Part shown: positions 1-64,000 of the stretch, piece after piece
How positions within the stretch are numbered: position 1 is the first letter of the stretch
Layout of the letters: every line of letters starts with the position of its first letter
NCBI RefSeq assembly: GCF_016862915.1
Contig: NZ_BONW01000016.1
Span: forward strand, 124,001 to 188,000
Direction of reading: 5' to 3'
From: Plantactinospora endophytica
GTDB taxonomy: Bacteria > Actinomycetota > Actinomycetes > Mycobacteriales > Micromonosporaceae
Length of the DNA stretch: 64,000 nt
Notes under the pieces: model-generated
What the model saw: the letters and a program-made list of their open reading frames with translations, nothing else
The model's database searches: none
Told to the model about the DNA's origin: nothing
Program-made: the position numbers and the translations under genes

Positions 1-1
1 G

Positions 2-1363
2 GGCGCCGATCGACTCGACGCGTTGAGCACCGGCGACCCGACAACCGACCTGCGGGCGGTCTTCTCCTGGTCGTACCGCAGCCTGAGCCGGGCCGGTGCC
101 CGGCTGTTCCGGCTGCTCGGCCTGCATCCGGGGCCGGACTTCTCGGCTGCGGCGGCGGCCAGTCTCGCCGGACGGCCGGTGACCGAGGTACGGGAGACGC
201 TTACCGAACTCGCCCGGGCGAACCTGCTCGGGCAGCGCCCCGACGGCCGGTACGCCCCGCACGACCTGCTGCGGGCGTACGCCGTCGAACTCGCCGAGCG
301 GAGCGATCCGGAACGGCGGCGCCGGGCTGCCACCGACCGGCTGCTCGACCACTACCTGCACAGCGCATCAGCCGCTGACGCGCTGCTGCGCACCGAAAGC
401 AGTCCGGTCCCGCTCGACCGACCGCGTGCCGGGGTCACCCCGGAGCGTCCCGTCGACCACCAGCGGGCCTTCGAGTGGTTCGCCGCCGAACGCGTGGTGC
501 TGCTGGCCGTGCTGGAAGACGCCGGCAACTCCGGACGGGACGTCCAGACCTGGCAGCTCGGCTGGGCCGTCGGCACCTACCTGGACCGGGCCAGCCACTG
601 GTACGACCTGGTCGCCGCCCAGCGTGCCGCGGTGGCTGCCGCCCGGCGGATGGCCGACCCGGCGGCACAGGCCAGCGCGCACCGCTTCCTCGCCCGCGCC
701 TACACCCGGCTGGCCCGGCTCGACGACGCCGACGCCCAGCTCCGGTACGCCCTGGAGCTGTACCGGACCTCGGGCGACCAGGCCGGGCAGGGCCACACCC
801 ACCTCAACCTGTCGCTGATGTGGGAGCGGCGGGGCCGGCTCGCCGATGCACTCGACCACGCCCGACAGGCGCTCGGGCTGTTCGAGACTGCCGGGAACCG
901 GCACGGGCAGGCACGGGCGCTGAACGCGGTCGGCTGGTACCACACCCTGCTGGAGGACCACTCGTCGGCGTTGACCTACTGCGAGCAGGCCCTGGTGTAC
1001 CTCCAGGAACTCGACGACCGGATGGGCCAGGCCAGCACCTGGGAGAGTCTGGGGCGGGCGCACCACCATCTCGGCGACCGGTCCCGCTCGGTGGGTTGCT
1101 ACCAGCACGCCCTGCGGCTGTTCCGGGCGGTCGGCGACCGCCACCTGGAGGGGATCACGCTGTCGCACGTCGGCGACACCCACCACGCCTTCGGCGACTC
1201 CCGGGCCGCCCAGGACGTCTGGCGGGAGGCGTTGGAACTGCTCAGCGAGGTCGACCAGGTCGAGGCGGGGAAGGTGCGGACGAAACTCGCCACGCTCGAA
1301 CAGCCGGTCCAGGTGGTCGGGACCGGAATCGGCGCCGACACATCCGCGTCACGTCGCTGGTGA
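2..1363 (+). CDS. AfsR/SARP-type transcriptional regulator, C-terminal part (partial)
   Basis: The reading frame is open to the left edge of the window, so this is the 3' part of a larger gene; the first in-frame start codon, TTG at 23, is probably internal. Residues near the edge (ATDLRAVFSWSY-like, then LFRLLGLHPG) match the region just after the NB-ARC ATPase of AfsR-like regulators. The C-terminal half is a run of tetratricopeptide repeats of about 40 residues. The DNA-binding and NTPase parts would lie upstream of the window. Such proteins normally regulate secondary metabolism or development as cytoplasmic ATP-dependent activators. It converges on the phosphatase gene, with a strong hairpin between them. 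Confidence 0.8.
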   Translation, partial: GADRLDALSTGDPTTDLRAVFSWSYRSLSRAGARLFRLLGLHPGPDFSAAAAASLAGRPVTEVRETLTELARANLLGQRPDGRYAPHDLLRAYAVELAERSDPERRRRAATDRLLDHYLHSASAADALLRTESSPVPLDRPRAGVTPERPVDHQRAFEWFAAERVVLLAVLEDAGNSGRDVQTWQLGWAVGTYLDRASHWYDLVAAQRAAVAAARRMADPAAQASAHRFLARAYTRLARLDDADAQLRYALELYRTSGDQAGQGHTHLNLSLMWERRGRLADALDHARQALGLFETAGNRHGQARALNAVGWYHTLLEDHSSALTYCEQALVYLQELDDRMGQASTWESLGRAHHHLGDRSRSVGCYQHALRLFRAVGDRHLEGITLSHVGDTHHAFGDSRAAQDVWREALELLSEVDQVEAGKVRTKLATLEQPVQVVGTGIGADTSASRRW

Positions 1364-1400
1364 GCGGCCATTCGACGTAGGCCGTCGCTGTCGGGGTGCG

Positions 1401-1436
1401 GGGGGCCGGGTCCGGCGACGAGCCGGCCCGGCCCCC
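1401..1436. terminator. Bidirectional GC hairpin terminator
   Basis: A 10-bp outer arm (gggggccggg at 1401-1410, complement at 1427-1436) continues through a one-base bulge into a 5-bp inner stem (ccggc/gccgg) closed by a 5-nt loop. It lies between two converging genes. There is no U-tract, which is usual for actinomycete hairpin terminators. Confidence 0.65.
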
Positions 1437-1459
1437 TGGACGATCTCGCTACCGTCCGG

Positions 1460-3043
1460 TCAGCGGGGCGCCGGCAGGGTGGTCGTCCACAGTGAACGGC
1501 CGTCCTGGTCCCGTAGGTGCACGGTCAGCGCTCCGGAGGGTCCGTCGATGGCCACCTCGCCGAAGTGCTGGAACCCGTCGGCCGGCGAGGTGTTCGCCTG
1601 CGGCGGGGCGTGCACGAAGACGGCCCGGGGGCCGAACGTGCCGTCCAGGGCGTTCGGCCCGAACGCACCGGCGTGCGCCGGCCCGGAGACGAACTCCCAG
1701 AACGGGGTGAAGTCGGCGACCGCGGCCCGGGCCGGGTCGTAGTGGTGGGCCGCCGTGTAGTGCACGTCGGCGGTGAGGAAGACGATGCCGCGTACGCCGG
1801 CCCGGTGCGTGGCGCGGAGGATCTCGGCGAACTCCAGTTCACGCCCGGCCGGGGCCCCGCCGTCGCCCTGGGCGATGCCCTCCTGCGCGGTCGCCCCGTC
1901 CGGCACCACCAACCCGATCGGCAGGTCGGCGGCGATCACCTTCCAGGTCGCCTTCGACCGCTTCAGTTCCCGGACCAGCCACTCCCGTTGCTCGCGGCCG
2001 AGCAGTCCACGCTTCGGGTCGGCGTACGTGTTGCCGTCGTTGGGGTCTTTGTGGGTCCGCATGTCCAGCAGGAACAGGTCCAGCAGCGGCCCGTACGGCA
2101 GCCGCCGGTAGAGCCGCCCGTCGGACGGGGTCGGCACCCACTCGTGGAACGCCTGTCGCGCCCTGGCGGCGAGTACGTCGACCCGCCGCTCGGTGTAACG
2201 CGCGTCTTCCAGGATCTCGCCCGGGTACCAGTTGTTCGTCACCTCGTGGTCGTCCCACTGGTTGACCTGCGGCACCTCGGCGACGAACGCCCGGAAGTGC
2301 TCGTCGAGCAGGTTGTAGGCGAACTGTCCCCGGTATTCGGTAAGCGTCTCGGCGACCTTGCTCTTCTCCGGAGTGACGATGTTGCGCCAGATCCGCCCGT
2401 CGGGCAGCGTCACCGTCTCGGCGAGCGGGCCGTCGGCGTAGACGGTGTCGCCGCTGCACAGGTAGAAGTCGGGGCGTACCTGCCGCATGGCCCGGAAGAT
2501 GCCCATGCCGCCGAGGTCGGGGGCGATGCCCCAGCCCTGGCCGGCGATGTCACCGGTCCAGACGAACCGGATGTCGTCGCGCCGGTCACCGGGGCCGGGG
2601 GCGGTGCGCAGGATGCCGTCGACCGGCTCGCTGAACAGGCCGGGCCGGTCCAGGCTCTCCACCCTGGCCCGGTAGTAGAGCCGTTCTCCGGCGGGCAGGT
2701 CGGTCAGGCGTACCTTGCCGGTGAAGTCGCCGCGCGGGTCCAGCACCGGGCCGCGGACCCGGCGGGCCCCGCGCAGGTCGGGACGGCGGCCGATCTCCAG
2801 GTGCAGCCGTCCGGACCGGTCGGCCCGGGTCCAGACCACGGCGGAGTGCGCCGTCGCGTCGCCGCTCTGCAGCCCGTGGGTCAGCACCGGGCGTCCGCCG
2901 GGCCGCCAACCGGGCGCACCGGACCGCACGGCCCGGTCGGGGGCGGCGGACGCGGCGGCACCGCCGAGCAGGACACCGCCGGCCAGTCCGGCTCCGGTGG
3001 TCAGGCCGGCGCGAAGCAGGGTACGCCGATCAAGTGCGGTCAT
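1460..3043 (-). CDS. phoD: Alkaline phosphatase D family protein, Tat-exported
   Basis: The product is a secreted phosphodiesterase/phosphomonoesterase of the PhoD family (527 residues, usual length). A twin-arginine signal is clear: RRTLL at residues 6-10, a hydrophobic stretch, then an AASAAPD cleavage region near 30-36. Metal-site motifs of the family are visible: WTGDIAG (about 162-168), CSGDTVYADGP (about 196-206), WDDHEVTNNW (about 263-272) and ADVHYTAAHH (about 425-434). The ATG at 3043 is supported by AGGAGG five bases upstream. Family members are metal (Fe/Ca) dependent and release phosphate from organic phosphates outside the cell. No pho box was recognised upstream. Confidence 0.92.
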   Translation of the reverse strand: MTALDRRTLLRAGLTTGAGLAGGVLLGGAAASAAPDRAVRSGAPGWRPGGRPVLTHGLQSGDATAHSAVVWTRADRSGRLHLEIGRRPDLRGARRVRGPVLDPRGDFTGKVRLTDLPAGERLYYRARVESLDRPGLFSEPVDGILRTAPGPGDRRDDIRFVWTGDIAGQGWGIAPDLGGMGIFRAMRQVRPDFYLCSGDTVYADGPLAETVTLPDGRIWRNIVTPEKSKVAETLTEYRGQFAYNLLDEHFRAFVAEVPQVNQWDDHEVTNNWYPGEILEDARYTERRVDVLAARARQAFHEWVPTPSDGRLYRRLPYGPLLDLFLLDMRTHKDPNDGNTYADPKRGLLGREQREWLVRELKRSKATWKVIAADLPIGLVVPDGATAQEGIAQGDGGAPAGRELEFAEILRATHRAGVRGIVFLTADVHYTAAHHYDPARAAVADFTPFWEFVSGPAHAGAFGPNALDGTFGPRAVFVHAPPQANTSPADGFQHFGEVAIDGPSGALTVHLRDQDGRSLWTTTLPAPR

Positions 3044-3348
3044 CGGTCCTCCTGAGCTGGGTCAGAACTGATCGCCCCGAGGTCTACCGACCGGACGTTG
3101 CCTGACCACCCGGTTTCGGTGACCGCCGGCTCAACCGCACACGAACGACTGCCGGACCGCGTGACCGGCGGGTGTGCCCGGCACGGCGGCGAAGTTTCCG
3201 GCAGCGCAGGCCGGGTACGGACTTGCGGCTCTGCCGCCCGCGCGACCGACGCCCACGCGACCGGTGCCTGCGGCAGTGGTGCCGACCGCGTGTGCGGCGC
3301 GGTGCCCGGCGCATCCCGTCGGGCCGATCCGGGCAAGGAGGACCGGTG
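3044..3348. other. Intergenic region between divergent phoD and msrB
   Basis: About 305 bases with no convincing gene. It contains only the AGGAGG site of phoD next to its start and the AAGGAGG site of msrB at 3335-3341. No clear palindrome or sigma-70-like promoter was recognised. Confidence 0.5.
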
Positions 3349-3807
3349 GTGTCGAAGGAGTACCGCAAGGACCCGGAGGCCGTTTCCCGGCTGTCCGAGC
3401 AGCAGTACCACGTCACCCAGGAGAGCGGCACGGAACCGCCGTTCCGGAACGCCTACTGGGACAGCAAGGAGCCGGGCATCTACGTCGACGTCGTCTCCGG
3501 CGAACCGCTGTTCGCCTCGATCGACAAGTACGACAGCGGTACCGGCTGGCCGAGTTTCACCGCGCCGATCGAACCCGCGAACGTGGTGCAGATCGACGAC
3601 GTGAGTCTCGGGATGGTCCGTACCGAGGTGCGGTCCGCGCACGGGGACAGTCACCTCGGCCACCTCTTCGACGACGGCCCACGGGACCGGGGCGGGATGC
3701 GGTACTGCATGAACTCCGCCGCGATGCGCTTCGTCCCGGTGGCCGACCTCGAACGCGAGGGCTACGGGCAGTACCGCCGACTCTTCGACGGTGCCAAGGG
3801 GAGTTGA
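3349..3807 (+). CDS. msrB: Peptide-methionine (R)-S-oxide reductase, single-cysteine form
   Basis: It reduces methionine-R-sulfoxide in proteins. The GTG at 3349 is chosen because AAGGAGG at 3335-3341 sits seven bases upstream; the GTG at 3346 is too close. The product has 152 residues. Family motifs are visible: [12 protein letters not shown] (about 27-38), GTGWPSF (64-70), [12 protein letters not shown] (96-107) and the catalytic [11 protein letters not shown] with Cys120. Cys120 is the only cysteine, so both the two CxxC zinc-binding pairs and a resolving cysteine are absent; the usual CxxC position reads VVSGEPLF. Recycling must therefore use an external thiol or thioredoxin/mycoredoxin. 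It converges on the DUF397 gene with only 9 bases between them. Confidence 0.92.
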
Positions 3808-3816
3808 ACCCCGTGG

Positions 3817-4020
3817 TCAGTGGGTGAGGCTGCTGGCCTTCAGTTCGGCGACGAAGGCGGACCAGGCGTACGGCGGGAACGCGAGTACCGGTCCGCCCTG
3901 GTCCTTGCTGTCGCGTACGGCGACGAGGCCGGCCAGGTTGTCGGCGACCTCGACGCACTCGCCCCCGTTGCCTCCGCTGCGAGCGCTCTTGCGCCAGCGC
4001 GCGTTGGGCAGGTTAGCCAT
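3817..4020 (-). CDS. DUF397 domain protein
   Basis: A 67-residue protein with the DUF397 pattern: ARWRKSARSGG near the N-terminus, the ECVEVA strand, the VAVRDSKD core and a C-terminal FVAELK helix. DUF397 proteins are small actinobacterial partners of XRE/DUF5753 regulators, of the BldB/WhiJ type, linked to development or to toxin-antitoxin-like pairs. Its ATG overlaps the end of the upstream regulator gene by 8 bases, so the two are translationally coupled. Its own biochemical role is unknown. Confidence 0.9.
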   Translation of the reverse strand: MANLPNARWRKSARSGGNGGECVEVADNLAGLVAVRDSKDQGGPVLAFPPYAWSAFVAELKASSLTH

Positions 4021-4897
4021 GCTGCATCTCCCCGATGATTTTGTTGATCAAGCTTCTTGATTGTCCCTCATCAAGTGCGAGTGCATCCAGGCTCGCCCAG
4101 ACCTTTTTGTAGGCGGCGTATTCGACAGGCCGGTCGAGGTAGAGCGCCCCCGTGAGCGACTCGCAGTAGACGATCGGTGGTTCGGGAGTGCTCCGGTTGC
4201 TGGGCGGGAAGTCGAGCATGATGAACGAGCCGGCCAGTGCGCCCCGGTGCTGTCCGGCCGCAAGTGGCAGGACTCGGATGACGACGTTCGGTAGCGCGGA
4301 GAGTGTAAGCAGGTGTTCAAGCTGCTCGATCATGACCTGGCGCGCGGAGACGGGCCGGAGCAAGGCGGCCTCGGACAGCACGATCTCCACGTTCGGCGCC
4401 GGGGGCAGACGACGGACCAACAGAGCCTGTCGTTGCAGACGCGCCTCGACAGCCCTTTCCCGGCCGTCCTCGTCCATCTCCGGCTGGTCCGTGCGGTACA
4501 GCCCGAGCGCGTAGTCACGCGTCTGCACCATGCCGGGAAGCAACGCGTCCTTGAAGAAACGAAGTCGAGATGCGGCCGACTCCAAGCCGACGTACAGCTC
4601 GAACCATTCGGGGATGGCGTCGCCGTAGGCGTGCCACCAGCCCTTGGCCTTGGTCTGGCTGGTCAGCCCGACCAGCGCGCCGACCAGGTCCGGCCGGACG
4701 TCGTAGAGTCCGCACATCGCCTTGACGTCGAGCGAGCGCACAACACCGAGTCCACTTTCGATCCGCCAGACCTTCTGTCGGCTGCACTCCAGAGCGACGG
4801 CCGCCGCGTCCAGGGTCACCCCGGCCTCGGTACGGAGCTGCTTGAGGGTTCGGCCGAGCTGGCGGCGGGGCACTGTCGAACCCATGTCCTCGGTCAT
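4013..4897 (-). CDS. XRE-family helix-turn-helix regulator with DUF5753 domain
   Basis: A 294-residue cytoplasmic DNA-binding protein. The N-terminal HTH_31/XRE fold covers about residues 12-65 (RTLKQLRTEAGVTLDAAA, then SRQKVWRIESG), and the remainder is the DUF5753 ligand/partner domain (GMVQTRDYALGLYR, then VRVLPLAAGQHRGA). The ATG at 4897 is preferred over an in-frame start 25 codons upstream because GGGAG lies about six bases upstream and the family begins just before the HTH. It is the first gene of a two-gene unit with the overlapping DUF397 gene. It is divergent from the next gene on the plus strand. Confidence 0.88.
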   Translation of the reverse strand: MTEDMGSTVPRRQLGRTLKQLRTEAGVTLDAAAVALECSRQKVWRIESGLGVVRSLDVKAMCGLYDVRPDLVGALVGLTSQTKAKGWWHAYGDAIPEWFELYVGLESAASRLRFFKDALLPGMVQTRDYALGLYRTDQPEMDEDGRERAVEARLQRQALLVRRLPPAPNVEIVLSEAALLRPVSARQVMIEQLEHLLTLSALPNVVIRVLPLAAGQHRGALAGSFIMLDFPPSNRSTPEPPIVYCESLTGALYLDRPVEYAAYKKVWASLDALALDEGQSRSLINKIIGEMQHG

Positions 4898-5088
4898 CCG
4901 GTCACTCCCACGTTCGATTCTGCAACATCCGGCCGTCCCCGCTGAAACGTTCATCTGTTCGCCGGAAGTCAATTCCAGCCCTTTCCTATTTCACAGAAGC
5001 CATTTACCGCAATTCATCGAACGCTACAAGACTGCTCCCGGATTGCGATCGTCCCGCGCGGTTCCCGACCGGGCGACCGGCGGCGGAA

Positions 5089-6087
5089 GTGGCGGACCTG
5101 GTAGTGTGCGCCGCCGTGACTCTGCCGAGCGACATGAACCTGGCCTGGTCGGACCCGGTGCTGCAACACGCGGTCGACGCCCTGGCCTCCGGCGATCCGA
5201 TCCCCGGCTACCAGGCACTGGCAGACAGCGCCGCCGACTTCGACCGCCGTGAGCTGTACACCGACGTGCTCGGCGACCTCGGCGCCCTGCACCTCGGCAG
5301 GCTGCGGGCCGAGGCGGAGCAGGCCGCCGACGACCCGCACCGGGCGCTGCTGCTCGGTGCCGCACTGGCCGCCGCCGCGTTCACCGCACGCGGCGCGGCA
5401 CAGATGAAGGACACCTCGGAGCAACAGGTACGCGGACTGGTCGTGCTGTCCCGGGAGTCCCGCGAGGTGTTGCAACGGGCGGCGGAGCTGACGCCGGACG
5501 ATCCGGTGGTGTGGACCGTGTGGCAGAGCATCGCCAAGGCGGCTCCGGTCCGCCCCGACGAGCCGCACATGGTCTGGAACAAGCTGCTCGCACTCGCCCC
5601 GGACTCGTTTCTCGGCAACCACCAGCGGTTGAGCATCCTGTGCCGCAAGTGGTACGGCAGCACCGACCAGATGCTCGGGTTCGTACGCGAGCGTTCCGCC
5701 GTACTGCCGGACGGGCATCCGCTGTGGTCGCTCGTGCCGCAGGCGTACATCGAGGTCTGGGTCGACGGCTGGATGGTCGGCAACCTGCTGGGCCGGCTGT
5801 ACCGGTTCACTTCCGCCAGTGCGTTGAAGAAGCGTGCCGCCCGGGCCGAGGTCGACGCGGCCTCTGACCGGATCCTCGCCGACCCGGCCGGGTACGCCGA
5901 TCATCCCTGGCTGATGGTGGCGCACCAGATGTTCGGCGCGTACTACAGCAAGGCGGGGGTGTCCGACCGGGCCCGGATTCACCTGGAGCGCGGCGGCGAC
6001 CGGGCATCGTCATGGCCCTGGGGTTACTTCGCTGGCGAGGAGCAGGCCGCGTTGATCAGTGCGAGGCGGTCGGCGGGACTCGGCTAG
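5089..6087 (+). CDS. Hypothetical helical-repeat protein
   Basis: A protein of 332 residues (or 323 from GTG 5116, or 317 from ATG 5134; no Shine-Dalgarno site clearly decides between them). No signal peptide or membrane segment was seen. It is rich in alpha-helix with TPR-like spacing of large and small residues, for example WQSIAKAAPVRPDEPHMVWN, PDSFLGNHQRLSIL and a late HPWLMVAHQMFGAYYSKAG segment, the last resembling a TPR helix pair. Family not recognised; it may be related to DUF4034-like proteins. It stands alone between the XRE gene and a strong terminator. Confidence 0.75.
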   Translation: MADLVVCAAVTLPSDMNLAWSDPVLQHAVDALASGDPIPGYQALADSAADFDRRELYTDVLGDLGALHLGRLRAEAEQAADDPHRALLLGAALAAAAFTARGAAQMKDTSEQQVRGLVVLSRESREVLQRAAELTPDDPVVWTVWQSIAKAAPVRPDEPHMVWNKLLALAPDSFLGNHQRLSILCRKWYGSTDQMLGFVRERSAVLPDGHPLWSLVPQAYIEVWVDGWMVGNLLGRLYRFTSASALKKRAARAEVDAASDRILADPAGYADHPWLMVAHQMFGAYYSKAGVSDRARIHLERGGDRASSWPWGYFAGEEQAALISARRSAGLG

Positions 6088-6100
6088 CCCGCGCACGGCG

Positions 6101-6138
6101 GCGCCGTGGCGGTGACCGACCGGCCACCGCCACGGCGC
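6101..6138. terminator. Strong bidirectional hairpin terminator
   Basis: A perfect 14-bp inverted repeat (gcgccgtggcggtg at 6101-6114, complement at 6125-6138) with a 10-nt loop, placed exactly between converging genes. Confidence 0.8.
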
Positions 6139-6168
6139 ACGACGGACGTACGCGGGTTGCGCCGCTAC

Positions 6169-7521
6169 TCAGTTCGGGATGCTCGTGAGCACCAGACGGT
6201 TCTCACTCCAGCTGTACCTGGGGTTGCCGCCGGAGTTCCAGAAGACGACCACGTCGCCGTTGCTGCGGATCTGCATGAGGTCGTCGCGCCCGTCGGCGTC
6301 GAGGTCGGCCATCCGGACCTCGCCGGGGTTCCCCTGGCCGGTCAGCACGACCGCGTTGGTGCTCCAGTTGAAGTTGGGGTTGGCGTTGGTGTTGACGAAG
6401 ACGACGACGTTGCCGTTGCTGCGCGTCTGCACGATGTCGTCGAGCCCGTCCCCGGTGACGTCACCGACCTGCACCCGGGCCGCCTCCATGGCGGTCAGGA
6501 CGAGCCGGTTGTTCGACCACGAGAAGCCGCCGTTTCCGGCGTTCCAGAACACGACCGTGTCGCCGTTGTCGCGTACCTGGACGATGTCGTCGAGGCCGTC
6601 CGCGTTGAGGTCACCGACCTTGATCTCGTTGGCCGGCACCGCCGTCAGCGCGAGGTGGTTGTTCGACCACGAGAAGGTGCCGCTGCCGTTGTTCCAGAAG
6701 ATCACGGCGTTGTTGTTCGGACGCAGCTCCAGGATGTCGTCCCGGTTGTCGCCGTTGAAGTCGCCGACCCGGATGGGGTTGCTGATGGCGGTCAGTGCGG
6801 CGTGGTTGTAGGAGTACGCGTAGTTGGGGTTGGCGTTGCGGTTCCAGTAGACGACGACCCGCTTGTCCGACCGGCGCTCGACGAGGTCGTCGAGTCCGTC
6901 GCCGTTGAGGTCCCCGAACTGCACGACATCCTCGGTAGACCCCCCGCTGCCTCCGCAGTTCGCGCTGGTGACCCGCCGTGCCGGCGATGTGCCGTCGTCG
7001 GTGATGCCGGACGCGACGCCGTTGAAGTACGCCTCCGACTTGGCGCCGTCCCGTAGCTGCTCGTAGTGCAGGTGCGGGCCGCTGGAGTCACCGGTGCTGC
7101 CGACGCGGCCGATCTGCTGGCCCTGGACGACCCGCTGGCCGGCGGAGACCGGCGGGTTCTCGATCATGTGCAGGTAGAGCGTCTGCCATCCGCTGCCGTG
7201 GTCGATCCGGACGCGGTAGCCGCCGCCTTCCGACCAGCCCGCCGCAGCGACGGTACCGCCGTAGGCCGCGAGGATCGGCCGACCCGAGGCCGCGCCGCTG
7301 ACCGGCGTCATGTCGATGTCGTAGTCGTCGTGCCCGGGGTAGGTCGCGAGCACCCACTGTTCGCCACAGGGGAACGGCAACTGGAACAGGGGACGCGGTC
7401 CGGCTGCCTGAGCCGCCGGCGCGGCACCGGCGAGCGTGGCCGCCCCGCCGCCGGTAAGGCCGGCCGCGACTGCGGCAGCCACCCCGGTCAACGCGACGAA
7501 CACCCGTCGGAAACGGTTCAC
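6169..7521 (-). CDS. Secreted M23 peptidase with C-terminal FG-GAP/VCBS repeats
   Basis: A secreted zinc endopeptidase of the M23 (lysostaphin/LytM-like) family fused to a calcium-binding repeat domain; 450 residues. GTG at 7521 is chosen because GGAGG lies five bases upstream; a TTG at 7533 lacks this. The signal peptide covers about 1-40 and ends near AQAAG. The peptidase domain spans roughly 60-160: HDDYD (His64, Asp68) and GPHLHYE (His150, His152) supply the zinc and catalytic residues. From about 195 to the end there are five repeats of about 47 residues, each with a DxNxDGxDD-type loop followed by a VVFWN strand, typical of FG-GAP/VCBS propeller blades. It may act on peptidoglycan or on peptide substrates. 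Confidence 0.88.
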   Translation of the reverse strand: MNRFRRVFVALTGVAAAVAAGLTGGGAATLAGAAPAAQAAGPRPLFQLPFPCGEQWVLATYPGHDDYDIDMTPVSGAASGRPILAAYGGTVAAAGWSEGGGYRVRIDHGSGWQTLYLHMIENPPVSAGQRVVQGQQIGRVGSTGDSSGPHLHYEQLRDGAKSEAYFNGVASGITDDGTSPARRVTSANCGGSGGSTEDVVQFGDLNGDGLDDLVERRSDKRVVVYWNRNANPNYAYSYNHAALTAISNPIRVGDFNGDNRDDILELRPNNNAVIFWNNGSGTFSWSNNHLALTAVPANEIKVGDLNADGLDDIVQVRDNGDTVVFWNAGNGGFSWSNNRLVLTAMEAARVQVGDVTGDGLDDIVQTRSNGNVVVFVNTNANPNFNWSTNAVVLTGQGNPGEVRMADLDADGRDDLMQIRSNGDVVVFWNSGGNPRYSWSENRLVLTSIPN

Positions 7522-7995
7522 GAAGGCCTCCAAAAGAGGGGAAGGTCACCGCGTGCTGCGGTGCCTTCCAGAGAGGCTTCGGTATGCCGCTCTATGGATG
7601 CCATCCGAACGTCATCTATGGATGATCTTCAAAACGGCGCTGCCACCGGACATTCAGCAATCGGAAGACATACCGCCGTCCACAGTGGCCAAAGGAGCTG
7701 AGTCTTCGACGCCGGGAACCCCCACGGGCTAGCGCGGGCGCGGTCCACGGTGGTCGCCCGGCTCTGGATTCCACAGTGTCCACAGGAGCTCGGATGTCGT
7801 GCCGGGCGTTCGTCGGCACCGCCGCCGACCGGGCATCGTCGTGGTCCGGGAACGTGGTCCGAGGCTTGCTCGGGGGGTGTGGGCGGGGGGCTTACGTCGG
7901 TACGCCGCAGGTCGCGTCGAGCCGGCCGAAGCAGTCGGTGGAGCTGGGGGCGGCCGACCTACCGTGGCCCGGCAGCCCGCTCGCGGGCGTGCTGG
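7522..7995. other. Intergenic region upstream of the M23 peptidase
   Basis: About 470 bases between two minus-strand genes, with no convincing ORF. It contains a direct repeat of tctatggatg (7591-7600 and again from 7615), the second copy flanked so that catc-tatg-gatg forms a short hairpin, and a repeated ccacagtg motif near 7680 and 7770. A six-base inverted repeat with a two-base spacer at 7975-7988 follows the stop of the downstream-reading neighbour and is too tight to call. Confidence 0.45.
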
Positions 7996-9120
7996 CTATC
8001 GAACTCCGCCGGACTCGCGGCGGCGGGCTCGCCGGACGGCGAATCCGGCGATCGCCACGAGGGCCAGCAGGATCCCCGCCACCGCACCGACGAAGTTGCC
8101 GCTGATCTCCCGGCTCGACTCCGCCGGCCGTTCCCCGTTGACCGCCGTGCCGCCCGGGACGGAGCGAGGAACGGTGCTCGGGGTGGCGGAGGGCTCCGGC
8201 CTCGGCTGGTGCGCCGTCGGATAGCGCAACAGCACCGGATCGGCGGCCGAGTCCCCGTCCCCCTTCTCCGAGAGCGTCAGCAGAGTCCTGCCGTCCGGGC
8301 TGTAGGCGATCGACTCGCCCTGCGGCTCGTCGGGCAGCGGGACGGTCCTCGGCGTACCCTCGGTGATCGCGCGGACCACGTCGCCGCCGGAGACGTCGAA
8401 CTCCAGGGCATCGGCGTAGGTGCGTAGTACCACCCGGCTGCCGTCCGGAGCGACCGCGCCGCCGGTGACGAGCTGCCGGCCGAAGATGGAGAACGGGTTG
8501 CTGGTCGTGCTCCTGGGCAGGCTGAACTGGCCGACCTTGCGCAGCGGGGTCGTCTGCCCGGTCCGCAGTGCCCGGCTCGGAATGTAGAGACCGGGTGTGC
8601 CGGGGTCCTTGGTGACGATGATCGGGGTGCCGTCGGCGGCGAGCAGCAGCGCCTCCGCGTCGTGTGCGCCGTCCGGGTAGCTGACCCGGTGCAGCACGGG
8701 AGAATCCGCACCCGGGGCCAGTTTCCAGAGCGCGACAGTCTCGCGTACCCGATCGTTGTCGCCGATGTCGCCGATCCAGATCGTGCCGTCCGGGGCCCGG
8801 GTCAGGTCCTCGGTGTCCCGGGGCCGGGACGGGTAGCGGACGGTGCGGTCGACCGCGCAGTCCCGGTCGAGGAAGAAGATCCGCCGCCGGTTGTCCACGT
8901 CGGAGCTGTCGTTGACCACGACGTAGCCGTCGTCGGTGGCGGCCAGCCCGGAGACCTCCGGCAGCCGCTTGTCGTCGACGGTGCAGACCGGGGTCCCGGC
9001 GGCGGCGCGGAGGCCGGCGGGCACCTGCCCGGGGGGCGGAGCAGCGGCCGGCTCGCCTGCCGACCCGCCCACCGGGAGCGCCAGCACCGCCGCCGCCACG
9101 AGGGTCACCAGGCGCCGCAT
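7996..9120 (-). CDS. Exported, membrane-anchored propeller-like protein of unknown function
   Basis: A 374-residue protein with an N-terminal signal peptide (about 1-23, VTLVAAAVLALPVGG), an extracellular domain, and a C-terminal transmembrane anchor (FVGAVAGILLALVAIAGFAV, about 340-360) followed by a basic tail. The middle has repeated strands such as LPEVSGLAATDDGYVVVNDS, DLTRAPDGTIWIGDIGDND and GESIAYSPDGRTLLTLSE, which look like beta-propeller blades related to esterase-like phytase/TolB folds. No catalytic set could be assigned. The ATG has no evident Shine-Dalgarno site, so a leaderless mRNA is possible. Confidence 0.75.
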   Translation of the reverse strand: MRRLVTLVAAAVLALPVGGSAGEPAAAPPPGQVPAGLRAAAGTPVCTVDDKRLPEVSGLAATDDGYVVVNDSSDVDNRRRIFFLDRDCAVDRTVRYPSRPRDTEDLTRAPDGTIWIGDIGDNDRVRETVALWKLAPGADSPVLHRVSYPDGAHDAEALLLAADGTPIIVTKDPGTPGLYIPSRALRTGQTTPLRKVGQFSLPRSTTSNPFSIFGRQLVTGGAVAPDGSRVVLRTYADALEFDVSGGDVVRAITEGTPRTVPLPDEPQGESIAYSPDGRTLLTLSEKGDGDSAADPVLLRYPTAHQPRPEPSATPSTVPRSVPGGTAVNGERPAESSREISGNFVGAVAGILLALVAIAGFAVRRARRRESGGVR

Positions 9121-9172
9121 CCGGCAAGTGTGGCACGGGGTTTCACGTTTGCCGGCCGGTACCCGGCGGGAG

Positions 9173-10204
9173 TCAGCCCATAGCGGGACGCCCGGCCATC
9201 ACGCCGCCTGCCCTCGACACCGGAGGCATCTCCTCCGCCAGCGCGGGACGCCGGGGCTCCGCGTCGGTCCCGGTTTCTCGGACGAAGTCGACCGCCCGGC
9301 GTACGACCTCGGGGTCGGCCAGGATGCGGTTGTGCCCGAGCCCGGTGGTGCGGTGCAGCCGGCCCGGCCAGGCGGTCGCCATGGTGGCGCCGTCGGCGGG
9401 GTCGACCTCTCGGTCGTTGCGGTCCTGGAGCACCAGCAGCGGCGGTAGTTCCCCGGCCGGTCGGGCGGCGGCCCGGGTGCCCAGGTCGAAGTCGGCGATC
9501 GACCGGCCGACCAGCGACTCCATCATCGTGACGAGCCGGTCGCCGACCACCGGGCCGATGCCGAGCGCCCGTCGGAACGCCCCGATGTAGGGGAGCGGGT
9601 CGGCCAGCGGGGCGATCATCACGAGTCGGTTCACCGGCAGCCCGTCGAGGACGGCGAGCCCGGTCGCGCTGGCGCCGAGCGAGTGGGCGATCACGGCGTG
9701 CGCGGGGCCGTGCTTCCGGACCACCGCCGTCAGCACGTCGGCGAACTCGCTGAGCGTGGCGCGGTGCGGGCCGAGCGCGCCCGGCCCGGAGCGGCCGTGG
9801 CTGAGGGCGTCCCAGGTGACCACCCGGTAGCCGGCGGCCACCAGCGGCGGGACGAATCCGTGCAGTTGGCCGGCGGTGCCGCCCCAGCCGTGGGCCAGGT
9901 AGACGAGTGGGCCGCTGCCCCAGGCCCGGCCGTGGACCGTGCCGCCGTCGACGGCGACGGTGAACGCGGCGCCGTCGTACGGGCCGGTGAAGGTGGCGGC
10001 GCCACCCGGCCCGGCCGGCGGGGTGGGGGCGGTGGCGCGCCGACGGGGCGGGGTGCACCAGAGCCGTAGCGCGAGCTGGCCGCCGGCTTCGGGGGCGAGG
10101 TGTTCGAGGGTACGGAAGACGACTCGCAACGTACCGGTGACGGCGGCGCGGCGAAAAGAACGAACGATCGTGCTTTTTTTGGATCGGGTGTGTCGGCTGG
10201 TCAT
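9173..10204 (-). CDS. Alpha/beta hydrolase
   Basis: A 343-residue alpha/beta-hydrolase. Visible elements are the HGWGG oxyanion loop (about 105-109), the nucleophile elbow AHSLGAS with Ser175, an acid in the LLVLQDRND segment (about Asp264) and the catalytic His in TGLGHNRIL (about His291). GAGGAG lies six bases before the ATG. The N-terminus is basic with no clear export signal. It lies 35 bases downstream of a TetR gene in the same direction, so the two probably form one unit controlled by that regulator. The substrate is unknown; lipases/esterases of the TAP or Hydrolase_4 type are the nearest families. Confidence 0.85.
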   Translation of the reverse strand: MTSRHTRSKKSTIVRSFRRAAVTGTLRVVFRTLEHLAPEAGGQLALRLWCTPPRRRATAPTPPAGPGGAATFTGPYDGAAFTVAVDGGTVHGRAWGSGPLVYLAHGWGGTAGQLHGFVPPLVAAGYRVVTWDALSHGRSGPGALGPHRATLSEFADVLTAVVRKHGPAHAVIAHSLGASATGLAVLDGLPVNRLVMIAPLADPLPYIGAFRRALGIGPVVGDRLVTMMESLVGRSIADFDLGTRAAARPAGELPPLLVLQDRNDREVDPADGATMATAWPGRLHRTTGLGHNRILADPEVVRRAVDFVRETGTDAEPRRPALAEEMPPVSRAGGVMAGRPAMG

Positions 10205-10239
10205 GACGGCTCCTCGGGTTGGGGTGCGCTCAGGCGGAC

Positions 10240-10926
10240 CTATGGTCGGGCAGTGTCCGGCTTCGGTCGAGCGGCGTCGGGCTTCGGTCTGGCAGTGTCC
10301 GGCTTCGGGTGGACGGTGTCCGGCTGCGCGCGGATGGCGTCGGGCTTCGGGCGAGCGGCGTCCAATAGGGCCTCGAAGGCCCGCCGGGTCCAGGTCTCGG
10401 CGCGCGGGTCGGCCAGCAGGCGTGCCGCGTGGAAGGCGCCGAGCATGACGCTGTGCAGGTCGTGGGCGAACTGATCGGGGTCGGCCGCCTCGTCGAACTG
10501 CCCCTCCGCGATCCCGGTGCGGAAGATCTGCGCGATCACGTCGGAGAGGTCCTTGTGGTCGGACACCAGTTGGTCCCGGACCGGGCCGGGCTGGTCGTCG
10601 AACTCGGTGGACGCCGAGACGAACAGGCAGGCGGAGGCGAGGCTGACGCTGCGGTACCAGTTCTCGAAGAGCGCCCGCATCCGGGCCTCGCCCCGGGGTG
10701 CGCGCAGCGCCGGGCGGACCACCTCGGCGGTGAAGGCGTCCCGGGCGTAGCCGAGCACCTGGAGGTGCAGTGCCTCCTTGGACCGGAAGTGTGCGAAGAG
10801 GCCGCTCTTGGACATGTCGACCCGGGCCGCCAGGGAGCCGATGGTGAGGCCGCCGAGACCGAGCCGGCTGGCGATCTCGGTCGCCTCCGCCAGCACCGCC
10901 TGCCGGGTGGCCTCACCCTTGCTCAC
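10240..10926 (-). CDS. TetR-family transcriptional regulator with repetitive C-terminal tail
   Basis: A 228-residue repressor-type protein. The TetR HTH lies in the first 50 residues (GGLTIGSLAARVDMSKSGLF, then AHFRSKEAL). The ligand domain follows (FENWYRSVSLASACLFVSAS), matching the TetR_C_33-like group. GTG at 10926 is chosen because the fold begins immediately after it; there is no Shine-Dalgarno site, so translation may be leaderless. The last 37 residues are a heptad-like repeat, ARPKPD[AT], with no counterpart in the family. It is upstream of the alpha/beta hydrolase and probably regulates it and itself. Confidence 0.85.
   Translation of the reverse strand: MSKGEATRQAVLAEATEIASRLGLGGLTIGSLAARVDMSKSGLFAHFRSKEALHLQVLGYARDAFTAEVVRPALRAPRGEARMRALFENWYRSVSLASACLFVSASTEFDDQPGPVRDQLVSDHKDLSDVIAQIFRTGIAEGQFDEAADPDQFAHDLHSVMLGAFHAARLLADPRAETWTRRAFEALLDAARPKPDAIRAQPDTVHPKPDTARPKPDAARPKPDTARP
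10253..10357. repeat. 21-bp imperfect tandem repeat (5 copies) in the TetR 3' end
   Basis: Five adjacent 21-bp units of the type gtgtccggcttcggtcgagcg encode the PKPD-containing heptads of the TetR tail. All copies keep the reading frame. Confidence 0.75.
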
Positions 10927-11026
10927 ACCGCATTGATAGCACGACCGTTCGCATATCGCCAGGGTCGGTGCCGCGCGTCGGGCGTGACCGCGCGGGGGTC
11001 GGGTGCCGGCCGAGTAACCCATAAAT

Positions 11027-11043
11027 CCTACCGTAAAAGTAGG
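11027..11043. promoter_or_regulatory. Inverted-repeat operator candidate, copy A
   Basis: CCTAC and GTAGG arms with a 7-nt spacer in an A+T-rich island that contrasts with its surroundings, about 95 bases before the first leader peptide. The geometry matches two other boxes at 21628-21644 and 28975-28999. Confidence 0.5.
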
Positions 11044-11137
11044 TATTAGGTCAACGAAATCACGTCCCGACGTGCGAAGAACGACATCGAAGGGACCAAA
11101 CATTGACGCTGCACCCGCCGCCGGGTGAACTCGACTC

Positions 11138-11215
11138 ATGTCCAGCGAGCTGCGGCTGACGATCCGCGGCCACATCGACTTCGGTCGGGTGTGGTCGAGT
11201 TCCTGTCTGAGCTGA
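11138..11215 (+). CDS. Short leader peptide (25 aa) of the first sulfur-uptake operon
   Basis: A 25-residue ORF starting at ATG 11138 with the sequence pattern LRLTIRGHIDFGRV followed by WSSSCLS. The R-x-HIDFxRV core and the Ser/Cys tail match the small actinobacterial proteins catalogued as putative leader peptides before cysteine and sulfonate genes. Translation through the Ser-Ser-Ser-Cys codons would sense charged tRNA-Cys or tRNA-Ser. It lies 177 bases before the binding-protein gene, and the intervening RNA contains hairpins. A similar peptide at 21841-21924 precedes the second uptake operon, which strengthens the call. Confidence 0.75.
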   Translation: MSSELRLTIRGHIDFGRVWSSSCLS

Positions 11216-11268
11216 CCGGCTGCCACCACCCTCGCCGTCGCTCCCTACCGGACGCGCGTCGGCCGTGG

Positions 11269-11358
11269 GGCCCGTTCCGGGCCGTCCGCCGCTCCACCTC
11301 ATCTTTACCGCCGCCGTAGCGGCTCCGTACGCCACCGTCGACGCCGACCGTGGCGTAC
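11269..11358 (+). promoter_or_regulatory. Hairpin-rich attenuator candidate after the first leader peptide
   Basis: Three inverted repeats lie between the leader stop and the transporter start: ggcccg/cgggcc at 11269-11283 (3-nt loop), gccgc/gcggc at 11310-11323, and a perfect 9-bp stem gtacgccac/gtggcgtac at 11327-11358 with a 14-nt loop. The last ends about 20 bases before the GGGAGA ribosome site. Whether these are terminators or antiterminators cannot be told from sequence alone. Confidence 0.5.
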
Positions 11359-11392
11359 CCGTGCATCCCCCTGCTGGACGGGAGACCTCGCC

Positions 11393-13042
11393 ATGCCCGC
11401 TACCCGTCGTACCCGGTCGGCCGTGCTGGCCACCCTGACCGCCCTGCTCCTCGGCTCCGCCGGCTGCTCCTCGGGGGCCAGCGGTGAACCCGTCGACGCC
11501 GCCGGCCCGCCCCGCTCCGGCGGCACGCTGACCTGGGCGATCGAGACCGAGCCGATCACCCTCAACCCGCACCAGTACGCCCAGGCCAAAGCGCGGCTGC
11601 TGGTCTGGAACAGCTTCGAGGCGCTGCTCACGCACGACCGGGACGGCAACCTGGTGCCGTGGCTGGCGACCGGCTACCAGGTCGCGCCGGACGGGCTCTC
11701 CTACACCGTCGCGCTGCGCACCGACGTCACCTTTCACGACGGCGAGAAGTTCGACGCCGCAGCGGTGAAGGCCAACGTCGACCAGCTCCGCCAACCCGGC
11801 TACGCCCCGGCGGTCGCCGCCGTGCAGCTACGCAACCTCAAGGACGTCGAGGTGGTCGACCCGGCCACCGTACGGTTCGTGCTCACCCGGCCGGACGTGC
11901 TGATCCTGGATTTCCTCGCCTCCCCGCAGGGCGCGCAGGTCTCGCCGAGGTCGCTGCGTACCGCCGCCAACCTCAAGGCCGGCGGGACCGACGTGGTCGG
12001 CACCGGACCGTTCGTCCTGGACGGCTACGCCCCCGGCCAGGAACTGCGCTACCGGAAGAACCCGGCCTACGACTGGGCACCGCCGACCGCCGGGCACACC
12101 GGACCGGCCCACCTGGACCGGATCACCTACCGCTTCCTCAAGGAGTCGTCGGTCCGGGTCGGGGCACTCACCTCCGGCCAGGTCCAGCTTGTCGAGGGCG
12201 TACCCGCGACCGACCAGCCGCTGATCGCCGGCAACCCGACGTTGCGGCTGCACCGGGAACTCAACTCCGGCTCGGCGTACTCGTACTACTTCAACGTCTC
12301 GCATCCGCCCTTCGACGACGTACGGGTCCGGCGGGCGTTCCGGGACGCGGTGGACGTCGACGCCGTGCTCAGAGCCGTCTACCAGGACACCGCCACCCGG
12401 GCCTGGAGTGTGGTCAGCCCGGCCAGCCGCTTCTACGACAAGCGGTTCGAGGGCAGCTACGGCGGCAACCCGGAGCGGGCCAACGCACTCCTCGACCAGG
12501 CCGGCTGGACCGGCCGGGACGCCGCCGGCTACCGGACGAAGGACGGCAGGCGGCTCACCGTACGGCTGGTCCAGTCGGCGCCGTTCGTCCGGGACCGGCG
12601 GGACATCCTGGCCCAGGCGGTGCAGGCGGCGGTCCGGCAGAGCGCCGGCATCGACCTCGCCGTCTCCGTGGTCGACCAGGGCACCGCGACCGAGGCGCTG
12701 AACGGCAACCGGTACGAGGTCTTCGACAACTCCCGCGCCGACACCGACGCCGGAGCGGCCCTCAACCTGCTGCTGCACTCGCAGGGCGCGATCAACCGGG
12801 TCCGGAGCCGGGACGCGGAACTCGACCGGCTGCTCGACACCGGCCAGGCGACCGGCGACCCGCAGCGGCGGACCGGCATCTACGCCGACCTCCAGCAGCG
12901 GGTGGTGGCCGACCAGGCGTTCGTGCTGCCGCTCTACGCCCCGGCCGACCAGGTCGCCGCCAGCAACCGGGTCGGCGGGGTCGGCTTCGAGCCCACCGCC
13001 GGGGTACCGGCCAGCGCCTACGACCTCTGGATCGGGGGCTGA
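11393..13042 (+). CDS. ABC transporter substrate-binding lipoprotein, family 5 (dipeptide/nickel type)
   Basis: A 549-residue lipoprotein that captures the solute outside the cell for the downstream permeases. The signal peptide ends in the lipobox LLGSAGC (Cys25). The SBP_bac_5 fold shows the usual GGTLTWAIETEPITLNPH start, YTVALRTDVTFHDGEKFDA (about 105-125), and VVGTGPFVLDGY (about 200-210). It is the first structural gene of an operon that continues through two permeases, an ATPase and four flavin monooxygenases. The clustering with such monooxygenases and a sulfur-type leader peptide suggests an organosulfur or thiol-peptide ligand rather than ordinary dipeptides; this is inference. Confidence 0.9.
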   Translation: MPATRRTRSAVLATLTALLLGSAGCSSGASGEPVDAAGPPRSGGTLTWAIETEPITLNPHQYAQAKARLLVWNSFEALLTHDRDGNLVPWLATGYQVAPDGLSYTVALRTDVTFHDGEKFDAAAVKANVDQLRQPGYAPAVAAVQLRNLKDVEVVDPATVRFVLTRPDVLILDFLASPQGAQVSPRSLRTAANLKAGGTDVVGTGPFVLDGYAPGQELRYRKNPAYDWAPPTAGHTGPAHLDRITYRFLKESSVRVGALTSGQVQLVEGVPATDQPLIAGNPTLRLHRELNSGSAYSYYFNVSHPPFDDVRVRRAFRDAVDVDAVLRAVYQDTATRAWSVVSPASRFYDKRFEGSYGGNPERANALLDQAGWTGRDAAGYRTKDGRRLTVRLVQSAPFVRDRRDILAQAVQAAVRQSAGIDLAVSVVDQGTATEALNGNRYEVFDNSRADTDAGAALNLLLHSQGAINRVRSRDAELDRLLDTGQATGDPQRRTGIYADLQQRVVADQAFVLPLYAPADQVAASNRVGGVGFEPTAGVPASAYDLWIGG

Positions 13043-13043
13043 G

Positions 13044-14084
13044 ATGGGACGGGACCCCGCCGACGGCCGGGGCGACCGGGACGGTACCCGGCTGCGGCCG
13101 GAGCCGCCCGCCCGGCTACGACGAGTGCCGCGCAACCGGCTGCGGCGAGTGCCGGGTACCCGGCTGCGGCCGGTGCTGCGCCGGCTGGGTACCGGCGCGG
13201 TGGTGCTCTGGGCCGCCGCCACCGCGGCGTACCTGGCGCTGCTGGCGGCGCCCGGCGACACCGTGGACAGCATCGTCGGCGACGGTGCGGACAGTCCTCA
13301 GATCCGGGCCCAGGTGGTCGCCGAGTGGGGACTCGACCGGCCGGAGGTGGTGCAGTACCTCGACTACCTGTGGCGGCTGGCGCACGGCGACCTCGGCCGG
13401 TCGTACCTGTTGCAGCGGCCGGTGGCGGAGGTGGTCGGCGACCAACTCCTGCCGACCCTGAAGCTGGCGCTGGCCGCCGCCGTCCTCGGCGTGGCACTGG
13501 CCCTGCTCGCCTCGGCCGGTACCGCCGGAAGCCGCCGGCCGTGGCTGCGCCGGGTCACCTCCACCACCGAACTGGTGCTGGTCTCCACCCCGCCGTTCCT
13601 GATCGGCATCGTGCTGCTCAGCCTGCTGTCGTTCCGGTTCGGACTCTTCCCGGTCGCCGGTGACCGGGGGTTCGCCGCCCTGGTGCTGCCGGCGGTGACC
13701 CTGGCACTGCCGATCGCCGGCCTGCTCGGCCAGGTACTCCGGGACGGGCTGGACCGGGCCCTGGACGAGCCGTTCGTGGTCACCGCCCGGTCCCGAGGAC
13801 TGCACGAACGCGCGGTGCTGGTCCGGCACGCGCTGCGGCACGCCCTGCTGCCGGCGGTGACCCTGGCCGGCTGGCTCTTCGGCGTACTGCTGGGCGGGTC
13901 GGTGATCGTCGAGCAGGTGTTCGGCCGGCCCGGCCTGGGCCAGGTGACGTTGACGGCGGTGACCGGCAAGGACATGCCAGTGGTACTGGCCGTGGTGGTG
14001 CTCTCCGCCGCCGGTTACGTGCTGGTCAGCACCGCCGCCGACCTGGCGTACCTGCTGATCGATCCCCGACTGCGGAGGAGTTGA
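13044..14084 (+). CDS. ABC transporter permease, DppB/OppB type
   Basis: A 346-residue inner-membrane permease with about six transmembrane segments and the binding-protein-dependent EAA-type loop (FVVTARSRGLHERAVLVRHALRHALLP). It starts one base after the binding-protein stop. The cytoplasmic N-terminus is extended by about 45 residues of Arg/Pro-rich repeats (RLRRVP-like heptads, repeated cggctgcgg-type DNA), not seen in typical DppB. It pairs with the next gene to form the membrane channel. Confidence 0.9.
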   Translation: MGRDPADGRGDRDGTRLRPEPPARLRRVPRNRLRRVPGTRLRPVLRRLGTGAVVLWAAATAAYLALLAAPGDTVDSIVGDGADSPQIRAQVVAEWGLDRPEVVQYLDYLWRLAHGDLGRSYLLQRPVAEVVGDQLLPTLKLALAAAVLGVALALLASAGTAGSRRPWLRRVTSTTELVLVSTPPFLIGIVLLSLLSFRFGLFPVAGDRGFAALVLPAVTLALPIAGLLGQVLRDGLDRALDEPFVVTARSRGLHERAVLVRHALRHALLPAVTLAGWLFGVLLGGSVIVEQVFGRPGLGQVTLTAVTGKDMPVVLAVVVLSAAGYVLVSTAADLAYLLIDPRLRRS

Positions 14085-14086
14085 CG

Positions 14087-15013
14087 ATGAGTCTGCTGGT
14101 CGACGGCACCTCGGCGGCACCGACCGGAGCACCCGGGCAGCCGGGCGTACTCGCCGCACCGGTCGTCGCCGGGACACGCCGGGGCCGGACGACGTCCGGT
14201 CGGCGTACCCGGATCCGGCCCGGCCTGGTCGCTGCCGGCGGCTTCCTGGCGGTGGTGCTGCTCGCGGTGCTCTGGCCGGCAGCGCTTACCGACGTGGACC
14301 CGCTCGCTGCCGACCCGTTCGCGGTGCTCCGCCCACCGGACGGGGCACACTGGTTCGGCACCGACCACCTCGGCCGGGACGTCTTCGCCCGGGTCGTGTA
14401 CGGCGCCCGGCACTCGCTGGCGATCGGGCTGGCGGCGACCGGGCTCGCGGTCACCGCCGGTGTGCTGCTCGGACTGCTCGCCGGCCTGGCGCACCGGATT
14501 GCCGACGAGGCGCTGAGCCGGACCTTCGACGCGCTCTCCGCGTTCCCGATGCTGCTGCTGGCGCTGCTCTTCGTCGCGGTCGCCGGGCCGGGCACGGCGA
14601 GCCTGATCGTCGCGATCGGCATCGCCACGCTGCCGCACTACGCCCGGGTGGCCCGGGCACAGACCCTGCTCGTCCGGCGGGCCGGGTACGTCCGCCAGGC
14701 GGTCGCCTTCGGCTCGTCCCGGTTCCGGCTGGTGCTCCGGCACGTGCTGCCGAACGTGGTCGGGCCGGTGCCGGTGCTCGCGGTGATCGGGCTGGGCGAG
14801 GCGATCCTGGTCGCCTCCGGGCTGAGTTTCCTCGGCATGGGACCGCAGCCGCCGTCGCCGGAGTGGGGCGCGATGCTCTCCGAGGCCCGCAACTACCTGC
14901 GGGTGGCCTGGTGGGGCGCGATCCTGCCGGGGGTGGCGGTGACGCTGACCGTCGTGTCGCTGACCGTGCTCGGCCGGCATCTACAGCGGCGCTTCGACGG
15001 GCGGGACGGCTGA
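14087..15013 (+). CDS. ABC transporter permease, DppC/OppC type
   Basis: A 308-residue permease partner. ATG 14087 is used because GGAGGAG at 14074-14080 sits six bases upstream; a TTG at 14081 is inside the overlap with the previous gene. The typical DppC signature HWFGTDHLGRDVFARVVYGA follows the first membrane segment, and the EAA-type loop is VRQAVAFGSSRFRLVLRHVL. Its TGA overlaps the ATG of the ATPase by one base, so translation is coupled. Confidence 0.92.
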   Translation: MSLLVDGTSAAPTGAPGQPGVLAAPVVAGTRRGRTTSGRRTRIRPGLVAAGGFLAVVLLAVLWPAALTDVDPLAADPFAVLRPPDGAHWFGTDHLGRDVFARVVYGARHSLAIGLAATGLAVTAGVLLGLLAGLAHRIADEALSRTFDALSAFPMLLLALLFVAVAGPGTASLIVAIGIATLPHYARVARAQTLLVRRAGYVRQAVAFGSSRFRLVLRHVLPNVVGPVPVLAVIGLGEAILVASGLSFLGMGPQPPSPEWGAMLSEARNYLRVAWWGAILPGVAVTLTVVSLTVLGRHLQRRFDGRDG

Positions 15014-16701
15014 TGACAGCGCCGTTCGACCCATCGGACCGGCTCGCGGCGCCGTCGACGTCACCGGCCCGGCCGCCGGTGCTCGCGGTCGAGGACCTGC
15101 ACGTCACGTTCCGGACCGGCCGGCGGGAGGTGCCGGCGGTCCGCGGGATCAGCTTCGAGGTCGGCCCGGGGGAGTGCCTGGCGATCGTCGGCGAGTCCGG
15201 TTCGGGCAAGAGCGTCACCGCCCGGACCCTAGTCGGGCTGGCCGGGCCGGGCGCCGAGGTCCGGGCGGAACGACTCGACCTGGCCGGCGCCGACGTGCGG
15301 CGGTACCGCGACCGGGACTGGCGACGGGTACGCGGCCGGCTGGCCGGACTGGTCCTCCAGGACGCACTGGTGTCGCTGGATCCACTCCGGACGGTCGGTG
15401 CCGAGATCGGCGAGGTGCTGCGTACCCACGGGATGGTGCGGGCGGGCGAGCGGGCCGGGCGGACGGAGTACCTGCTGGAGCAGGTACACGTGCCCGAGCC
15501 GGCGTTGCGGGCCCGGCAGTACCCGCACCAGCTCTCCGGCGGGCTGCGCCAGCGGGCACTGATCGCCAGCGCCATCGCCGGGGAACCGGGACTGCTGATC
15601 GCCGACGAGCCGACCACCGCGCTGGACGTGACGGTGCAGGCCCAGATCCTGCGACTGCTCGCCGAGCGTCGGGCGGCCGGTACCAGCCTGCTGCTGATCA
15701 GCCACGACCTGGCGGTGGTGGCCCAGCTCGCCGACCGGGTGCTGGTGATGCGGGACGGCGAGATCGTCGAGCGGGGGCGGACGGACCGGCTGCTGCGGGC
15801 GCCGGAGCATCCGTACACCCGGGGGTTGCTCGCCGCCGTGCCGTCGGCGCGGTCGCGCGGGCGCCGCCTGGCCACGGAGGTCCGGGACCGGACGGGCGGG
15901 TCACCGGCGCTCCGGGCCGAGCTGCCGGCCCGGACCGTGGCGCCGACCGGGACCGTGCTGGAGGCGACCGGCCTGCACAAGCGGTACGGCTCCCGCGAGG
16001 TCGTCCGGGACGTGTCGTTGCGGATCGCCCGGGGCGAGACCGTCGGCCTGGTCGGCGAGTCCGGCTCCGGCAAGACCACCGTCGCGCAGCTCCTCTTCGG
16101 ACTGCTCGACCCGGACGCCGGTACGGTCCGATTCGCCGACCGGCCGTGGTCCAGGGTGCCGGAGCGGGCCCGCCGTCCACTGCGGCGACGGCTTCAACTC
16201 ATCTCCCAGGACCCACTCGGCTCCTTCGACCCCCGGTACGGCGTCGGCCGGATCGTCGGGGAGGCCCTGGACCCGGCGGTCGACCGGGCCGACCGCCGGG
16301 ACCGGGTCGTCGCCCTGCTCGACCGGGTCGGACTCGGCGCCGACCTGCTGGACCGGCATCCCCGGCAGCTCTCCGGCGGCCAGCGCCAGCGGGTGGCGAT
16401 CGCCCGCGCCCTCGCGCCCCGGCCCGACCTGATCGTCTGCGACGAGCCGGTCTCCGCGCTGGACGTCTCGGTGCAGGCCCAGGTGCTCGACCTGCTGGCC
16501 GACATCCGGGCCGCCGACGGGACCGCGCTGCTGTTCATCTCGCACGACCTCGGGGTGGTGCACCACCTCAGCGACCGGGTGCTGGTGATGCACGACGGCG
16601 CCGTGGTCGAGCAGGGGCCGGTCGGCGACGTCTTCAGCTATCCGCGCCACCCGCACACCCGGGCGCTGCTCGACGCGCTGCCCACCCTCGTCACCGGCTG
16701 A
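15013..16701 (+). CDS. Fused two-domain ABC ATPase (DppD-DppF type)
   Basis: A 562-residue protein with two complete nucleotide-binding domains in one chain, replacing separate DppD and DppF subunits. First P-loop GESGSGKS at about 60-67, second GESGSGKTT near residue 350; each half has an LSGG signature (HQLSGGLRQRALIASAI; RQLSGGQRQRVAIARAL), Walker B (LLIADEP; LIVCDEP) and switch histidine (ISHDLAVV; ISHDLGVV). It powers import through the two preceding permeases. The ATG overlaps the upstream stop. Confidence 0.93.
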   Translation: MTAPFDPSDRLAAPSTSPARPPVLAVEDLHVTFRTGRREVPAVRGISFEVGPGECLAIVGESGSGKSVTARTLVGLAGPGAEVRAERLDLAGADVRRYRDRDWRRVRGRLAGLVLQDALVSLDPLRTVGAEIGEVLRTHGMVRAGERAGRTEYLLEQVHVPEPALRARQYPHQLSGGLRQRALIASAIAGEPGLLIADEPTTALDVTVQAQILRLLAERRAAGTSLLLISHDLAVVAQLADRVLVMRDGEIVERGRTDRLLRAPEHPYTRGLLAAVPSARSRGRRLATEVRDRTGGSPALRAELPARTVAPTGTVLEATGLHKRYGSREVVRDVSLRIARGETVGLVGESGSGKTTVAQLLFGLLDPDAGTVRFADRPWSRVPERARRPLRRRLQLISQDPLGSFDPRYGVGRIVGEALDPAVDRADRRDRVVALLDRVGLGADLLDRHPRQLSGGQRQRVAIARALAPRPDLIVCDEPVSALDVSVQAQVLDLLADIRAADGTALLFISHDLGVVHHLSDRVLVMHDGAVVEQGPVGDVFSYPRHPHTRALLDALPTLVTG

Positions 16702-16718
16702 CCGGCGGAAGGAACCCG

Positions 16719-17927
16719 ATGCCCCACCCACCTCTGCACCTCGCCGTCGCCCTGGACGGCGCCGGCTGGCATCCGGCCGCCTGGCGGGTCGCCGCCGTCG
16801 AACCCGGGACGCTCTTCTCCGCCGGCTACTGGGCCGGACTGGTCGCCGAGGCGGAACGCGGGCTGCTCGACTTCGTCACCATCGAGGACTCCCTCGACCT
16901 CCAGTCGACCCGGCCGGACGGCCCGGACGGGCGTACCGACCAGGTGCGGGGACGGCTCGACGCGGTGCTGCTGGCCGCCCGGATCGCGCCGCTGACCAGC
17001 CACATCGGGCTGATCCCGACCACCAGTACCACGCACACCGAGCCGTTCCACGTCTCGACCGGGATAGCCACCCTCGACCACGTCAGCTCCGGTCGGGCCG
17101 GCTGGCGGCCCCGGGTCTCCGCCCGGCGCTCCGAGGCGGCCCACTTCGGCCGCCGCGAGCTGCCCGAACTGCGCCCGGACCGGCTCGACGAGCCCGGGTA
17201 CGTCCAGCTCGTCGGCGACCTCTTCGCCGAGGCGGCCGACGCGGTGGAGGTGGTGCGGCGGCTCTGGGACAGTTGGCAGGACGACGCGGTGATCCGGGAC
17301 GTGTCGACGGGGCGCTTCGTCGACCGGGACCGGTTGCACTACGCCGACTTCCGGGGCCGCTGGTTCAGCGTCAAGGGACCGTCGATCGTGCCCCGGCCGC
17401 CGCAGGGGCAGCCGGTGGTCGCCGCGCTGGCCCACTCCTCGGTGCCGTACGCCTTCGCGGCCGGCAGCGCGGACGTCGTCTTCGTCACCCCGTCCGACGC
17501 GGCGCAGGCCGAGGCGATCGTGACCGAGGTACGGGCGGCGGAGGAGACCGTCGGGCGTACCGGTGCGCCGCTGCGGATCCTGGCCGACCTGACGGTGCTG
17601 CTCGACGAGGACGACTCGACGGCCCGACGGTTGCGGGACCGGTTGACCGGGCTGCACGGCGGCGAGTTCGACTCCGACGCGGCGAGCTTCACCGGTACTC
17701 CGGGCAGGCTCGCCGAGCAACTCGGGCAGTGGCGGCGGGTCGGCCTGGACGGCTTCCGGCTCCGGCCGGCAGTGCTGCCGCACGACCTCACCGCGATCAC
17801 CCGGCAACTGGTGCCGGCGCTGCGGGACCGGGGGCTGTTCCGCGACGCGTACCCCGGTGGCACCCTGCGGGACCTGCTGGGCCTGCCCCGACCCGCCAAC
17901 CGGTACGCCGCCGTGGCGTCCGCCTGA
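16719..17927 (+). CDS. LLM-class flavin-dependent monooxygenase (first of five)
   Basis: A 402-residue bacterial-luciferase-like oxygenase that would use FMNH2 and O2 on an imported substrate. The fold is seen in the repeated pattern AGLVAEAERGLLDFVTIED, HIGLIPTTSTTHTEPFHVS and TLDHVSSGRAGW. GGAAGGA lies six bases before ATG 16719. It resembles the NtaA/SnaA/DszA subgroup but is shorter. It lies 17 bases after the ATPase gene in the same operon. The precise substrate cannot be read from sequence. Confidence 0.88.
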   Translation: MPHPPLHLAVALDGAGWHPAAWRVAAVEPGTLFSAGYWAGLVAEAERGLLDFVTIEDSLDLQSTRPDGPDGRTDQVRGRLDAVLLAARIAPLTSHIGLIPTTSTTHTEPFHVSTGIATLDHVSSGRAGWRPRVSARRSEAAHFGRRELPELRPDRLDEPGYVQLVGDLFAEAADAVEVVRRLWDSWQDDAVIRDVSTGRFVDRDRLHYADFRGRWFSVKGPSIVPRPPQGQPVVAALAHSSVPYAFAAGSADVVFVTPSDAAQAEAIVTEVRAAEETVGRTGAPLRILADLTVLLDEDDSTARRLRDRLTGLHGGEFDSDAASFTGTPGRLAEQLGQWRRVGLDGFRLRPAVLPHDLTAITRQLVPALRDRGLFRDAYPGGTLRDLLGLPRPANRYAAVASA

Positions 17928-17941
17928 CCGTGGAGGAAGCC

Positions 17942-19348
17942 ATGCCCAAGCAGATCATCCTCGCCGCGCACTTTCCCGGGGTGAACAACCAGACGGTGTG
18001 GAGCGACCCGGAGTCCGGCAGTCAGATCGACTTCGCCTCCTTCGTGCACCTGGCCCGGACGGCGGAGCGGGGGAAGTTCGACTTCTTCTTCCTGGCCGAG
18101 GGGCTGCGGCTGCGGGAACAGCACGGGCAGATCTACGACCTGGACGTGGTCGGCCGGCCGGACAGCCTGACCGTGCTGGCCGCGCTGGCGGCGGTGACCA
18201 GCCGGCTCGGGCTGGCCGGGACGATGAACGCGACCTTTCGGGAGCCGTACGAGCTGGCCCGGCAGTTGGCCACCCTGGACCACCTCTCCGCCGGTCGGGC
18301 CGGCTGGAACGTGGTGACCTCGTCGGACGCCTTCACCGGGGAGAACTTCCGCCGGGGCGGCTTCCTGGACCATGGGCTGCGCTACGAGCGGGCCGCCGAG
18401 TTCGTCCGGGTGGCCCGCCGGCTCTGGGACTCGTGGCCGGCCGGCGCGGTGCTCGGCGACCAGCTCACCGGCCGGTTCGTCCGGGAGCCTGACCCGGGGG
18501 CGTTCGCGCACCACGGCGAGCAGTTCGACATCGCCGGGCACTTCACGGTGCCGCGCAGCCCGCAGGGGCATCCGGTGGTGATCCAGGCCGGCGACTCCCC
18601 GCAGGGGCGGGAGTTCGCCGCCGCCGAGGCGGACGCGATCTTCTCCCGGCACGGCACCCTGGAGGCCGGTCAGGCGTTCTACGCCGACGTGAAGTCCCGG
18701 CTGGTCCGGTACGGCCGCTCGCCCGACGATCTGAAGATCATCCCTGGCGTGACCTTCGTACTCGGCGACACCGACGCCGAGGCGCAGGAGCGGGCCCGGC
18801 ACATCCGGCGCCAGCAGGTCAGTCCGCAGACCGCGATCCGGCTGCTGGAGCAGGTGTGGAACCGGGACCTCTCCGGGTACGACCCGGACGGGCCGCTGCC
18901 GGCCGAGGACCCCGACGTCTCGGACCGGTCCGTCATCGCCGGCCGCACCCGGATGCACGCCGACCCGGTGGACACCGCCCGGAAGTGGCGGGAACTGGCC
19001 GAGGCGAAGGGGCTCGGCATCCGGGAGCTGGTCATCGAGGTGACCGGCCGGCAGTCGTTCATCGGCAGCCCGGAGCGGGTGGCCGGGGAACTGGACCACT
19101 TCGTGCAGTCCGACGCGGCCGACGGCTTCATCCTGGTGCCGCACCTGACCCCGGGCGGGTTGGACGAGTTCGTCGACCGGGTGGTGCCGTTGCTCCAGGA
19201 GCGCGGGGTGTTCCGGACCGAGTACACGACGACGACCCTGCGCGGGCATCTCGGGCTCGGCCCGCCGCGCGCCGGTCGCGTCACCCCCGGCCACGTCGAC
19301 GCCGCCGGGGCGGCGGCCGGTGCGGGCCGACCGGCGGTGCCGGCATGA
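17942..19348 (+). CDS. LLM-class monooxygenase, NtaA/SnaA/DszA family
   Basis: A 468-residue FMNH2-dependent monooxygenase of the NtaA (nitrilotriacetate)/DszA (sulfone) family. Typical features are FFFLAEGLRLRE near 48-60, LGLAGTMNATFREPYELARQ, LDHLSAGRAGWNVVTS, and FRTEYTTTTLRGHLGL at the C-terminus. GGAGGAAG precedes ATG 17942 and the stop overlaps the next gene (ATGA). Family members cleave C-N or C-S bonds of small acids and thiophene sulfones, fitting an organosulfur role here. Confidence 0.9.
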   Translation: MPKQIILAAHFPGVNNQTVWSDPESGSQIDFASFVHLARTAERGKFDFFFLAEGLRLREQHGQIYDLDVVGRPDSLTVLAALAAVTSRLGLAGTMNATFREPYELARQLATLDHLSAGRAGWNVVTSSDAFTGENFRRGGFLDHGLRYERAAEFVRVARRLWDSWPAGAVLGDQLTGRFVREPDPGAFAHHGEQFDIAGHFTVPRSPQGHPVVIQAGDSPQGREFAAAEADAIFSRHGTLEAGQAFYADVKSRLVRYGRSPDDLKIIPGVTFVLGDTDAEAQERARHIRRQQVSPQTAIRLLEQVWNRDLSGYDPDGPLPAEDPDVSDRSVIAGRTRMHADPVDTARKWRELAEAKGLGIRELVIEVTGRQSFIGSPERVAGELDHFVQSDAADGFILVPHLTPGGLDEFVDRVVPLLQERGVFRTEYTTTTLRGHLGLGPPRAGRVTPGHVDAAGAAAGAGRPAVPA

Positions 19349-20412
19349 AGTTCCTGCTGATCACCCTGATCACCCACCTGCCCGATCCGGTGACGGGGGA
19401 GCGGAAGTCGACCACCGACCGGCTCCGCGAGGTGGTCGAGGGCGCGGTGCGGGCCGAGGAGTTGGGCTTCGACGGGTACGGCGTCGGCGAGCGCCACGAG
19501 CGGCCGTTCATCTCCTCGTCGCCGCCCGTGGTACTCAGCCACATCGCCGCCCGGACGACCAGGATCCGGCTCTTCACCGCCGTCACCACGCTCAGCCTGC
19601 TCGACCCGGTGCGGGCGTACGAGGACTACGCCACCCTGGACCACCTTTCCGGCGGCCGGCTCGAACTGATCATCGGCAAGGGGAACGGTGCGGCGCAGGC
19701 GCAGTTGTTCCACGTCACGCCGGAGGACCAGTGGGACCGCAACCGGGAGAGCTACGAGCTGTTCCGACGGCTCTGGCGGGAGGAGAAGGTCACCTGGTCG
19801 GGACGGTTCCGCCCGTCGTTGACCGACGCCGAGACCTGGCCCCGGCCACTGCAACGGCCGATCCGGGTCTGGCACGGCAGCGCCACCAGCCGGGACTCGG
19901 TCGAGCTGGCGGCACGCTTCGGCGATCCGCTCTTCTCCGCGAACGTGACCAACCCGATCGAGCCGTACGCCGAACTGGTCCGGTACTACCGGGAGCGCTG
20001 GGAACACCACGGGCACGATCCGGCCGACGCGCTGGTCGGGGCGGGCAGTGCCGGCTTCTACGCGGCGCGGACCTCGCAGGAGGCGGTGGCGACGTACCGG
20101 CCGATCTTCGCGGCGCGGACGGCCGCCTTCCGCCGGCTGGGCGTCGAGCCGGTCTTCACCGATCTCGAGGACGCGATCGCCCGCAGTTCGATCCTGGTCG
20201 GCAGCCCGGACCAGATCGTCGAGAAGGTGCTCCGCTACCACCGGCGGTTCGGGCACGAGGTGATGCACCTGCCGGCGGACGGTGACGGGCTGACCGAGCG
20301 CCAGCACCGGCGGGCCCTCGAACTGTTCCAGACCGAGATCGCCCCGGTGCTGCGTCGGGAGATCCCCAGCCGTCCCCTGCACCAGCCGTCCGCCGCCACG
20401 GTGGCGGCCTGA
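19345..20412 (+). CDS. LLM-class flavin-dependent oxidoreductase
   Basis: A 355-residue luciferase-like oxidoreductase beginning at the ATG that overlaps the previous stop. Visible elements are GFDGYGVGERHERPF, TTRIRLFTAVTTLSLLDPVR, TLDHLSGGRLELIIGKGNG and the C-terminal ILVGSPDQIVEKVLRYH. It differs in length and sequence from its two upstream neighbours, so it is a separate subfamily (CE1758-like). It probably acts in the same pathway. Confidence 0.9.
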   Translation: MKFLLITLITHLPDPVTGERKSTTDRLREVVEGAVRAEELGFDGYGVGERHERPFISSSPPVVLSHIAARTTRIRLFTAVTTLSLLDPVRAYEDYATLDHLSGGRLELIIGKGNGAAQAQLFHVTPEDQWDRNRESYELFRRLWREEKVTWSGRFRPSLTDAETWPRPLQRPIRVWHGSATSRDSVELAARFGDPLFSANVTNPIEPYAELVRYYRERWEHHGHDPADALVGAGSAGFYAARTSQEAVATYRPIFAARTAAFRRLGVEPVFTDLEDAIARSSILVGSPDQIVEKVLRYHRRFGHEVMHLPADGDGLTERQHRRALELFQTEIAPVLRREIPSRPLHQPSAATVAA

Positions 20413-20428
20413 CCGATCCGGAGCACCC

Positions 20429-21562
20429 ATGTCACCGACCCCGCTCTCCGTCCTCGACCTCTCCCCGGTACCGTCCGGCGGCACGGTCGGCGACGCCCTG
20501 CGCAACACCGTCGACCTGGCCCGCCGGGCCGAACAGTTCGGCTACCGGCGCTACTGGCTCGCCGAGCACCACTTCGCCGCCGGGGTGGCCAGCGCGGCGC
20601 CGGCCGTCCTGATCGGACAGGTGGCCGCCGCCACCAGTGCGCTCCGGGTCGGCTCGGGCGCGGTGCAGCTCGGCCACCAGACGGCGCTGGCGGTGGTCGA
20701 GCAGTTCGGCACGCTGGACGCGCTCTTTCCCGGCCGGATCGACCTCGGTCTCGGCCGGTCCGGCCAGCGTCGGGTCGAGGCGGTCCGGGAACTGGCGGCG
20801 GGCGGGCCGGAGCCGGCGCACCGGGCCGGGCCGCAGGTCGTCGACGGGCTGCTGATCCCGGCGCCGTTCTCCTTCGCCAAGCTGCTCACCTCGCCGAGGT
20901 TCGCGCTCTACTCCGCGCTGTTGCAGCAGCCCGGTGCCGAGTCGCCGGACTTCGCCGACCAGGTCGGCGACATCCTCGCGCTGCTGCGTGGGGAGTACCG
21001 CGACGAGTCCGGGCTGGACGCGCACGCGGTGCCGGGGGAGGGGGCCGACCTCCAGGTGTGGCTGCTCGGCAGCAGTGGCGGGCAGAGCGCGCAGCTCGCC
21101 GGGGCGCTCGGGTTGCCCTTCGCGGCGAACTACCACGTCAGCCCGGCGACGGTGCTGGAGGCGGTGCGGGCCTACCGGGCGGCGTTCCGGCCGTCGGCGG
21201 CGCTGGCCGAGCCGTACGTGGTGGTCTCCGCCGACGTGGTGGTGGCGGCGAAGAACGAGACGGCCCGGGAGTTGGCGGCGCCGTACGGGCTCTGGGTACG
21301 CGGTATCCGTACCGGGCAGGGCGCGATTCCGTTCCCCAGCCCGGAGCAGGCTGCCGGGTACGAGTGGAGTGCCGAGGAGCGGGAACTGGTGGCCGATCGG
21401 GTGGCGACCCAGTTCGTCGGCGCCCCGGCGACGGTGGCGGCGAAACTGCGCGTCCTGCGGGACGTCACCGGTGCCGACGAGCTGCTGGTCACCACCATCA
21501 CGCACGAGCACGCGGCCCGGGTCGACTCGTACGCGCTGCTCGCCAAGGAGTGGTTCGGATGA
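20429..21562 (+). CDS. MsnO8-type LLM-class oxidoreductase
   Basis: A 377-residue LLM oxidoreductase of the MsnO8/luciferase-alpha-like group, recognised by the N-terminal LSVLDLSPVPSG, then RRYWLAEHHF, LRVGSGAVQLGHQTAL and FPGRIDLGLGRSG. GGAG is six bases upstream of ATG 20429. It is the last gene of the first sulfur operon; a gap with a second leader-peptide region follows. Confidence 0.9.
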   Translation: MSPTPLSVLDLSPVPSGGTVGDALRNTVDLARRAEQFGYRRYWLAEHHFAAGVASAAPAVLIGQVAAATSALRVGSGAVQLGHQTALAVVEQFGTLDALFPGRIDLGLGRSGQRRVEAVRELAAGGPEPAHRAGPQVVDGLLIPAPFSFAKLLTSPRFALYSALLQQPGAESPDFADQVGDILALLRGEYRDESGLDAHAVPGEGADLQVWLLGSSGGQSAQLAGALGLPFAANYHVSPATVLEAVRAYRAAFRPSAALAEPYVVVSADVVVAAKNETARELAAPYGLWVRGIRTGQGAIPFPSPEQAAGYEWSAEERELVADRVATQFVGAPATVAAKLRVLRDVTGADELLVTTITHEHAARVDSYALLAKEWFG

Positions 21563-21627
21563 GCCGGTCGGCGCGGCGCCGGCGGCGTCGTACGGCCGGA
21601 ACGGTGCCGCCGAGATATTTCTTAAAC

Positions 21628-21644
21628 CCCATAGGTCTGATGGG
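21628..21644. promoter_or_regulatory. Inverted-repeat operator candidate, copy B
   Basis: CCCAT and ATGGG arms with a 7-nt spacer (aggtctg) in an A+T-rich stretch about 200 bases before the second leader peptide. It matches the layout of copies A and C. Confidence 0.45.
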
Positions 21645-21840
21645 TTATTCCCGGATCGGGGAAAGATCTTGTGCTGCTGGATGTAAACACTCCGCTGACC
21701 TGCTGTCGAGTTCAAAATTCGTCGAGCGGGGCCGGCGTTTTCGGAGGTGTGGAACGGGTCGATCTGATCGGAAGAACGCCATGTTCTCACACTGTGGAAG
21801 GACGTTGACCTGCTCCGACGAGCCGCCGAGGATGGATCAT

Positions 21841-21924
21841 ATGCAGCGGCGATACGAACTCCACCTGGTCAGCCGCCTGCACATCGATCTGGTGCGCCAC
21901 GCCAGCGCAGGCTGTCCCCGCTGA
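21841..21924 (+). CDS. Short leader peptide (27 aa) of the second sulfur-uptake operon
   Basis: The peptide reads MQRRYELHLVSRLHIDLVRH then ASAGCPR. The SRLHIDLVR core and a single Cys near the end match the actinobacterial leader-peptide group. ATG 21841 is favoured because GAGG lies nine bases upstream; in-frame ATGs at 21832 and 21781 would add 3 or 20 residues. It precedes the flavin reductase and sulfonate-type transporter by about 220 bases that hold several hairpins. Confidence 0.75.
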   Translation: MQRRYELHLVSRLHIDLVRHASAGCPR

Positions 21925-21995
21925 CCTCGACCGCCCGGCCTCCCGCCGGCCGCGTCGTCGGGCCGACGCCCGCTGATCCGCCACACGTCATCCCG

Positions 21996-22013
21996 CCGCA
22001 CACCGTCGTGCGG
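21996..22013 (+). promoter_or_regulatory. Small hairpin after the second leader peptide
   Basis: A perfect 6-bp stem ccgcac/gtgcgg with a 6-nt loop, 70 bases after the leader stop. It could be a pause structure; no more can be said. Confidence 0.35.
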
Positions 22014-22045
22014 GCGACCTCACCCTGCTGACCCATCCCGCCGGT

Positions 22046-22077
22046 GCCGGCAACTCCACCCTCCACGGTGGACCGGC
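22046..22077 (+). promoter_or_regulatory. Attenuator hairpin 1 (alternative structure)
   Basis: An 11-bp stem: gccgg at 22046-22050 and tccacc at 22055-22060 pair with ggtgga at 22067-22072 and ccggc at 22073-22077, with a 4-nt bulge and a 6-nt loop. It shares bases 22074-22077 with the next hairpin, so the two cannot form together. Confidence 0.5.
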
Positions 22078-22105
22078 AGCGGGGGTGGGCGCTGCCCACC
22101 TGCCG
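22074..22105 (+). promoter_or_regulatory. Attenuator hairpin 2 (alternative structure)
   Basis: A perfect 7-bp stem ggtgggc/gcccacc (22084-22100, 3-nt loop) extended by cggca (22074-22078) with tgccg (22101-22105) across a 5-nt bulge. It ends about 27 bases before the ribosome site of the flavin reductase. Confidence 0.5.
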
Positions 22106-22129
22106 CCGTCCGCGGTAGGTCCCGGACGG
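22106..22129 (+). promoter_or_regulatory. Hairpin next to the flavin-reductase ribosome site
   Basis: A 7-bp stem ccgtccg/cggacgg with a 10-nt loop, ending two bases before the AGGAG at 22132-22136. It may modulate access to that ribosome site. Confidence 0.4.
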
Positions 22130-22143
22130 TTAGGAGAGACGTC

Positions 22144-22665
22144 ATGACCATCACGGACGTGACCCCGATCGACACCCCGGCCGACACCCCGATCGACGCG
22201 ACCCGGTTCCGGGCGCTGCTGCGCCGGCAGGCCGCCGCGGTGACCGTGGTGACCGCCGCCGGGCAGCCGCCGGTCGGCTTCACCGCGACCTCGTTCACCT
22301 CGGTCTCGCTTGACCCGCCGCTGGTCTCCTTCTGCCTGTCCCGGACGTCGTCGAGCTGGCCGACCGTGGCCCGTACCGGGCACGTCGCCGTACACCTGCT
22401 GGCGCAGGGGCAGCACGAGGTCGCCCGGACCTTCGCGACCAGCGGCATCGACCGGTTCGCCAGCCACCCCGGATGGCGCCCCGGCCCGTACGGGGTGCCG
22501 CTGCTGGACGGTCCGGTCGCCTGGCTCGTCTGCCGGGTCGTCGAACGGGTGGTCGCCGGTGACCACGCGATCGTGCTGGCCGAGCCGTTGACCGGTGAGC
22601 ACACCGAGGACGGCGACGCGCCACTGCTCTACCACATGGGCCGGTACGCCTCCCTGGCTGCCTGA
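22144..22665 (+). CDS. Flavin reductase (FMN-binding, HpaC/SsuE-like role)
   Basis: A 173-residue flavin reductase-like domain protein that would supply FMNH2 to the LLM monooxygenases. The signature VTVVTAAGQPPVGFTATSFT then SVSLDPPLVSFCLSRTSSSW is the flavin-binding part, and the C-terminus has the typical DAPLLYHMGRY. AGGAG lies seven bases before the ATG. It is first in the second sulfur operon, just after the leader region. Two-component flavin systems need exactly this partner. Confidence 0.92.
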   Translation: MTITDVTPIDTPADTPIDATRFRALLRRQAAAVTVVTAAGQPPVGFTATSFTSVSLDPPLVSFCLSRTSSSWPTVARTGHVAVHLLAQGQHEVARTFATSGIDRFASHPGWRPGPYGVPLLDGPVAWLVCRVVERVVAGDHAIVLAEPLTGEHTEDGDAPLLYHMGRYASLAA

Positions 22666-22728
22666 CCCCACTGCCTTCCCCTGATCCGTTCCGCCGGCCC
22701 CGCCGGTCCTGTCGTGCAGGAGTCCGCC

Positions 22729-23820
22729 ATGTCACCCTCACCCCCTTCCGCCCGTTCCCGATCGGGACCGCCGCTGCTCCGGCGGCGTACCCTCCTCGGC
22801 GCCGCCCTCAGTGTCGCGGCAGCCGGACTCGCCGGCTGTGCCGGCGACGACACCCCCACGGTCCGGCTGGCCTTCGACGCGCCACTTCCGGCGGAGGTGC
22901 CGGGCGGCACGGTGCTGCGGGTCGGCGACAAGGAACTCCAGAAGGCGATCGAGTTCTCCGGCGAGGCGGAGAAATTCACCTTCGAGGTCTCCTGGGCGAA
23001 CATCAGCGGCGGCCCGCAGACCCTGGAGGCGTTCCGGGCCGACGCCCTGGACATCGGCTCGGTCGCCGACATCCCGCCGATCCACGCCGCCTGGACCGGA
23101 CTGCCCACCCGGATCGTCGCGGCCAAGTTCCGGCAGGACCCGATCAACCACCCGATCTACCAGCTCGGCATCGCACCCGGTGCCGGCGTCGCCAGCCTGG
23201 CCGACCTGCGCGGCAAGCGGATCGCCTACAGCCCGGGACAGGCGCAGGGCGCGCTGGTGCTCCGGGTACTGCACCAGGCCGGCCTGACCAAGGGCGACGT
23301 CAAGCTGGTCGAACTGGCCAGCACCGGCGACGTGTACCCGACCGCGCTGGCCAGCCGCCAGGTCGACGTGGCGCCGATCGGCGGCATCAACATCAAGCGC
23401 TACCTGGCCAAGTACGGCCGGGACGGCGGCACCGCCATCTCGCACGGCCTGCGGGACGACCCCGGCCACCTGTACGCGCCGGAGCGGATTCTCCAGGACT
23501 CCGCGAAGGCGGCGGCGATCCGGGAGTACGTGCAGCGCTGGGCGCGGGCCTGGGTGTGGATCGAGCAGAACCCGGACGAGTGGATCGAGCGGTACTACGT
23601 CAAGGACCAGGGACTGTCCCGTGAGGACGGTCAGTGGCTGGTCGACAACGCCGGAGTGCCGGACATCCCGGCGGACTGGTCGGAAGTGATCACCCGACAC
23701 CAGCAGACCATCGACCTGCTCGCCAAGGAGACCGGTAACAAGCCGCTGAACGCGGCCGACCTCTACGACCGGCGCTACGAGCCGCTCGGCGCCGCCGCGT
23801 TCGGGGAGGGACCGAAGTGA
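22729..23820 (+). CDS. ABC transporter substrate-binding lipoprotein, sulfonate/taurine type
   Basis: A 363-residue SsuA/TauA-like binding protein. ATG 22729 is preferred over a GTG 15 bases upstream because CAGGAG is about six bases before it. The signal carries RRRTLLG (about 18-24) and the lipobox LAGC (Cys37), suggesting Tat-exported lipoprotein. Fold elements: GPQTLEAFRADALDIGSVAD, NHPIYQLGI, LADLRGKRIAYSPGQAQGAL and ASRQVDVAPIGG. It should bind aliphatic sulfonates or related acids. The stop overlaps the permease start. Confidence 0.9.
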   Translation: MSPSPPSARSRSGPPLLRRRTLLGAALSVAAAGLAGCAGDDTPTVRLAFDAPLPAEVPGGTVLRVGDKELQKAIEFSGEAEKFTFEVSWANISGGPQTLEAFRADALDIGSVADIPPIHAAWTGLPTRIVAAKFRQDPINHPIYQLGIAPGAGVASLADLRGKRIAYSPGQAQGALVLRVLHQAGLTKGDVKLVELASTGDVYPTALASRQVDVAPIGGINIKRYLAKYGRDGGTAISHGLRDDPGHLYAPERILQDSAKAAAIREYVQRWARAWVWIEQNPDEWIERYYVKDQGLSREDGQWLVDNAGVPDIPADWSEVITRHQQTIDLLAKETGNKPLNAADLYDRRYEPLGAAAFGEGPK

Positions 23821-24676
23821 CCACCCAGGTCGATCCGATCACCACCCGACTGACCCCGGCCGCCGCGCGCACCCCGGACCGCGAGCCGCCGAAGCCCGGC
23901 GTACGCCGTCCGGACGCCCGCCGCCGACGGCGCCTCGGGCCGGGCCGGCCGATCCCGTTCGGCGCGGCGGTCGGGCCGCTGCTGCTGCTCGCGGTCTGGT
24001 CGCTCGGCTCGCTCACCGGTCTGCTCGACGAGCGGACCCTGTCGGCGCCGTGGACCGTGCTGACCACCACCGGGGACCTGATCGCCAGCGGACGGCTCCA
24101 GGAGAGCCTGCTGATCTCCACCCAGCGGGCCGGGCTCGGCCTCGCCTTCGGCGTGCTGATCGGCACCGTGCTGGCCCTGGTCGCCGGGCTGAGCCGGTGG
24201 GGCGAGGCGATCATCGACGGCCCGGTGCAGATCAAGCGGGCGATTCCCGCGTTGGCGCTGCTCCCGCTGCTGATCCTCTGGCTCGGCATCGACGAGCGGA
24301 TGAAGGTGGTCACCATCGTGCTCGGCGTCTTCGTACCGGTCTACATCCACACGCACAACGGCCTGCGCAGCATCGACTCGCGCTACGTCGAGCTGGCCGA
24401 GTCGCTGCGGCTGAGCCCCGCCCAGTTCGTCCGCCGGGTGGTGCTGCCCGGCGCGCTCCCCGGCTTCCTGCTCGGGCTGCGCTTCGCGGTCGTCTCCGCC
24501 TGGCTCGCCCTGGTGGTGGTCGAGCAGATCAACTCGACCAGCGGGATCGGCTACATGATGGAGCTGGCCCGCCAGTACGGCCAGACCGACATCATCATCG
24601 TCGGCCTGGTGCTCTACGGCATCCTCGGACTGCTCTCCGACGGCGCCGTCCGGCTCGTGCAGAGGAGGGCACTGTC

Positions 24677-24701
<25 letters not shown>
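23817..24701 (+). CDS. ABC transporter permease, SsuC/TauC type
   Basis: A 294-residue BPD-type permease, about six membrane segments, with the coupling loop VELAESLRLSPAQFVRRVVL followed by PGALPGFLLGLRF. GTG 23817 overlaps the upstream TGA. The cytoplasmic N-terminus of about 45 residues is Arg/Pro-rich. It forms the channel for the sulfonate-type importer. Confidence 0.92.
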
Positions 24702-25554
<853 letters not shown>

Positions 25555-25558
<4 letters not shown>

Positions 25559-26937
25559 GCCGACGACCCGGCACCCTGCACCTGAACGCGTTCCTGATGG
25601 GGGTGGGGCACCACGAGGCGGCCTGGCGGCTGCCGGAGAGCGACGCGTTCGCGCACACCGACGTCGGGCACTTCCAGGAGTTGGCCCGGATCGCCGAGCG
25701 GGGCAGGCTCGACTCGCTGTTCCTGGCCGACAGCCCGGTGCTGTGGAACAACATCGGCCGCCGCCCGTCCGGCGCGCTGGAGCCGACCGTGCTGCTCACC
25801 GCGTTGGCCGGGGTGACCCAGCACATCGGACTGATCGCGACCGCGTCGACCACCTACAACGAGCCGTTCAACCTGGCCCGCCGGTTCGCCTCGGTGGACC
25901 ACGTCAGCGGCGGCCGGGCCGGCTGGAACATCGTCACCACCGCCGGCGCGGACGCGGCCCGCAACTTCAACCTCGACGACCTGCCGGCACACCGCGACCG
26001 GTACGAGCGGGCCGCCGAGTTCATCGAGGTCTCGCGCAAGCTCTGGGACAGTTGGGCCGACGACGCGGCGCTCGGGGACAAGGCGGCCGGAGTCTGGGGC
26101 GACCAGAACCGGATCTTCCCGCCCCGGCACGCCGGCCGGCACTTCAAGGTGGCCGGCGCGCTGAACGTGCCCCGGCCACCGCAGGGCTATCCGCTGCTGG
26201 TGCAGGCCGGGTCCTCGGAGGACGGCAAGGAGCTGGCCGCCCGGTACGCCGAGGCGGTCTTCACCGCCCAGCAGACGCTGGCCGAGGCGCAGGCGTTCTA
26301 CACCGACCTGAAGGCGCGTACGGCGGCGCTGGGGCGGGACCCGGACGGGATCAAGATCCTGCCCGGCATCGTGCCGGTGCTCGGCGCAACCGAGGCGGAG
26401 GCGCACGCCCTGGCGGACGAGTTGGACCGGCTGATCGTCCCGGAGTACGCCAAACGCCAGCTCGCCACCACGCTCGGCATCTCGCCCGACGACCTCGATC
26501 TCGACCGGGAACTGCCGGCCGAACTGCCCGACGAGGAGCAGATCGAGGGGGCGAAGAGCCGCCGTACCCTGATCGTCACGCTGGCCCGCCGGGAGCGGCT
26601 GACCGTACGGCAACTCATCGGGCGGCTCGGCGGCGGTCGCGGGCACCGCACCTTCGCCGGTACCCCCGAGCAGGTCGCCGACGCCATCGAGGACTGGTGG
26701 GACAACGGGGCCGCCGACGGCTTCAACGTGATGCCGCCGGTGCTCCCCTCCGGCCTGGTCGCCTTCGTCGACCACGTGGTGCCGATCCTGCAACGGCGCG
26801 GGCTGTTCCGCACCGAGTACACCGGCCGTACCCTGCGGGACAACTACGGCCTGGCCCGCCCCGCCAACCAGTTCACCGCCGATGCCGTCGAGCCGCCGTC
26901 GAGGTCCCGACGACTGCCCGCGGCGTCCGTCTCATAG
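25555..26937 (+). CDS. LLM-class monooxygenase, NtaA/SnaA/DszA family (fifth)
   Basis: A 460-residue NtaA/DszA-like monooxygenase. ATG 25555 overlaps the upstream TGA and follows GAGGAGG. Family features: [63 protein letters not shown] and [16 protein letters not shown]. It is related to but distinct from the enzyme at 17942. It likely desulfonates or desulfurizes the imported compound with the flavin reductase. Confidence 0.9.
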
Positions 26938-26944
26938 GAGCGAC

Positions 26945-27982
26945 ATGGTCGACTACCGGCCCTTCGGCCGTACCGGAGTCCTGGTCAGCCCGCTGACCCT
27001 GGGCGCGATGAACTTCGGTGCCCGGGGCAACCCGGACCACGACGACAGCATCCGGATCATCCACCGGGCGCTGGACGAGGGCATCAACGTGATCGACACC
27101 GCCGACGTCTACTCGCAGGGCGAGTCGGAGGAGATCGTCGGCAGGGCGCTCGCCGACGGCCGCCGGGACGAGGTGTTCCTGGCCACCAAGTTCCACGGCC
27201 AGATCGGCGACAGCCCGCACCACCGGGGCAACTCGCGGCGGTGGATCGTCCGGGAGGTGGAGCAGAGCCTGCGTCGGCTGCGTACCGACTGGATCGACCT
27301 CTACCAGGTGCACCGGCCGGAGCCGGACACCGACTTCGACGAGACCCTCGGCGCGCTCAGCGACCTGGTGCACCAGGGCAAGGTGCGCTACATCGGCACC
27401 TCCACCTTCGAGCCGTCGGCGATCGTGGAGGGGCAGTGGATCGCGCAGCGGCGGGGGCGGGAGCGGGTGGTCAGCGAGCAGCCGCCGTACTCGATCCTGG
27501 CCCGTGGCGTGGAGCGTGAGGTGCTGCCGGTGGCCCAGCGGTACGGCCTGGCGGTGATCCCGTGGAGTCCGCTGGCCGGCGGCTGGCTGGCCGGCGGGTA
27601 CCACCCGGGGCTGACCGAGCCGATCTCCCGGCGGGCGGAGCGCTTCCCGGGCCGGTTCGATCCCCGGCTGCCGGCGAACGTGCGCAAGCTGGCGGCGGTG
27701 GAGGCGCTCGGCGCGCTCGCCGCCGAGGCCGGGCTATCGCTGATCCACCTGGCCATCGCGTTCGTGCTGGAGCATCCGGCGGTCAGTTCGGCGATCATCG
27801 GCCCCCGGACGCTGGAGCATCTGGAGTCCCAGCTCGGTGCCGCGAAGGTGACGCTGTCCCGGGACGTCCTGGACCGGATCGACGAGATCGTGCCGCCCGG
27901 CACCACGCTGAACCCGGCCGACGCCGGATACCAGCCACCCTCGCTGGCCGACGCCTCGGCCCGCCGCCGCACGTCCGGCTGA
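26945..27982 (+). CDS. Aldo/keto reductase
   Basis: A 345-residue NADPH-dependent aldo/keto reductase. The catalytic set is visible: DTADVYSQG with Asp51-Tyr56, Lys82 in LATKFHG and His122 in [13 protein letters not shown] precedes the ATG. It ends the second sulfur operon, where it could reduce the aldehyde left by C-S cleavage of a sulfonate. The specific substrate is inferred only from position. Confidence 0.9.
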
Positions 27983-27988
27983 TCCCGG

Positions 27989-28939
27989 TCATCGTGCCTG
28001 GACCGGCCCGCCCGGCGCTGTCCGGCCGGGCCGGTCGGCCGGGGCGTGCCAGTCCGGCACCGCCGCGCCGGGCACCGTGAACGAACCGAAGTCGGTGGTC
28101 CGGCGGAAGGCCGGCAGGGTGTAGAGGTCCCGCGCGTACGCCCACAGGTGCGGGTAGGTGGCCAGGCCGGGGCAGATCGCCCGGCCGGCGTTGGGGCCGA
28201 CGTCGAAGCGGACCAGGGTCACCCAGAGCCGGACGTCCGCCTCGGTCAGGCGCGGGCCGAGCAGGTAGCGCCGGTCCGCCAGTCGTTCGTCGAGCCGACC
28301 GAACGCGTCGAGCAGGGCGGCACGGGCGGCGGCCCCCGCCGCTCCCGGTCGGCCGGCAGCGTGCACGCCGTGGTTCACCGCCGGGCCGAGCCAGGCGTCG
28401 AGTTCCTCGATCTCGTCGCGGTGCTCCTCCGGGTACGTCTCCACGACCGGGACGGCGTGCCGGTGGAACCTGGTGGCGAGGTCGATGCCGATGGTCCGGA
28501 AGTCGTTGCTCACCACTGCGGCGGTGGCCCGGTCCCACAGCACCGGCACCGACACGTGGCCGTCGAAGCCCTCCTCGGTCGCCTCGTACGCCTCGCGGAG
28601 CAGGGTGAACCCGTTGACGGGATCCGGGCCGTGCGGTTCGCGGAAGGCCCAACCGCGCCCGTCCCGGACATTGTCCACGTAGGAGACGCTGACCACGTCG
28701 TCGAGGCCGGCCAGGGCCCGGGTGATGGTGACCCGCTGCGACCAGGGGCAGAACCAGCCGGCGTAGAGGTGGTAACGGCCGGGGCGGGGGGTGAAGCCGG
28801 CCCAGCTCTCCTCGGTGACGCGTCCGGTGAACCGGTAGCGCGGGCGGGGGTCGTCGGCCCGCGTGACGACGCGGTACTCGCCGTAGGTGGCGGTGTCGAC
28901 CGGGCTGGCCAGCCGACTGAAGCGCGACAGTCTCGGCAT
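27989..28939 (-). CDS. Glutathione S-transferase-like, glutathionyl-hydroquinone reductase family (YqjG/ECM4)
   Basis: A 316-residue protein of the xi-class GST family. The CPWSQR active-site motif (Cys64) and the preceding YHLYAGWF match the family's CPWAxR. A C-terminal all-helical domain follows (RRYLLGPRLTEADVRLWVTL). GGAGG is seven bases upstream of the ATG. Actinomycetes use mycothiol rather than glutathione, so the physiological thiol is uncertain. It shares an operator-like palindrome with the sulfur operons and sits next to them, so it is probably part of the same regulon. Confidence 0.88.
   Translation of the reverse strand: MPRLSRFSRLASPVDTATYGEYRVVTRADDPRPRYRFTGRVTEESWAGFTPRPGRYHLYAGWFCPWSQRVTITRALAGLDDVVSVSYVDNVRDGRGWAFREPHGPDPVNGFTLLREAYEATEEGFDGHVSVPVLWDRATAAVVSNDFRTIGIDLATRFHRHAVPVVETYPEEHRDEIEELDAWLGPAVNHGVHAAGRPGAAGAAARAALLDAFGRLDERLADRRYLLGPRLTEADVRLWVTLVRFDVGPNAGRAICPGLATYPHLWAYARDLYTLPAFRRTTDFGSFTVPGAAVPDWHAPADRPGRTAPGGPVQAR
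28001..28036. terminator. Hairpin terminator overlapping the 3' end of the GST-like gene
   Basis: A perfect 10-bp inverted repeat gaccggcccg/cgggccggtc with a 16-nt loop, between the converging aldo/keto reductase and GST-like genes. It lies inside the last codons of the latter. Confidence 0.55.
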
Positions 28940-28974
28940 CGGAGACCTCCGGTGGCTCGGCGTGGGGCCTCGAT

Positions 28975-28999
28975 ATATCCTATCGAGTTAATAGGATAT
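28975..28999. promoter_or_regulatory. Inverted-repeat operator candidate, copy C
   Basis: A perfect 9-bp palindrome, ATATCCTAT and ATAGGATAT separated by 7 nt, in an A+T-rich island of an otherwise GC-rich region. It is 36 bases before the GST-like start and also upstream of mycP. Arm pattern and spacer match copies A and B. Confidence 0.65.
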
Positions 29000-29023
29000 G
29001 GTCCAGAGTGGCCGGTGCGGCGG

Positions 29024-29029
29024 CATAAT
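29024..29029 (+). promoter_or_regulatory. -10 element of mycP, leaderless layout
   Basis: CATAAT lies six bases before the GTG used as the mycP start, the distance expected when transcription begins at the start codon itself. No clear -35 was seen. Confidence 0.5.
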
Positions 29030-29035
29030 GCGGGG

Positions 29036-30379
29036 GTGCGAGCTGACCTGGACGCGCTACGGAGCCGACATCCGGTGGCGGTCGCGGCGCCGCGCGGACT
29101 GAGACGGTCGACCGCCCGGAATGACCACGCCGCCCGAGCGCCGTCGGCGCGGCGAGCCGCCCGGCGTACGGTGCCGGCGACGGCCGGCCTGCTGACCTGC
29201 CTGCTGGTCGCGGCCGGCGGCCCGGTCGCGGCGGCCCCGCCGATCGGGTACGCGGCGGCGGCGCGCTGCGGTCCGTCGGTCACCGACCCCCTCGCCGCCG
29301 CACCCTGGCCGCTGACCCGGCTCCGCCCCGACCTCGCCTGGCCACTGAGCACCGGAGTGGGAGTCAGGGTTGCGGTCGTCGACTCCGGCGTCTCCGCCGA
29401 CCACCCGACCCTGGACGGCAAGGTGCTCCCCGGCCGGGACCTGGTCCCGCCCGACGACGGTGGGGACGACGACGGCGACGGCCAGTGCGACGAGAACGGC
29501 CACGGCACCCTGATCGCCGGCATTATCGCCGGCCGGGAGGCGGTGAGCGCCGGATTCCGGTTCTACGGCGTCGCACCCGGCGCCCAGGTCGTGCCGGTAC
29601 GGGTGCTGCGGGACCAGCGCCGGTCGACCGAGTCCGACCTCTCCGGGCGAATCGCCGAGGCGATCCGGTGGGCGGTGGACCAGGGCGACGCCGACGTCGT
29701 CAACCTGTCGCTGACCACGCCACCGACCCGACAGTTGCAGTCGGCCATCGAACACGCCCTCGACCGCCGGGTGGTGGTCGTCGCCGCCGCCGGCAACTCC
29801 GGAGAGTCGGGTGTGGAGGCGGGCCAACCCACCTATCCGGCGGCCTATCCGGGCGTGATCGCGGTCGCCGGGGTGAACGCCCAGGACGCGCACGTACAGA
29901 GTTCGACTGCCGGGAACTTCGTGGACGTCGCGGCACCGGGCGAGCGGATCGCCGGCCCGGCGGCAGCCGGTGGTGGCTACCTGTTCACCGCCGAGGGCGG
30001 TACCAGCTTCGCCACCGGGTACGTCTCCGGGCTCGCCGCGCTGATCCGGGCGTACGACCCGACACTGTCCCCGGACCAGGTGGCGGAACGGATCACCCAG
30101 ACCGCCGACCACCCCGACGGACTGTGGAACGCGCAGGTCGGCCACGGCGTGGTCAACCCGGTACGGGCGGTCGGCGCACTGCGCCCGGCCGGTGCCGGAG
30201 AAGCCGGAGCGGCCGTCAGCGTGCCGCGTCCGGCCGACCGCCCGTCGCCGCTGCGCGGGGTCAGCGCCGCCTCGGGAGTGATCGCCGTGGTCGGAGTCGC
30301 GCTCGCACTGCTGCTCCTGGCGGCGGTACCGGTCGTCCGGCGGGGCCGCCGCCGAGGCTGGCGTACGGCCCGGAAGTGA
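29036..30379 (+). CDS. mycP: Mycosin, type VII secretion serine protease
   Basis: A 447-residue membrane-anchored subtilisin. The export signal is about residues 44-68 after a basic stretch. The catalytic triad is Asp116 (VAVVDSGVS), His156 (NGHGTLIAG) and Ser324 (GGTSFATGYVSG), with oxyanion Asn254 (AAGNSG). Cys78 and Cys151 are available for a disulfide. A C-terminal membrane segment (about 418-440) and a basic tail follow. GTG 29036 was chosen because it is leaderless to the -10; no Shine-Dalgarno site is obvious. It belongs to the type VII locus; mycosins stabilise the membrane complex and process substrates. Confidence 0.93.
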   Translation: MRADLDALRSRHPVAVAAPRGLRRSTARNDHAARAPSARRAARRTVPATAGLLTCLLVAAGGPVAAAPPIGYAAAARCGPSVTDPLAAAPWPLTRLRPDLAWPLSTGVGVRVAVVDSGVSADHPTLDGKVLPGRDLVPPDDGGDDDGDGQCDENGHGTLIAGIIAGREAVSAGFRFYGVAPGAQVVPVRVLRDQRRSTESDLSGRIAEAIRWAVDQGDADVVNLSLTTPPTRQLQSAIEHALDRRVVVVAAAGNSGESGVEAGQPTYPAAYPGVIAVAGVNAQDAHVQSSTAGNFVDVAAPGERIAGPAAAGGGYLFTAEGGTSFATGYVSGLAALIRAYDPTLSPDQVAERITQTADHPDGLWNAQVGHGVVNPVRAVGALRPAGAGEAGAAVSVPRPADRPSPLRGVSAASGVIAVVGVALALLLLAAVPVVRRGRRRGWRTARK

Positions 30380-30509
30380 CGGGCGGGCCAGCCGGAGCAC
30401 AGTCCACTTCCGACGGACCGGCTCCGGTCGTCGCGGTGGTGTGCGGGTGTGTCCACGGCCGCCCGTCGCGGTGATAATGTCCCGGCATCGTCGACACGGA
30501 GGTTGAGAC

Positions 30510-31889
30510 GTGGCCAGTGGGTTCAGCCGGGTCACGGTGGTAGCGCCGCGCAGTCGCGTCGATCTGGCCCTCCCCTCGGACGTACCCCTGGCCGACCTGC
30601 TGCCGACGGTGCTCGGCTACGCGGGCGACCAGTTGGCCGACGATCCGGCGGCCCGTAACGGCTGGACGCTGTCCCGGCTCGGCGGTACGGCGCTGGACAG
30701 TTCGCGCAGCCCCGCCCAGCTCGAGGTACGCGACGGCGAGCTGCTCTACCTGCGGCCCCGGGGCGAGGAGGCCCCGCTGCCGGTCTTCGACGACGTGGTG
30801 GACGCCGTCGCCACGGCCGCCCGGGAACGCACCGGCCGGTGGAGCCCGGCGGCCACCCGGGCGCTCGGCCTCACCCTCGGAGTGGTGGCCCTGCTCGGTG
30901 GCGCGGTCGCGGTGCTGCTGGCCGGCCCACCACAACTGCCCGGCGGCCTGGTCGGGCTGAGCCTCTCCGCCGCGCTGCTGCTCGGCGCGGTGGTGCTGGC
31001 CCGCGCGGTCGGCGACGCCCAGAGCGCCACCGTGTTCGCCCTGGTGGCGCTCTGCTACGCGGCCGTGGGCGGCCTGCTGGTGCTGGCCGGCGACCGGACC
31101 GTCGATCAGCTCGCCCCGCCGCACGTACTGGTCGCCGCGACCACGGTGGTGCTGGTGGCGGCAGCCGCCGCGATCGGGGTCGGCGACGCCGGGCCGGTCT
31201 TCGTCTGCGGCGCCGCCTGCGCGGTGGCGCTGCTGGTCGCCGCGGCGATCCGGGTGCTCTTCGACGTGCGTACCCCGGCTGCGGCGGCGATCACCGTGAC
31301 GCTGGTCTTCGCCATGCTTCCGCTGCTGCCGATGTTCGCCTACCGGCTCGGCCGGCTGCCCGACCCGTCGGTGCCGACCGAACCCGAACACCTCCGCAAG
31401 GACGAGCAGGCGGTCGACGGCCTCCAGACGTTCACCCGCTCCGACCGGGCCGACGCGTTCCTGGCCGGCATGCTGAGCGCGTTGGCGATCATCGGTGCGG
31501 CGGCGGCCGTCGCGGTCGCCACCGACGGTGTCCGGGGCCTGGCCCTCTGCGTCGTGCTGGGGCTGACGATGATGGCCCGGGCCCGCTGGTTCCTCAGCCG
31601 GACCCAGCGGCTGCCGCTGCTGGGTGCCGGCGCCGTGGCCCTCGCCGCCGCCGCGGTCGCCGCCTACGACGACCTCGGACTGGTGTGGCGACTGACGGCG
31701 CTGCTCGGCGTGCTGCTGCTGGTCGCCGCGATCAGCGTCGGCCTCGCGCTCGCTGGCGGACGCCGGCCGAGTTCGCCGGTCTGGGGACGCACCCTCGACA
31801 TCGTCGAGGTGGTGCTGGTGCTGGCCATCTTCCCGCTGGCGGTCTGGGTCAGCGGCCTGCTCGGCTGGATCCGCGCCATCCGAGGCTGA
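30510..31889 (+). CDS. eccD: Type VII secretion integral membrane protein EccD
   Basis: A 459-residue protein with a cytoplasmic N-terminal ubiquitin-like YukD domain (about 1-85, SRVTVVAPRSRVDLALPSDV, then VRDGELLYLRPRG) and about eleven membrane segments. GTG 30510 has GGAGG seven bases upstream. A -10-like GATAAT is at 30473-30478. It is a core component of the ESX translocon. Converges on the accessory gene that follows. Confidence 0.93.
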   Translation: MASGFSRVTVVAPRSRVDLALPSDVPLADLLPTVLGYAGDQLADDPAARNGWTLSRLGGTALDSSRSPAQLEVRDGELLYLRPRGEEAPLPVFDDVVDAVATAARERTGRWSPAATRALGLTLGVVALLGGAVAVLLAGPPQLPGGLVGLSLSAALLLGAVVLARAVGDAQSATVFALVALCYAAVGGLLVLAGDRTVDQLAPPHVLVAATTVVLVAAAAAIGVGDAGPVFVCGAACAVALLVAAAIRVLFDVRTPAAAAITVTLVFAMLPLLPMFAYRLGRLPDPSVPTEPEHLRKDEQAVDGLQTFTRSDRADAFLAGMLSALAIIGAAAAVAVATDGVRGLALCVVLGLTMMARARWFLSRTQRLPLLGAGAVALAAAAVAAYDDLGLVWRLTALLGVLLLVAAISVGLALAGGRRPSSPVWGRTLDIVEVVLVLAIFPLAVWVSGLLGWIRAIRG

Positions 31890-31921
31890 ACCCGCGACGC
31901 CACCGGGTGCTGCGCTCCGTT

Positions 31922-31941
31922 CCCCGGCTGCGGTCCCGGGG
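31922..31941. terminator. Weak hairpin between converging genes
   Basis: A 6-bp inverted repeat ccccgg/ccgggg with an 8-nt loop, in the 92-base gap between eccD and the gene on the other strand. Confidence 0.35.
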
Positions 31942-31981
31942 CTGTCGCTCGCGGCGGCGCCGCCCGGACCGTACCCGGGAG

Positions 31982-32689
31982 TCAGCCGAAGAGCTGGCGT
32001 TCGACGTGCGTCGGCGCCAGCCAGAAGTACCGGGCGGAGCCGCCGCCGAACGCGGCCACCATCTCGTTGTTCATCGAGGTCAGCGCCATCCAGCGCGCCC
32101 TGGGCAGGGCCAGCGTCGAACCGACCAGCGCCGCCTCCGGCTGGGTCAGCCGCTGCACCAGCACCACGTCGGCGGCGGCCAGCACGGGTACGCCGGCCGT
32201 CGTCAGCCGGGGCAGCACGGTGAGCTGGGTCTCCCAGGCCCGGGTCGGCGGTCGCCGCTCCGGCCCGTGCACGCCGACGTCACGCAGCCGCAGCAGCGGT
32301 CTCCTCGGGTCGGCCGGCTCGTCGCCGCCGGGATAGGCCGAGCGCCACACCCGGTCACCGGCGCCACCGGCGGCCTGGTCCAGCGCGAGCCAGTGCGCCA
32401 TCGTGGCGATCGTGCCGGCCGCCGCCGGGTTGACCGCGTCCACGGCGTCGACCGCGACCCGCGCGCCGTGGCCGAGACAGCGGAACAGCAGCACCTGGGC
32501 GGTCCACCAGTCGCCGACGAACGCCACGGTCAGCGGTTCGGGGCGGAACAGGCGCAGCACCACCGGCTGGTTCGCCCCGGTCCGACCCAACAGCACGCCG
32601 ATCGCGTCGACGTCGACGGCGAGCCGGTCGAGCAGGTCGCCGACGAGTCGCCGCTCCGGTGCGACGGTCTTCGGATCACCGGTCGGCAT
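31982..32689 (-). CDS. Type VII locus accessory protein of unknown function
   Basis: A 235-residue soluble protein with no signal or membrane segment. It contains PVVLRLFRPEPLTVAFVGDW and LPRARWMALTSMNNEM-type strands and is not recognised beyond similarity to unnamed genes in actinobacterial ESX loci. The ATG has GGGAG seven bases upstream. It lies 51 bases after eccE in the same direction and so is probably co-transcribed with it. A role as an ESX chaperone or assembly factor is only an inference from position. Confidence 0.7.
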   Translation of the reverse strand: MPTGDPKTVAPERRLVGDLLDRLAVDVDAIGVLLGRTGANQPVVLRLFRPEPLTVAFVGDWWTAQVLLFRCLGHGARVAVDAVDAVNPAAAGTIATMAHWLALDQAAGGAGDRVWRSAYPGGDEPADPRRPLLRLRDVGVHGPERRPPTRAWETQLTVLPRLTTAGVPVLAAADVVLVQRLTQPEAALVGSTLALPRARWMALTSMNNEMVAAFGGGSARYFWLAPTHVERQLFG

Positions 32690-32740
32690 CGCTCGCTCCC
32701 GTTCGTGCGGGGCCCGGGCGGGCCGGTCGGCGGGCCGGGC

Positions 32741-33931
32741 TCACCGGGGGACCAGTCCCAGCGTCGCCCCGGTCGGCGCGGTCGCGTACACCCCGGTGGC
32801 GTGCTCGCCGTTGAGCCGGACCAGTCGGACCCCGGCAGCGGCGGCGGCAGCCCGCAACTCGCGTACGCACGCGTCGACCGACTCCGGCACGGTGGCGACC
32901 CGGACCAGGGTCCGGGCCCTGGCCCGGTCGTCCCGGGGGCGGGACTCGCCGCGCCGGCCGAACACCACCGCGACACTCACGTCGAGCGCGGACGGGACCT
33001 GCGTCAGCGCCCGCAACGGATCCACTGTGGTGTTCGCCGGCCAGGCCCGTACCGCGAAGCAGACCTGCACCCGGTGCTGGCCCCGCCAGTGCGACCACCG
33101 TTCGTGGCCCGGCCCGGCCGCCGAGCCCCCGTCGACGCCGCACGAGTACGCCAACGCCTGCCGCAGGCCGTCCCCGTCCAGCACGGTGTGTTCGACGTCC
33201 AGGTTGGCCAGCCCGGTGCCGACCCGGGTGATCGCGGCGGTCAACGCCCGGTGTACCCCGGCCAGCCCGCCCCCACGGTCCGCCGCCACCGTCGCCGCGT
33301 CCCGGGCCGAGAGCCGGGCGGCGATCCAGACGTCGTGGTGCACCGGCACCGACAGCCCCCGGCACAGTTCCAGGTACGACTGCGCGGCGGCGGTACGCGG
33401 GTCGACGGCGGCGATCGGCAGTGCCGAGTGCCGCAGCACGATCTGTACGGTGCTGGCCGGCAGCGCCGGGTCGGCGGCCAGTTCGGCGAGCCAGTCCAGC
33501 CGCAGCGGTGTGGGGGAGAGCCCGGACAACCCGTCCGGATGCTGCACGGCGATCGCCGCGAACCAGCCCAGCGCGTCCTGGCCCACCCCGATCGTGCCGG
33601 ACCGGTCGGTGACGGTGCTGGTGCTCGGGCTCGGCGACAGCACCGCCAGCAGCGGGTCGTACCCCCCGGCCCGGCGCAGCGCGCGCAGCCCGGCCCGGCG
33701 GCGACGGGCCAGCCGCAGCCGGGCGCCCAGCGCCTCGTACCACCAGCGGCCACCGGACCGGCCGAACGTGCCGACCAGCAGCACGGCGGCGGCGGTGCCG
33801 GCCAGCGCACCCGGCAGCGGGGACAGTGCGTAGACGGCGGCGCCGGCCGCGAACAGTCCCAGCTCGACGGCGACGAGTTGGACCGTGCCGAACCGGCCGG
33901 TGGGTCGACCGACAGCCATCAACTCCGGCAT
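32741..33931 (-). CDS. eccE: Type VII secretion protein EccE
   Basis: A 396-residue EccE-like protein: two N-terminal membrane helices (about 15-55, VQLVAVELGLFAAGAAVYAL, then GALAGTAAAVLLVGTFG) followed by a large soluble domain with the WWYEALGARLRL segment. ATG 33931 is chosen, with ATG 33919 as a near alternative. It is divergent from eccB, with a short shared promoter region. EccE forms the periphery of the ESX membrane complex. Confidence 0.88.
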   Translation of the reverse strand: MPELMAVGRPTGRFGTVQLVAVELGLFAAGAAVYALSPLPGALAGTAAAVLLVGTFGRSGGRWWYEALGARLRLARRRRAGLRALRRAGGYDPLLAVLSPSPSTSTVTDRSGTIGVGQDALGWFAAIAVQHPDGLSGLSPTPLRLDWLAELAADPALPASTVQIVLRHSALPIAAVDPRTAAAQSYLELCRGLSVPVHHDVWIAARLSARDAATVAADRGGGLAGVHRALTAAITRVGTGLANLDVEHTVLDGDGLRQALAYSCGVDGGSAAGPGHERWSHWRGQHRVQVCFAVRAWPANTTVDPLRALTQVPSALDVSVAVVFGRRGESRPRDDRARARTLVRVATVPESVDACVRELRAAAAAAGVRLVRLNGEHATGVYATAPTGATLGLVPR

Positions 33932-33955
33932 GGTCCACACCCTACGTGCCGACGC

Positions 33956-33961
33956 TATGAT
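33956..33961 (+). promoter_or_regulatory. -10-like element of eccB
   Basis: TATGAT, about 29 bases before the eccB ATG, in the short gap between the divergent eccE and eccB genes. No -35 is clear. Confidence 0.4.
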
Positions 33962-33989
33962 GTCGCATCGGGCGAGGGCGGGGTGGGGG

Positions 33990-35456
33990 ATGCGCAGCCG
34001 TCGGGAACAGGTCCAGGCATACCGGTTCCTCATCCGACGGATCGTCTCCGCGTTGCTGGCCGGCGAGCCCGAGACGAACGAGCTGCCGATGCGGCGGTTC
34101 GCCGTCGCGATGCTCGGCGGACTGCTGGCTGCGGTGCTGCTCTTCGCCGGCTTCGCCGTCTACGGGCTGCTCCGGCCCGGCGGCCGGCAGCCGGTGGAGA
34201 ACGCGATCATCGTGGAGCGCGGCACCGGGGCGAAGTTCGTCTACACCCAGGGCCGACTGCATCCGGTACTGAACTGGACGTCCGCGCTGCTCATCATCGG
34301 GCAGCCGAATCCGGCCGTACGGAACATGTCGGAGAGTTCGCTGCGTGCGGTGCCGCGCGGGCTGCCGATCGGGATCCCCGACGCGCCCGATTCGCTGCCG
34401 TCGAGGTCGGCCCTGCTGGGCCTGCCGATGACGGTGTGCAGCGCGCCCCGGTCGCTGACCTCGGTCGCCCGGGCCACCCACGTGTTGCTGGGCTGGGCGC
34501 CGACCGGTGGCGCGCCGGTCGGCCGGCAGGGGCTGCTGGTGAGTGTGGACGGTGGCGACCGCTATCTGCTGTGGGACGAGCACCGGCTGCGGATCCGGGG
34601 CAACGGAGTACTCGCCGCGCTCGGTTGGGCGGGTATTCCACCGGTCGCGGTCGGCGAGGCGTTCCTCAACTCCGTACCACCCGGTCCGGACCTGGTGGCG
34701 CTGGCGCTGCCCGGCGCCGGCTCGACCGCCCGGCCGAGGATCGACGGCGAGCGGACCCGGATCGGGCAGTTGTTCCGGGCGGCGGGCAAGTCGTACGTGA
34801 TGCTGCCGGACGGGCTGGCCCCGGTCGGCGCGGTCAGCGCCCGGCTGCTGGAGGCCGCCGGACGTGCGGTCAACGAGATCTCCGCCCAGCAGGCCGGCCG
34901 GTTGATCGTGGACACCCCGGCCGAGCCGCCCGGTTTCCCCGACGAGGTGCCGCAGGTACGCGGCGCGCAGACCCCGACCCCGATGGTGTGCGCGAGTTAC
35001 CGCGACGACGGCGGCGCGGCGGAGCACCCGGTGACGATCGAAACCTTCGGCGCCGTACCCGGGCAGGTGCCGCCGGTCGAGGAGCAGGCGGCGGGGGCCG
35101 GCGCCGACGGCGTACGGCCGGCGGACCGGGTGGCCCTGCCCGGCGGGCACGCGGCCCTGGTCCGCGCCGCGAACCCGATCGGCGCGAACGCCGCCGGCAA
35201 CGTCTATCTCGTCACCGACCAGGGGCTCAAGTTCCCGCTGTCCCGGCCCAACCTGGAGAAGGTGCAGACGTCGCTCGGCTACGGGGGCGTCCGGCCGGTG
35301 CAGGTGCCGGCGAGCATCCTGGCGCTGGTGCCGACGGGAGTGGCCCTCGATCCGGAGGCCGCACTGCGGCTCTCCCCGCTGCCGACGGTCGCCCCGGCCG
35401 GCCCCGACGCCGGTCTCGGCGGCCAGGTGCCGGGCCAGACCTCCGGGCCACGCTGA
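33990..35456 (+). CDS. eccB: Type VII secretion protein EccB
   Basis: A 488-residue protein. It starts MRSRREQVQAYRFLIRR, the usual EccB opening, so ATG 33990 is preferred to an in-frame upstream ATG. A single membrane helix lies at about 37-62 (MLGGLLAAVLLFAGFAVYGL), with the rest outside the cytoplasm and containing the repeat-rich periplasmic-type domain (VLLGWAPTGGAPVGRQGLLV). A purine-rich GGGTGGGGG precedes the start. EccB is an ATPase-like subunit of the translocon. Confidence 0.92.
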   Translation: MRSRREQVQAYRFLIRRIVSALLAGEPETNELPMRRFAVAMLGGLLAAVLLFAGFAVYGLLRPGGRQPVENAIIVERGTGAKFVYTQGRLHPVLNWTSALLIIGQPNPAVRNMSESSLRAVPRGLPIGIPDAPDSLPSRSALLGLPMTVCSAPRSLTSVARATHVLLGWAPTGGAPVGRQGLLVSVDGGDRYLLWDEHRLRIRGNGVLAALGWAGIPPVAVGEAFLNSVPPGPDLVALALPGAGSTARPRIDGERTRIGQLFRAAGKSYVMLPDGLAPVGAVSARLLEAAGRAVNEISAQQAGRLIVDTPAEPPGFPDEVPQVRGAQTPTPMVCASYRDDGGAAEHPVTIETFGAVPGQVPPVEEQAAGAGADGVRPADRVALPGGHAALVRAANPIGANAAGNVYLVTDQGLKFPLSRPNLEKVQTSLGYGGVRPVQVPASILALVPTGVALDPEAALRLSPLPTVAPAGPDAGLGGQVPGQTSGPR

Positions 35457-35486
35457 CCCGGAGGTGGCCGAGGCGGGCCGGACCGG

Positions 35487-35894
35487 CTACGCCCCTGGTC
35501 GGCGTGGCGGCGTGGTGCGCAGGACCAGCCGGTCGCACTCGGCCACCTCGGGCGGGGTGAGTTCGGCGGCGGCCTGCTCGTACGCCGCACGGGCCCGCTG
35601 CTGGGTGGCCTGCAACACCCGGGTCACCACCTCGCCGAGCTTCACGTGGTGGTACTGCTGCAACGCCGCTCCGCGCAGCCGAACCTCGGTGACGACGCCG
35701 GCACCGGTCACCCGGACGCTGATCCGGCCGTCCCGGCTGTGCCCCTCGACCTGCGCCGCCGCCAGGCGCTGGAGCGGACCGTCCATGTCGTCCAGTGCGG
35801 CGAGCGCCCGGCGGGACAGCTCCTCGTAGCCGGCCTCGTCGTGCGGCGAGTACGCCAACGGTTCGAGGTCCTCGGGATCGTCGTGTCCGGTCAC
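35487..35894 (-). CDS. YbaB/EbfC-family protein (ESX-linked)
   Basis: A 135-residue protein of the YbaB/EbfC nucleoid-associated family: short acidic N-terminus, RISVRVTGAGVVTEVRLRG strand pair, and a C-terminal helix. Its GTG overlaps the previous stop (GTGA), so it is coupled to the upstream paralogue. YbaB-like genes recur in actinobacterial ESX loci but their function there is unknown. Confidence 0.85.
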   Translation of the reverse strand: MTGHDDPEDLEPLAYSPHDEAGYEELSRRALAALDDMDGPLQRLAAAQVEGHSRDGRISVRVTGAGVVTEVRLRGAALQQYHHVKLGEVVTRVLQATQQRARAAYEQAAAELTPPEVAECDRLVLRTTPPRRPGA

Positions 35895-36316
35895 CGGTCG
35901 TCCCTTCCCAACACCCCGCCGGTCAACTCCGCTCCGCCGGGCGCCGATCCGGCGGTACGCCAGCCCTCCGCACCGGTCTGCTCTCCGAGCCGTGCCGGTA
36001 CGGGCGGCAGCACCTCGGCGGCGATCGCGGCGATCGCGTCGCCGAGACGCTGCTGGGCGGCGGCCACCGCGGCCAGCACCGCCTCCTCCACCACGGCGGG
36101 GTCGTGCCGAGCGACAGTCTTCACGAAGGTCACCCGGACCACGGTGCCCTGGCCGTCGACCACAGCGGTGACCAGCCGGGCCGGATCACTGCCCTGGTAG
36201 GTGTCGGCCGACAGCCGCTGCCACTGCGCCTCGGTGCGGGCGATCGATGCCTCCAGCGCGGCCAGTGCGGCGGCGCCGGACGCGGCGTCGGCCGGGTCGG
36301 GATCGTCCGCGGGCAT
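35891..36316 (-). CDS. YbaB/EbfC-family protein (ESX-linked, second copy)
   Basis: A 141-residue YbaB-like protein: helix 1 at about 15-40 (ASIARTEAQWQRLSADTYQG), then a LVTAVVDGQGTVVRVTFVK strand pair and a C-terminal helix. ATG 36316 is chosen because GGAGG lies five bases upstream; a GTG six bases earlier overlaps that site. It precedes and overlaps the downstream paralogue. Confidence 0.85.
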   Translation of the reverse strand: MPADDPDPADAASGAAALAALEASIARTEAQWQRLSADTYQGSDPARLVTAVVDGQGTVVRVTFVKTVARHDPAVVEEAVLAAVAAAQQRLGDAIAAIAAEVLPPVPARLGEQTGAEGWRTAGSAPGGAELTGGVLGRDDR

Positions 36317-36356
36317 CGCCACCTCCGCAACGTTGGGACCTCGGCCCGACAGGCAC

Positions 36357-36362
36357 TATATT
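36357..36362 (+). promoter_or_regulatory. -10-like element before the first partner pair
   Basis: TATATT about 62 bases before the TTG start, standing out in an A+T-rich island between divergent genes. Confidence 0.45.
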
Positions 36363-36424
36363 TTACGGAGACCGACTCGATGTTCCTCCATGCCAGGCAG
36401 AAGCGACAAACTGGGGAGACGGCG

Positions 36425-36796
36425 TTGAGCATCCCGGACGATTCCACTTCCGCTGGCGCACCGCTGTTCCAGGCGCAACTGCCGGAGATGCGGGCGGCGG
36501 CCAACCAGATCGCGGGCCTGGCCTCCGACTACCGCAGCTCCTTCAAGCCGATTACTGGCGCGGTCGAGGGCACGGTGGCCAGCAATGCGGGTCTGCCGAG
36601 CTTCAGCATGCTGGCACAGTTCTTCGCCGTCGCCCTCTCGGCGGCGATCCAGAAGGTCGCCGACGAACTCGACACCCAGGCGGTGAACGTGCGCCAGGCG
36701 GCGCAACAGTTCGAGGAGGAGGACCTGGCCCAGCGGCAGCGGGTCGGCACCCTGCACTTCGACGACCGCCTGTTGCCGAGCCGAGGGGTGGCCTGA
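36425..36796 (+). CDS. Small helical ESX-locus protein (PE/EspC-like partner), first pair
   Basis: A 123-residue all-helical protein with MRAAANQIAGLASDYRSSF near residues 23-41 and a second long helix (KVADELDTQAVNVRQAAQQF). TTG 36425 is chosen because GGGGAG sits six bases upstream; ATG 36380 with GGAG nine bases upstream is an alternative adding 15 residues. It resembles WXG100/EspC-type ESX-associated proteins, but lacks an exact WXG. Its stop overlaps the next start, so the two are coupled. It may form a heterodimer with the larger neighbour. Confidence 0.65.
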   Translation: MSIPDDSTSAGAPLFQAQLPEMRAAANQIAGLASDYRSSFKPITGAVEGTVASNAGLPSFSMLAQFFAVALSAAIQKVADELDTQAVNVRQAAQQFEEEDLAQRQRVGTLHFDDRLLPSRGVA

Positions 36797-37866
36797 TGGG
36801 CACGGTGAGCTTCATGGGCCTGAAGCTGTCGGATCCGGGGGTGGCCCAGGCCATTCTCCTGCCGGTCGTGCAGTCCTTCGTCAGCAGCATGACGAAGACG
36901 CAGAGCAACTTCGGCACCGCCGCCGCCCTGCCGAACCTCACCGGCGCGGCCGGAACCGCGCAGCAGGATCGCCGGAGCATCGCGTTGAACGCGCTCCAGC
37001 AGGTCATCGGTGGGGTCGTCGGGGCACAGCAGACCACCAGCACCGGCAGCGCCCAGTTGCAGGCCAGCAAGGCCCAACTCGACGCGATCGTCGCCAGCGC
37101 GGTCGCGGGCGGCTACCAGGTGCTGCCGACCGGGCAGGTGACGCCGAGCGCGTGGCAGCGGGCGTACTGCAAGGCGACCTGGTCGCACGGCGGTGCCGCC
37201 CGATGGGCGATGTACGAGATGCGGGCGGCGCAGTACACGGCGCAGATCGCCGCCACCACCGGGCAGGCGTCGACATTGGACGCCCAACTCACCACCGCGC
37301 TGGTGAAGCTGGCCACCGACTACCTAAGCAGCCTGTTCCAGAAGGACTCCGACGCGGGCACCACCTCGGTACCCGCGCTTCCGGACATGCCGCCGCTGTC
37401 CCCGTTGCCGGCGCCGACAATCCCGGCACCCGTCGGCAGTGACCTGGGCGGATCGACGCCGAGGCCGTTGCCGACCGGGGTCGGGGTGGATCTCGGCGCC
37501 GGTGCGGAGTTGACCGGCACGACGGCACTGGCCGGCGCGGGTGCCGGAGGTCCGCTCGGTGGCGCCGGTGCCCTCGGGGCCGGCCCGGGTGGACTGGGGC
37601 TCAGCGGGGCGTCGGCAGGTAGTCCCGCCGTCGCGCTGCCGGGCGGCGTGGCGGGTGTGGGTATGGCCGGGGCCGCTGCGGCCGGCGCAGCCGGTGCGGC
37701 GGGTGCCGGCCGGGCCGGCGTCGGCTCGTCCATGATGGGCGTCGGCGGATTCGGCGGTCACGGCGGCGGGGCGGGCGACTCGGGCGAGCACGAGGTCGCG
37801 GACTGGCTGGTCGAGGATGGCGAGCCGTTCAGGTCCGGCGACGCGCCGGACGGTGTGATCGGCTGA
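36796..37866 (+). CDS. Large Gly/Ala-rich ESX-locus protein (PPE-like partner), first pair
   Basis: A 356-residue protein. The N-terminal ~190 residues are helical, with a tryptophan-rich segment (AWQRAYCKATWSHGG, then ARWAMYEMRAAQY); the C-terminal half is low-complexity Gly/Ala/Pro. It ends with an acidic tail (ADWLVEDGEPF). ATG 36796 overlaps the upstream stop by one base. The layout resembles PE/PPE and EspB-type substrates. It is probably a secreted or translocon-associated protein of this ESX system; that is inference. Confidence 0.65.
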   Translation: MGTVSFMGLKLSDPGVAQAILLPVVQSFVSSMTKTQSNFGTAAALPNLTGAAGTAQQDRRSIALNALQQVIGGVVGAQQTTSTGSAQLQASKAQLDAIVASAVAGGYQVLPTGQVTPSAWQRAYCKATWSHGGAARWAMYEMRAAQYTAQIAATTGQASTLDAQLTTALVKLATDYLSSLFQKDSDAGTTSVPALPDMPPLSPLPAPTIPAPVGSDLGGSTPRPLPTGVGVDLGAGAELTGTTALAGAGAGGPLGGAGALGAGPGGLGLSGASAGSPAVALPGGVAGVGMAGAAAAGAAGAAGAGRAGVGSSMMGVGGFGGHGGGAGDSGEHEVADWLVEDGEPFRSGDAPDGVIG

Positions 37867-37992
37867 GGGGGACCACACCCGCCTGGTCACCGGCGACGCG
37901 GTCACCGAGATCACTCGGCTCAAGACAGCGGACGCCGCCTCACCGCTACCGCGTCGCTCTCACCTAGCGGTTGGACCGGGGAGAGATGCGTT

Positions 37993-38020
37993 GCTGGACC
38001 GGACGTGGTCCCGGTCCAGC
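37993..38020. terminator. Hairpin terminator
   Basis: A perfect 10-bp inverted repeat gctggaccgg/ccggtccagc with an 8-nt loop. Confidence 0.7.
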
Positions 38021-38095
38021 CTGGGATCTCCAGAGAGTCGATCCGCGACAGTCCCACGCCGGGGCGAGGACGGCACCGAAGCCGTCACGCCGGGG

Positions 38096-38128
38096 CGGGT
38101 AGCCAGGGGACACCCTCCCGGCTACCCG
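38096..38128. terminator. Hairpin terminator
   Basis: A perfect 9-bp inverted repeat cgggtagcc/ggctacccg with a 15-nt loop, 47 bases before the stop of the minus-strand WXG100-like gene. Confidence 0.65.
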
Positions 38129-38174
38129 AAGACGAGCCGGTGCGACCCGCGCACCGATCACCCACCCGTTGCTG

Positions 38175-38465
38175 TCAGCGCTTGCTCATCAGTGCCGCCG
38201 CCTTGCGGTCGACTTCCTTGAGCGACTCGCTCGCGTCGCTGACGACGGTGCCGGCCTTCAGGACCACCTGGTGGAACTCGTTCCACAGTTGCTCCATCTG
38301 CCGCTTCCAGACCTCGAACTCGGCCCGGGCGTCGCTGTCCCACGGGATCTTCGCGAGATCCGCGACGAAGTTCTTGGTGGTGACCTCGATGTTGATGCCG
38401 TGCTTCTTGAGCTTCATGGCCGCGGCCTCTGCCTCACCGTGGACCATCCGGATCTGGCTGCTCAT
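38175..38465 (-). CDS. WXG100-superfamily ESX substrate-like protein
   Basis: A 96-residue helical-hairpin protein of the ESAT-6/CFP-10 class. The turn reads WDSDARAEFEVWKRQ, so the WXG glycine is replaced by serine. It is the second gene of a two-gene unit with a canonical WEG protein, the normal arrangement for a heterodimeric substrate pair. Located next to eccC, it is probably exported by this system. Confidence 0.88.
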   Translation of the reverse strand: MSSQIRMVHGEAEAAAMKLKKHGINIEVTTKNFVADLAKIPWDSDARAEFEVWKRQMEQLWNEFHQVVLKAGTVVSDASESLKEVDRKAAALMSKR

Positions 38466-38545
38466 GCTTCCTCCGTCTCGAACGGTGCCGAAGTCCAGAT
38501 GGGCTTCCCCGACCGGGGACCACCCGCCGTTTCGACCGGGCCGGG

Positions 38546-38869
38546 CTAGCCGGTGCGGGTGATGTCGTACTTGATCGCGTTGACCGACTCGCCCATCGAG
38601 GCGTTCGCGTCGGCGAACGAGCGGTTGACCGTCGCCAGGTCGTCCCGCATTTCGGCCATCTTGTCCTGGAGCCGGCGCGCTCCGTCGACCATCTCGCTCG
38701 CCACGGCGTAGAACTTGCTGGCCGCCTCGCCCTCCCAGCCTCGGGTCCGGAGCTGGTTCACCGCGAGTTCGATGTTCCTGATCTGCATGTTGATGACCCC
38801 GTGCGCCTGATCCACGAGATTAGAGGCGCCCTTGGCGTTGCCCTCTTGGTGGTCGAAGACCTGTGCCAC
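38546..38869 (-). CDS. WXG100-family ESX substrate (WEG motif)
   Basis: A 107-residue protein with a central GWEGEAASKFYAVASEM hairpin turn, a canonical WXG (Trp-Glu-Gly), flanked by long helices. GTG 38869 is preferred because GGAGGG lies five bases upstream; an in-frame start 30 codons earlier has none. It is the first gene of the pair and is downstream of eccC on the same strand. Confidence 0.92.
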   Translation of the reverse strand: MAQVFDHQEGNAKGASNLVDQAHGVINMQIRNIELAVNQLRTRGWEGEAASKFYAVASEMVDGARRLQDKMAEMRDDLATVNRSFADANASMGESVNAIKYDITRTG

Positions 38870-39035
38870 GCTACCCTCCGGAAACTGAGCAGAGGTGGGA
38901 CGCCCACTCGTCGGCGTCTCTATCCGGCCAGGGTAGCCGATGCCCGCATCGAAAAGCACCGTCGACGATTACCGACCGACGAACCGACGGTTTCGATTCG
39001 CCCGGAACCGTCGGCCGACGGCAGTACGGCGTGGT

Positions 39036-42000
39036 TCACTGTGGATCGAGCCAGGCCGTCTGCACCAGGTTCACCCCGTCGCTGCGCCGGATCAGGGTGC
39101 CCCGGCCGGGTGGCTGGGCACTCGGCCGGAGGTGTCCGAGTACGGCGCCCTCGTCCGGGTTGCCGGACATCAGCAGCCCCGGGGTGTTCAGGTCGGTGAG
39201 GGTTTGCAGGACCGACTCGTACATCGCCCGGCCGACGCCGCCACACCGCCGGGCCAGGATCAGGTGCAGCCCGATGTCCCGGGCCGCCGGAAGCAGGTCG
39301 ACCAGCGCGTCCAGCGGGTTTCCGCTGCTGGTGGCGACCATGTCGTAGTCGTCGACCAGGACGTAGATCTCCGGGCCCTGCCACCAGGAGCGGCTGCGGA
39401 GCTGCTCGGTGGTCACGTCCGGGCCGGGCAGCCGGGCGGTCATCGCCTGGGCGATCCCGCCCGCCATCCCCGCCGTGGTCTGCGCCGACGGCGTGTAGTC
39501 GAGCAGGTGCTCGCCCTCGACCACGCCGAGCAGGGTGCGCCGATAGTCGACGATCACCAGCTTCGCCTCGCCCGGCGAATGACGCTCCACGATGGTCCGT
39601 GCGATCAGCCGGAGCAGGTTCGTCTTGCCGCACTCGGCGTCGCCGAGCACGATCAGGTGCGGTTCGGTGTCGAACGCCAGGCGTACCGGGGCCAGGTAGG
39701 TCTCGTTTAGGCCGATCGGGATGCCCGGCTCGGCCGTCCCGGCAGCCTCGGACAACTGCGCGGCGGCCAGCATCCGGGGAAGCAGCCGTACCGCCGGGGC
39801 CGGCTCGTGCCGCCAGCCGGCCCGGACCCGCGCCACCAGGTCGGCGGCCCCGGCCGGCAGGTCGTCGGCACCGGCCTTGCCGTCGATCCGCGGCACCGCC
39901 GCCAGGAACTGGAGCTTGTCGCGGGTCACGCCACGGCCAGGGGTGTTCTCGGGTACGTTCGCCGCGGCCCGCCGGTCGATCTCGGAGTCGCTCGGGTCGC
40001 CCAGCCGCAGTTCGAGCCGGGTGCCGAACAGATCCCGCATGTTGTAGCGGACTTCGGACCAGCGGGTCGCGGTGATCACCACGTGGATGCCGAAGCCGAG
40101 GCAGCGGGCGGCGAGCTTGGTGATGGTCTCCTCCTGCTGCTCGAACTCCTCCCGCACCGTGCCCCAGCCGTCGACGACGAGGAAGACGTCCCCGAACGGG
40201 TCGTCGGTGATCTCGCCGCTGGCCCGCAGCGTCCGGTACGCGTCGATCGACTCGACGCCGAGTTCGGCGAAGCGCGCCTCCCGCTCGTCCAGCAGTACGC
40301 TCACCTCGGCGACGGTGCGCCGGATCGCCTCCAGGTTGCGGCGTACCGCGACTCCGGACAGGTGCGGCAGGCCCTCCAGCGAGCGCAGCGTGCCGCCGCC
40401 GAAGTCCAGACAGAAGAACTGCACCTCACGCGGGCTGTGGGTGAGCGCGAGCGCGCAGAGCATCGAGCGGAGCAGGGTGCTCTTGCCGGTACGCGGCCCG
40501 CCGACGATCACCACGTTTCCGCCGGCTCCGGCCAGGTCGACGAGGAACGGGTCGCGGCGCTGCTCGTACGGGCGGTCCTCGATGCCGACCGGCACGACCA
40601 GTCGCCCGACGCCGGGCCAGGTCGCGGTGACCAGGCCCCGGTGCTCGTCGACGACCGGCTCGCCGAGGAGTGCGTCGAGGCTCGGCGCCACGTCCAGCGG
40701 GGGCAGCCAGACCTGGTGCGCCGGTGGGCCGTGCCGCAGCCTGTCCACGATCACGTCGAGCATGGTGGTCTGCCGGCCGACGTCGGCGGCGTCCCCGGTC
40801 GACCCGGCCGGATCGTCGGGCACCGCCGGCAGCTCCGGCGGGATCGGTACGTGCCCGATGCCGAACGGCACGATCCGACGGCGTACCAGGGCCTGGGCCA
40901 CCGGGCCGGAGAGCATGGCCGCGCGGTACGGGCCGGAGACGTACGCGGCCCGGAAGCGGAGCATGGTCAACGTGCCGGCCTTCAGGTAGCCGTGCCCGGG
41001 AGCGTTCGGCAGTTCGTACGCGTCCGGCACGCCGAGCACCACCCGGCTCTCCATCGCGGAGAAGGTCCGCAACCCGATCCGGTACGACAGGTGGGTGTCC
41101 AGCCCGCGCAGCCGTCCCTCCTCCAGCCGTTGACTGGCCAGCAGCAGGTGTACCCCGAGCGAGCGGCCGAGCCGGCCGATGGTGACGAACAGGTCGATGA
41201 AGTCGGGCTTGGCCGCCAGCAGTTCGCTGAACTCGTCGCAGATGATCAACAGGCTGGGCAGCGGTGCGAGCGGTTCACCCGCCCGGCGGGCCTTCTCGTA
41301 CTCGTACCGGGAGACGTAGTTGCCGGCCGCCCGCAACAGCTCCTGCCGGCGGACCAGCTCGCCCGCGACGGCGTCCTCCATCCGGTCCACCATGGCCAGT
41401 TCGTCGGCCAGGTTGGTGATCACCGCACTGGTGTGCGGCAGCACGTCCAGCGAGGCGAAGGTGGCGCCGCCCTTGAAGTCGACCAGGACGAGGTTCAGCT
41501 CCTCGGAGGAGTGCGTGACGGCCAGCGAGACCACGATCGTGCGGAGCAGTTCGCTCTTGCCGGATCCGGTGGCGCCGATGATCAGCCCGTGCGGGCCCAT
41601 GCCGTCCTGGGCGGCCTCCTTGAAGTCCAGCTCGACCACCGAGCCGTCGACGCCGATGCCGAGCGGGATGCGCAGCCGGTCCCGGTCCGGGCGGGGCCGC
41701 CAGCTCCGGGCCGGGTCGACCGCACCGGCGTCGCCGAAGCCGAGCAGCTCGGGCAGCTCGGTGACCCGTGCGGTGGCCTCCTCGGTCTCCACGTGCCGGG
41801 ACAGCCGGTGCGGGGCGAGCTGGCGGGCCAGTCCGTTGGCCTGCTCGACACCGAGCCGGTCCGGTACGCCCAGCGGCATGCTCCGGTCGCCCCGGTCGGC
41901 CGAGAGCGTCTCCGGGGTGACGTCGAGGCAGAGCAGCCACCGGCCGGCGTCCCGGGGCACCATCCCGGACAGGTCCAACACGGTCGTGCCGAGTACGCCC

Positions 42001-43052
42001 GCGCCGTGTAGCTGCGAGGTCGCCGGCACCTCGCCGCCGTCGAGTACCACCAGCAGGTGTGCCGCCGTGGTCAGCGGTCGGGCGTCCGGCGAGTGTCGCG
42101 GCCGGACGGTGAACTCCTCCTGGAACGCCTCCTCCAGCGCGGCCGTCGACTCGAAGACCAGCCGGGTCGCCCCGGCGCCGTCGCTGATCCGGTCGTCCTG
42201 GGCGTGCGGCAGCCACTTGACCCAGTCCCAGTCCGGCTGCCGCTCCGGCGCCGTCACCACGGCGATCCGGACGTCGTCCGGCGAGTGGAACGTCGCGAGC
42301 TGGCCGAGCAGCGCCCGGGCGAGGCCGAGCACCGGATCCCGGTCGCCGCGCAGCACCAGCCGGCTGAACGAGCGGAGCTGGATGGCCAGCGGCAGGTCCG
42401 GTACCACGGACTGGGCCCGGACGAAACGGCGTAACGCGATCGCGGTCAACGGTTCCAGGTCCTCGATCGGCCTGGTGTCCGGCGGCTTGATCGTCACCGA
42501 CAGCTTCTGGGTGCCGGACGCGACCCGTACCTCGGCGAAGTCGTCGTCGGTGCTCCGCCGCTCCCACATCCGTCGGGACGCGCCGATCGACCAGAGCGCG
42601 TTCGGGGCGGGATGCCGCCACAGCAGGGCGGTGCGCTGCTGTGCCGCCGCGTTGTGGGCCTTTCGCCGGGCCTGCGTCAGATAACGCAGGTAGTCGCGGC
42701 GCTGTGCGTCCACCTCGGCCCGGCTGTTGCCGTGTCCGCCGCCCATCGAGGTTGCCGCCATGCCCAGCATGGAGAGTCCGAACAGGCCACCGACCACGTA
42801 GGTGAGCGGGCCGCCGCCCCGACCGGAGTAGAGCACGGCCATCGCGGCGACGCCGGCCACCATCGGCACCAGCATCAGCACCTGGGCGAGGCTGCGGGGC
42901 AGCGGTTCCGACAGTTCGGGCGGCGACTCCAGCGGGAGTTCCCCCCGGGGCAGCGGTGGTGACGGCTGGCGGGGTGGCCGGCGGAACAGGACGGTGCCCG
43001 CGGCACCTTCGCGGGCGCCGGGAAGGCGAGACTGGGCCTCGGTGACCTCCAC
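39036..43052 (-). CDS. eccC: Type VII secretion FtsK/SpoIIIE ATPase EccC (single chain)
   Basis: A 1338-residue motor ATPase combining EccCa and EccCb. It has two N-terminal membrane helices (LAQVLMLVPMVAGVAAMAVL and YVVGGLFGLSMLGMAA) and three FtsK-type domains with P-loops GATGSGKS (about 492), GGPRTGKS (about 850) and GDAECGKT (about 1135). GTG 43052 is chosen; it lies 10 bases from a TATAGT element, so translation is near-leaderless, and the opening matches EccC. Upstream in-frame codons extend farther but encode no EccC-like sequence. It recognises the C-terminus of the WXG100 substrates and energises export. Confidence 0.92.
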   Translation of the reverse strand: MEVTEAQSRLPGAREGAAGTVLFRRPPRQPSPPLPRGELPLESPPELSEPLPRSLAQVLMLVPMVAGVAAMAVLYSGRGGGPLTYVVGGLFGLSMLGMAATSMGGGHGNSRAEVDAQRRDYLRYLTQARRKAHNAAAQQRTALLWRHPAPNALWSIGASRRMWERRSTDDDFAEVRVASGTQKLSVTIKPPDTRPIEDLEPLTAIALRRFVRAQSVVPDLPLAIQLRSFSRLVLRGDRDPVLGLARALLGQLATFHSPDDVRIAVVTAPERQPDWDWVKWLPHAQDDRISDGAGATRLVFESTAALEEAFQEEFTVRPRHSPDARPLTTAAHLLVVLDGGEVPATSQLHGAGVLGTTVLDLSGMVPRDAGRWLLCLDVTPETLSADRGDRSMPLGVPDRLGVEQANGLARQLAPHRLSRHVETEEATARVTELPELLGFGDAGAVDPARSWRPRPDRDRLRIPLGIGVDGSVVELDFKEAAQDGMGPHGLIIGATGSGKSELLRTIVVSLAVTHSSEELNLVLVDFKGGATFASLDVLPHTSAVITNLADELAMVDRMEDAVAGELVRRQELLRAAGNYVSRYEYEKARRAGEPLAPLPSLLIICDEFSELLAAKPDFIDLFVTIGRLGRSLGVHLLLASQRLEEGRLRGLDTHLSYRIGLRTFSAMESRVVLGVPDAYELPNAPGHGYLKAGTLTMLRFRAAYVSGPYRAAMLSGPVAQALVRRRIVPFGIGHVPIPPELPAVPDDPAGSTGDAADVGRQTTMLDVIVDRLRHGPPAHQVWLPPLDVAPSLDALLGEPVVDEHRGLVTATWPGVGRLVVPVGIEDRPYEQRRDPFLVDLAGAGGNVVIVGGPRTGKSTLLRSMLCALALTHSPREVQFFCLDFGGGTLRSLEGLPHLSGVAVRRNLEAIRRTVAEVSVLLDEREARFAELGVESIDAYRTLRASGEITDDPFGDVFLVVDGWGTVREEFEQQEETITKLAARCLGFGIHVVITATRWSEVRYNMRDLFGTRLELRLGDPSDSEIDRRAAANVPENTPGRGVTRDKLQFLAAVPRIDGKAGADDLPAGAADLVARVRAGWRHEPAPAVRLLPRMLAAAQLSEAAGTAEPGIPIGLNETYLAPVRLAFDTEPHLIVLGDAECGKTNLLRLIARTIVERHSPGEAKLVIVDYRRTLLGVVEGEHLLDYTPSAQTTAGMAGGIAQAMTARLPGPDVTTEQLRSRSWWQGPEIYVLVDDYDMVATSSGNPLDALVDLLPAARDIGLHLILARRCGGVGRAMYESVLQTLTDLNTPGLLMSGNPDEGAVLGHLRPSAQPPGRGTLIRRSDGVNLVQTAWLDPQ

Positions 43053-43062
43053 GAACCGGGAT

Positions 43063-43068
43063 ACTATA
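43063..43068 (-). promoter_or_regulatory. -10 element of eccC, near-leaderless
   Basis: TATAGT on the minus strand, ten bases before the eccC GTG. It implies an mRNA with no or almost no 5' untranslated region. Confidence 0.5.
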
Positions 43069-43092
43069 CGGAGAGCTTCCCGATACTCTCCG
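43069..43092. promoter_or_regulatory. Inverted repeat between divergent eccC and the partner pair
   Basis: CGGAGAG and CTCTCCG, perfect 7-bp arms with a 10-nt spacer, just upstream of the eccC -10. A direct repeat of GATACT (43060 and 43082) overlaps it. It is a candidate operator for both divergent transcripts. Confidence 0.5.
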
Positions 43093-43145
43093 CTTCGTTG
43101 GCTAGACTTGCCGTCACCCCCGTCTCGGCGCTTGGAAGGGCTGCG

Positions 43146-43514
43146 ATGGCCGCCGATGAGTTCGCCGTCAATCTCCTGTCGCTGCAAGACTTCCAACACC
43201 GGCTTCAGCCCCGGATCGAGTCGGCGTACGCCGCGCTCACCGCGTTGACCACCGCGCCCGGCAACGAACGGCCCGCGCTGGGCGGGTTCCACGACGCGCA
43301 GCGCACCGCCGACCGGCACCAGGAACTGCACGACGAGTACGTCGCCCGGCTGCGCCGCCTGGTCACCGCGTTGACGGTGGCGCAGGCCGCCACCGCCCAG
43401 GTCATCGAGATCTACCGGACCGTCGACGAGATCAGCGGCAGGAACGCCGGACAGATCGCAGGCGCCCTCGGCGCGGTGAGTGAGGCTCTGCATGGTGGCC
43501 GACGCGATGGTTGA
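43146..43514 (+). CDS. Small helical ESX-locus protein (PE/EspC-like partner), second pair
   Basis: A 122-residue helical protein. GGAAGG precedes ATG 43146 by six bases. It has an N-terminal VNLLSLQDFQHRLQPRIESA helix, then DRHQELHDEYVARLRRLVTA. It ends inside the start of the next gene (23-base overlap), so the two are coupled. Its organisation parallels the pair at 36425/36796; no annotated family was recognised. Confidence 0.65.
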   Translation: MAADEFAVNLLSLQDFQHRLQPRIESAYAALTALTTAPGNERPALGGFHDAQRTADRHQELHDEYVARLRRLVTALTVAQAATAQVIEIYRTVDEISGRNAGQIAGALGAVSEALHGGRRDG

Positions 43515-44517
43515 CGAGTACCACGAGCGCTACCGGCAGCAGACCCACGAGGAGCTCTACCGACTGCTGATGGAGGGGAAGCCGGCGCAGGTCGACGGCA
43601 TCGCCGACACCTGGCACGCCGTCGAGGGGCGGCTCGGGGCGATCGCGACGGGGCTGCACGAGGACCTCTCCCGGATACTTCCGGAGTGGACCGGGCCGGG
43701 CAGCCGGGATTTCCAGTACCGGTTGGGTCTGATCATCAGTTACGCCGGGAAGCTGGCCGAGGAGGCAGCGGCGCTGCGTACCGGGCTGACCGTGATGTCG
43801 GGCTCGCTTGCCGAGGCGCAGCGCCAGGTGGAGGCGGACCGCCCCGAGCTGGCGCAGGCGGGGTACGACGACTTCTCCCCGGTACTCGGCCACACGCTGT
43901 CCGAAGAGGAGCGTGCCAAGGCGCGCGAGCGGGTCTCCGCCCAGGTGGCCCGGCTCGCCGCCGAGTACGCGGTCACCGACCACCGGAGCTGGCCGGCGAC
44001 GATCCCGGTCGAGCCCGGCGACCTGCCGGTGGTCGGCGGACTGGTCGGCAACCTGGACCTGCCGGCGGGGGTCACGGTCACCGATCCGTCGCCGATCGCC
44101 ACGGAGGTGCCGGCCGCCGGCACCGCGCTCGCCGGTGCGGGTTCCTTCGGCGACGCGCCGCCGGGGGTCGGCCCGCTGGCCGCCGCTCCGTTGTCGTCGC
44201 CGTCGACCCAGCCGACCGGTTCGCTGAGCGGAGCCGGGCCGGTGCTGGCCGGCGGCGGCAGCCACCTGATCAGTCGCGCGGGCAGTGTCGAGGGCCGCCC
44301 CGGTGCCGGCGTCGCGGCTTCGGGGGCGGCTGCCGGCGCGGGCGCGATGCCGATGATGGGTGGGGCGGGCGCCGTCGGCGCCGGGGCTCCCGGCGGCGGC
44401 TATCCGATGACCGATCCCCGGCTCGCCAGCGACGGCACGGCATGGTCCGACGACGGCACGCTGGAGTGGAGCGACGAGGCGGACGCGCCGCCGTCGATCC
44501 TCGGTCACGACGGCTAG
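43492..44517 (+). CDS. Large Gly/Ala-rich ESX-locus protein (PPE-like partner), second pair
   Basis: A 341-residue protein with a helical N-terminal domain (WHAVEGRLGAIATGLHEDL, then PEWTGPGSRDFQYRLGL) that carries a WTGP turn reminiscent of WXG proteins, and a C-terminal Gly/Ala/Pro-rich region of about 170 residues. It ends in an acidic tail (TLEWSDEADAPPSILGHDG). ATG 43492 is preferred with GTGAGG upstream; ATG 43507 is possible. It lies beside the Fe-siderophore operon but separated from it by a terminator. Confidence 0.68.
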   Translation: MVADAMVDEYHERYRQQTHEELYRLLMEGKPAQVDGIADTWHAVEGRLGAIATGLHEDLSRILPEWTGPGSRDFQYRLGLIISYAGKLAEEAAALRTGLTVMSGSLAEAQRQVEADRPELAQAGYDDFSPVLGHTLSEEERAKARERVSAQVARLAAEYAVTDHRSWPATIPVEPGDLPVVGGLVGNLDLPAGVTVTDPSPIATEVPAAGTALAGAGSFGDAPPGVGPLAAAPLSSPSTQPTGSLSGAGPVLAGGGSHLISRAGSVEGRPGAGVAASGAAAGAGAMPMMGGAGAVGAGAPGGGYPMTDPRLASDGTAWSDDGTLEWSDEADAPPSILGHDG

Positions 44518-44525
44518 CCGGTGGT

Positions 44526-44560
44526 CCGACGGCCCGGCCCGGTGGGGTCAGGGCCGTCGG
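44526..44560. terminator. Hairpin terminator after the second partner pair
   Basis: A perfect 10-bp inverted repeat ccgacggccc/gggccgtcgg with a 15-nt loop, eight bases after the stop. Confidence 0.7.
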
Positions 44561-44728
44561 GTCTCGGGCGCCGACGATACCTCCACGTCCCCGCAACCTG
44601 TCACGTCGGGTAAGGGGACGGTTGCTGTCCGCCCGGCCGATCGGAGCGGATCGCCCGGATCCGGGCTCCGGCGCAGGTCGCGGCGGTGAGATCCGTCATC
44701 CCGGTTAGGTGCGGCGAAACACGAACCG

Positions 44729-44747
44729 TAAGGTTAGCCGAACCTAA
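44729..44747. promoter_or_regulatory. IdeR/DmdR-type iron box
   Basis: TAAGGTTAGCCGAACCTAA, a near-perfect 19-bp palindrome (7 of 9 arm positions) matching the actinobacterial iron-repressor consensus TTAGGTTAGSCTAACCTAA. It sits 24 bases before the first gene of the siderophore importer. Binding of iron-loaded IdeR would repress the operon. Confidence 0.85.
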
Positions 44748-44770
44748 TTCGAGGGGTACGGAGAAACGAC

Positions 44771-45817
44771 GTGACGACGGTAGCGGCCGGGGTGACCAGC
44801 CCCGGCACCCGACCGGGTCGCCGGGGCGGCCGGCGCGTCGCGGTCACCGGCGCGGTGGCCGTACTGCTGGTGCTGACGGTGCTGGCCAGCCTCGCACTCG
44901 GCAGCAAGCCGCTCGCGCCCGCCCAGGTGTGGTACGCGCTGGTCGCGCCGGACGGCGGCGAGGCGAGCACCATCGTCCGGGAACTGCGGGTGCCGCGTAC
45001 CCTGCTCGGGCTCGTCGTCGGCCCGGCACTCGCACTGGCCGGGGTACTCCTCCAGGCGCTGACCCGCAACCCGCTGGCCGAGCCGCGCATCCTCGGGATC
45101 AGTGCCGGTGCCTCCCTCGGCGTGGTACTCGCGATCGCGGTGTTCGGGGTCGGCACGCTGGCCGGGTACGTCTGGTTCGGTGTCGTCGGCGCCCTCCTCG
45201 CCGGCCTGCTCGTCTTCGGCATCGCCAACCGGGCCCGCGAGGGTGCCAGTCCGGTGACGCTGGCGCTGGTCGGCGTGGCCCTGGACGCCAGCCTCGGCGC
45301 GATGGTCATCGCCCTGCTCACCACCGACGCCCGCACCTTCGAGGAGTACCGGTTCTGGGTGGTCGGCGGTCTGACCGGCCGGGACACCGCCGTCGCCGGC
45401 CAGGTCGCGCCGTTCGTGATCGCCGGCATCCTGCTGGCCGCCTTCGCCGCCCGTGGCCTGGACGCGCTCGCCCTCGGCGACGACGTCGCCCAGGGGTTGG
45501 GCCACCGGATCGGGCTGGTCCGGCTCTCCGGGGGCGCGGGTGCCGTGCTGCTCGTCGGGGCGGCCGTCGCGGCGGCCGGGCCGATCGCGTTCGTCGGGCT
45601 CGCCGTGCCGCACCTGGCCCGGGCCCTGGTCGGCACCGACCACCGCTGGACGCTCGGGCTGGCGGCGCTGCTCGGGCCGGTACTGCTGCTCGCCGCCGAC
45701 ATCATCGGCCGGCTGGTCGCGCCGCCCGGAGAGGTGCCGGCCGGCATCGTCACCGCGCTGCTCGGCGCACCGCTGCTGGTCCTGCTGATCCGGCGCGCCC
45801 GGGTGGTGACCGCATGA
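44771..45817 (+). CDS. Siderophore ABC transporter permease, FecCD family
   Basis: A 348-residue permease with about ten hydrophobic segments and a typical RVPRTLLGLVVGPALALAGV followed by LQALTRNPLAEP, and a C-terminal GEVPAGIVTALLGAPLLVLL. GTG 44771 has GGAG upstream. It pairs with the second permease. Iron-controlled by the box just upstream. Confidence 0.92.
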   Translation: MTTVAAGVTSPGTRPGRRGGRRVAVTGAVAVLLVLTVLASLALGSKPLAPAQVWYALVAPDGGEASTIVRELRVPRTLLGLVVGPALALAGVLLQALTRNPLAEPRILGISAGASLGVVLAIAVFGVGTLAGYVWFGVVGALLAGLLVFGIANRAREGASPVTLALVGVALDASLGAMVIALLTTDARTFEEYRFWVVGGLTGRDTAVAGQVAPFVIAGILLAAFAARGLDALALGDDVAQGLGHRIGLVRLSGGAGAVLLVGAAVAAAGPIAFVGLAVPHLARALVGTDHRWTLGLAALLGPVLLLAADIIGRLVAPPGEVPAGIVTALLGAPLLVLLIRRARVVTA

Positions 45818-45960
45818 CCGGGCGGCGAGCGGCCGTGACCGGGCGACGTGCGGCCGTGGTGGCCGGGCGAGGCGTCGCCGTGGCCGGGCTATCTGCGGCG
45901 CTGACCGGGCGACGCGGGCGAGGTGCGCCCGTCGGCGGGGGTACGGAGGAGGTGCGATGA
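45814..45960 (+). CDS. Bridging small ORF (48 aa) between two permease genes
   Basis: The ATG overlaps the previous stop and the stop overlaps the next ATG, so the ORF fits exactly between the two permeases with ATGA overlaps at both ends. It would encode a 48-residue Arg/Ala/Gly-rich peptide with repeats of TGRRAAV. No family is recognised. It may be a translated coupling peptide or may merely be an open frame that keeps ribosomes moving across the gap. Confidence 0.4.
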   Translation: MTGRRAAVTGRRAAVVAGRGVAVAGLSAALTGRRGRGAPVGGGTEEVR

Positions 45961-46994
45961 CCTCGGTGCCGATGGGCCGTACCCTGGTCCGGCTCGGCCC
46001 CACCCGGCTGGTCGTCCGGCACCGGCCGGTGATGGTCGGCGCGGTACTCGTCGTCCTGCTCGCCGCCGCCGTGGTGCTGGCCCTCTGCGTCGGCACCCCG
46101 TACGTCGCACCGCAGGACGTGCTCCGGTCGCTCACCGGCGCCGGCACCCGGTACGACCTGGTCGTGCTCGACCTGCGGCTGCCCCGGGTCGTGCTGGCGG
46201 TGGCGGTCGGGGCGGTCTTCGGCATCGCCGGCACACTGATCCAGAGCGTCGCCCGCAACCCGCTGGCCAGTCCCGACGTGGTCGGCGTGAGCCAGGGGGC
46301 GGGACTGGCCGCCACGGTGGCGCTGACCAGCGGGGCGAGTGCCGCGCTGATCGCCCCGGCCGCGCTCGCCGGCGGCCTGCTCGCGGCGGTCGCGGTGCTG
46401 CTGCTCGGCCTGCGACACGGACTGGCCGCGCAGCGGTTCGTGCTGGCCGGTGTCGCCGTCGCGGTGGCGCTGCGGGCGCTGACCGAGGTGGTGATGCTCT
46501 CCGCCGACCCGATCGAGGGGGTCCGGGCACAGATCTGGCTGGTCGGCACGCTGGCCGGCAAGGGCTGGCAGGAGGCGGCGTACCTCGGCGCGACCCTGCT
46601 GGTGCTGCTGCCGGTGCTGCTCTGGGCCGGCTGGGCGCTGAACGGCAGCGCGCTCGACGACGACACCGCCCGGGGGATCGGGCTGCGTCCGGTGGCCCGC
46701 CGGATCGGCCTGGCCACCACCGGGGTACTGGCCGCCGCGATGGTGACCGCGCAGGTCGGGGCGGTGGACTTCGTGGCGCTCGCCGCCCCGCAACTGGCCC
46801 GTCGGCTGGTCCGGGCGGAACGCCCGCCGCTGTTCTGCGCCGCCCTGGTCGGTGCGCTGCTGGTGGTCCTGGCCGACCTGGCCGGGCGCCGGCTGTTCGC
46901 CCCCACCCAGCTACCGGCCGGGGTACTCACCGCCGCGCTCGGCGGGCCGTACCTGATCTACCTGCTGCTCCGTGGCCGACGGAAGGTCTCCTAG
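45957..46994 (+). CDS. Siderophore ABC transporter permease, FecCD family (second)
   Basis: A 345-residue FecCD permease: RLPRVVLAVAVGAVFGIAGT then LIQSVARNPLASPDVVGVSQ, then late QVGAVDFVALAAPQLARRLV, LPAGVLTAALGGPYLIYLLL. GGAGGAGG precedes ATG 45957. It completes the inner-membrane heterodimer. Confidence 0.92.
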   Translation: MTSVPMGRTLVRLGPTRLVVRHRPVMVGAVLVVLLAAAVVLALCVGTPYVAPQDVLRSLTGAGTRYDLVVLDLRLPRVVLAVAVGAVFGIAGTLIQSVARNPLASPDVVGVSQGAGLAATVALTSGASAALIAPAALAGGLLAAVAVLLLGLRHGLAAQRFVLAGVAVAVALRALTEVVMLSADPIEGVRAQIWLVGTLAGKGWQEAAYLGATLLVLLPVLLWAGWALNGSALDDDTARGIGLRPVARRIGLATTGVLAAAMVTAQVGAVDFVALAAPQLARRLVRAERPPLFCAALVGALLVVLADLAGRRLFAPTQLPAGVLTAALGGPYLIYLLLRGRRKVS

Positions 46995-47810
46995 ATGCTC
47001 TCCACGCGCGATCTCGCGGTCGGGTACGAGGACCGCACGGTCATCGACGGGCTCGACCTGGAGTTGCCGGCCGACGCGTTCACCGTCATCGTCGGGCCGA
47101 ACGCCTGCGGCAAGTCGACCCTGCTCCGGACCATGGCCCGGCTGCTCACCCCGCGCCGGGGCACCGTACTCCTCGACGGGGCGGCGATCCGGGACCTGCC
47201 GACCCGCGCGGTCGCCCGCCGGCTCGGCGTACTGCCGCAGAGCCCGCTGGTGCCCGAAGGAGTGACCGTCGTCGACCTGGTCGGCCGGGGGCGGCAGCCG
47301 TACCAGCGGTGGTGGCGGCAGTGGTCGCCGGAGGACGAGGTCGCGGTCCGCGAGGCGATGACGCTGGCCGACGTCGAGACGCTGGCCGAGCGGCCCGTCG
47401 ACACCCTCTCCGGCGGGCAGCGGCAGCGGGTCTGGATCGCCATGACGCTGGCCCAGGACACCGAGGCGCTGCTGCTCGACGAGCCGACCACCTTCCTCGA
47501 CCTGGCCCACCAGGTGGAGGTGCTCGACCTGCTGCACCGGCTGCGTGCCGAGCGCGGCCGGACCGTCGTCGCCGTCCTGCACGACCTGAACCAGGCCGCC
47601 CGGTACGCCGACCACCTGATCGCGATGCGGGACGGCGCGGTGGTCGCCGCCGGGCCGCCCCGCGAGATCCTCACCGCGGACCTGGTCCGCGACGTGTTCG
47701 GGCTCGACTGCGTCGTCGTGCCCTGTCCGGTGACCGGGGCGCCGCTGGTGGTCCCGGCATTCGGCACGCTGTCCCTGAAGAAAGGTTCGTCATGCGCCGC
47801 ACAGTCATAA
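46995..47810 (+). CDS. Siderophore ABC transporter ATPase, FecE type
   Basis: A 271-residue ATPase starting directly after the previous TAG. P-loop GPNACGKS (34-41), LSGGQRQRVWIAMTL signature, LLLDEPTTFLDL Walker B, LHDLNQAARYAD switch. It energises siderophore import. Confidence 0.93.
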   Translation: MLSTRDLAVGYEDRTVIDGLDLELPADAFTVIVGPNACGKSTLLRTMARLLTPRRGTVLLDGAAIRDLPTRAVARRLGVLPQSPLVPEGVTVVDLVGRGRQPYQRWWRQWSPEDEVAVREAMTLADVETLAERPVDTLSGGQRQRVWIAMTLAQDTEALLLDEPTTFLDLAHQVEVLDLLHRLRAERGRTVVAVLHDLNQAARYADHLIAMRDGAVVAAGPPREILTADLVRDVFGLDCVVVPCPVTGAPLVVPAFGTLSLKKGSSCAAQS

Positions 47811-48742
47811 CCCTTCTCGCCGTCACCGCGCTCGGCGCCGGCCTGGCCGGCTGCACCAGCAGTGATCCGGTGGCCGGGGAGGGCGCCGGGGAGCAGACCC
47901 GGACGATCACCCACGCGATGGGTACCACCGAGGTCCCGGCGCAGCCGAAGCGGGTGGTGGTGCTCGACTCCGACAAGATCGACAGCGCGCTGTCGCTCGG
48001 CGTCGTACCCGTCGGGGCCGCGCAGGCCGGCGAGGTCGCCGGCTGGCCGTCGTACTTCGGTGCGGACAGGGTCGCCGGGATCAAGCAGGTCGGCCTGCTC
48101 ACCGAGCCCGACCTGGAGGCGATCACCGCGCTCCAGCCGGACCTGATCCTGGGCAGCAAGTTCCGCCAGGAGAAGTTCTACGACGAGCTGTCCGCTATCG
48201 CCCCCACCGTCTTCACCGAGCGGGTCGGCATCACCTGGAAGGAGAACTTCCTCCTCGACGGCCAGGCGCTCGGCAAGGAGCAGGAGGCCAAGGACCTGCT
48301 GGCCGGGTACGAGAAGCGGGCCAAGGACCTCGGCACCAGGCTCGGCGACGCCGCCGCCCGGAAGATCTCGATCGTCCGCTTCCGGCCCACCGAGATCCGG
48401 GTGTACGGCCCGGATTCCTTCTCCGGTCTCGTCCTCGGTGACGTCGGGCTGGGCCGGCCGGAGCGCCAGTTGCTGGCGAACAAGGAGGACAAGCGGTTCG
48501 ACAAGGTGAGCCCGGAGCGGATCTCCGAGGTCGACGGGGACATCATCTTCGTCACCGCGTTCGGCGAGAAGGCCGCCGCCGAGCAGGCCAAGGTGACCGG
48601 CGGCAACCTGTGGAAGAACCTCTCGGCGGTCAAGGCCGGCAAGGCGTACGTGGTCGCCGACGAGACCTGGATGACCGGGATCGGCGTCACCGCCGCCGGC
48701 AAGATCCTCGACGACCTGGAGAAGTTCGTCCCGACCGCCTGA
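47792..48742 (+). CDS. Fe-siderophore substrate-binding lipoprotein
   Basis: A 316-residue class III binding protein: lipobox LAGC (Cys21), the TEVPAQPKRVVVLDSDKIDS opening, then DLILGSKFRQEKFYDELSAI and VVADETWMTG. It starts inside the ATPase gene with AAAGG before ATG 47792, so expression is coupled. It would bind ferric siderophore outside the membrane and deliver it to the permeases. The operon ends in a nested hairpin. Confidence 0.92.
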   Translation: MRRTVITLLAVTALGAGLAGCTSSDPVAGEGAGEQTRTITHAMGTTEVPAQPKRVVVLDSDKIDSALSLGVVPVGAAQAGEVAGWPSYFGADRVAGIKQVGLLTEPDLEAITALQPDLILGSKFRQEKFYDELSAIAPTVFTERVGITWKENFLLDGQALGKEQEAKDLLAGYEKRAKDLGTRLGDAAARKISIVRFRPTEIRVYGPDSFSGLVLGDVGLGRPERQLLANKEDKRFDKVSPERISEVDGDIIFVTAFGEKAAAEQAKVTGGNLWKNLSAVKAGKAYVVADETWMTGIGVTAAGKILDDLEKFVPTA

Positions 48743-48744
48743 CG

Positions 48745-48818
48745 GCACCGGCTCCGCCGCCCGGGCGGGCTCGCGACCGGCGAGCCGCCCGGGCGGCGCC
48801 TTCGGCGGGGGCCGGTGC
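48745..48818. terminator. Nested double-hairpin terminator
   Basis: A 17-bp stem with a one-base bulge (gccgcccgggcgg-type arms at 48756-48774 and 48780-48797, loop about 5 nt) enclosed by an 8-bp outer stem gcaccggc/gccggtgc. It separates the converging binding-protein and methyltransferase genes. Confidence 0.75.
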
Positions 48819-48914
48819 GGTCAGCAGTTCCGCGATCGAAGCAGTCGGAGCCTTCCGTTCGGCTTCACCGGCCCGCGCCCGTACGTCGTCCTCGTGCGAC
48901 CCGGGCGCGACAGG

Positions 48915-49721
48915 TCAGCGCTTGCGGGCGATGCCGCCGGCCATCAGGCGCTCGGCCACGGTCAGCTCGTGGCCGAGCGGAGTCTCCGGCCGCCATTCCG
49001 GCAGGGACACCAGGCCCGGCTCGACCATTTCGAGGTCTCCGAAGAACCCCTGAAGTTCGTCCAGGGTACGGAACCGGCCGGTGCCCAGCACGCTCAGGTA
49101 GGTCTCCTCGAGCGCGGCGGCCTCGGGGAAGGACGCGCAGAAGCTGGTCATGAACAGATGACTGCCGGAGGGCACCGCGTCCATGTACGCCTTGGCGACG
49201 CCCTGCGGGTCCTCGCTGTCGTGCAGGTGGTGCAGGATGCCGACGAGCAGTACCCCGACCGGCTGGGAGAAGTCGATGAAGCTCCGCACCTCGGGGTTGG
49301 CGAGCACGGCCTCCGGGTCCCGCAGGTCGGCGGTGACCACGGTGGTGTTCTCGTTCTCGACCAGCAGCGCCCGGCCGTGTGCCAGCACGATCGGGTCGTT
49401 GTCGACGTAGACGACCCGGGCCTCGGGCGCCGACCGCTGCGCCACCTGGTGGGTGTTCTCCCGGGTCGGCAGTCCGGAGCCCAGATCCATGAACTGGCGG
49501 ATGCCCGCCTCTTCGACCAGGTAGCGGACACCTCGGCTGAGGATCTGCCGGTTGTAGGCCGCCACCTCGGGAAGCTGCGGCACGATCTTGAGCATCTCGC
49601 CGACGACGGCGCGGTCGATCGCGAAGTTGTCCTTACCGCCGAGGACGACGTCGTAGGCGCGCGCGATGCTCGGTTTCGAGGTGTCGATACCGACGGGAGT
49701 CGGTCGGTCCTGCTCCGTCAT
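48915..49721 (-). CDS. SAM-dependent methyltransferase, DUF574 family
   Basis: A 268-residue protein of the actinomycete DUF574/Methyltransf_19 family: SIARAYDVVLGGKDNFAIDR N-terminus, FMDLGSGLPTRENTHQVAQ SAM-binding loop, VVYVDNDPIVLAHGRALL, and ILHHLHDSEDP. AAGGA precedes the ATG. Substrate unknown. Many paralogues occur in actinomycete genomes. Confidence 0.9.
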   Translation of the reverse strand: MTEQDRPTPVGIDTSKPSIARAYDVVLGGKDNFAIDRAVVGEMLKIVPQLPEVAAYNRQILSRGVRYLVEEAGIRQFMDLGSGLPTRENTHQVAQRSAPEARVVYVDNDPIVLAHGRALLVENENTTVVTADLRDPEAVLANPEVRSFIDFSQPVGVLLVGILHHLHDSEDPQGVAKAYMDAVPSGSHLFMTSFCASFPEAAALEETYLSVLGTGRFRTLDELQGFFGDLEMVEPGLVSLPEWRPETPLGHELTVAERLMAGGIARKR

Positions 49722-50163
49722 TGATCCTTCTTCCGGAGGGTCTCACCCGTGTCCCGGTGGATCCTATAGGACATCTCGGGCCGGCACGGACGGGCGTCCG
49801 GCCATCATGGACGGTGGACGGGCTGCGGGGCGCCGGGGCTGGGAGATCACCGACGGGTCGCCTCCGCCGGCCGGTCCCAACGCCTGGCCAGCCGCCGAAG
49901 CCTCGGAACTCGAAGCCGGGTGATGTGGGGCCGGCACGCCCGCCGACGGACCGCTCCGGACCGACGCGGCGCGGCTGGCGGGCCGGGGCGCTCTGTCCGC
50001 CGGGACGGGCGTCGGCTCGGCGGGGGCGGTGTGCTCTGTCCGCCGAGGTGTCGGCCTGAACTCGCCAGGGCGGGGCGCAGCCGTGGAAGGAGTTCCGAAG
50101 TTTTCCGGTCGGCGGATGTCACATCCGGCGGGCCGGCGGTGCTTGAAAGATGTGGAGGAAGAT
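49722..50163. other. Divergent intergenic region between DUF574 and the sigma-factor gene
   Basis: About 440 bases with no gene I would call. It contains the palindrome TCCTATAGGA at 49762-49771, overlapping a likely -10 of the methyltransferase gene on the minus strand, and otherwise GC-rich sequence. The sigma gene's ribosome site is at 50154-50160. Confidence 0.45.
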
Positions 50164-50793
50164 GTGGAACTCGTCGGGCACGGTGTGACGGCACTGGCCG
50201 CCGTCGCCAGCGCGCTGCCGTCCCGGGGCGGCAGCAGGGCGGCCGGGCGAGCCGGACGGAAGGATGCCGTGGCAGTGTCGACTCCTGCGGGACGGAACGC
50301 CATCCGACCTGATCTCGAACGGGTCTTCCGGGCCGCCTATCCACGGGTGGTCGGGGTCGCCGCCCGGGTACTCGGCTCCCGGGACCAGGCCGACGACGTG
50401 GCGCAGGAGGTGTTCCTGGCGTTCGGCCGCTCCTCGGTGCCGGCGGCGGAGGCGGTCGGGTGGCTCTGTGTCGCCGCTGCGCACACCGCGCTCAACCATC
50501 TCCGTACCGGCCGGCGTCGCGCCTCCCGGGAGGAGGCGGTAAGTGGCGCTGCCCCTGTCAGTCCTGACGTCGCCGACCTGGTGGTGACCCTCGACGAACG
50601 GCGCCGGGTGCGGGCGGCACTGGCCCGGTTACCCCGCCGGCAGGCCGTAGCCCTGGTACTGCGGCACAGCGGCCTGAGCTACGCCGAGGTGGCCGCCGCT
50701 CTCGATCTGTCCCCCGGCAGCGTGGGCACCGTGGTGCGCCGCGCCGAGTCCGCCCTACGCAAGGAGTTGAACCGGCATGCGTCATCCGACTGA
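50164..50793 (+). CDS. ECF-type RNA polymerase sigma factor
   Basis: An ECF sigma factor of 209 residues from GTG 50164, which has GGAGGAA five bases upstream; a later GTG 50275 giving 172 residues is plausible. Region 2 is LERVFRAAYPRVVGVAARVL with DQADDVAQEVFLAF; region 4 is ARLPRRQAVALVLRHSGLSY then AEVAAALDLSPGSVGTVVRR. It likely directs its own operon. The next start lies inside this gene. Confidence 0.88.
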   Translation: MELVGHGVTALAAVASALPSRGGSRAAGRAGRKDAVAVSTPAGRNAIRPDLERVFRAAYPRVVGVAARVLGSRDQADDVAQEVFLAFGRSSVPAAEAVGWLCVAAAHTALNHLRTGRRRASREEAVSGAAPVSPDVADLVVTLDERRRVRAALARLPRRQAVALVLRHSGLSYAEVAAALDLSPGSVGTVVRRAESALRKELNRHASSD

Positions 50794-51865
50794 CGGCACG
50801 CTGCGCCGGCTGGTGGACGAGCCAGCCGGCGTCGCCGACGCCGACCGCGAGCACGTCACGGGCTGCCCGCAGTGCCTGTCCGGGCTCGCCACCGCCCGCC
50901 GGGACGCGGCGGTCACCAGCGCGGTACTCGACGTCGAGGTCACCGCCGACGTCGAGGCCGGCTGGCAGCGCCTGTCCCACGCCGTCGCCACGGCCGAGCC
51001 CCGGCGAACGGCGATCACCGCCCGCGTCCCGCGCTGGGGTACGGCACTGCGCCGCCCGGTGATCGCCGGTGTCGCCGTCGTCGCGCTGCTGACCGGGGCC
51101 ACCGCCGCCGCTGCCGCGAACTGGCTGCCGATTTTCCGTACCGAGCGGATCGCCCCGATCACCGTCACCCATGCCGACCTGCTGAGCCTGCCCGACCTCT
51201 CCGCCTACGGCGAGGCCAAGGTGACCGAGGTCGCCGACGTCCGCGCCGTCGCCGACGCCGCTGCGGCGCAGAAGGTCACCGGTCTCACCGCCCCGAGGGT
51301 GGCCAAGCTGCCCCGTGGCGTGACCGGGCAGCCGACGTACCACGTCGGCAACCGGGTGAGCGCCACGTTCACCTTCTCGACGGCGACGGCGGCGCAAACT
51401 GCGGCGTCCGCCGGCAAGCCGCTGCCGCCGCCCCCGCCGGGCCTCGACGGCAGCCCGTTCCGGATGACCGCCGGTCCGGGCCTCGCCGCGGTCTGGTCGC
51501 AGTCGCAGGGCAGGCCCGCCATGATCGTCGGCCGGGTGGTCGCGCCGACCGTCTACTCCTCGGGCATCCCGTTCGAGACGGCCCGCGACTACCTGCTCTC
51601 GCTGCCCGGCCTGCCGGCGGACGTGGCGTCGCAACTGCGCGGCTTCACCGACACCGGTACGACGCTGCCCCTGATCGTGAAGACCGGTCGGGAGACCAGC
51701 TTCTCCGCCGAGGTCGACGGCGCACCGGCCACCGTACTGCACACCCGGGACGGCGCCCTCGCGGCCGTGTTCTGGGTCAAGGACGGCATCGTCAACGCGG
51801 TGGCCGGCTCGCTGAGCACTGACGAGGTGCTGTCGGTGGCCCGGGGGCTGCGGTGGGACCGATGA
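50777..51865 (+). CDS. Anti-sigma factor-like membrane protein
   Basis: A 362-residue protein with a zinc-binding anti-sigma N-terminus: HVTGCPQC (His26, Cys30, Cys33) in a helical region, one membrane segment (about 94-113, PVIAGVAVVALLTGATAAAA), and a long extracytoplasmic domain. Overlap with the sigma gene supports a sigma/anti-sigma pair. The external domain probably senses a signal; no family was recognised for it. Confidence 0.8.
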   Translation: MRHPTDGTLRRLVDEPAGVADADREHVTGCPQCLSGLATARRDAAVTSAVLDVEVTADVEAGWQRLSHAVATAEPRRTAITARVPRWGTALRRPVIAGVAVVALLTGATAAAAANWLPIFRTERIAPITVTHADLLSLPDLSAYGEAKVTEVADVRAVADAAAAQKVTGLTAPRVAKLPRGVTGQPTYHVGNRVSATFTFSTATAAQTAASAGKPLPPPPPGLDGSPFRMTAGPGLAAVWSQSQGRPAMIVGRVVAPTVYSSGIPFETARDYLLSLPGLPADVASQLRGFTDTGTTLPLIVKTGRETSFSAEVDGAPATVLHTRDGALAAVFWVKDGIVNAVAGSLSTDEVLSVARGLRWDR

Positions 51866-53040
51866 TGACCGGCCCCACCGCCCGGCCGGGCGGCACCCCT
51901 TCCCCCGACGTCTCCTCCCGGGGCCGCTCTTCCGCCGACGTCTCCTCCTCCGACGTCCCGTCCCGTGCCGTCTCCTCCTCCGACGTCCCGTCCCGTGACA
52001 TCCCCTCCTCCGACGTCCCGTCGCGTGACACCCCCTCCTCCGACGTCCCGTCGCGTGACACCCCTGCGGCTGAGGTCTCGGCTCTCGACTCCGCGCAGCG
52101 GCTCGTCGCCGACCTGTCCCCGTCACCGGCGGTCTGGTGCTCGGGTCTGCGCAAGCGGTACCGGCGACGGACGGCGGTCGACGACGTGTCGCTCACCGTC
52201 GGTCGGGGCGAGGTGGTGGGCCTGCTCGGGCCCAACGGAGCCGGCAAGACCTCCGTGATCAAGATGCTGCTCGGCCTCGTCCGGCCGGACGCCGGCGAAG
52301 TGCTGCTGCTCGGGCGACCGGGGCGGGACCCGTCCTCCCGGGCCCGCGTCGGCTACCTGCCGGAACTCTTCCGTTACCAGCCATGGCTGTCCGCCGCCGA
52401 GGTGCTGGCGCTGCACGTCCGGCTCACCGGTCTCACCGTGCCGGCCGAGGAGCGGCAGGAATGCCTGGCCACGGTCGGCCTCGCCGACCGCGCCACCGAC
52501 CGGGTCGGCGGCTTCTCCAAGGGCATGCAGCAGCGCCTCGGGCTGGCCGTCGCGCTCGTGGCCCGCCCCGAACTCGTCATCCTCGACGAGCCGACGAGCG
52601 CCCTCGACCCGGTCGGTCGGGCCGACGTGCGGGACCTGGTGCTCGCCCTCAAGGCCCGTGGGGTCGCGGTCCTGCTCAACTCGCACCTCATCGGCGAGGT
52701 CGAGCGGGTCTGCGACCGGGTCGTCATCCTCGACAAGGGCCGGGTCGTCGCCTCCGGCACCCTTGCCGAGCTGCTCGGTCAGCGCGAACTGCGGCTCCGC
52801 CTGGACGGGGTGGACGCGCAGGCGGAAGCCCGGCTGGCCGCCGCCGGCCCGCTCACCCGTACCGGGGACACGTTCACCGTCACGCTCCCCGGTGAGCAGG
52901 ACGGCGGCATCGTACCCGAGCTGGTGGCGGACCTGGTCCGGCTCGGGGTACGCGTACACGCCGTCGAGCCGGGGCGGATCAGCCTCGAGGAGCGGCTGCT
53001 CGACATCCTCCGTACCGGTCCCACCGAGGAGCACCGATGA
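51862..53040 (+). CDS. ABC transporter ATPase with repetitive N-terminal extension
   Basis: A 392-residue ATPase: the NBD starts near residue 90, P-loop GPNGAGKT at 123-130, FSKGMQQRLGLAVALV signature, LVILDEPTSALDP Walker B and LLNSHLIGE switch. The first ~85 residues are repeats of SSDVPSR-type decapeptides encoded by a 30-bp tandem repeat, unusual for an ABC ATPase. ATG 51862 overlaps the upstream stop. Together with the next gene it forms an ABC-2 export system that this sigma factor likely controls. Confidence 0.9.
   Translation: MMTGPTARPGGTPSPDVSSRGRSSADVSSSDVPSRAVSSSDVPSRDIPSSDVPSRDTPSSDVPSRDTPAAEVSALDSAQRLVADLSPSPAVWCSGLRKRYRRRTAVDDVSLTVGRGEVVGLLGPNGAGKTSVIKMLLGLVRPDAGEVLLLGRPGRDPSSRARVGYLPELFRYQPWLSAAEVLALHVRLTGLTVPAEERQECLATVGLADRATDRVGGFSKGMQQRLGLAVALVARPELVILDEPTSALDPVGRADVRDLVLALKARGVAVLLNSHLIGEVERVCDRVVILDKGRVVASGTLAELLGQRELRLRLDGVDAQAEARLAAAGPLTRTGDTFTVTLPGEQDGGIVPELVADLVRLGVRVHAVEPGRISLEERLLDILRTGPTEEHR
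51941..52060. repeat. 30-bp tandem repeat, four copies, in frame
   Basis: Units at 51941, 51971, 52001 and 52031 differ by only a few bases; each carries the core ctcctccgacgtcccgtc. A degenerate fifth copy precedes them. All preserve the frame of the ATPase. Confidence 0.9.
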
Positions 53041-53885
53041 CCGCCCGTACCGTGTTCACCGTCGCCGCGCTCACCATCCGGGAGGCCGCACGTCGCCGGG
53101 TACTGCTGGCGCTCGTCGCCCTGACGGTCGTGCTGCTCGGGCTCAGCGCCTTCGGTTTCTCCCGGATCGACGCCGAGTTCGGCGGGCTCACCAGCGGCGA
53201 GGCCCGGTTGGTCGCCGCCCTGGTCCTCAACCTGGTGATGTTCGGCCTGAGCCTGACCGCCGCGCTCGGCACGGCGTTCCTCGCCGGCCCCACCCTGGCC
53301 GGCGAGACCGAGACCGGGATCGCGCTGGCGGTGCTGGCCCGTCCGGTCCGCCGCGCGGCGGTACTGGTGGGCAAGTGGCTGGGCCTGGTGACCTTCGGCT
53401 GCGGCTTCGTGGCCGTGGCCGGACTCACCCAGCTCCTGATCGTCGTGGTCACCACGGGCTACTGGCCACCACGGCCGGTGACCGGTCTGGGGCTGCTGGC
53501 CGCGCAGACCGCCGTCCTGCTCACCCTCGGCCTGCTGCTCTCCACCGCCGTCTCGCCGATGGCGTCGGGCATCGTGGCGGTCGGTCTCTTCGGCGCCACC
53601 TGGATCAGCGGGGTGGTCGGCGCGTTCGGCGAGGCGCTCGGCAACGACAGTGTCGCCCGGATCGGCACCGTCTCCCGGATGCTGCTGCCGACCGACGGCC
53701 TGTGGCGCGGAGCCATGAACGCCTTCCAGGACCCGAGCCTGCTGGTCCAGTTCCAGGAGGCGTTCAAGGGACACCCGTTCCTGAGCGAGTCGGCGCTCAC
53801 TCCCACCTACCTCGCCTGGACCGGTCTCTGGGTCGTGCTCGCCCTCGGGCTGGCGGCAATCTCCTTCCAGCGCCGGGACCTCTGA
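53037..53885 (+). CDS. ABC-2 type permease
   Basis: A 282-residue membrane protein with about six hydrophobic segments in the NosY/ABC-2 pattern (FTVAALTIREAARRRVLLAL, FLAGPTLAGETETGIALAVL, and GLWVVLALGLAAISFQRRD). It starts with an ATGA overlap. It pairs with the preceding ATPase; the exported substrate is unknown. Confidence 0.88.
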   Translation: MTARTVFTVAALTIREAARRRVLLALVALTVVLLGLSAFGFSRIDAEFGGLTSGEARLVAALVLNLVMFGLSLTAALGTAFLAGPTLAGETETGIALAVLARPVRRAAVLVGKWLGLVTFGCGFVAVAGLTQLLIVVVTTGYWPPRPVTGLGLLAAQTAVLLTLGLLLSTAVSPMASGIVAVGLFGATWISGVVGAFGEALGNDSVARIGTVSRMLLPTDGLWRGAMNAFQDPSLLVQFQEAFKGHPFLSESALTPTYLAWTGLWVVLALGLAAISFQRRDL

Positions 53886-54066
53886 CCGGACCGTCCCGAC
53901 CCTGCCGAGAGACCTTTGGACGACCCTGCCGGGACCTGGGAGTCGCCTGTTCCTACCTCGCCGGCAGACCTGTGGACCACCCGTTCCCACCCTTCCGGCA
54001 GGTCGCGCCGGCGCCCACCCGGCAGACTTGTCGACGGGATACCCGGCGGGCGGGGAGGGATCTGGC

Positions 54067-54471
54067 ATGTGGGAGAACAAGGCGGAGCTGGACGCGGCGC
54101 AGCGCCGGGTGGGTGCCTGGCAGGCGTCGTTCGCCGACCGTGCCGACCGGACGGCCGAGCTGTCCCGCCAACTGACCGGGTTGCGGGTGACCACGTGCAA
54201 CCCGGACGGGCTGGTGGAGGTGACGCTCGACCCGTCCGGGATCCTCGTCGACCTCCGGTTGGACGAGCGGACCCGGCAATGGCCGGCGGCCCGGGTGGCG
54301 GCGGAGATCCTGGCCACCGTCCGGGCCGCCGGGACGGAGTTGCTGCGCGAGGTGACCGAGGCGACGGTACGGTCGCTCGGCGCCGAGGACCCGGCCGGCC
54401 AGGCGCTCATCGACTCGTACCGCAGCCGGCTGGCGCCGCCGGACGCCGGCCGGGACGGTCCGGTCGACTGA
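54067..54471 (+). CDS. YbaB/EbfC-family protein
   Basis: A 134-residue YbaB-like protein: helix 1 (WENKAELDAAQRRVGAWQAS), then LVEVTLDPSGILVDLRLD strand pair, then a C-terminal helix. GGAGGG is upstream of ATG 54067. It is the third YbaB-like gene of the window, here outside the type VII locus. Function uncertain (nucleoid-associated or ESX-related). Confidence 0.85.
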   Translation: MWENKAELDAAQRRVGAWQASFADRADRTAELSRQLTGLRVTTCNPDGLVEVTLDPSGILVDLRLDERTRQWPAARVAAEILATVRAAGTELLREVTEATVRSLGAEDPAGQALIDSYRSRLAPPDAGRDGPVD

Positions 54472-54573
54472 GGTGACCGCACGGGTCCCGGGCTCACCCC
54501 GGCGATCCGCGTTGACGGGCGGGCGGTCAGGCTTCGAGCGCCGGTCGGGCTCGGGCCGCCGCGACCAGGCGGT

Positions 54574-55806
54574 TCAGTTGGTTGGGCGGTAGTGGCCGGT
54601 GAGCCGGCCGAGTTTCAGCGCCAGGTGCAGGCAGAGCCGTTCGTTGCCGTCCTTGAGATCGGTCTCGGCGAGCTGCTCCACCCGGTGCAGCCGGTAGTAG
54701 AGCGTGGTGCGGTGCAGCCGGAGCTGCTCGGCCGTGGCGTGCGCGTTCCCGGCCAGGTCGAGGTACGCCTCCAGGGTCTCCAACAGCACCTGGTTGGAGT
54801 CGTCGCGCAGCAGCCGGTCCAGCCCCGGATGCACGCCCGCGACGTCGAGGTGCTGGCCGTTCATCCGGGACAGCATCCGGTAGATGCCGAGGTTGGACCA
54901 GGAGATGATCGGGCCGAGCGCGGAGAGCTGCCCACCCACCCGGGCCGACTGGAGCGCCTCGTCGTAGGCGTGCACGACGTCGGCAAGCCGGGAGCGGGGC
55001 TCGCCGATGCCGACCACCACCCGGGCCACCGAGGGCAGGCTCCGGGTCGCCTTGTGCAGCGCGTCGCTCAGGTGCTTGGCGGTCGCCTCGGCGGACGGAC
55101 GGCCGGCGCCCTGGCCGCCGCAGATCAGGAGTACGCCCTGGTCGTGCCGGATCAGGTGCAGCGCCTCGCGGATCCCGACCCAACGGCGGGTGGCCACCAG
55201 CATCTGCTCCAGGGCGATCCGGGCCACCTCGTCGAGTACCTGTCCCCGGGCCGGGACGAGCTGCGCCACCACCGCGTTCGCCGACCCGTCGGCGGCGACC
55301 ACCCCCTCGGCGAGCAGTGAACGGACCGCCTCGGTGCGGATCTCGGGACTGTCCACAAGCAGCGCCCGGGCCGCCTCCGCCTCCCGCTGCGAGGCCAGCT
55401 CGCCGAGCAGGTTCTCCCGGTACAGGGCAAGGGACAGGTCGGACATCGCCCTGGTCACGGTCTCGATGTCGCCGTCGGTCATGCCGCCGTCGGCGTCGAT
55501 GAACCAGACGAACCCGAGCAGCAGGTCGTGGTGGGTGATCGGCACGCAGAGCCGGGGCAGCAGGTCCAGTTCGGGGCAGGCCGGGGTGCGGACCGGAGTC
55601 CGGGCCTTCATGATGCCGACGTCGTGGAACCACGAGATGACCTCGGGCGTGGTGTGCCGGCGCAGGATGGAGGTCCGGCGTACGTCGTCCATCAGGCCGG
55701 TGTGCTCGCTGTACACGACCACCCGCTGCCGGCGGTCCTCGATCAGCGCCGGCCGGCCCACCCGGGCCGCCACCGCGTCGACGATGCGTTGCAGCTCCGC
55801 GTGCAT
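54574..55806 (-). CDS. PucR/CdaR-family transcriptional regulator
   Basis: A 410-residue regulator of the PucR/CdaR type: a GAF-like sensor N-terminus, a middle domain, and a C-terminal HTH_30 (LLETLEAYLDLAGNAHATAE, then LRLHRTTLYYRLHRVEQL). ATG 55806 has GGGGAAGG just upstream; an in-frame earlier start is weaker. It is divergent from the protease and next to hydroxyproline genes; PucR-like proteins often regulate proline, purine or amino-acid catabolism, so it probably regulates that operon. Confidence 0.88.
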   Translation of the reverse strand: MHAELQRIVDAVAARVGRPALIEDRRQRVVVYSEHTGLMDDVRRTSILRRHTTPEVISWFHDVGIMKARTPVRTPACPELDLLPRLCVPITHHDLLLGFVWFIDADGGMTDGDIETVTRAMSDLSLALYRENLLGELASQREAEAARALLVDSPEIRTEAVRSLLAEGVVAADGSANAVVAQLVPARGQVLDEVARIALEQMLVATRRWVGIREALHLIRHDQGVLLICGGQGAGRPSAEATAKHLSDALHKATRSLPSVARVVVGIGEPRSRLADVVHAYDEALQSARVGGQLSALGPIISWSNLGIYRMLSRMNGQHLDVAGVHPGLDRLLRDDSNQVLLETLEAYLDLAGNAHATAEQLRLHRTTLYYRLHRVEQLAETDLKDGNERLCLHLALKLGRLTGHYRPTN

Positions 55807-56243
55807 GCCTTCCCCTGATCCTCCTCGTGGCCGGTGGGCGGCCCGCACCGCCGGGGCACCGACGTCGGGCACCGCCGGTCCTTACCCTCCGACGGCACCG
55901 GCCCGGTACGCAAGAGGTTCGGGGCGTACGGCACAAGTCCCGACAGAAGTCCTGATCCACCCAGCGGGCTTCCTGCATCTGTCCGAAGACCTGGAAACGT
56001 CGATGTCCTTACCGTGCTTGCGACATGCCGCGACCGTGGCGCCACCCCCGCGCCCCCGGACCGCGCACGTTCCCGAGCAGTCGAGCCCCCTCGAACACCC
56101 GAACACCAGAGCAGTCGAGCCCCCCGAACACCAGAGCAGTCGAGCGGTCGAGCCGATCAGCACCCCGAGCGGTCGAGCACCGCAGCACCGCAGCACCGCA
56201 GCACCGCAGCACCGACCCGAGTTTCCGACCCGAAGGAGATGCG
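55807..56243. other. Divergent intergenic region with repeats
   Basis: About 437 bases between the regulator and the protease, with no gene. It contains a degenerate repeat of about 25-34 nt (gagcagtcgagcccc-type) between about 56075 and 56180 and an exact 8-bp tandem repeat at 56177-56214. The only clear functional site is AAGGAG of the protease. Confidence 0.55.
56177..56214. repeat. 8-bp tandem repeat
   Basis: Four exact copies of gcaccgca followed by a partial copy, ending 19 bases before the AAGGAG site of the protease. A run of this kind can mutate by slippage and change spacing between promoter and gene. Confidence 0.8.
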
Positions 56244-58280
56244 TTGCGCCGCGCTAACCGCACACACCAGCTCCGCAGGGCGTTCACCGCGGCCGTCGCG
56301 GTCGTCGCCGCGACCGCCCTGCTCAGCGGACCCGGGATCGGACCGGCGCAGGCCGGACCGGGCACCCGGGCCGCGGCACTGGACCCGGTCGACCCGCAGA
56401 CCTGGCAGGACCAGGAGACGATGACCTGGGACGACTACCGGGCGGTACCCGGCGCGAACTGGGCCGACCCGACCCGGCAGCCGAGCCAGCGCAAGCTCCG
56501 GATCGCCCTGGTCGCCGCCGACTATCCCGACCAGCCGTTCGTGATCACCCAGAACCGTGGCTCCGACCTGTTCCGCAACCCGCAGGTCGCGCCGGTCGCC
56601 CGGGCCGACGTGTCCCGGTTCTACGCCGACTTCTGGGGCAGGCCGAGCACGCTCAACCACGGGCACACCGTGCACGAGTACTGGATGGAGCAGACCAACG
56701 GGCGGATCGGGGCCGAGTTCACCCCGTTCGGGCCGTACCGGCTGCCGCGCAAGCAGTTCGAGTACGGGCTCAACGACATCGGGCAGAACGGTGGCGGCTG
56801 CCCGGCCGGCTCCACCTGCAACGGCAACCTGGACGCGGACGTGGACACGCTCTGGCGGGCCGCCGAGGGCTCCGACGTGCGCAACCGGTTCGACCTGGTG
56901 CTGCGGGTCTACGCCGGTTACGACGAGACGTCGGTCTGGCAGGAGTTCGGCGAGATGATGTTCCAGACCAAGGAGGACGTACCGGACGCCTGGGGGCCGC
57001 CGGACCCGAACCTGCCGAACTGGGTACGGTCCCGCTACGTCGACTGGACCTCCTGGAAGGCCGGCTCCCAGCTCTGGGGCTCGTCCAGCATGCGGCAGGG
57101 CGAAAGCTCCGGCACCATCACGCACGAGATCGCGCACACCTTCGGGATCGCCGACAACAACAACAATCCGTACGTGTCGCCGTACCGGCGGGTGGGTTCG
57201 GGCACCTGGGACGTGATGGACCGGGGCTCGTTCAACGGGCCGGGTGGCCCGCACAACCGCTGGGTGGTACCGGCCGCCCAGGGCGCGGCGATGCCGGCCG
57301 GGCAGACCCTGCGCAGCAAGCTGAAGCTCGGGCACATCGCCGAGGCGCAGGTGCTCCGGCTCTCCCGGGAGGCGCTGCGGACCTCCGGCGTCGCGGTGGT
57401 GACCGTGAAGGCGCGTACGGCGGTGCCGGCGGCCCGGGACATCCAGGGTGTCCGGATCGGCATGGACCGGGACCTCACCCCGGCCTGTGACATCAACACC
57501 AACCCGCTCTGTCCGGGCAGCCCGGTCTACAACTGGTACAGCCTGGAGACCGTGCAGCGGATCGGCGCGGACTCGTTCACCCCGGACAACGGGGTGCTGC
57601 TGGCCAAGAACAAGGACGCCGAGACGAACACCTGCGGCTACACCTGCTTCACCTGGGTCGTCGACGCCAACCCGCAGGACATCGACATGGTCGACTACTA
57701 CCGGCCGGACGGCACCCCGGTGAAGCGGACGATCGCCGACTACCGGCAGCTCAACGACGCGCTGTTCCACGCCGGCACCCGCTCCGGCAGCGAGTACGAG
57801 TACGTCGACACCGCCAACCGGCTGCACTTCTACGTGATCGACCGGCGGGTCGGCGCCGACGGGGTGCTGTCGTACACCCTGGGGGTGCGGCACCTGGACG
57901 GGTCCGGAAACTCGGTACGCGGCGTCACGGCGGCCACCTCCGGCAGCCCCACCGGCAGCCCGACCAACGGGGGCGCGACCTGCACCTTCGCCGTCAACAA
58001 CACCGGCCGGTACGTGGCCGGCGGCCAGGCCCACCCGGAGGACGCGTCGGCGTACCTGCGTGCGGACGTCTACCGGCTCTCCGCCACGGTCGCCGGGCAG
58101 GGCTGGACGGTCACCCTGCCCAACGCGCTGACCACGGCCGAGTTCGGCCGGACCGTGAACGTCAGGGCGGTGGCCACGGCCACCAGCGGTGCGACCCAGA
58201 CCGGCCGGGTCACCCTGACCGCGAGGTCGGAGAGCGATCCGAGCCGGACGGCGACGGCCACCTGCCAGGTGGCCCGGTAG
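56244..58280 (+). CDS. Secreted M6-type metalloprotease (first)
   Basis: A 678-residue secreted zinc metalloprotease related to the M6/immune inhibitor A-like group. The TTG at 56244 is supported by AAGGAG five bases upstream, and a signal peptide ending near AQAG lies at 1-37. The HEIAH zinc site is His294-Glu295-His298, followed by a Met-turn-like DVMDRG. Several cysteines lie in the middle. The last ~90 residues are an immunoglobulin-like/NEW3-type domain. It sits between the PucR-type regulator and the hydroxyproline operon, with a paralogue after it. Confidence 0.88.
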   Translation: MRRANRTHQLRRAFTAAVAVVAATALLSGPGIGPAQAGPGTRAAALDPVDPQTWQDQETMTWDDYRAVPGANWADPTRQPSQRKLRIALVAADYPDQPFVITQNRGSDLFRNPQVAPVARADVSRFYADFWGRPSTLNHGHTVHEYWMEQTNGRIGAEFTPFGPYRLPRKQFEYGLNDIGQNGGGCPAGSTCNGNLDADVDTLWRAAEGSDVRNRFDLVLRVYAGYDETSVWQEFGEMMFQTKEDVPDAWGPPDPNLPNWVRSRYVDWTSWKAGSQLWGSSSMRQGESSGTITHEIAHTFGIADNNNNPYVSPYRRVGSGTWDVMDRGSFNGPGGPHNRWVVPAAQGAAMPAGQTLRSKLKLGHIAEAQVLRLSREALRTSGVAVVTVKARTAVPAARDIQGVRIGMDRDLTPACDINTNPLCPGSPVYNWYSLETVQRIGADSFTPDNGVLLAKNKDAETNTCGYTCFTWVVDANPQDIDMVDYYRPDGTPVKRTIADYRQLNDALFHAGTRSGSEYEYVDTANRLHFYVIDRRVGADGVLSYTLGVRHLDGSGNSVRGVTAATSGSPTGSPTNGGATCTFAVNNTGRYVAGGQAHPEDASAYLRADVYRLSATVAGQGWTVTLPNALTTAEFGRTVNVRAVATATSGATQTGRVTLTARSESDPSRTATATCQVAR

Positions 58281-58291
58281 CGGAACGGACC

Positions 58292-58337
58292 GCTGGACCA
58301 CCTCCACGCGCCGGCCGGTGCGCGGAGGTGGTCCAGC
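58292..58337. terminator. Strong hairpin terminator before the hydroxyproline operon
   Basis: A perfect 14-bp inverted repeat gctggaccacctcc/ggaggtggtccagc with an 18-nt loop. It isolates the protease transcript from the FAD-oxidase gene that starts 20 bases later. Confidence 0.75.
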
Positions 58338-58357
58338 CGGCTGAAGGAGGGAAGGGC

Positions 58358-59557
58358 ATGGCGGGCAGTTTCGACGTGGTGGTGGTCGGCGCCGGCATCG
58401 TCGGTGCGGCCTGCGCGTACGCCTGTGCCCGCCGGGGGTTGACGGTGGCGGTACTGGAGCGGGCCGGCCTGGTCGCCGGGGCCACCGGGTCCGGCGAGGG
58501 GAACCTGCTGGTGTCGGACAAACTGCCCGGCCCGGAGCTGGAGCTGGCGCTGTTCAGCAACGGACTCTGGCGGCGCTGGGCGACCGAACTCGGCGACCGG
58601 TACGGCGACATCGAGCTGGAGGCCAAGGGCGGCCTGGTGGTCACCGGCGTCGGCCCCGGCGCCGACGGCGCGGCCGGGCTGGCCGGGCTGCGGGCGACCG
58701 CCCGGGCACAGGCGGCGGCCGGCGTACTGGTCGAGTCGCTGGATCCGGCCGGCGTGCGTGAGCGCGAGCCGGCGATCACCCCGGAGCTGGCCGGCGGCCT
58801 CTTCTATCCGCAGGACATGCAGCTCATGCCGGCCAAGGCCACCGCCGCCCTACTGGCCGCCGCCCGGGCCGACGGCGCCGAGGTGCGGCTGCGGACCGAG
58901 GTCACCGGGCTGAGCCGGGACGCCGGCGGCCGGGTGGTCGGGGTGCGGACCGGTGCCGGCCCGGTCGCCGCCGGGCACGTGGTGAACGCGGCCGGCGCCT
59001 GGGCCGGCGCGCTCGCCGGACTGGCCGGCGCCGACACCCCGGTCGCGCCGCGCCGGGGCTTCATCCTGGTCACCGAGCCGGTACCGCCGCTGGTCCGGCA
59101 CAAGGTCTACTCGGCCGACTACCTGGACAACGTGGCCAGCGGCGACGCCGGGTTGCAGAGTTCGACAGTCGTCGAGGGCACCCCGGCCGGCACCATCCTG
59201 ATCGGTGCGACCCGGGAGCTGGTGGACTTCGACCACCGGTACAACGCCGAGGCGGTACGCCGGCTCGCCGAGGGCGCCGTACGGCTCTTCCCACCGCTGG
59301 CGGCGGTCCGGGCGATGCGCGTCTACCACGGTTTCCGGCCGTTCTCCCCGGACCACCTGCCGGTGATCGGCGCCGACTCGCGGGTACCGGGGCTGGTGCA
59401 CGCGCACGGGCACGAGGGGGCCGGGATCGGGCTCGCACCGGCCACCGCGCACCTGGTGGCGCAGGTGGTGAGCGGTGAGCGGCCCGACCTGGCGCTGGGC
59501 CCGTTCGACCCGGCCCGGTTCCGTACCGAGGTGGAGGCCGCCCGTGCCGCCGCCTGA
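58358..59557 (+). CDS. FAD-dependent oxidoreductase (hydroxyproline/D-amino-acid dehydrogenase subunit)
   Basis: A 399-residue DAO-type flavoprotein. FAD-binding GAGIVGAA is at residues 10-17, with VVNAAGAWAGALAGLAG and a C-terminal PVIGADSRVPGLVHAHGHEG. ATG 58358 has AAGGAGGG upstream. With the next two genes it would form a membrane-associated or soluble dehydrogenase like the hydroxyproline dehydrogenase subunits. Substrate is inferred from the operon (epimerase and deaminase nearby). Confidence 0.88.
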   Translation: MAGSFDVVVVGAGIVGAACAYACARRGLTVAVLERAGLVAGATGSGEGNLLVSDKLPGPELELALFSNGLWRRWATELGDRYGDIELEAKGGLVVTGVGPGADGAAGLAGLRATARAQAAAGVLVESLDPAGVREREPAITPELAGGLFYPQDMQLMPAKATAALLAAARADGAEVRLRTEVTGLSRDAGGRVVGVRTGAGPVAAGHVVNAAGAWAGALAGLAGADTPVAPRRGFILVTEPVPPLVRHKVYSADYLDNVASGDAGLQSSTVVEGTPAGTILIGATRELVDFDHRYNAEAVRRLAEGAVRLFPPLAAVRAMRVYHGFRPFSPDHLPVIGADSRVPGLVHAHGHEGAGIGLAPATAHLVAQVVSGERPDLALGPFDPARFRTEVEAARAAA

Positions 59558-59891
59558 GCCCGGTACCGCCGACGGCTTCACCATCACCGTCGACGGTGCA
59601 GCGGTGCCCGTGCGGGCCGGGCAGACCCTGGCGGCGGCACTGTTGGCCGCCGGTCGACGGTCGACCCGGCGTACCCGGTTCGCCGGTTCGTCGCGCGGCG
59701 TCTTCTGCGGCATCGGGATCTGCTTCGACTGCCTGGTGGTCTGCAACGGCGAGCCGAACGTGCGGGCCTGCCTGCGCCCGGCCGCGGCCGGCGACACCGT
59801 CGAGACCGGTCAGCGGCCCGGGACGACCGCCGACTCCGGCCGTGGTGGGGCCGGGGTCGGCGGTCCGGACGCCGGCGAGGGAGTCCGATGA
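59544..59891 (+). CDS. 2Fe-2S ferredoxin-like subunit (dehydrogenase)
   Basis: A 115-residue protein with plant-type [2Fe-2S] cysteines: Cys55, Cys60, Cys63 and Cys76 in CGIGICFDC and AC. GTG 59544 lies inside the preceding gene with GGTGGAGG six bases upstream. The C-terminus is a Gly-rich tail. It links electron flow between the two flavoprotein subunits. Confidence 0.85.
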   Translation: MPPPEPGTADGFTITVDGAAVPVRAGQTLAAALLAAGRRSTRRTRFAGSSRGVFCGIGICFDCLVVCNGEPNVRACLRPAAAGDTVETGQRPGTTADSGRGGAGVGGPDAGEGVR

Positions 59892-61384
59892 GCAGCGGTG
59901 CGCCGGACCGCCGGTCGGAGCACCGCCGAGGCGCGGCGCGGCTGGCCGTGGTCGGTGCCGGCCCGGCCGGACTCGCCGCCGCCGTAGCGGCGGCGGAGAC
60001 CGGGGCCGAGGTCACCGTGGTCGACCTCGGCCAGCGGCCCGGCGGGCAGTACCTGCGCCAGCCCACCGTGGCCGGCGTCCGGCCGGACCCGCATCCCGGT
60101 CGGGCCGGCGACCTGCTGCGCCAGGCCGGCGGGCATCCCCGGATCACCTTCCGGTCCGGGCACCAGGTCTGGTCGGCCGAGCCGGCCGGCGACGACCCGA
60201 GCGAGACGTGGCCTTCGAGCCGTCGGCACTCGTCCAGCGGCGGGCCCGCCGGTGCGGTGACGCTGCGGCTGTTCGGTCCGGCCGGCCCGGACACCCTGAC
60301 GGCGCCCGTCGTGGTGCTGGCCCCCGGCGGGTACGACCGCGTGGTGCCGTTTCCCGGCTGGGACCTGCCGGGAGTGGTCACCGCCGGGGGCGCCCAGGCG
60401 CTCGCCAAGGGCCAGGGCGTGCTGGTCGGCCGGCGGGTACTGGTGGCCGGCACCGGCCCGTTCCTGCTCGTCGTCGCGGCCGGACTGGCCTCGGCCGGCG
60501 CCCAGGTCGCCGGGGTGGTGGAGGCCGCACCGCTGCACCGCTGGTCCCGCCATCCGCTGGCGGTCGCAGGTCAGCCGGGCAAGCTCGCCGAGGCGGCCCG
60601 GCACTTCGCGGCGCTGCGCCGACACCGGATCCCGCTCTGGCGTGCCCAGGCGGTGACCGAGGTGGTCGAGGACGGCGCCGGACTGCGTGCCACGGTGCGC
60701 CGGGTCGACGCCGACTGGCGGCCCGGCGAGGTGACCCGGACCGTTCCGGTCGACGCCGTCTGCGTCGGGTACGGCTTCACCCCGTCGGTCGAGTTGGCCG
60801 TCGCGCTCGGCTGCGCCACCCGGATCGACCCGGCCGACGGCAGCCTGGTGGTCACCGTGGACGAGCTGGGTCGCAGCAGCGTACCGGGGGTGCTGGTGGC
60901 GGGCGAGGCGACCGGGGTCGGTGGGGCGGGGCTGGCCGTCGACGAGGGGCGGCTGGCCGGACTCGCCGCCGCGCACCGGCTGGGGCTGCTCGACGACGCC
61001 GGGCTGGGCCGGGCCGCCGCGCCGGTGTTGCGCCGGGCCGCCCGGCAACGCCGGTTCGCCGCCGCCATGCACCGGGTGCACCGGGTGCCGGACGGCTGGA
61101 CGGAGTGGCTGCGCCCCGACACCGTGGTCTGCCGGTGCGAGGAGGTCACCGCCGGCCGGCTCCGCGCCGACGTGACCGGGTACGGCCTCGACGACATCCG
61201 GGCGCTGAAACTCGTCACCCGGGTCGGGATGGGGCTGTGCCAGGGCCGGGTCTGCGGCCGGGCCGCCGCCTGCCTGCTCGCCGCCGCGTCCGGCCGGGAC
61301 CAGCCGCTCGAAGACTTCGCCAAGCGTCAGATCGTCATGCCGGTGCCGCTGGGTGCCGTCGCCGAGGAAGGACCACCCCAGTGA
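59888..61384 (+). CDS. FAD/NAD(P)-binding oxidoreductase with Cys-rich C-terminus
   Basis: A 498-residue protein related to OoxA/SoxA-like subunits: GAGPAG at 23-28, VVLAPGGYDRVVPFPGWDLP, then a second dinucleotide motif (LVAGTGPFLLVV), and a C-terminal CRCEE ... CQGRVC cluster expected to bind [2Fe-2S] (BFD type). ATGA overlap with the upstream gene. It is the third dehydrogenase subunit. Confidence 0.85.
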   Translation: MSSGAPDRRSEHRRGAARLAVVGAGPAGLAAAVAAAETGAEVTVVDLGQRPGGQYLRQPTVAGVRPDPHPGRAGDLLRQAGGHPRITFRSGHQVWSAEPAGDDPSETWPSSRRHSSSGGPAGAVTLRLFGPAGPDTLTAPVVVLAPGGYDRVVPFPGWDLPGVVTAGGAQALAKGQGVLVGRRVLVAGTGPFLLVVAAGLASAGAQVAGVVEAAPLHRWSRHPLAVAGQPGKLAEAARHFAALRRHRIPLWRAQAVTEVVEDGAGLRATVRRVDADWRPGEVTRTVPVDAVCVGYGFTPSVELAVALGCATRIDPADGSLVVTVDELGRSSVPGVLVAGEATGVGGAGLAVDEGRLAGLAAAHRLGLLDDAGLGRAAAPVLRRAARQRRFAAAMHRVHRVPDGWTEWLRPDTVVCRCEEVTAGRLRADVTGYGLDDIRALKLVTRVGMGLCQGRVCGRAAACLLAAASGRDQPLEDFAKRQIVMPVPLGAVAEEGPPQ

Positions 61385-62277
61385 ACTCTCGCAAACCATG
61401 GCAGGGTGTCGTCGTCGCCATCCCCACGCCGTTCCGCGACGACCTCTCCGTCGACTTCGACCGGCTCCAGGAGCACGTCCGGTGGCTGGCCGAGGAGGGC
61501 TGCCACGGGGTGACCCCGTGCGGTTCGCTGGGGGAGTACCAGAACCTCTCCGACACCGAGCGGGCCGACGTGGTGCGGGCCACCGCCGAGGCGGCCCCGG
61601 AGGGCTTCTCGGTGGTGCCGGGTGTCGGCGGGTACGGCAGCCGGCAGTCCCGGCACTGGGCCGAGCAGGCGCAGGCGGCCGGCGCGCACGCCGTACTGGC
61701 GCTGCCGCCGAACACCTACGCGGCCCGGGACATCGACGTGCTCGCGCACTACCGGGAGGTGGCCGCGGTCGGACTGCCGGTGGTGGCGTACAACAACCCG
61801 TTCGACACCAAGGTGGACCTCACCCCGGAACTGCTGGCCACGGTCGCCGAGACCGACGGGGTGGTGGCGGTGAAGGAGTTCAGCGGGGACGTACGCCGAC
61901 TGCACCGCATCCGCGACCTCGCCCCGCACCTGGACGTGCTGGCCGGCGCCGACGACGTACTCCTGGAACTGGTGGTCTGCGGGGCGACCGGCTGGATCGC
62001 CGGCTTCCCGAACGCGCTGCCCAAGCTCTCGGTACGCCTCTACGAGCTGTGCCGGGCCGGCGACCTGGCGGCGGCGCTGCCGCTCTACACCGAACTGCAC
62101 CCGATCTTCGGCTGGGACTCGAAGCCGGAGTTCGTCCAGGCCATCAAGCTCGGCATGGAACTCGCCGGCCGGTACGGCGGTCCGTGCCGGCCGCCCCGGG
62201 GTGCCCTCGCCGAGCCGGTCCGGATCCAGGTGACCAAGGACATGGAGCGGGCGTTGAAGGCCGACGCCGATGCGTAG
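61381..62277 (+). CDS. Dihydrodipicolinate synthase-family lyase/deaminase
   Basis: A 298-residue DapA-like protein: Lys165 (VAVKEFSGD) as Schiff-base lysine and Tyr137 (VVAYNNP). The GTG overlaps the preceding TGA. In this setting it fits 1-pyrroline-4-hydroxy-2-carboxylate deaminase, which makes 2-oxoglutarate semialdehyde from the oxidised hydroxyproline. The semialdehyde dehydrogenase needed next is not in the window. Confidence 0.85.
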   Translation: MNSRKPWQGVVVAIPTPFRDDLSVDFDRLQEHVRWLAEEGCHGVTPCGSLGEYQNLSDTERADVVRATAEAAPEGFSVVPGVGGYGSRQSRHWAEQAQAAGAHAVLALPPNTYAARDIDVLAHYREVAAVGLPVVAYNNPFDTKVDLTPELLATVAETDGVVAVKEFSGDVRRLHRIRDLAPHLDVLAGADDVLLELVVCGATGWIAGFPNALPKLSVRLYELCRAGDLAAALPLYTELHPIFGWDSKPEFVQAIKLGMELAGRYGGPCRPPRGALAEPVRIQVTKDMERALKADADA

Positions 62278-63274
62278 CCGGCTCGTCCTTTCCGCCGTCG
62301 ACTCGCACACCGAGGGAATGCCGACCCGGGTGATCACCGGCGGCGTCGGCGTGCTGCCCGGCGACACGATGCTGGACCGCAAGCGGCTCTTCGAGCGGGA
62401 CCGGGACGGGCTGCGCCGGCTGCTGATGTTCGAGCCGCGCGGCCACTCGGCGATGTCCGGGGCGATCCTCCAGCCGCCCACCCGACCGGACGCCGACGTC
62501 GGGGTGCTGTTCATCGAGGTCTCCGGCTGCCTGCCGATGTGCGGGCACGGCACCATCGGGGTGGCGACGGTGCTGGTCGAGACCGGGATGGTGCCGGTGG
62601 TGGAGCCGGTCACCACCATCCGGCTGGACACCCCGGCCGGGCTGGTCAGCGTCGACGTGGCGGTCCGGGACGGCCGGGCCACCGGGGTGACGCTACGCAA
62701 CGTGCCGTCGTTCCTGCTCGCCGCCGACCGGAAAGTCGAGGTGGGCGGGGAGATCGGCACCATCCGCTACGACATGGCGTTCGGCGGCAACTTCTACGCC
62801 ATCGTGGACGCCACCGACCTCGGGTTGCCGGTCGAGCCGGCGGCGGTGCCGGAGCTGATCCGGCGCGGGCTGCGGGTGATGGACGCGATCAACGAGCAGG
62901 CGCCGCCCCGGCACCCGACGATCCCGGCGATCGACGACTGCCGGCACGTGCAGGTGGTGCAGGACGGCACCGACGGCGCCGACGCCCGCAACGCCGTGGT
63001 GATCCACCCCGGCTGGGTGGACCGTTCGCCGTGCGGCACCGGCACGTCGGCCCGGATGGCCCAGCGGTACGCCCGGGGCCTGCTCGACCTGGACACGCCG
63101 TTCGTGAACGAGTCGGTGATCGGGACCAGGTTCACCGGTCGGCTGGTCGAGACCACTGTGGTCGGCGACCTGCCGGCGGTGGTACCGACGGTGACCGGCC
63201 GGGCCTGGATCACCGGCACCGCCCAGTACCTGCTCGACCCCGAGGACCCGTTTCCCGAGGGCTTCCAGATCTGA
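62270..63274 (+). CDS. Proline racemase family, probable 4-hydroxyproline 2-epimerase
   Basis: A 334-residue protein with both catalytic cysteines of the family: Cys91 in PMCGHGT and Cys255 in SPCGTGTSA, so it is a racemase/epimerase rather than the Thr-containing dehydratase. It overlaps the previous gene by 8 bases. In hydroxyproline catabolism it would convert trans-4-hydroxy-L-proline to cis-4-hydroxy-D-proline, which the FAD enzyme then oxidises. Confidence 0.9.
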   Translation: MRSRLVLSAVDSHTEGMPTRVITGGVGVLPGDTMLDRKRLFERDRDGLRRLLMFEPRGHSAMSGAILQPPTRPDADVGVLFIEVSGCLPMCGHGTIGVATVLVETGMVPVVEPVTTIRLDTPAGLVSVDVAVRDGRATGVTLRNVPSFLLAADRKVEVGGEIGTIRYDMAFGGNFYAIVDATDLGLPVEPAAVPELIRRGLRVMDAINEQAPPRHPTIPAIDDCRHVQVVQDGTDGADARNAVVIHPGWVDRSPCGTGTSARMAQRYARGLLDLDTPFVNESVIGTRFTGRLVETTVVGDLPAVVPTVTGRAWITGTAQYLLDPEDPFPEGFQI

Positions 63275-63363
63275 ATCTTCGCGGTCCGGGCCGTTGGCTT
63301 CGGGTGGCTCGTCCGGTCCGGGGCGTCCGATCTGGTCGGTCCGGGGCGGAGGGCTTCGGCAGG

Positions 63364-63393
63364 TGTCGGAACCGGTCGGGGTACCGGCCGACA
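63364..63393. terminator. Hairpin terminator of the hydroxyproline operon
   Basis: An 11-bp stem: tgtcgg and ccggt pair with accgg and ccgaca, with a 2-nt bulge and a 6-nt loop, about 90 bases after the epimerase stop. Confidence 0.55.
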
Positions 63394-63440
63394 TCTGTAG
63401 GGTGACGCCGCGGGTCGTGCCGCATAGATTCGCGTCGGCG

Positions 63441-63456
63441 TGATCATGGATGATCA
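63441..63456. promoter_or_regulatory. Palindrome upstream of the second protease
   Basis: TGATCAT-gg-ATGATCA, perfect 7-bp arms, about 113 bases before the second M6 protease start. Its part ATGGATGATC also occurs at 7618-7627 upstream of the M23 peptidase gene. Confidence 0.4.
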
Positions 63457-63568
63457 TGCCGAGGTGTCGGGACAGGCTTCCCTGCTGGCCCACCGACCGG
63501 ACGGAGCCGGCCCGCGCACCGCTGTGGAAGCGCCGCCGGCGTTCCCGAACCGAACGAGAGGTGACTGG

Positions 63569-64000
63569 ATGCACCTACTGTCCAATAGACGCGTGGCCTG
63601 GCGCTCGGCGCTGGCCGCGACCCTCGCGGCGGCGCTGGTCGCCGGCGTCGCCACGACCCCGGCCGCCGCCGCACCCGGCAACCCGGCCGGCGGTACCGGC
63701 CCGTTCGACGTACTCGACCCGCAGTCCTGGGTGAACCCGGACGGGATGACCTGGGACGACTACGTCACGCCGCCGAACACGAACTGGGCCGACCCGACCG
63801 TCTCCGGATCGGTCCGCAACTTCAAGATCGCTCTGGTCACCCTCGACTACCCGGACCAGCCGTTCGTGGTCACCCAGCGGGCCCGTTCGACGGTCTTCGG
63901 CAACCCCCAGTCGACGGCGGCGAACATCCCGCGTGACCAGGTCTCGACCTTCTACACCGACTTCCTCAACAGGCCGAACGACCTGAACAAGGGTCACACC
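63569..64000 (+). CDS. Secreted M6-type metalloprotease (second; 3' end beyond window)
   Basis: The first 144 codons of a gene that runs off the right edge. The start ATG 63569 has GAGAGGTG shortly upstream. A signal peptide (about 1-35, ending near AAAAPG) is followed by DPQSWVNPDGMTWDDYVTPP, NWADPTV, FKIALVTLDYPDQPFVVTQ and VFGNPQ, closely matching residues 48-115 of the protease at 56244. It is therefore a paralogue flanking the hydroxyproline operon on the other side. Confidence 0.85.
   Translation, partial: MHLLSNRRVAWRSALAATLAAALVAGVATTPAAAAPGNPAGGTGPFDVLDPQSWVNPDGMTWDDYVTPPNTNWADPTVSGSVRNFKIALVTLDYPDQPFVVTQRARSTVFGNPQSTAANIPRDQVSTFYTDFLNRPNDLNKGHT

Follow-up and report, generated by a model that had tools for sequence, protein, structure and literature searches.

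The 64,000-nt stretch of the Plantactinospora endophytica genome analysed here (the window) carries a short open reading frame immediately ahead of an operon that begins with a flavin reductase gene. Does this frame encode a leader peptide that senses cysteine supply, and by what route could its translation reach the genes behind it? A preliminary description of the locus had proposed an attenuator in which two mutually exclusive hairpins are switched by a ribosome stalled on the leader. The reading that we prefer, and regard as likely, is that the frame encodes a leaderless leader peptide through which cysteine supply controls the sulfonate uptake and desulfurisation operon behind it.

The frame is open from two ATG codons, at 21832 (30 aa) and 21841 (27 aa). 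The inner ATG is favoured as the leader start because it is kept in four relatives (loci L025, L026, L027 and L081) and because the −35 and −10 hexamers place the predicted transcript start at or beside it (Table 1). Hexamers and spacings in L025 and L026 are identical to those of the window, and the promoters of L027 and L081 read TTGACC-18-GATTAT-7-ATG and TTGACC-17-GAGCAT-7-ATG. Across the 48 unique sequences of the leader's subtype, the top promoter invariably lies 6–7 nt ahead of the ATG, and an SD-like site precedes the leader ATG in four. Since the conserved promoter sits 7 nt ahead of the start codon, the transcript is probably leaderless. Of 52 unique regions upstream of subtype leaders, 47 have a GGAA box exactly 9 nt 5′ of the leader-promoter TTGAC, perhaps as an activator or sigma contact.

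With its start kept in four relatives and a promoter directly 5′, the 27-aa ORF of the preliminary description can be taken as real. Its designation there as the second leader of a cysteine type finds no counterpart, as no other leader was found in the 64-kb window: a regular expression for the family motif matched once, and of the three Cys-bearing short ORFs that passed a leaderless-promoter filter, the two besides the leader have poorer hexamers. Short ORFs with clustered cysteines number 23 in the window.

Table 1. Features of the leader, the spacer and the operon in the window, and leaders of a second type at other reductase loci
Feature	Position	Strand	Remarks
GGAA box	21796-21799	+	begins 9 nt before −35 TTGACC
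−35 hexamer TTGACC, leader promoter	21805-21810	+	
−10 hexamer GAGGAT	21828-21833	+	17 nt after −35, 7 nt ahead of leader ATG
Leader ORF	21841-21924	+	27 aa, MQRRYELHLVSRLHIDLVRHASAGCPR; NF042934 match, with relatives L025, L026, L027, L081
Proposed sensing codon TGT (Cys, Asp+9)	21913-21915	+	TGT in 172 of the 175 family leaders that have Cys at this place
Long hairpin holding H1	22037-22085	+	−32.6 kcal/mol; outer stem 22042-22050/22073-22081, two pairs with both-sided changes
H1	22046-22077	+	−17.3 kcal/mol
H2	22074-22105	+	−18.9 kcal/mol; folds in window, unsupported by relatives
H3b, ACCTGCCGC/GCGGTAGGT	22098-22120	+	in MFE and consensus folds; excludes H3
H3, CCGTCCG/CGGACGG, next to RBS	22106-22129	+	−14.7; ends just before TTAGGAGAG
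RBS TAGGAGAG and ATG of flavin reductase	22131-22146	+	aligned in five species
Flavin reductase (PF01613), first structural gene	22144-22665	+	
SsuA-like binding protein	22729-23820	+	TIGR01728 87.2 bits, cut-off 163.5
SsuC-like permease	23817-24701	+	best NCBIfam model is the sulfonate one, below cut-off
ATPase	24677-25558	+	best NCBIfam model is the sulfonate one, below cut-off
NtaA/DmoA-family FMN monooxygenase	25555-26937	+	TIGR03860 547.8 bits, cut-off 279.7
AVSRGCCRGWT leaders	L059-L066, L068, L069, L071, L075-L078, L083		about 110-265 nt before flavin reductase

A spacer of 219 nt separates the leader stop from the ATG of the reductase at 22144. The flavin reductase and sulfonate importer that the preliminary description placed behind the leader are both recognisable in the reductase, binding protein, permease, ATPase and monooxygenase genes of Table 1. 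Sulfonate or sulfone scavenging is the natural reading of this cluster from its predicted products, and would place such scavenging in Micromonosporaceae under probable cysteine-leader control.

By score, the leader is a member of NCBIfam NF042934 (cis_reg_atten), a family of putative leader peptides. The 27-aa and 30-aa forms score 27.6 and 27.2 bits (cut-off 27), relatives score 27.6 and 30.1 bits, and the 19-position core of the model is matched end to end; the frame also lies directly 5′ of a structural operon. The family entry names no mechanism, and the window copy supplies a context for it, ahead of a flavin reductase/sulfonate operon. Against the Ms4527A family (NF042936) the leader scores 19.3 bits, under the cut-off of 45, and no Rfam family matched in the window.

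Matches to NF042934 are common among close relatives: at E ≤ 0.05 they occur in 194 of 200 genomes of the same bacterial family (169 above cut-off), and at E ≤ 0.001 in 28 of 396 genomes of a phylum-wide draw (24 above cut-off). The genome of P. endophytica itself has four further matches at E ≤ 0.05, two above cut-off. By Pfam, the first gene downstream (gene starts come from a heuristic and some are visibly wrong, e.g. at L105, L109 and L312) is a rhodanese at L001, which is also an Ms5788A-family Cys leader, a nitrite/sulfite reductase at L005, a family-3 solute-binding protein at L004, and at L002 a secreted-looking M14 zinc carboxypeptidase, which is not an obvious sulfur gene. A profile of the subtype found matches at E ≤ 0.01 in 159 of 354 family genomes, most of them from one genus, with 73 places at E ≤ 5e-8 among the matches listed; RVHVDLVRHASALC-stop forms the C-terminal end of 21 of the 29 subtype leaders read. 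In 12 subtype regions, scored for operon genes with ATPase homologues left out, a leader was called in nine, and in all nine it is followed by at least one of permease (26–62% identity), NtaA-type monooxygenase and flavin reductase, the order varying between loci. Of the remaining three, one is without any match and the other two show a reductase or binding protein. The NF042934 match, the conservation before the same gene and, in Micromonospora, before related operons, and the own-genome relatives before rhodanese and nitrite/sulfite reductase support the assignment of the leader to a cysteine type.

Flavin reductase matches were found in five of seven Plantactinospora genomes, and the leader is intact before the reductase in four (the window, L025, L026 and L027) as well as in L081 of another genus. 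The old leader of P. mayteni (L024) lacks a visible start and promoter; its frame and TGT codon are kept. A short ORF, MSSELRLTIRGHIDFGRVWSSSCLS, ends 143 nt further upstream, behind TTGACA-17-TGAACT-6-ATG and with TGT at the equivalent place (the two leaders lie at oriented positions 1054-1131 and 1224-1274 of L024). This ORF has the look of the family, yet it gave no NF042934 match and 19.9 bits with NF042936 (cut-off 45). Among 80 named reductase loci, six have a family-like leader within 600 nt upstream, the replacement leader of P. mayteni included.

The leader contains a single Cys codon and no Cys run. Leaders were located in 183 loci with a purpose-built profile, of which 177 were kept for codon counts once the five duplicates L003, L025, L026, L027 and L081 and one poor match, L232, had been removed. 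Nine residues after the core Asp (Asp+9), Cys is encoded by TGT in 172 leaders and by TGC in three, and two leaders lack Cys there. As these 177 still include near-duplicates from two collections, the 138 unique sequences were counted besides, giving 133 TGT and 3 TGC, whereas the remaining Cys codons of the same unique peptides are 41 TGT and 131 TGC (41/172 TGT). A Fisher test of the two sets of codons gives 1.9e-45, which, the sequences being related, is not an exact probability. TGT is universal at Asp+9 in six classes (10/10, 31/31, 55/55, 13/13, 11/11 and 9/9) and present in 13/15 poly-Cys and 30/33 "other" leaders. Background ORFs use TGT for 11–14% of Cys (26/191 in the window, 268/2347 in the loci), a share that the choice of ORFs with GC3 > 0.85 in any frame probably lowers somewhat.

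Synonymous change is permitted elsewhere in the core. In the unique leaders the Asp codon is GAC or GAT in 114 and 23 cases, the Leu codon ends in G or C in 94 and 44, and the codon for Arg at +3 ends in C, G, T or A in 67, 47, 19 and 5. The peptide is conserved while synonymous variants occur at D, L, R and V. TGT is followed by a pyrimidine (C or T) in 133 of 138, at a residue that is variable. Fixation of TGT while neighbouring codons vary synonymously points to UGU-specific decoding together with a conserved nascent peptide; such a combination of peptide-level and one codon-level constraint is the trace expected of a stalling site. An RNA contact could also give the codon pattern, but its partner should covary, and the pairing tests described below found no general partner. 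The family to which the leader belongs was already known; what is newly found here is the near-fixation of TGT at the key cysteine. This amounts to a sharp rule that can be tested, UGU and not UGC at a single position, in a family so far annotated only as putative leader peptides.

We then considered the spacer. H1 and H2 do fold and overlap as first described, with four bases in common (22074-22077), and a third hairpin, H3, does lie beside the ribosome site. The hairpins are not clearly beyond chance: 19 of 200 dinucleotide shuffles contain two competing 32-nt hairpins no less stable than the weaker of the pair, and the fold energies have z-scores of −1.22 for leader plus spacer (13 of 100 shuffles as stable) and −1.55 for the spacer alone (13 of 200). 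Covariation was examined in an alignment of five species. H1 has three pairs with both-sided changes, and two of these fall in its outer helix (91.1% paired). For H1, 5 of 500 shuffles attain the covariation score and 168 of 500 attain the number of both-sided pairs; in trials with 30 related neutral sequences 5–25% of alignments do equally well. In H2, no both-sided change was seen in the five species and 69.6% of cells pair, a level reached by 216 of 500 shuffles. H3 has one both-sided pair (score reached by 55 of 500 shuffles) and one pair that is broken in four of the five species; the single both-sided pair of H3b is not above shuffles (score reached by 195 of 500). Thus the covariation that the preliminary description had called for in both hairpins is present as two compensatory pairs in the outer stem of H1 and absent from H2, and with no covariation in H2 the pair was rejected as a switch. 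No terminator-like site or U-tract was found in 21560-22200.

To model the effect of a stalled ribosome, a ribosome-sized mask was placed on the UGU and the cost of opening the RBS of the first gene was computed for 60 sequences, at most eight per class, the class names being assigned in this analysis. The first-gene starts used for this model and for the SD pairing comparisons come from the heuristic mentioned above. The mask lowered the cost in five of eight classes (RVHMDL −5.0, AAML −2.4, poly-Cys −1.8, sseA −1.3 and SSAICP −1.1 kcal/mol), with neighbouring masks equal or better in several of them (SSAICP −2.0 at −18; sseA −1.7, AAML −2.5 and poly-Cys −2.6 at −9) and −4.5 at +9 and +27 in RVHMDL. 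The cost did not fall in the Micromonospora (−0.2), ARLHVDLCR (+1.1) and Plantactinospora (mean +1.0 kcal/mol) classes; the four Plantactinospora values are +0.3 for the window and +0.4, +3.8 and −0.5 for the others. RBS sequestration is therefore a reasonable model for some of the family; at the window locus it is unproven.

Direct pairing between leader and SD gave a similarly mixed picture. The consensus fold of 37 unique Micromonospora-type sequences joins CCUGGUC in the Asp-Leu-Val codons of the leader to GAUCAGG at the SD of the first gene, mostly at positions that are invariant among Micromonospora-type leaders (L169-L193 included). That the UGU region pairs with the SD seemed attractive on inspection of several loci; tested as a general rule, the idea was rejected: percentile medians lie at 0.30–0.72 in eight of nine classes and at 0.20 in the poly-Cys class (14 sequences). 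When own and foreign SD regions are compared, most classes show a suggestive excess of pairing near the UGU, with similar excesses at further offsets. By eye, a GACAG partner is broken in L170, L171, L174 and L176. At L002 (1501-1720), CCUGUCG in the UGU region and CGACAGG at the SD are complementary.

How, then, might the leader act? According to our preferred reading, transcription would start at or beside the leader ATG, ribosomes would translate the conserved peptide RLHIDLVRHASAGC and slow at the single UGU when Cys-tRNA is short, and a stalled ribosome would refold the 219-nt spacer such that the RBS of the reductase opens or transcription continues. The lack of a U-tract terminator in the region scanned makes translational control or Rho-dependent attenuation a likelier route than intrinsic termination. 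Evidence for any structural switch is weak, as H2 is unsupported, the RBS-proximal hairpins are weakly supported and the fold energies are within chance. Regulation by stalling on the leader, as first described, is plausible in outline, but its specific H1/H2 switch is unsupported, both by the alignment and by the failure of the Cys-codon mask to lower the cost of RBS opening in Plantactinospora. Further points that weigh against the preferred reading are the single Cys codon, the lack of modelled RBS opening in Plantactinospora, nine of 31 reductase loci with no leader of either type discussed below within 600 nt, and the position of L002 before an M14 peptidase.

Four other explanations were weighed against control by cysteine supply. 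The leader could be an arrest peptide, in which the nascent chain and a UGU in the A site stall the ribosome in response to cysteine or a sulfur metabolite as opposed to plain codon starvation. Conservation of the peptide core with free synonymous sites, the fixed Asp-Cys spacing and the use of one UGU in place of a Cys run in the subtype would all suit such a peptide, but a conserved leader RNA might yield part of the same pattern, the D-L-V codons of the Micromonospora type being able to pair with the SD; from the comparisons made here we consider this reading rather unlikely. We rate as improbable a conserved RNA element whose short frame is kept because the RNA pairs with the RBS, translation being incidental. 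The CCUGGUC–GAUCAGG consensus pairing and the pyrimidine after UGU despite a variable residue would be explained by it; the varying third positions of the D, L, R and V codons would not, UGU-proximal SD pairing is not special in most classes, and the CCUGGUC/GAUCAGG pairs, mostly invariant, are little informative.

A classical attenuator with H1 and H2 as its two alternative states seems to us improbable to the same degree: both hairpins fold, four bases are common to them and the outer stem of H1 has its two both-sided pairs, but H2 has none, pairs no better than shuffles do, lacks a U-tract behind it as does the rest of the leader region, and equal hairpin pairs arise in 19 of 200 shuffles. 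Least credible, and very improbable in our estimate, is a chance ORF lying between two operons with no regulatory role: a score barely above the curated cut-off would suit it, but ORF, promoter and start are all kept in four relatives.

Compared with systems already described, the leader most likely works like the cysteine-responsive attenuators of M. smegmatis, minus the Cys run. Poly-Cys leaderless short ORFs of that species are reported as such attenuators (Canestrari 2020, as cited in PMC9031893, PMC9094748 and PMC13236596), and passages of PMC13236596 and PMC9031893 report attenuation by stalling for related mycobacterial leaders. In these accounts the M. smegmatis ORFs share with the window leader a predicted leaderless start, a Cys codon near the end and sulfur genes behind, and differ in having a run of Cys codons where the window leader has one codon and the RLHIDLVRHASAGC core. 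The Ms5788A family (NF042933), with L001 as its member in the same genome (61.1 bits, cut-off 45), has an xVDLxR...C core in common with the window leader and differs by its AVDLCRVATCLC core and three Cys. Candidate Cys leaders of Actinobacteria from a 2005 comparative analysis are likewise described there as being without obvious terminators, but consist of Cys-codon runs that precede cys operons and cbs (PMC1262725). The uORFC-8-2 motif before cysS in Rhodobacterales, as presented in PMC8632094, is also a short uORF with Cys codons and proposed ribosome-mediated attenuation; in contrast to the window leader, it belongs to alphaproteobacteria and has two tandem Cys codons, in which UGC dominates, and an intrinsic terminator. 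The core peptide strings of the leader are not printed in the open-licence literature searched, and the passages found there state no UGU rule for such leaders. If UGU identity does matter, one codon is enough to sense an amino acid, where classical attenuators use codon runs.

The reductase gene is not always preceded by the same leader. Among 31 reductase loci, some near-identical to each other, five have the RLHIDL-type leader, and 16 have an unrelated short ORF upstream with the core AVSRGCCRGWT, their reductases being 70–81% identical. Neither type was seen within 600 nt in the other ten, P. mayteni among them, nor, by motif match and promoter filter, before the monooxygenases at 16719-21562 of the window. 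These form a run of luciferase-like/NtaA-type genes upstream of the leader, one of the MsnO8 family. Three versions of the AVSRGCCRGWT peptide gave no NCBIfam match above cut-off (best 19.2 bits with a lantibiotic model, cut-off 75). That related genes are preceded by two leaderless leaders, both with Cys but unrelated to each other, argues that cysteine is the signal for both; this apparent exchange lets two sensors of a single signal be compared in nature. Tentatively, and with more doubt than confidence, we propose that the sensor of the family is the UGU at Asp+9 in its nascent-peptide context, round which the poly-Cys run was apparently built (13/15), and that an operon may swap in an SRGCCRGWT-type peptide as a convergent sensor for one regulon. 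In the 16 AVSRGCCRGWT leaders the −10 hexamer lies 7 nt (15 cases) or 6 nt (one) ahead of the ATG, as in the leaderless type; no Cys codon is fixed as TGT in them, and TGC is commoner.
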